DNA of 8,282 nucleotides, taken from a bacterium Ga0077546. Lineage in GTDB: Bacteria > Cyanobacteriota > Vampirovibrionia > Obscuribacterales > Obscuribacteraceae. Positions 1 to 8,282 of this stretch are shown here, piece after piece. Where the stretch lies: assembly GCA_001464165.1 (NCBI GenBank), contig LNEX01000381.1:1-8282 (forward strand), written 5' to 3'. Position 1 is the first letter of the stretch. Each line of letters starts with the position of its first letter. The notes under the pieces were generated by a model. It worked only from the letters and a program-made list of their open reading frames with translations. It was not told where the DNA came from and searched no databases. The translations under genes and the position numbers were made by a program.

Positions 1-2
1 TT

Positions 3-77
3 GAGCAACTAACCGCCTTAACGCACAAGTTAGAAAACCTAGAGCGGCCCTGGTGGAAAAAACTCTTTGGCAAATAA
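3..77 (+). CDS. C-terminal end of an unidentified protein (partial)
   Basis: An open frame enters from the left edge and stops at TAA 75-77. It gives 24 residues that begin EQLTALTHKLENLE and finish RPWWKKLFGK. The first part has the leucine spacing of a coiled coil; the aromatic-basic tail (PWWKKLFGK) is a type of ending I associate with small DNA-binding or helix-turn-helix proteins carrying a C-terminal coiled coil, but the fragment is too short to name a family. The other two forward frames are stopped early or give a less protein-like sequence. No terminator lies directly behind the stop, so transcription may continue into the structured region downstream. Confidence 0.5.
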   Translation, partial: EQLTALTHKLENLERPWWKKLFGK

Positions 78-97
78 AGAGTAAGCAATAGCGATTT

Positions 98-590
98 GAG
101 AGATTAAGCCAAGCGTTGTGGTGTTAATCTGTGCACAACTGCATATACAAACGAATATACCGAAGGCGCAAGCATGGTTCAGGTGCTTGGCTATTAGATT
201 AAATATCCACAGCAAGTCTTGAAGCGATCATTCGAATTGTCAGCAGATATGCGAAGTATTTTCATCGGGGGACTTCCATTAGATTTCGTCTCGGCTATAC
301 TAATTGCATAACCGGTGAGCACACACCAATAAATAAGTTGTGTGCTTTGAGCCGAGGGGTTAAGTGGAAACGTCAGGTCTGCGCAGACCGGAAACTGTAG
401 TGATAACCCGCTAGCTGTGGATTCTGACTTGAAGCAGCAAGAAATATCGAGCCTACGCAATAGGCAGTCAGACGATAGTGAAAAAGCCTCTTGTATGCCC
501 ACTTAAGATTCTGACCTGCTCACCAAGAGCTGATCCGTTTGAGATCTTCGCTCTCTCTTTGCACGGTGCGAGGAAGGTCAGGTTTTTGAT
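98..590 (+). ncRNA. Candidate structured RNA region, no known family recognised
   Basis: This stretch has no credible protein gene but is rich in compatible inverted repeats. Perfect stems seen: 101-107/124-130 (7 bp), 107-114/185-192 (8 bp, an alternative to the former), 253-257/272-276, 290-296/350-356 (7 bp) enclosing 318-325/339-346 (8 bp), 357-362/404-409 enclosing the 14-bp palindrome 376-389, 423-429/466-472 (7 bp) enclosing 451-455/461-465, and 511-517/575-581 (7 bp). From 290 on they nest or follow each other without conflict. I looked for signature sequences of RNase P RNA, tmRNA and SRP RNA and did not find them. Strand is inferred from U.G wobbles that extend the last stem and from the T-run after it. 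It could equally be a degraded gene or chance pairing. Confidence 0.35.
503..589 (+). terminator. Long hairpin followed by a T-run
   Basis: CTGACCT (511-517) pairs with AGGTCAG (575-581). The inside continues with CTC/GAG (519-521/570-572), ACC/GGT (522-524/565-567), AGAGC/GCTCT (526-530/550-554) and GATC/GATC (532-535/543-546). GGTTTTT follows at 581-587, and the A-rich 5' flank can pair partly with this T-run. The form fits an intrinsic terminator or the 3' domain of the candidate RNA on the plus strand, although the stem is longer and less GC-dense than a textbook terminator. Confidence 0.35.
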
Positions 591-597
591 GAGTCAA

Positions 598-655
598 TGC
601 GGTTGCCAAAAAGGGAAGATTTTTTCGAAAAAATCTTCCCTTTTTGAAAACCGCA
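598..655. terminator. 58-bp inverted repeat, probable bidirectional terminator
   Basis: Positions 607-646 form a perfect 40-bp palindrome centred on 626/627. After a two-base mismatch on each side, TGCGGTT (598-604) pairs with AACCGCA (649-655). The core reads AAAAAGGGAAG... and ...CTTCCCTTTTT, so in either direction a stem with a GGGAAG/CTTCCC base is followed by five T residues. That is the arrangement of an intrinsic terminator working both ways. It lies 49 bases beyond the stop codon of the minus-strand helicase gene and just after the candidate plus-strand RNA, which is where a shared terminator for convergent transcripts would sit. Confidence 0.75.
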
Positions 656-703
656 CTTGGAACTGACATAAGATGCCAGAGAACTTGTCAAAAAAATCGG
701 GAC

Positions 704-3700
704 TTAGAACGAGAACAAGAATTCCAAATCTTCTTGGGTAAGTTCTTTAGCTACACTGTCGTCTCCACCGATGATTAAATCGGCTAGCTCTTTCTTCTTC
801 TGCTGAAGTGCCAATATTTTCTCTTCAACCGTTCCACGGGTAATCAACTTATAGTTGAATACGTGACGAGTTTGACCAATACGGTGGGCTCGGTCGGTAG
901 CTTGATTCTCTACCGCTGGGTTCCACCAAGGATCATAGTGAATAACATAATCAGCACCAGTCAGGTTGAGACCTGTTCCACCAGCTTTCAAGCTGATCAA
1001 GAAAATAGGAATAGATGGCGTTTGGTTAAAGCGCTCGACACGGTCAAGTCTTTCTTTAGCCGGCGTTTGGCCATCGAGATATTCGTAGGTATAACCAGCC
1101 TTCTCCAACTCTTTGCGAATGATAGAAAGCATCTCCACAAATTGACTGAAAATCAAAATCTTGTGGCCTTCATCTACGACTTCGCCAATCATAGCGAGCA
1201 ATGCATCGAGCTTGGCAGATTGATCTGTTGCTTTCTCTCGATTTTTCAATAAGCGTGGATCGCAACAAACCTGACGCAAACGCAACAACTCGGCCAGAAT
1301 TGAAATTGAAGAACGCTTAATGCCTCGAGAAGCCACTTCATTAAACACGCGCTGACGGCACTCATCAAGCACATCAAGATAAAGCGAGCGCTGCTCATCG
1401 TCAAACTCACAAAGTTGAATAATGTCAGTACGATCAGGCAGATCTTTTTCTACCTGACTCTTTAGACGGCGCAGAATAAATGGATGCACGGTCTTGCGCA
1501 ACTTCATACCAGCCCCATCAAGACCAGCTTCTATGGGTCTCTCAAAGACTTCATTGAAGTCTTTGTACTGACCAAGGAAATCTGGCATAAGGAAGTCGAA
1601 AAGTGACCATAATTCTTTTAGGCGGTTCTCGACTGGTGTACCAGACAAGGCCAGGCGGTGGAAGGCCTTGATGCTCTTAGCAGCAATAGCACCTACAGAC
1701 TCAGGGTTCTTGATATTCTGAGCTTCATCAAGAATAAGAAACTCGAACTGAATATTTTTCAGCTGTTCATAGTCGCGGCGAATGATACCGTAAGTAGTGA
1801 AAATCACATGGGGTTTGTTAGTGCTTTCCTTGCCCAGACGCTTGAGCATTTCACCACGGTCGCGACCCATAAACAAAGCAGTTTTGAGATCAGGCACAAA
1901 CTTAGCAGCCTCAGACAACCAGTTATAGACCACCGAAGTAGGTGCCACCACCAAAGCTGGTGCTCTATCGGCCTTGCCCTTTCCTTGATAATGCTTGAGC
2001 AACATCGCTAAAGTTTGGATAGTTTTACCCAGACCCATATCATCAGCGAGAATACCTGCCAGTCCATATTCTCGCAAGAACATCAACCAATTACAGCCTT
2101 CTTTTTGATATTCACGCAACTCGCCTTTGAAATCTTTTGGCAATTCAAATGGTGGCAATTCACGGAAATGGTGAATCTTGTGAATGAATTCTTCAAAGCC
2201 TTTGTCGGCTTGAACTGGAATCTCTTGTGTTTCTAGAGCGTGTAAAATACCAAGAGCTTGATAGAGCGGACGGGCGCTGTCTTTGCTTTGACCAATTGAT
2301 TTAAGCAGTCCCATTAATGTTGAAGTGGGAACGCGCACATAGTCGCCATCAGAAAGCTTCAAATAGCTACGGTTTCTAAATAGCGCCTCTATAACTAATG
2401 GGAATGGTACTTCTTCATCACCAGCCGAGCACAGCAAATCAAACTCGAACTTATAAGAATCTTTCTTCAGAGACAGTTTCGCTTTGAGACTCAGTTCTTC
2501 TTTACGCACACGATAAGCACTGAGAGTTTCCCAGCCAGACGTATCCCATTCGGCAGACTGTTCTGACGAGAGATGGAAAAGAGCATCAAGAGCCGGCTCA
2601 TCTACAAATGAAAATCGGTCGGCAATTGTTCTAATTGGCATCATATTGGTAAGGAAGCGGCGCACCTGGTTTTCAGGCTCCCACTGCCTTTCTACCCAAA
2701 CACTCTGCCCCACTTCTGAAATTGTACGAGTAAATTTTTCTGACTCAACAGCACTAGTTTCATCGCGCGATTGCAAGACCAGATCGCCGTAACGAAATCC
2801 GAGTGATACTTCAAGACTTGAAGCTTCTGCAGCTGGCTTCTTCGAGATTGTAGCTGAACTGCCATTCGAAGAAATAATTGTATTGTTAGAACCGGCCCCG
2901 GGCAATTTCCGCTCTGACAGCTTAATTACTACTTGGGGAGGTTCAGTTATGGCAACAGGAAACGGAGCTGTTGACTCATCAAGAATGACTGGCATCCGTT
3001 TTTTCAAAACTGGCAAATCTACAGACAAGAACTTGGGCACAACCTCAAGCTTGACCACCATGTAGCCAAACGAATCAAAGTACTGGAACGAACGATGAAT
3101 GGCTGTTAAATCAATAGGATAGAAAGTATCTTTTGAAAGAATCCAGCTTGAAGGCCCCATAAAGAACACTGGATGTTCAACAGCTTCGCCTTCTTCGGTT
3201 ACTCCTTCTAAGCGCAGCATTAATTCGCCACTCTCAGTCTCAGACAGCACCGCTCGTGGTGTTAGAGGCTTATCAGAGAACTGTACAATCTGATTAGTAG
3301 TGGTGTTGGTCAATTTGCAGCAAAGGCTCAAGTGACCAATCACTGTTCCCTCATCACCACGCGGAATACGATGCCCCCCAGCCGGGCCCTTGGTGGTTTG
3401 AGGCAAGCCCGTGAGATACTTAGCTAGGCGCTGAATACGCGAATCTGGTGGCAAGGTCGGTACAACCTCAACCGGCACCTTAAGAATGTTGACCTTACCT
3501 TGCGGTTCGTTGGGCACCACGCCAACAATCATAGCCAGTGGCTTCTCCAGCACCAATAAGCCCAATTCGAAATCACGTTCATCAGGCTCGACACCTTCTT
3601 CACGAGGGTCGTCTAGTAATTCCTTGGCTCTTGGCCCCTTCTCTTGAGGGCTCTCGCGCTTCTGCTCATCAGCCATATCGAATCTAATGCCAGGGTTGTG

Positions 3701-4003
3701 CTTGGCAATATGGGTAAGAACGACAGCTACAGAATGCTTGCAGACATCTTCAAAATATGGACAAGAGCACGCGGCCTTAAAAGAATTGGGAGAATCTATA
3801 TCAACCACAATTTTGTAGGCGTCTTTCTCTGAACCGATTACAAGAGCTTCTATCTCCGAGCCATCGTCGCTCTCTGAATATTTCAATACTTTTTTGCGTC
3901 GATAGTACTGCACACCACGACGATAAACAGGCTCGCTGCTAGCCTCTTGGAGGGCAGAAAGAGCAAGAGATAGTTTTTTACCAGAACCCGAGATTTGCTT
4001 CAT
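704..4003 (-). CDS. SWIM zinc-finger SNF2-family helicase-like ATPase
   Basis: The 1099-residue product is a SNF2/Rad54-type DNA-stimulated ATPase, expected to translocate on double-stranded DNA and remodel protein-DNA complexes in the cytoplasm. An N-terminal SWIM zinc-binding motif is present (C79, C81, C88, H90 in CSCPYFEDVCKH). Residues about 150-600 are a long accessory region as in bacterial SNF2 proteins, with a Ser/Asn/Gly-rich linker near 370-385. The ATPase core follows: DDMGLGKT (654-661, Walker A), DEAQ (759-762, Walker B), SGTP (787-790), then lobe 2 with GGTGLNL (1008-1014) and the motif VI sequence QATDRAHRIGQ (1034-1044). All catalytic motifs are intact. The start ATG 4003-4001 has an AAGG about ten bases upstream; the stop is TAA at 704-706. 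It lies 182 bp downstream of the sensor-like gene on the same strand. Related proteins are compared to RapA/YwqA, but the exact role in this host cannot be told from sequence. Confidence 0.93.
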   Translation of the reverse strand: MKQISGSGKKLSLALSALQEASSEPVYRRGVQYYRRKKVLKYSESDDGSEIEALVIGSEKDAYKIVVDIDSPNSFKAACSCPYFEDVCKHSVAVVLTHIAKHNPGIRFDMADEQKRESPQEKGPRAKELLDDPREEGVEPDERDFELGLLVLEKPLAMIVGVVPNEPQGKVNILKVPVEVVPTLPPDSRIQRLAKYLTGLPQTTKGPAGGHRIPRGDEGTVIGHLSLCCKLTNTTTNQIVQFSDKPLTPRAVLSETESGELMLRLEGVTEEGEAVEHPVFFMGPSSWILSKDTFYPIDLTAIHRSFQYFDSFGYMVVKLEVVPKFLSVDLPVLKKRMPVILDESTAPFPVAITEPPQVVIKLSERKLPGAGSNNTIISSNGSSATISKKPAAEASSLEVSLGFRYGDLVLQSRDETSAVESEKFTRTISEVGQSVWVERQWEPENQVRRFLTNMMPIRTIADRFSFVDEPALDALFHLSSEQSAEWDTSGWETLSAYRVRKEELSLKAKLSLKKDSYKFEFDLLCSAGDEEVPFPLVIEALFRNRSYLKLSDGDYVRVPTSTLMGLLKSIGQSKDSARPLYQALGILHALETQEIPVQADKGFEEFIHKIHHFRELPPFELPKDFKGELREYQKEGCNWLMFLREYGLAGILADDMGLGKTIQTLAMLLKHYQGKGKADRAPALVVAPTSVVYNWLSEAAKFVPDLKTALFMGRDRGEMLKRLGKESTNKPHVIFTTYGIIRRDYEQLKNIQFEFLILDEAQNIKNPESVGAIAAKSIKAFHRLALSGTPVENRLKELWSLFDFLMPDFLGQYKDFNEVFERPIEAGLDGAGMKLRKTVHPFILRRLKSQVEKDLPDRTDIIQLCEFDDEQRSLYLDVLDECRQRVFNEVASRGIKRSSISILAELLRLRQVCCDPRLLKNREKATDQSAKLDALLAMIGEVVDEGHKILIFSQFVEMLSIIRKELEKAGYTYEYLDGQTPAKERLDRVERFNQTPSIPIFLISLKAGGTGLNLTGADYVIHYDPWWNPAVENQATDRAHRIGQTRHVFNYKLITRGTVEEKILALQQKKKELADLIIGGDDSVAKELTQEDLEFLFSF

Positions 4004-4062
4004 GCAAAATTAGCCTTGAAAGGGCACTGCGGCAATGCAAGCACCAACAATAAGAACAACCG

Positions 4063-4103
4063 ACCGCTTACAGCGGTGGGCGGGAGCTTTCCTAAGCGAA
4101 AGC
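4063..4103 (-). other. Two adjacent hairpins between the sensor-like gene and the helicase gene
   Basis: ACCGCT (4063-4068) and AGCGGT (4072-4077) form a 6-bp stem with a three-base loop. GCTTTC (4086-4091) and GAAAGC (4098-4103) form a second stem with a six-base loop. Read on the minus strand, the first-named hairpin is followed by a mixed T-rich stretch (CGGTTGTTCTTATTGTT) without a clean T-run. It may be a weak terminator or attenuator between the two genes. The rest of the 182-bp gap shows nothing else that I can name. Confidence 0.35.
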
Positions 4104-4185
4104 CGAATGGTCAAGAATTAGCTTAGCACGAGTTAGCGCCATGTTGAGAAGAGCAAGGCACAAAGTATAAAGGAACAGAGCAATA

Positions 4186-5409
4186 TTAACGGGGACTCAT
4201 GTCGATAGCCTCAGAAGGGGCTGGAGCTGGCGCTGGCATGGTCCTTTGGGGCACCCGGTTGAAGGCACCTTCAACAATACGCTTCATCTCCACCTGTCTC
4301 TCTTCAAGCGAGTTACAGTAATCATGAAGAATCTCTGCCTGGCTACGCAAAGCCTTGGCGTTATCGGATAGGTCCGGGATTAAAATCTCTATTTCTTCAA
4401 GAATTGAGGATGGTGGGCTAACAGGAGGCCGAATCCGCACATGAGACACCACTTGTTGTCCGGCTGAATTGGTCATTGCTGCTGGAGAAGTAGGAGAAGA
4501 GGGCGCTGGTCGAGCAATCGTAGGTGAGGATGGGGCGTTAAAGTTAGACTGCATCGTTCCCGCTAGGGCATCGCGCAGACGCTCTAAATTCTGCTTAAGA
4601 CCGATAGCACGGCGATAAGCCTGATCGGCCTCTCTCTCAAGCCAGACCTTACGAGCTTTCTGGGTAGCCAATTCATTACTCAAGTGTTCAAGAGCCTTTT
4701 TGCGAATCTCAAGCTCACGTTTGACGTGCTCAACTTCTTTCTGCTTAAGCTCAAGACCACGCCGGCGTAGGTAGACCAGCAAGATCACAATCAGAGAGAA
4801 GGCAATAGACATTATCGACACATAGAAATATCCTCTCTTGGCGCCCGACATCTCGGCCACTCCAGTCAACAAGAAATTGCCTAAGTCTTCAGCGAAAGGT
4901 GGCGGCGGACTGCGCATATAGTAGATGCGACCAAGAACCTTGCCACGGACTCGAGCTCCAGTTGCTCTGGCCTTTTCCACCCGCGGGGAATCATGGGCAA
5001 ACAACGGCTCTAGCTGCGGAGGGTCAGTGATTAAATCGTAGGGCTCATTGCTCTTCGCTAGACCCTCGGCAGTAGCATTCTTCTGCCAAGACTGGCGATG
5101 GTAAATCTTGTTCGTCTTATAAAGGACGTTCTCGCCCGATGGATCAGTAACAACTAAGCCAAACAAGCCATAGCTTGAGTCAAGCGTTTTCTGAATAAGG
5201 TCATCGCGACCCTCTTGAATCATGGCCGAGAGAGTCGTTGGCAGGGTGTGATGAAGCAGATTAAAATCGGTGGTCTGCACCTTGGCGATTGTACCCAACC
5301 AATAGCTCTGATATTGAATCGAGCATAACGCCAACCAACAGAGTATTCCGGCCATGCAGACAACTGGCACGAGAATTCTGTTTCGGAGTGATAGCAGCAA
5401 CTTATCCAT
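4186..5409 (-). CDS. Two-TM sensor-like membrane protein with cytoplasmic coiled coil
   Basis: I do not recognise a named family. The 407-residue protein (from ATG 5409-5407) begins MDKLLLSLRNR, then a first membrane segment at about 12-29. Residues about 30-192 form an outside domain containing the strand-like LFGLVVTDPSGENVLYKT, which resembles Cache/PAS-type extracytoplasmic sensor folds. A second membrane segment lies at about 193-213 (YFYVSIMSIAFSLIVILLVY) and is followed by RRR, consistent with a cytoplasmic end. Residues about 217-284 are a highly charged coiled coil, then a Pro/Ser/Ala-rich linker, a helical segment near 336-384, and a PAPAPAP tail. No HAMP, kinase, GGDEF, EAL or methyl-accepting domain is visible, so it looks like a sensor or scaffold without an enzymatic output. 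A TTG one codon upstream (5412) is an alternative start; neither has a clear Shine-Dalgarno sequence. Confidence 0.8.
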   Translation of the reverse strand: MDKLLLSLRNRILVPVVCMAGILCWLALCSIQYQSYWLGTIAKVQTTDFNLLHHTLPTTLSAMIQEGRDDLIQKTLDSSYGLFGLVVTDPSGENVLYKTNKIYHRQSWQKNATAEGLAKSNEPYDLITDPPQLEPLFAHDSPRVEKARATGARVRGKVLGRIYYMRSPPPPFAEDLGNFLLTGVAEMSGAKRGYFYVSIMSIAFSLIVILLVYLRRRGLELKQKEVEHVKRELEIRKKALEHLSNELATQKARKVWLEREADQAYRRAIGLKQNLERLRDALAGTMQSNFNAPSSPTIARPAPSSPTSPAAMTNSAGQQVVSHVRIRPPVSPPSSILEEIEILIPDLSDNAKALRSQAEILHDYCNSLEERQVEMKRIVEGAFNRVPQRTMPAPAPAPSEAIDMSPR

Positions 5410-5427
5410 CAAAACGGAGTCTACACC

Positions 5428-5450
5428 CGTATGTATCTGATGTACATACG
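5428..5450. promoter_or_regulatory. Operator-like inverted repeat upstream of the sensor-like gene
   Basis: CGTATGTA (5428-5435) and TACATACG (5443-5450) are perfect 8-bp inverted copies with a 7-base spacer. They lie 18-41 bases before the ATG of the minus-strand gene. The size and symmetry fit a dimeric regulator site or a 5'-leader hairpin. The last two bases overlap the first unit of the tandem repeat beside it. Confidence 0.45.
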
Positions 5451-5498
5451 TAATTTCCAGCGTAATTTCCAGCGTAATTTCAATGCGTAATCACAATG
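5449..5498. repeat. Four tandem 12-13 bp repeats
   Basis: Four head-to-tail units lie at 5449-5460 (CGTAATTTCCAG), 5461-5472 (identical), 5473-5485 (CGTAATTTCAATG) and 5486-5498 (CGTAATCACAATG). The shared core is CGTAATTT. The spacing is slightly over one helical turn, as expected for cooperative protein binding. They sit directly upstream of the inverted repeat and of the minus-strand sensor-like gene, so they may be an iterated operator; simple slippage duplication is the plain alternative. Confidence 0.6.
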
Positions 5499-5640
5499 CT
5501 TAATTCTGGCGGTTTTTTCTTTGCACAAATTGTTAGCTGCACAACAAAAAAACAGGTTTATAAGTCGCTATAAGCGGGGTATTAATACTGTGTGGACGAA
5601 AGCTCTCACGGAGGAATCGGTTAGAGCAAAAACTAGGTCA

Positions 5641-5830
5641 TACCTCGTGTCTACTAAAAACCCAAACGGGATATTCCACCACTAGGTGGCTGCACATTTA
5701 ACACTATGTGTTTAAGAAGCCGGGCGCTCGTCGTCCGGCTTCTGTTATGACACCACCAGCAGTGCCACTCGCTGGCCTTGAACCAAGGTCCACTTCCAAT
5801 AGTTTTTAGTGTCATTTCGCAACGTGAGGT
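5641..5830 (+). ncRNA. Candidate multibranched structured RNA (five hairpins closed by a stem)
   Basis: A 9-bp stem ACTAAAAAC/GTTTTTAGT (5653-5661/5802-5810) encloses five consecutive hairpins. They are CCACC-acta-GGTGG (5676-5689), AACAC-tat-GTGTT (5700-5712), a 12-bp hairpin with arms 5715-5726 and 5732-5743 and a five-base loop, CCAGC/GCTGG with inner AGT/ACT (5756-5775), and CCTTG-aac-CAAGG (5776-5788). An outer ACCTC/GAGGT pair (5642-5646/5826-5830) may extend it. The G.T pair 5724/5734 and the T.G pair 5652/5811 are wobbles only in plus-strand RNA, which favours that strand. It ends 165 bases before the MshEN-repeat gene, so it may be a leader element or an independent RNA. I match it to no known riboswitch or RNA family; no reverse transcriptase is nearby to suggest a retron. 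Confidence 0.5.
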
Positions 5831-5961
5831 TTTCAAGCTCAGTTTTCCAGGAATAAAATAGTCAGTATTTAGAATCTTTAGGAATCAAGACTTAAGAAGT
5901 GGAAACAATTTCTTCTCAGGGCCCCCTCAGCGACCATATCAAGAGCAGGTCTTGGGTTAGA

Positions 5962-5977
5962 ATCAAGACTCCTTGAT
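5962..5977 (+). promoter_or_regulatory. Leader hairpin next to the ribosome binding site
   Basis: ATCAAG (5962-5967) and CTTGAT (5972-5977) form a perfect 6-bp stem with a four-base loop. It ends six bases before the ribosome binding site of the following gene. The sequence AATCAAGACT at 5961-5970 also occurs at 5883-5892, so an upstream copy could compete for CTTGAT. This could modulate translation, but the effect is inferred. Confidence 0.35.
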
Positions 5978-5982
5978 CAGTT

Positions 5983-5987
5983 AGGGA
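5983..5987 (+). promoter_or_regulatory. Ribosome binding site of the MshEN-repeat gene
   Basis: AGGGA lies eight bases before ATG 5996-5998. A second ATG follows immediately (5999-6001), so the protein may start MM or M; the spacing supports the first. Confidence 0.5.
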
Positions 5988-5995
5988 CAAACCCA

Positions 5996-7630
5996 ATGAT
6001 GCCGCCGGAAAATCAAGAATCTGCTCAACAAGCCTCTCCGGTTAGACTGGGAGACTTACTGACCGGCGCCGGTTTACTCAAAGCCGAAGACCTAAGGCAG
6101 GCAATGTTAGTTGCTAAAACTCAGTCACTTCCAGTGGGTCGTGTGCTGATTATGTCTGGCTACATTATTGAACCGCACCTGCAAGCAGCAGTGCAGGCTC
6201 AGTCGATGCTGAAAGACGGCTTGATTGACCTAGAAACCGCCCTTGGCAGCTTGCGAGTTATCTCTCGCGATGGCCTGACCATAGATCAGGCTCTTTCTAA
6301 AATGGGTTGGGCTCAACCAGTCAACCAAGTAACCAACAAACTAGGCGAACTCTTAATCGAAGCCGGCCTAGTTAGCCGCGCACAACTAGATGCTGCCTTA
6401 ATTCAAGGCGAGAGCACCAAGCTTCCCCTCGGCAGAGTTTTAGTAACCAACGGTTGGTTGTCAGAACAGCTGCTTTCATCAGCGCTAAACGCCCAAATTC
6501 TAGTTCGCGATCGCCGAGTAACTAGAGAGCAAGCTATTTCTAGCTTACGAGCAGCCCTTGAAAGACAAGTTCCAATCGAACAAACCTTGGCCGAAACCGG
6601 AGTTTCGCTCCATCTAGCTAATGAAACTGTGCGCCTTGGTGAACTGCTAGTCATGGCTAAGCTATTAGACGAAGCAAAGCTGATGCAAGCAGTAGAACTT
6701 GGTCTCGTCAATGAACAACCCATAGGTCAGGTACTAGTCAAAAATGGCATGGTGAGCGAGACCGTCTTACAAACTGCTCTGGCAATACAAACCATGGTTA
6801 CCAAAGGCGAACTGCGCAAAGTACAATGCGGGCGCGTCTTAGAGTTGGTAAACACCGAGAAGCTTTCCTTAGCCGAAGCAGTTGAAAGGGTGCAACCAAC
6901 ACCACCAAGAGACACCTCCAATCTTCCCCTCTACCAATTTTTGCAATTAGCCGGAGTAATCGGTCCTCCAGATATTGAAGAAGCTCTTAAGGTGGGTTCG
7001 CGAGACACACACCTTATGGGACAAATGTTGATGATGACCGGTGCAATCGATCAAAATCTGCTTGGCATTGCCATGAACTGCTCAAGCCTCATGGCTCAAG
7101 GAATATTAAAAACAGAGCAAGCTGTAATTGTGCTTGGCATTTGCTGGAAAAGCAAAGCCACACTAGAAGAGGCTTTCAAGCAACTCGGCTGGAGCTCAGC
7201 CATTATTTCATCGGCTCTTCCTCCGCCAACTCCAGCTGCTCCGCCAGCTCCAGCTGCAACTAATTCGACGACCAACCAAAACATCATTCAACAGAGCCGC
7301 ACTGGCGAACACTCGCTGCCTAAAACTTCCAAACTTGACCAGGCCATTTCTGGGCGCAATAGACAAAGTAGTTCATCTGCTACAGCCCATAACCTCCCAG
7401 CTATGCCAGTTGGGCAAAATCTCACCGTTGAGCAAGGAAGTCTGCAACCTTACGATACTGGTGAGATGTCGCCTATCAGAAAGAAAGAAGAAGCTGACGC
7501 CGCTGCTAGAGCCGCACAAGTGGCCGCACAACAAAGCACCCAAGATAATCCCAGCCAAACAGCATCAGCAAACGACAAACCACCAGCTGGCCCCTCTGTG
7601 AAGAAACGTCTGGCAGACTTAATTCCCTAA
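5996..7630 (+). CDS. Four-repeat MshEN-like domain protein, possible c-di-GMP receptor
   Basis: The 544-residue soluble protein consists of four tandem units at residues 16-105, 114-203, 212-301 and 310-399, with an exact 98-residue period. Each unit resembles the MshEN (type II secretion GspE N-terminal) fold: a half starting with LGE/D-L-L (R17, K115, R213) and a half starting with P-x-G-R/Q (G48, G146, G244, G342). In MshE such paired 24-residue motifs bind cyclic di-GMP. A third segment rich in A and L, ending x-x-LG, completes each unit. The fourth unit is degenerate at its first motif (PLYQFL). Residues 400-544 are a Pro/Ala/Ser/Gln-rich, presumably disordered tail ending VKKRLADLIP. 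No Walker motifs or membrane segments are present, unlike true GspE/PilB proteins. It may read out c-di-GMP or act as a scaffold; binding is inferred. Confidence 0.8.
   Translation: MMPPENQESAQQASPVRLGDLLTGAGLLKAEDLRQAMLVAKTQSLPVGRVLIMSGYIIEPHLQAAVQAQSMLKDGLIDLETALGSLRVISRDGLTIDQALSKMGWAQPVNQVTNKLGELLIEAGLVSRAQLDAALIQGESTKLPLGRVLVTNGWLSEQLLSSALNAQILVRDRRVTREQAISSLRAALERQVPIEQTLAETGVSLHLANETVRLGELLVMAKLLDEAKLMQAVELGLVNEQPIGQVLVKNGMVSETVLQTALAIQTMVTKGELRKVQCGRVLELVNTEKLSLAEAVERVQPTPPRDTSNLPLYQFLQLAGVIGPPDIEEALKVGSRDTHLMGQMLMMTGAIDQNLLGIAMNCSSLMAQGILKTEQAVIVLGICWKSKATLEEAFKQLGWSSAIISSALPPPTPAAPPAPAATNSTTNQNIIQQSRTGEHSLPKTSKLDQAISGRNRQSSSSATAHNLPAMPVGQNLTVEQGSLQPYDTGEMSPIRKKEEADAAARAAQVAAQQSTQDNPSQTASANDKPPAGPSVKKRLADLIP
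6041..7192 (+). repeat. Four in-frame coding repeats of 294 bp
   Basis: The protein repeats correspond to a 294-bp period in the gene. Conserved positions recur exactly every 98 codons, including the R/K-L-G-E/D start and the G of the P-x-G-R/Q motif. At the nucleotide level the units are strongly diverged, so the duplications are old or codon use has drifted under protein-level selection. The last unit is the least conserved. Confidence 0.75.
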
Positions 7631-7946
7631 AGACTGAATTTACCTGCAGCCATTTCACAGAGACCTCTAACAAGCACCGCCAATGGTGTCGCGCACATTG
7701 GCCAATTAACAACTAAATTAAGCTTGAGACTGAGCCCAGAATCGAGATAGAAATTAACGATGAAATCCCAGCCTTGAAGGCGGTTTCCAAGGAGTAGGCC
7801 TTCCGAATATTGGTCAATCAAAAGAGAAGAAAACCAGCCAAGAATGCAGATTTTATGAAATTCACTCAATAATCACAAAGCGCATGGTATGAATAGCAAT
7901 CAAGATCCGCACCCAGACTAAATACTGCGCTGCATAGGAGAACTTC
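7631..7946. other. Intergenic region with no supported gene
   Basis: I see no convincing gene here. A 10-bp palindrome ATTGGCCAAT lies at 7697-7706, and GAAGGC (7776-7781) can pair with GCCTTC (7798-7803) across a 16-base loop. No clear intrinsic terminator follows the MshEN-repeat gene. A good -35/-10 pair for the dismutase gene is not obvious; TAAATACT near 7919 is at best a weak -10. Confidence 0.5.
7936..7940 (+). promoter_or_regulatory. Ribosome binding site of the superoxide dismutase gene
   Basis: AGGAG stands six bases before ATG 7947-7949, a strong Shine-Dalgarno match that fixes the start. Confidence 0.8.
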
Positions 7947-8282
7947 ATGCTTCAGCAAAAAATTACTTACAAGCCATACCCTGTTCAGGATTTCAAACAC
8001 CTGTTGGGCTTAACCGGCATTTCAGACAAGACTTTGGAAATTCATTTCAAGCTTTATGCTGGTTATGTCAAGAACACAAATGATTTGAACGAGAAAATCA
8101 TCGAACTAACAGAAGCTGGCAAAAGCGGCTCACTAGAATACGCAGAATTGAAGCGTCGTTATGGCTTCGAATACAACGGCATGAGACTGCACGAGTACTA
8201 CTTTGGCAACCTCAAGCCAGGCGGTTCTGAGCTGAAAGAATCAAGCGCCATTGGTAAATTGATCACCGAAACCTATTCATCA
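7947..8282 (+). CDS. Fe/Mn-type superoxide dismutase, N-terminal part (partial)
   Basis: The first 112 codons run off the right edge. The product is expected to convert superoxide to oxygen and hydrogen peroxide using a mononuclear Fe or Mn. The N-terminal helical hairpin is visible: H33 in LEIHFKLYAGYV is the likely first metal ligand, with Y40 as the likely counterpart of the active-site gateway tyrosine. H82 in NGMRLHEYYFGNLKPGG is the likely second ligand. The other two ligands (the DxWEHA region) lie beyond the window. The usual HHxKHH pattern after the first ligand is replaced by HFKLYAGY, which I associate with a divergent SOD subgroup, so metal preference cannot be told. No signal peptide is visible, which suggests a cytoplasmic enzyme. 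The upstream gene is on the same strand but 316 bp away, so an own promoter is likely. Confidence 0.9.
   Translation, partial: MLQQKITYKPYPVQDFKHLLGLTGISDKTLEIHFKLYAGYVKNTNDLNEKIIELTEAGKSGSLEYAELKRRYGFEYNGMRLHEYYFGNLKPGGSELKESSAIGKLITETYSS

Follow-up and report, generated by a model that had tools for sequence, protein, structure and literature searches.

A probable stand-alone small RNA gene with a predicted SigB/SigF-type promoter in the Obscuribacterales

Within an 8,282-nucleotide stretch of DNA (the whole of which we refer to as the window), an intergenic region contains what is probably a stand-alone small RNA gene of the Obscuribacterales, with a predicted SigB/SigF-type promoter, a probable intrinsic terminator of its own and a structured 5' domain. 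Comparison of related sequences supports the conservation, the fold and the location of the RNA as well as its independence of the gene that follows, and on these grounds it is most likely a free-standing RNA, not a leader of the neighboring MshEN-repeat gene. We infer transcription itself, the use of SigF as sigma factor and action in trans. In the mechanism that we propose, a group-3 (SigF-type) sigma factor would transcribe the RNA from a GTTTAN-N15-GGGYAT-like promoter. The 5' domain of the transcript would close by means of a stem, P1, and a GGAG-containing hairpin, with a further hairpin in several clades; two or three short hairpins would follow, and the transcript would end at its own intrinsic terminator. 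The RNA, thus placed under SigF-type control, would act in trans, and the GGAG hairpin would be the site through which it functions.

Extent and structure of the conserved RNA

A preliminary description, made from the window alone, had reported five hairpins enclosed by a 9-bp stem at 5641-5830, in a divergent intergenic region upstream of an MshEN-repeat gene. Both the divergent arrangement and the position relative to the MshEN-repeat gene were correct (Table 1), and the homologues of both flanking genes include Candidatus Obscuribacter and Obscuribacterales bacteria, which assigns the window to an Obscuribacterales (Melainabacteria) genome. The plus strand of 5641-5830 folds at -69 kcal/mol (z = -5.19), a value equaled by 0 of 200 shuffles, and the minus strand has a z score of -2.82, equaled by 3 of 200. 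The hairpins are present with the letters described, but their grouping was wrong and the borders of the element were shifted.

We counted the base pairs retained in the window and in five close relatives (loci L001-L005). The CCC/GGG, CCACC/GGTGG and CACAT/ATGTG hairpins are fully paired in all six, and the long hairpin has 11 of 11 pairs in four of them and 10 of 11 in L004 and L005. The two hairpins 3' of the long one are absent from all five relatives, in which they form at most two of five pairs each (2, 1, 2, 1 and 1 for CCAGC/GCTGG, and 0, 2, 2, 0 and 0 for CCTTG/CAAGG, in L001-L005, respectively). The enclosing stem, i.e., ACTAAAAAC paired with GTTTTTAGT, does exist and is kept in four of the six sequences (9/9 pairs in the window, 8/9 in L001, and 9/9 in L002 and L003), but only 5/9 pairs can form in L004 and L005. 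In its minimum free energy fold, the interval 5641-5830 leaves this stem unused. Since the conserved RNA runs from near 5590 to the 12-bp hairpin, the 3' strand of the stem falls past the probable terminator. These pair counts led us to reject the five hairpins plus 9-bp stem as the conserved structure; the reading confined to the window had the right object with the wrong borders.

Conservation reaches about 50 nt upstream of the interval first described, and includes a 5' domain (stem P1 plus the GGAG hairpin) that lay outside it. The 5' end given in Table 1 is deduced from the promoter, and the 3' end from the terminator-like hairpin. The segment 5588-5747 folds with a z score of -4.88, which 0 of 200 shuffles equaled. 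A covariance-model comparison of homologous intergenic regions, part of the check proposed at the outset, showed that both the inner hairpins and the 5' domain are kept among relatives, with compensatory changes. In P1, one pair shows a G-U/A-U change and one is changed two-sidedly, in one sequence; in P2 there was no two-sided change in an 11-sequence alignment. Hairpins at the position of P3 also appear in the folds of L004, L005, L008 and L009, and P3 was left out of the covariance models because the alignment shifts there. Behind the 12-bp hairpin, many relatives have a longer T-run; that of the window is short, and a terminator scan gave no flag at this point.

Table 1. Features of the window (positions in the window; pairing and pair changes of the RNA stems refer to the 11-sequence alignment)
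Feature	Position	Strand	Basis or conservation
poplar-1 RNA (RF03041)	346-482	+	Rfam, 117 bits against a cut-off of 110.5
Divergent gene (synteny anchor), no family assigned	4186-5412	-	Homologue search, gene-order comparison
-35-like hexamer GTTTAT, SigB/SigF-type promoter	5556-5561	+	Match to GTTTAA
-10-like hexamer GGGTAT	5577-5582	+	Match to GGGTAT
Conserved small RNA (candidate), about 155 nt	~5590-5747	+	Covariance models R1, R2 and R3; synteny
Stem P1, GUGGAC/GUCUAC, closes 5' domain	5592-5597/5649-5654	+	98.4% of cells paired, 11 sequences
Hairpin P2, GCUCU/AGAGC, contains GGAGG core	5602-5606/5623-5627	+	97.0% of cells paired
GGAGG core	5610-5614	+	Conserved in the sites compared
Hairpin P3, AC-u-AGGU/ACCU-c-GU	5632-5648	+	Fold of the window
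Small hairpin CCC/GGG (first of those described earlier)	5661-5670	+	Invariant, hence uninformative on covariation
Hairpin CCACC/GGUGG (second)	5676-5689	+	2/5 pairs changed on both sides, in one sequence each
Hairpin GCACAU/AUGUGU (third)	5692-5711	+	One pair C-G in 4 sequences and U-A in 4
12-bp hairpin, probable intrinsic terminator	5715-5743	+	8/12 pairs changed on both sides
9-bp closing stem of the earlier reading	5653-5661/5802-5810	+	Kept in 4/6; outside the wider conserved RNA
MshEN-repeat gene, 3' of the RNA	5996-7630	+	NF053729 (c-di-GMP motif), 118.8 bits, 3 stretches

In the 11-sequence alignment, 97.2% of cells were paired, compared with 33-41% when the pairing was slid by 1-3 columns, and 13 pairs were changed on both sides, compared with 1-2 when slid and 3.3 in shuffles; several of these two-sided changes stem from a single sequence. 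Five sequences of a second clade, that of L035, gave 98.7% paired cells (33-52% when slid) and six pairs changed on both sides (0-3 when slid and 3.2 in shuffles, with 2 of 500 shuffles reaching six), and further pair types in this clade were not above shuffles (212 of 500). Both alignments used for these counts had been fitted to covariance models, and the shuffles ignore relatedness. On clade-wise MAFFT alignments (A6, A14, A15 and A16), RNAalifold recovered the terminator and a P1 stem in A14 and A15, and the terminator together with the apical hairpin in A16; the pairs changed on both sides numbered 3, 2 and 5 in A14, A15 and A16, respectively. In A6, neither P1 nor the terminator was recovered. 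Among the clade-wise alignments A14 folds well and the others, from divergent clades, fold poorly, so homology between clades rests on the models, the order of the parts and the position. With the terminator removed, 22 of the 23 RNAs tested still gave z scores below -1 (mean -2.43), the exception being that of L030 (+0.4).

Several other elements were noted in passing. A CACCATA(T)-like motif recurs immediately 3' of the terminator at a number of loci (e.g., L005, L011, L012, L015, L026 and L070), often with a second ACC or TACC close by, and is present too in L023, where the RNA was not found. Immediately upstream of the divergent gene there is a conserved motif, TGTACATACG / TGTATATACG (5441-5450 in the window, seen by eye), which occurs at the same place in many loci and might be an operator or promoter. 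At the other end of the window, the poplar-1 copy is 98.6-99.3% identical in L001-L003. Between it and an SNF2 helicase gene (704-4003, minus strand) lies a long near-perfect inverted repeat, AAAAAGGGAAGATTTTTTCGAAAAAATCTTCCCTTTTT (about 607-646), that resembles a bidirectional terminator. The best NCBIfam match of the SNF2 gene is the pilus expression-regulating Snf2 helicase, at a score far under the cut-off (457 versus 1100 bits).

Distribution in the Obscuribacterales

Genome contigs were scanned with an alignment of the divergent gene, which yielded 79 loci; 41 of these were long matches of at least 39% identity (L001-L040 and L070), and in these the region upstream of the divergent gene was inspected. 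Almost all are Melainabacteria-type records. The titles of two, L017 and L024, name other phyla (Proteobacteria and Actinobacteria bacterium), yet both have an Obscuribacterales-type locus, and these genomes may be mislabeled. In L016, repeats of about 100 bp (with GCTGCAATCTTGTTTGCAG) occupy the region upstream of the divergent gene.

The RNA could be placed in 31 of the 41 loci (Obscuribacterales), with strong model matches in 15 (which include five training loci of model R1 and two of model R3), weak matches in seven, and by inspection only in nine (L013, L015, L019, L022, L025, L028, L029, L030 and L032). It was not found in the other ten (L014, L018, L020, L021, L023, L024, L027, L037, L038 and L039), of which L020 and L021 are truncated by contig ends.

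Model R1, for which the window and L001-L005 served as training set, found the held-out loci L006, L008, L009 and L070 (E < 1e-14) and L026 (2.7e-5), in all cases at the same place. It gave 21 matches at E ≤ 1 across 42 sources, among them weak matches at the same place in L007, L035, L015 and L012 (E 0.1-0.44). Six were on the reverse strand and coincided with or overlapped the same elements; the best of them, in L003 (4.8e-4), outranks the weak members, and we read these matches as the palindrome of the terminator. Model R2, built from 11 sequences, was searched against 51 loci outside its training set (897 kb, 20 of the loci being from true cyanobacteria or others) and gave nine matches at E ≤ 2. 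Seven had the syntenic position and orientation (L007, L010, L011, L012, L017, L031 and L035), one was immediately upstream of the MshEN gene of L016, and one was on an inverted copy in L036. Model R3, trained on L035 and L040, found L036 (5.9e-33), L034 (1.6e-13) and L033 (3e-8), and L031 weakly. In all, the 51 sources searched gave it twelve matches at E ≤ 2; apart from these four and both training sequences, they comprised three reverse-strand pieces of terminators, one match elsewhere in L017, and weak matches on the elements of L005 and L004.

When whole genomes were searched, each of ten contained one strong copy (E ≤ 2.5e-4), which was syntenic. The other matches in these ten had E values of at least 0.004 and were reverse-strand overlaps, terminator pieces and one weak full-length match. 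Among 53 genomes of the order, searched with stricter filters than the loci, R1 matched 11 (one of which, genome G050, was taken as chance) and R3 matched five. Over 289 genomes drawn from the class, R2 matched 21 at E ≤ 0.1, i.e., ten known members and 11 others, the best of the latter (3.4e-4, 4.6e-4 and 8.8e-4) having overlapping matches on both strands. Ten of these 11 (L112-L121), together with L090 (the weak R1 match in G050, at 0.015), have a terminator of GCCGG, GTCGGG or similar type, and neither a GGAG hairpin nor a GGGYA promoter was seen in place (minus-strand matches judged by eye). We took these matches as chance, and the 289 genomes gave nothing convincing outside the order.

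Predicted promoter and sigma factor, and gene context

Upstream of the first stem, there is a GTTTAN...GGGYAT-like pair of hexamers. We scored GTTTAA plus GGGTAT with a spacer of 12-16 against composition shuffles. The window matches at 11 of 12 positions with a spacer of 15 (shuffle p = 0.003), and 21 of 28 sites exceeded their shuffles at p ≤ 0.05; the seven that did not were L070, L026, L028, L031, L032, L033 and L034. Four loci found later (L013, L019, L022 and L029) are outside both this count and the survey of next genes below. In 26 of the 28 sites the best-scoring -10 hexamer ends 9 nt upstream of the P1 anchor, the anchors having been chosen by hand. Genome-wide, the exact pattern was not clearly enriched in seven genomes (20 occurrences versus 13 for a reversed control). 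The arrangement resembles the SigB consensus GTTTAA-N15(±2)-GGGTAT, as given in PMC9847131. According to PMC2758279, SigF of Synechocystis requires GGTAA in the -12 region together with TAGGC at -32, and the predicted promoter of the RNA differs from the latter.

The SigBFG model matched in 10 of 10 genomes, always below its curated cut-off (one of these genomes, that of L023, being without a detected RNA). The search is not specific: at E ≤ 1e-10 it also matched 10 of 14 control genomes, e.g., E. coli. Each of the 10 genomes encodes one of the two best-scoring SigBFG types on the same contig as the anchor gene, at a distance of 8-24 kb by coordinates, which may be mere conservation of gene order. 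Three such proteins were tested, and their best match was the SigF model PRK07408, at 192-209 bits and below cut-off. At one locus (L105, in genome G032), a gene for a PilT-like ATPase, as judged by eye from its translation, comes after the SigF-like gene; this neighbor would suit the link between SigF and pili in cyanobacteria (PMC2758279).

The genes that follow the RNA bear on whether it could be a leader. In the window and 18 loci an MshEN-like gene comes next on the same strand, and the RNA ends with a terminator-like hairpin. It might therefore be a cis-acting leader, riboswitch or attenuator of that gene, with the terminator hairpin switched for read-through. We consider this quite improbable, because the RNA is kept in other contexts. 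In L025, L030 and L033 the next gene encodes superoxide dismutase instead; in L035 it is convergent and encodes a GNAT acetyltransferase; and L031, L032, L034 and L040 have as nearest neighbor a convergent ORF without Pfam match, with a same-strand acyltransferase gene beyond it in L034. In L036 (9407-9561, plus strand) the RNA is inverted together with its promoter, upstream of the anchor gene and pointing towards it. The RNA is thus independent of the gene downstream and has no fixed place upstream of one regulated gene; its own predicted promoter lies at a fixed distance in 26 of the 28 sites. Moreover, conservation outside the closest relatives ends some 250 nt upstream of the ATG, no riboswitch model of Rfam matched, and on incidental inspection we noticed no conserved alternative pairing of the terminator. 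The preliminary description had offered both a riboswitch-like leader and a stand-alone small RNA; these neighbor swaps and the inversion leave the leader unsupported but favor the stand-alone RNA. It is even less probable, indeed barely credible, that the element is not an RNA at all and represents a DNA-level or mobile-element cluster of hairpins. Its dense inverted repeats would fit such a cluster, but the strand asymmetry of folding given above, the G-U and compensatory changes, and the single strong syntenic copy in each of ten genomes argue against it. A mobile-element end had been named as an outcome that would overturn the RNA; repeated copies were not seen in the ten genomes, the core pattern of one clade had no match in viral contigs, and the window element had none in plasmid and phage collections.

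The GGAG core and comparison with known RNAs

All 32 sites compared contain GGAG, and 30 of them GGAGG; four of the 32 were found with patterns containing GGAGG, which makes the count partly circular. Within the RNA, GGAG is predicted to be unpaired with a mean of 0.33, compared with 0.44 for the domain, and is thus not especially open; in several members the GGAGG core is predicted to be almost fully paired. Because the predictions do not make GGAG unusually accessible, we infer that the core, if a functional site, would more likely be bound by a protein than serve as an open mimic of a ribosome-binding site. Such a Shine-Dalgarno mimic, which would base-pair to the 3' end of 16S rRNA (or to C-rich RNAs) and so reduce translation during stress, would suit the recurrence of GGAGG and the SigB/SigF-type promoter, but in view of the predicted pairing of the core we regard it as unlikely. 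That GGAGG, as a conserved Shine-Dalgarno sequence, serves a short peptide encoded also or mainly by the RNA is very hard to credit, since in 0 of 28 sites is it followed by a start codon leading into at least ten codons.

A wider interpretation, which we put forward only tentatively and with more doubt than confidence, is that this order-wide RNA is a central output of a SigF stress/surface regulon in non-photosynthetic cyanobacteria, and that it is bound, through its invariant GGAG hairpin, by an RNA-binding protein (or by the ribosome). If true, this would point to an undescribed post-transcriptional system in organisms whose genomes revealed neither CsrA nor an Hfq above the cut-off. A search for CsrA (E ≤ 0.01) matched none of 10 genomes, and 3 of 14 control genomes, and Hfq exceeded its cut-off in 0 of 10, with one weaker match in G032 (24.5 versus 27 bits). 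An Hfq-dependent small RNA was rejected on this count. The covariance models, the predicted class of sigma factor and the conserved core are on offer for testing.

The preliminary description had recognized no known RNA family, and our searches agree. At gathering scores, Rfam matched the window only at poplar-1, which lies 5 kb off, is a separate match and has no relation that we could see; between 5540 and 5995 there was no match up to E = 5. Literature searches on Melainabacteria, Obscuribacter and poplar-1 did not reveal the RNA in the titles among the matches listed. It would be a new conserved RNA family, no small-RNA literature having been found for this order among those matches.

Among known RNAs, 6S RNA (RF00013) has a similar length and is tied to stationary phase and stress, but its architecture differs; it gave no match above gathering score at the locus of the RNA, which rejects that identity, and weak matches below the cut-off occur elsewhere in 6 of 10 genomes. 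The c-di-GMP riboswitches, GEMM-I and GEMM-II, would suit a neighbor with c-di-GMP-binding MshEN repeats, but the RNA described here has no Rfam match and is not tied to the MshEN gene. Sponge RNAs of the CsrB/CsrC/RsmZ type also carry GGA in hairpins, but in many copies, whereas our RNA has one conserved GGA core; with CsrA found in 0 of 10 genomes, a CsrB-type sponge was rejected. The small RNAs that depend on SigB in Firmicutes (e.g., SbrE of Listeria) are non-coding RNAs tied to a stress sigma factor of the SigB type, as the RNA described here would be; they belong to another phylum, and the comparison concerns this regulatory tie.
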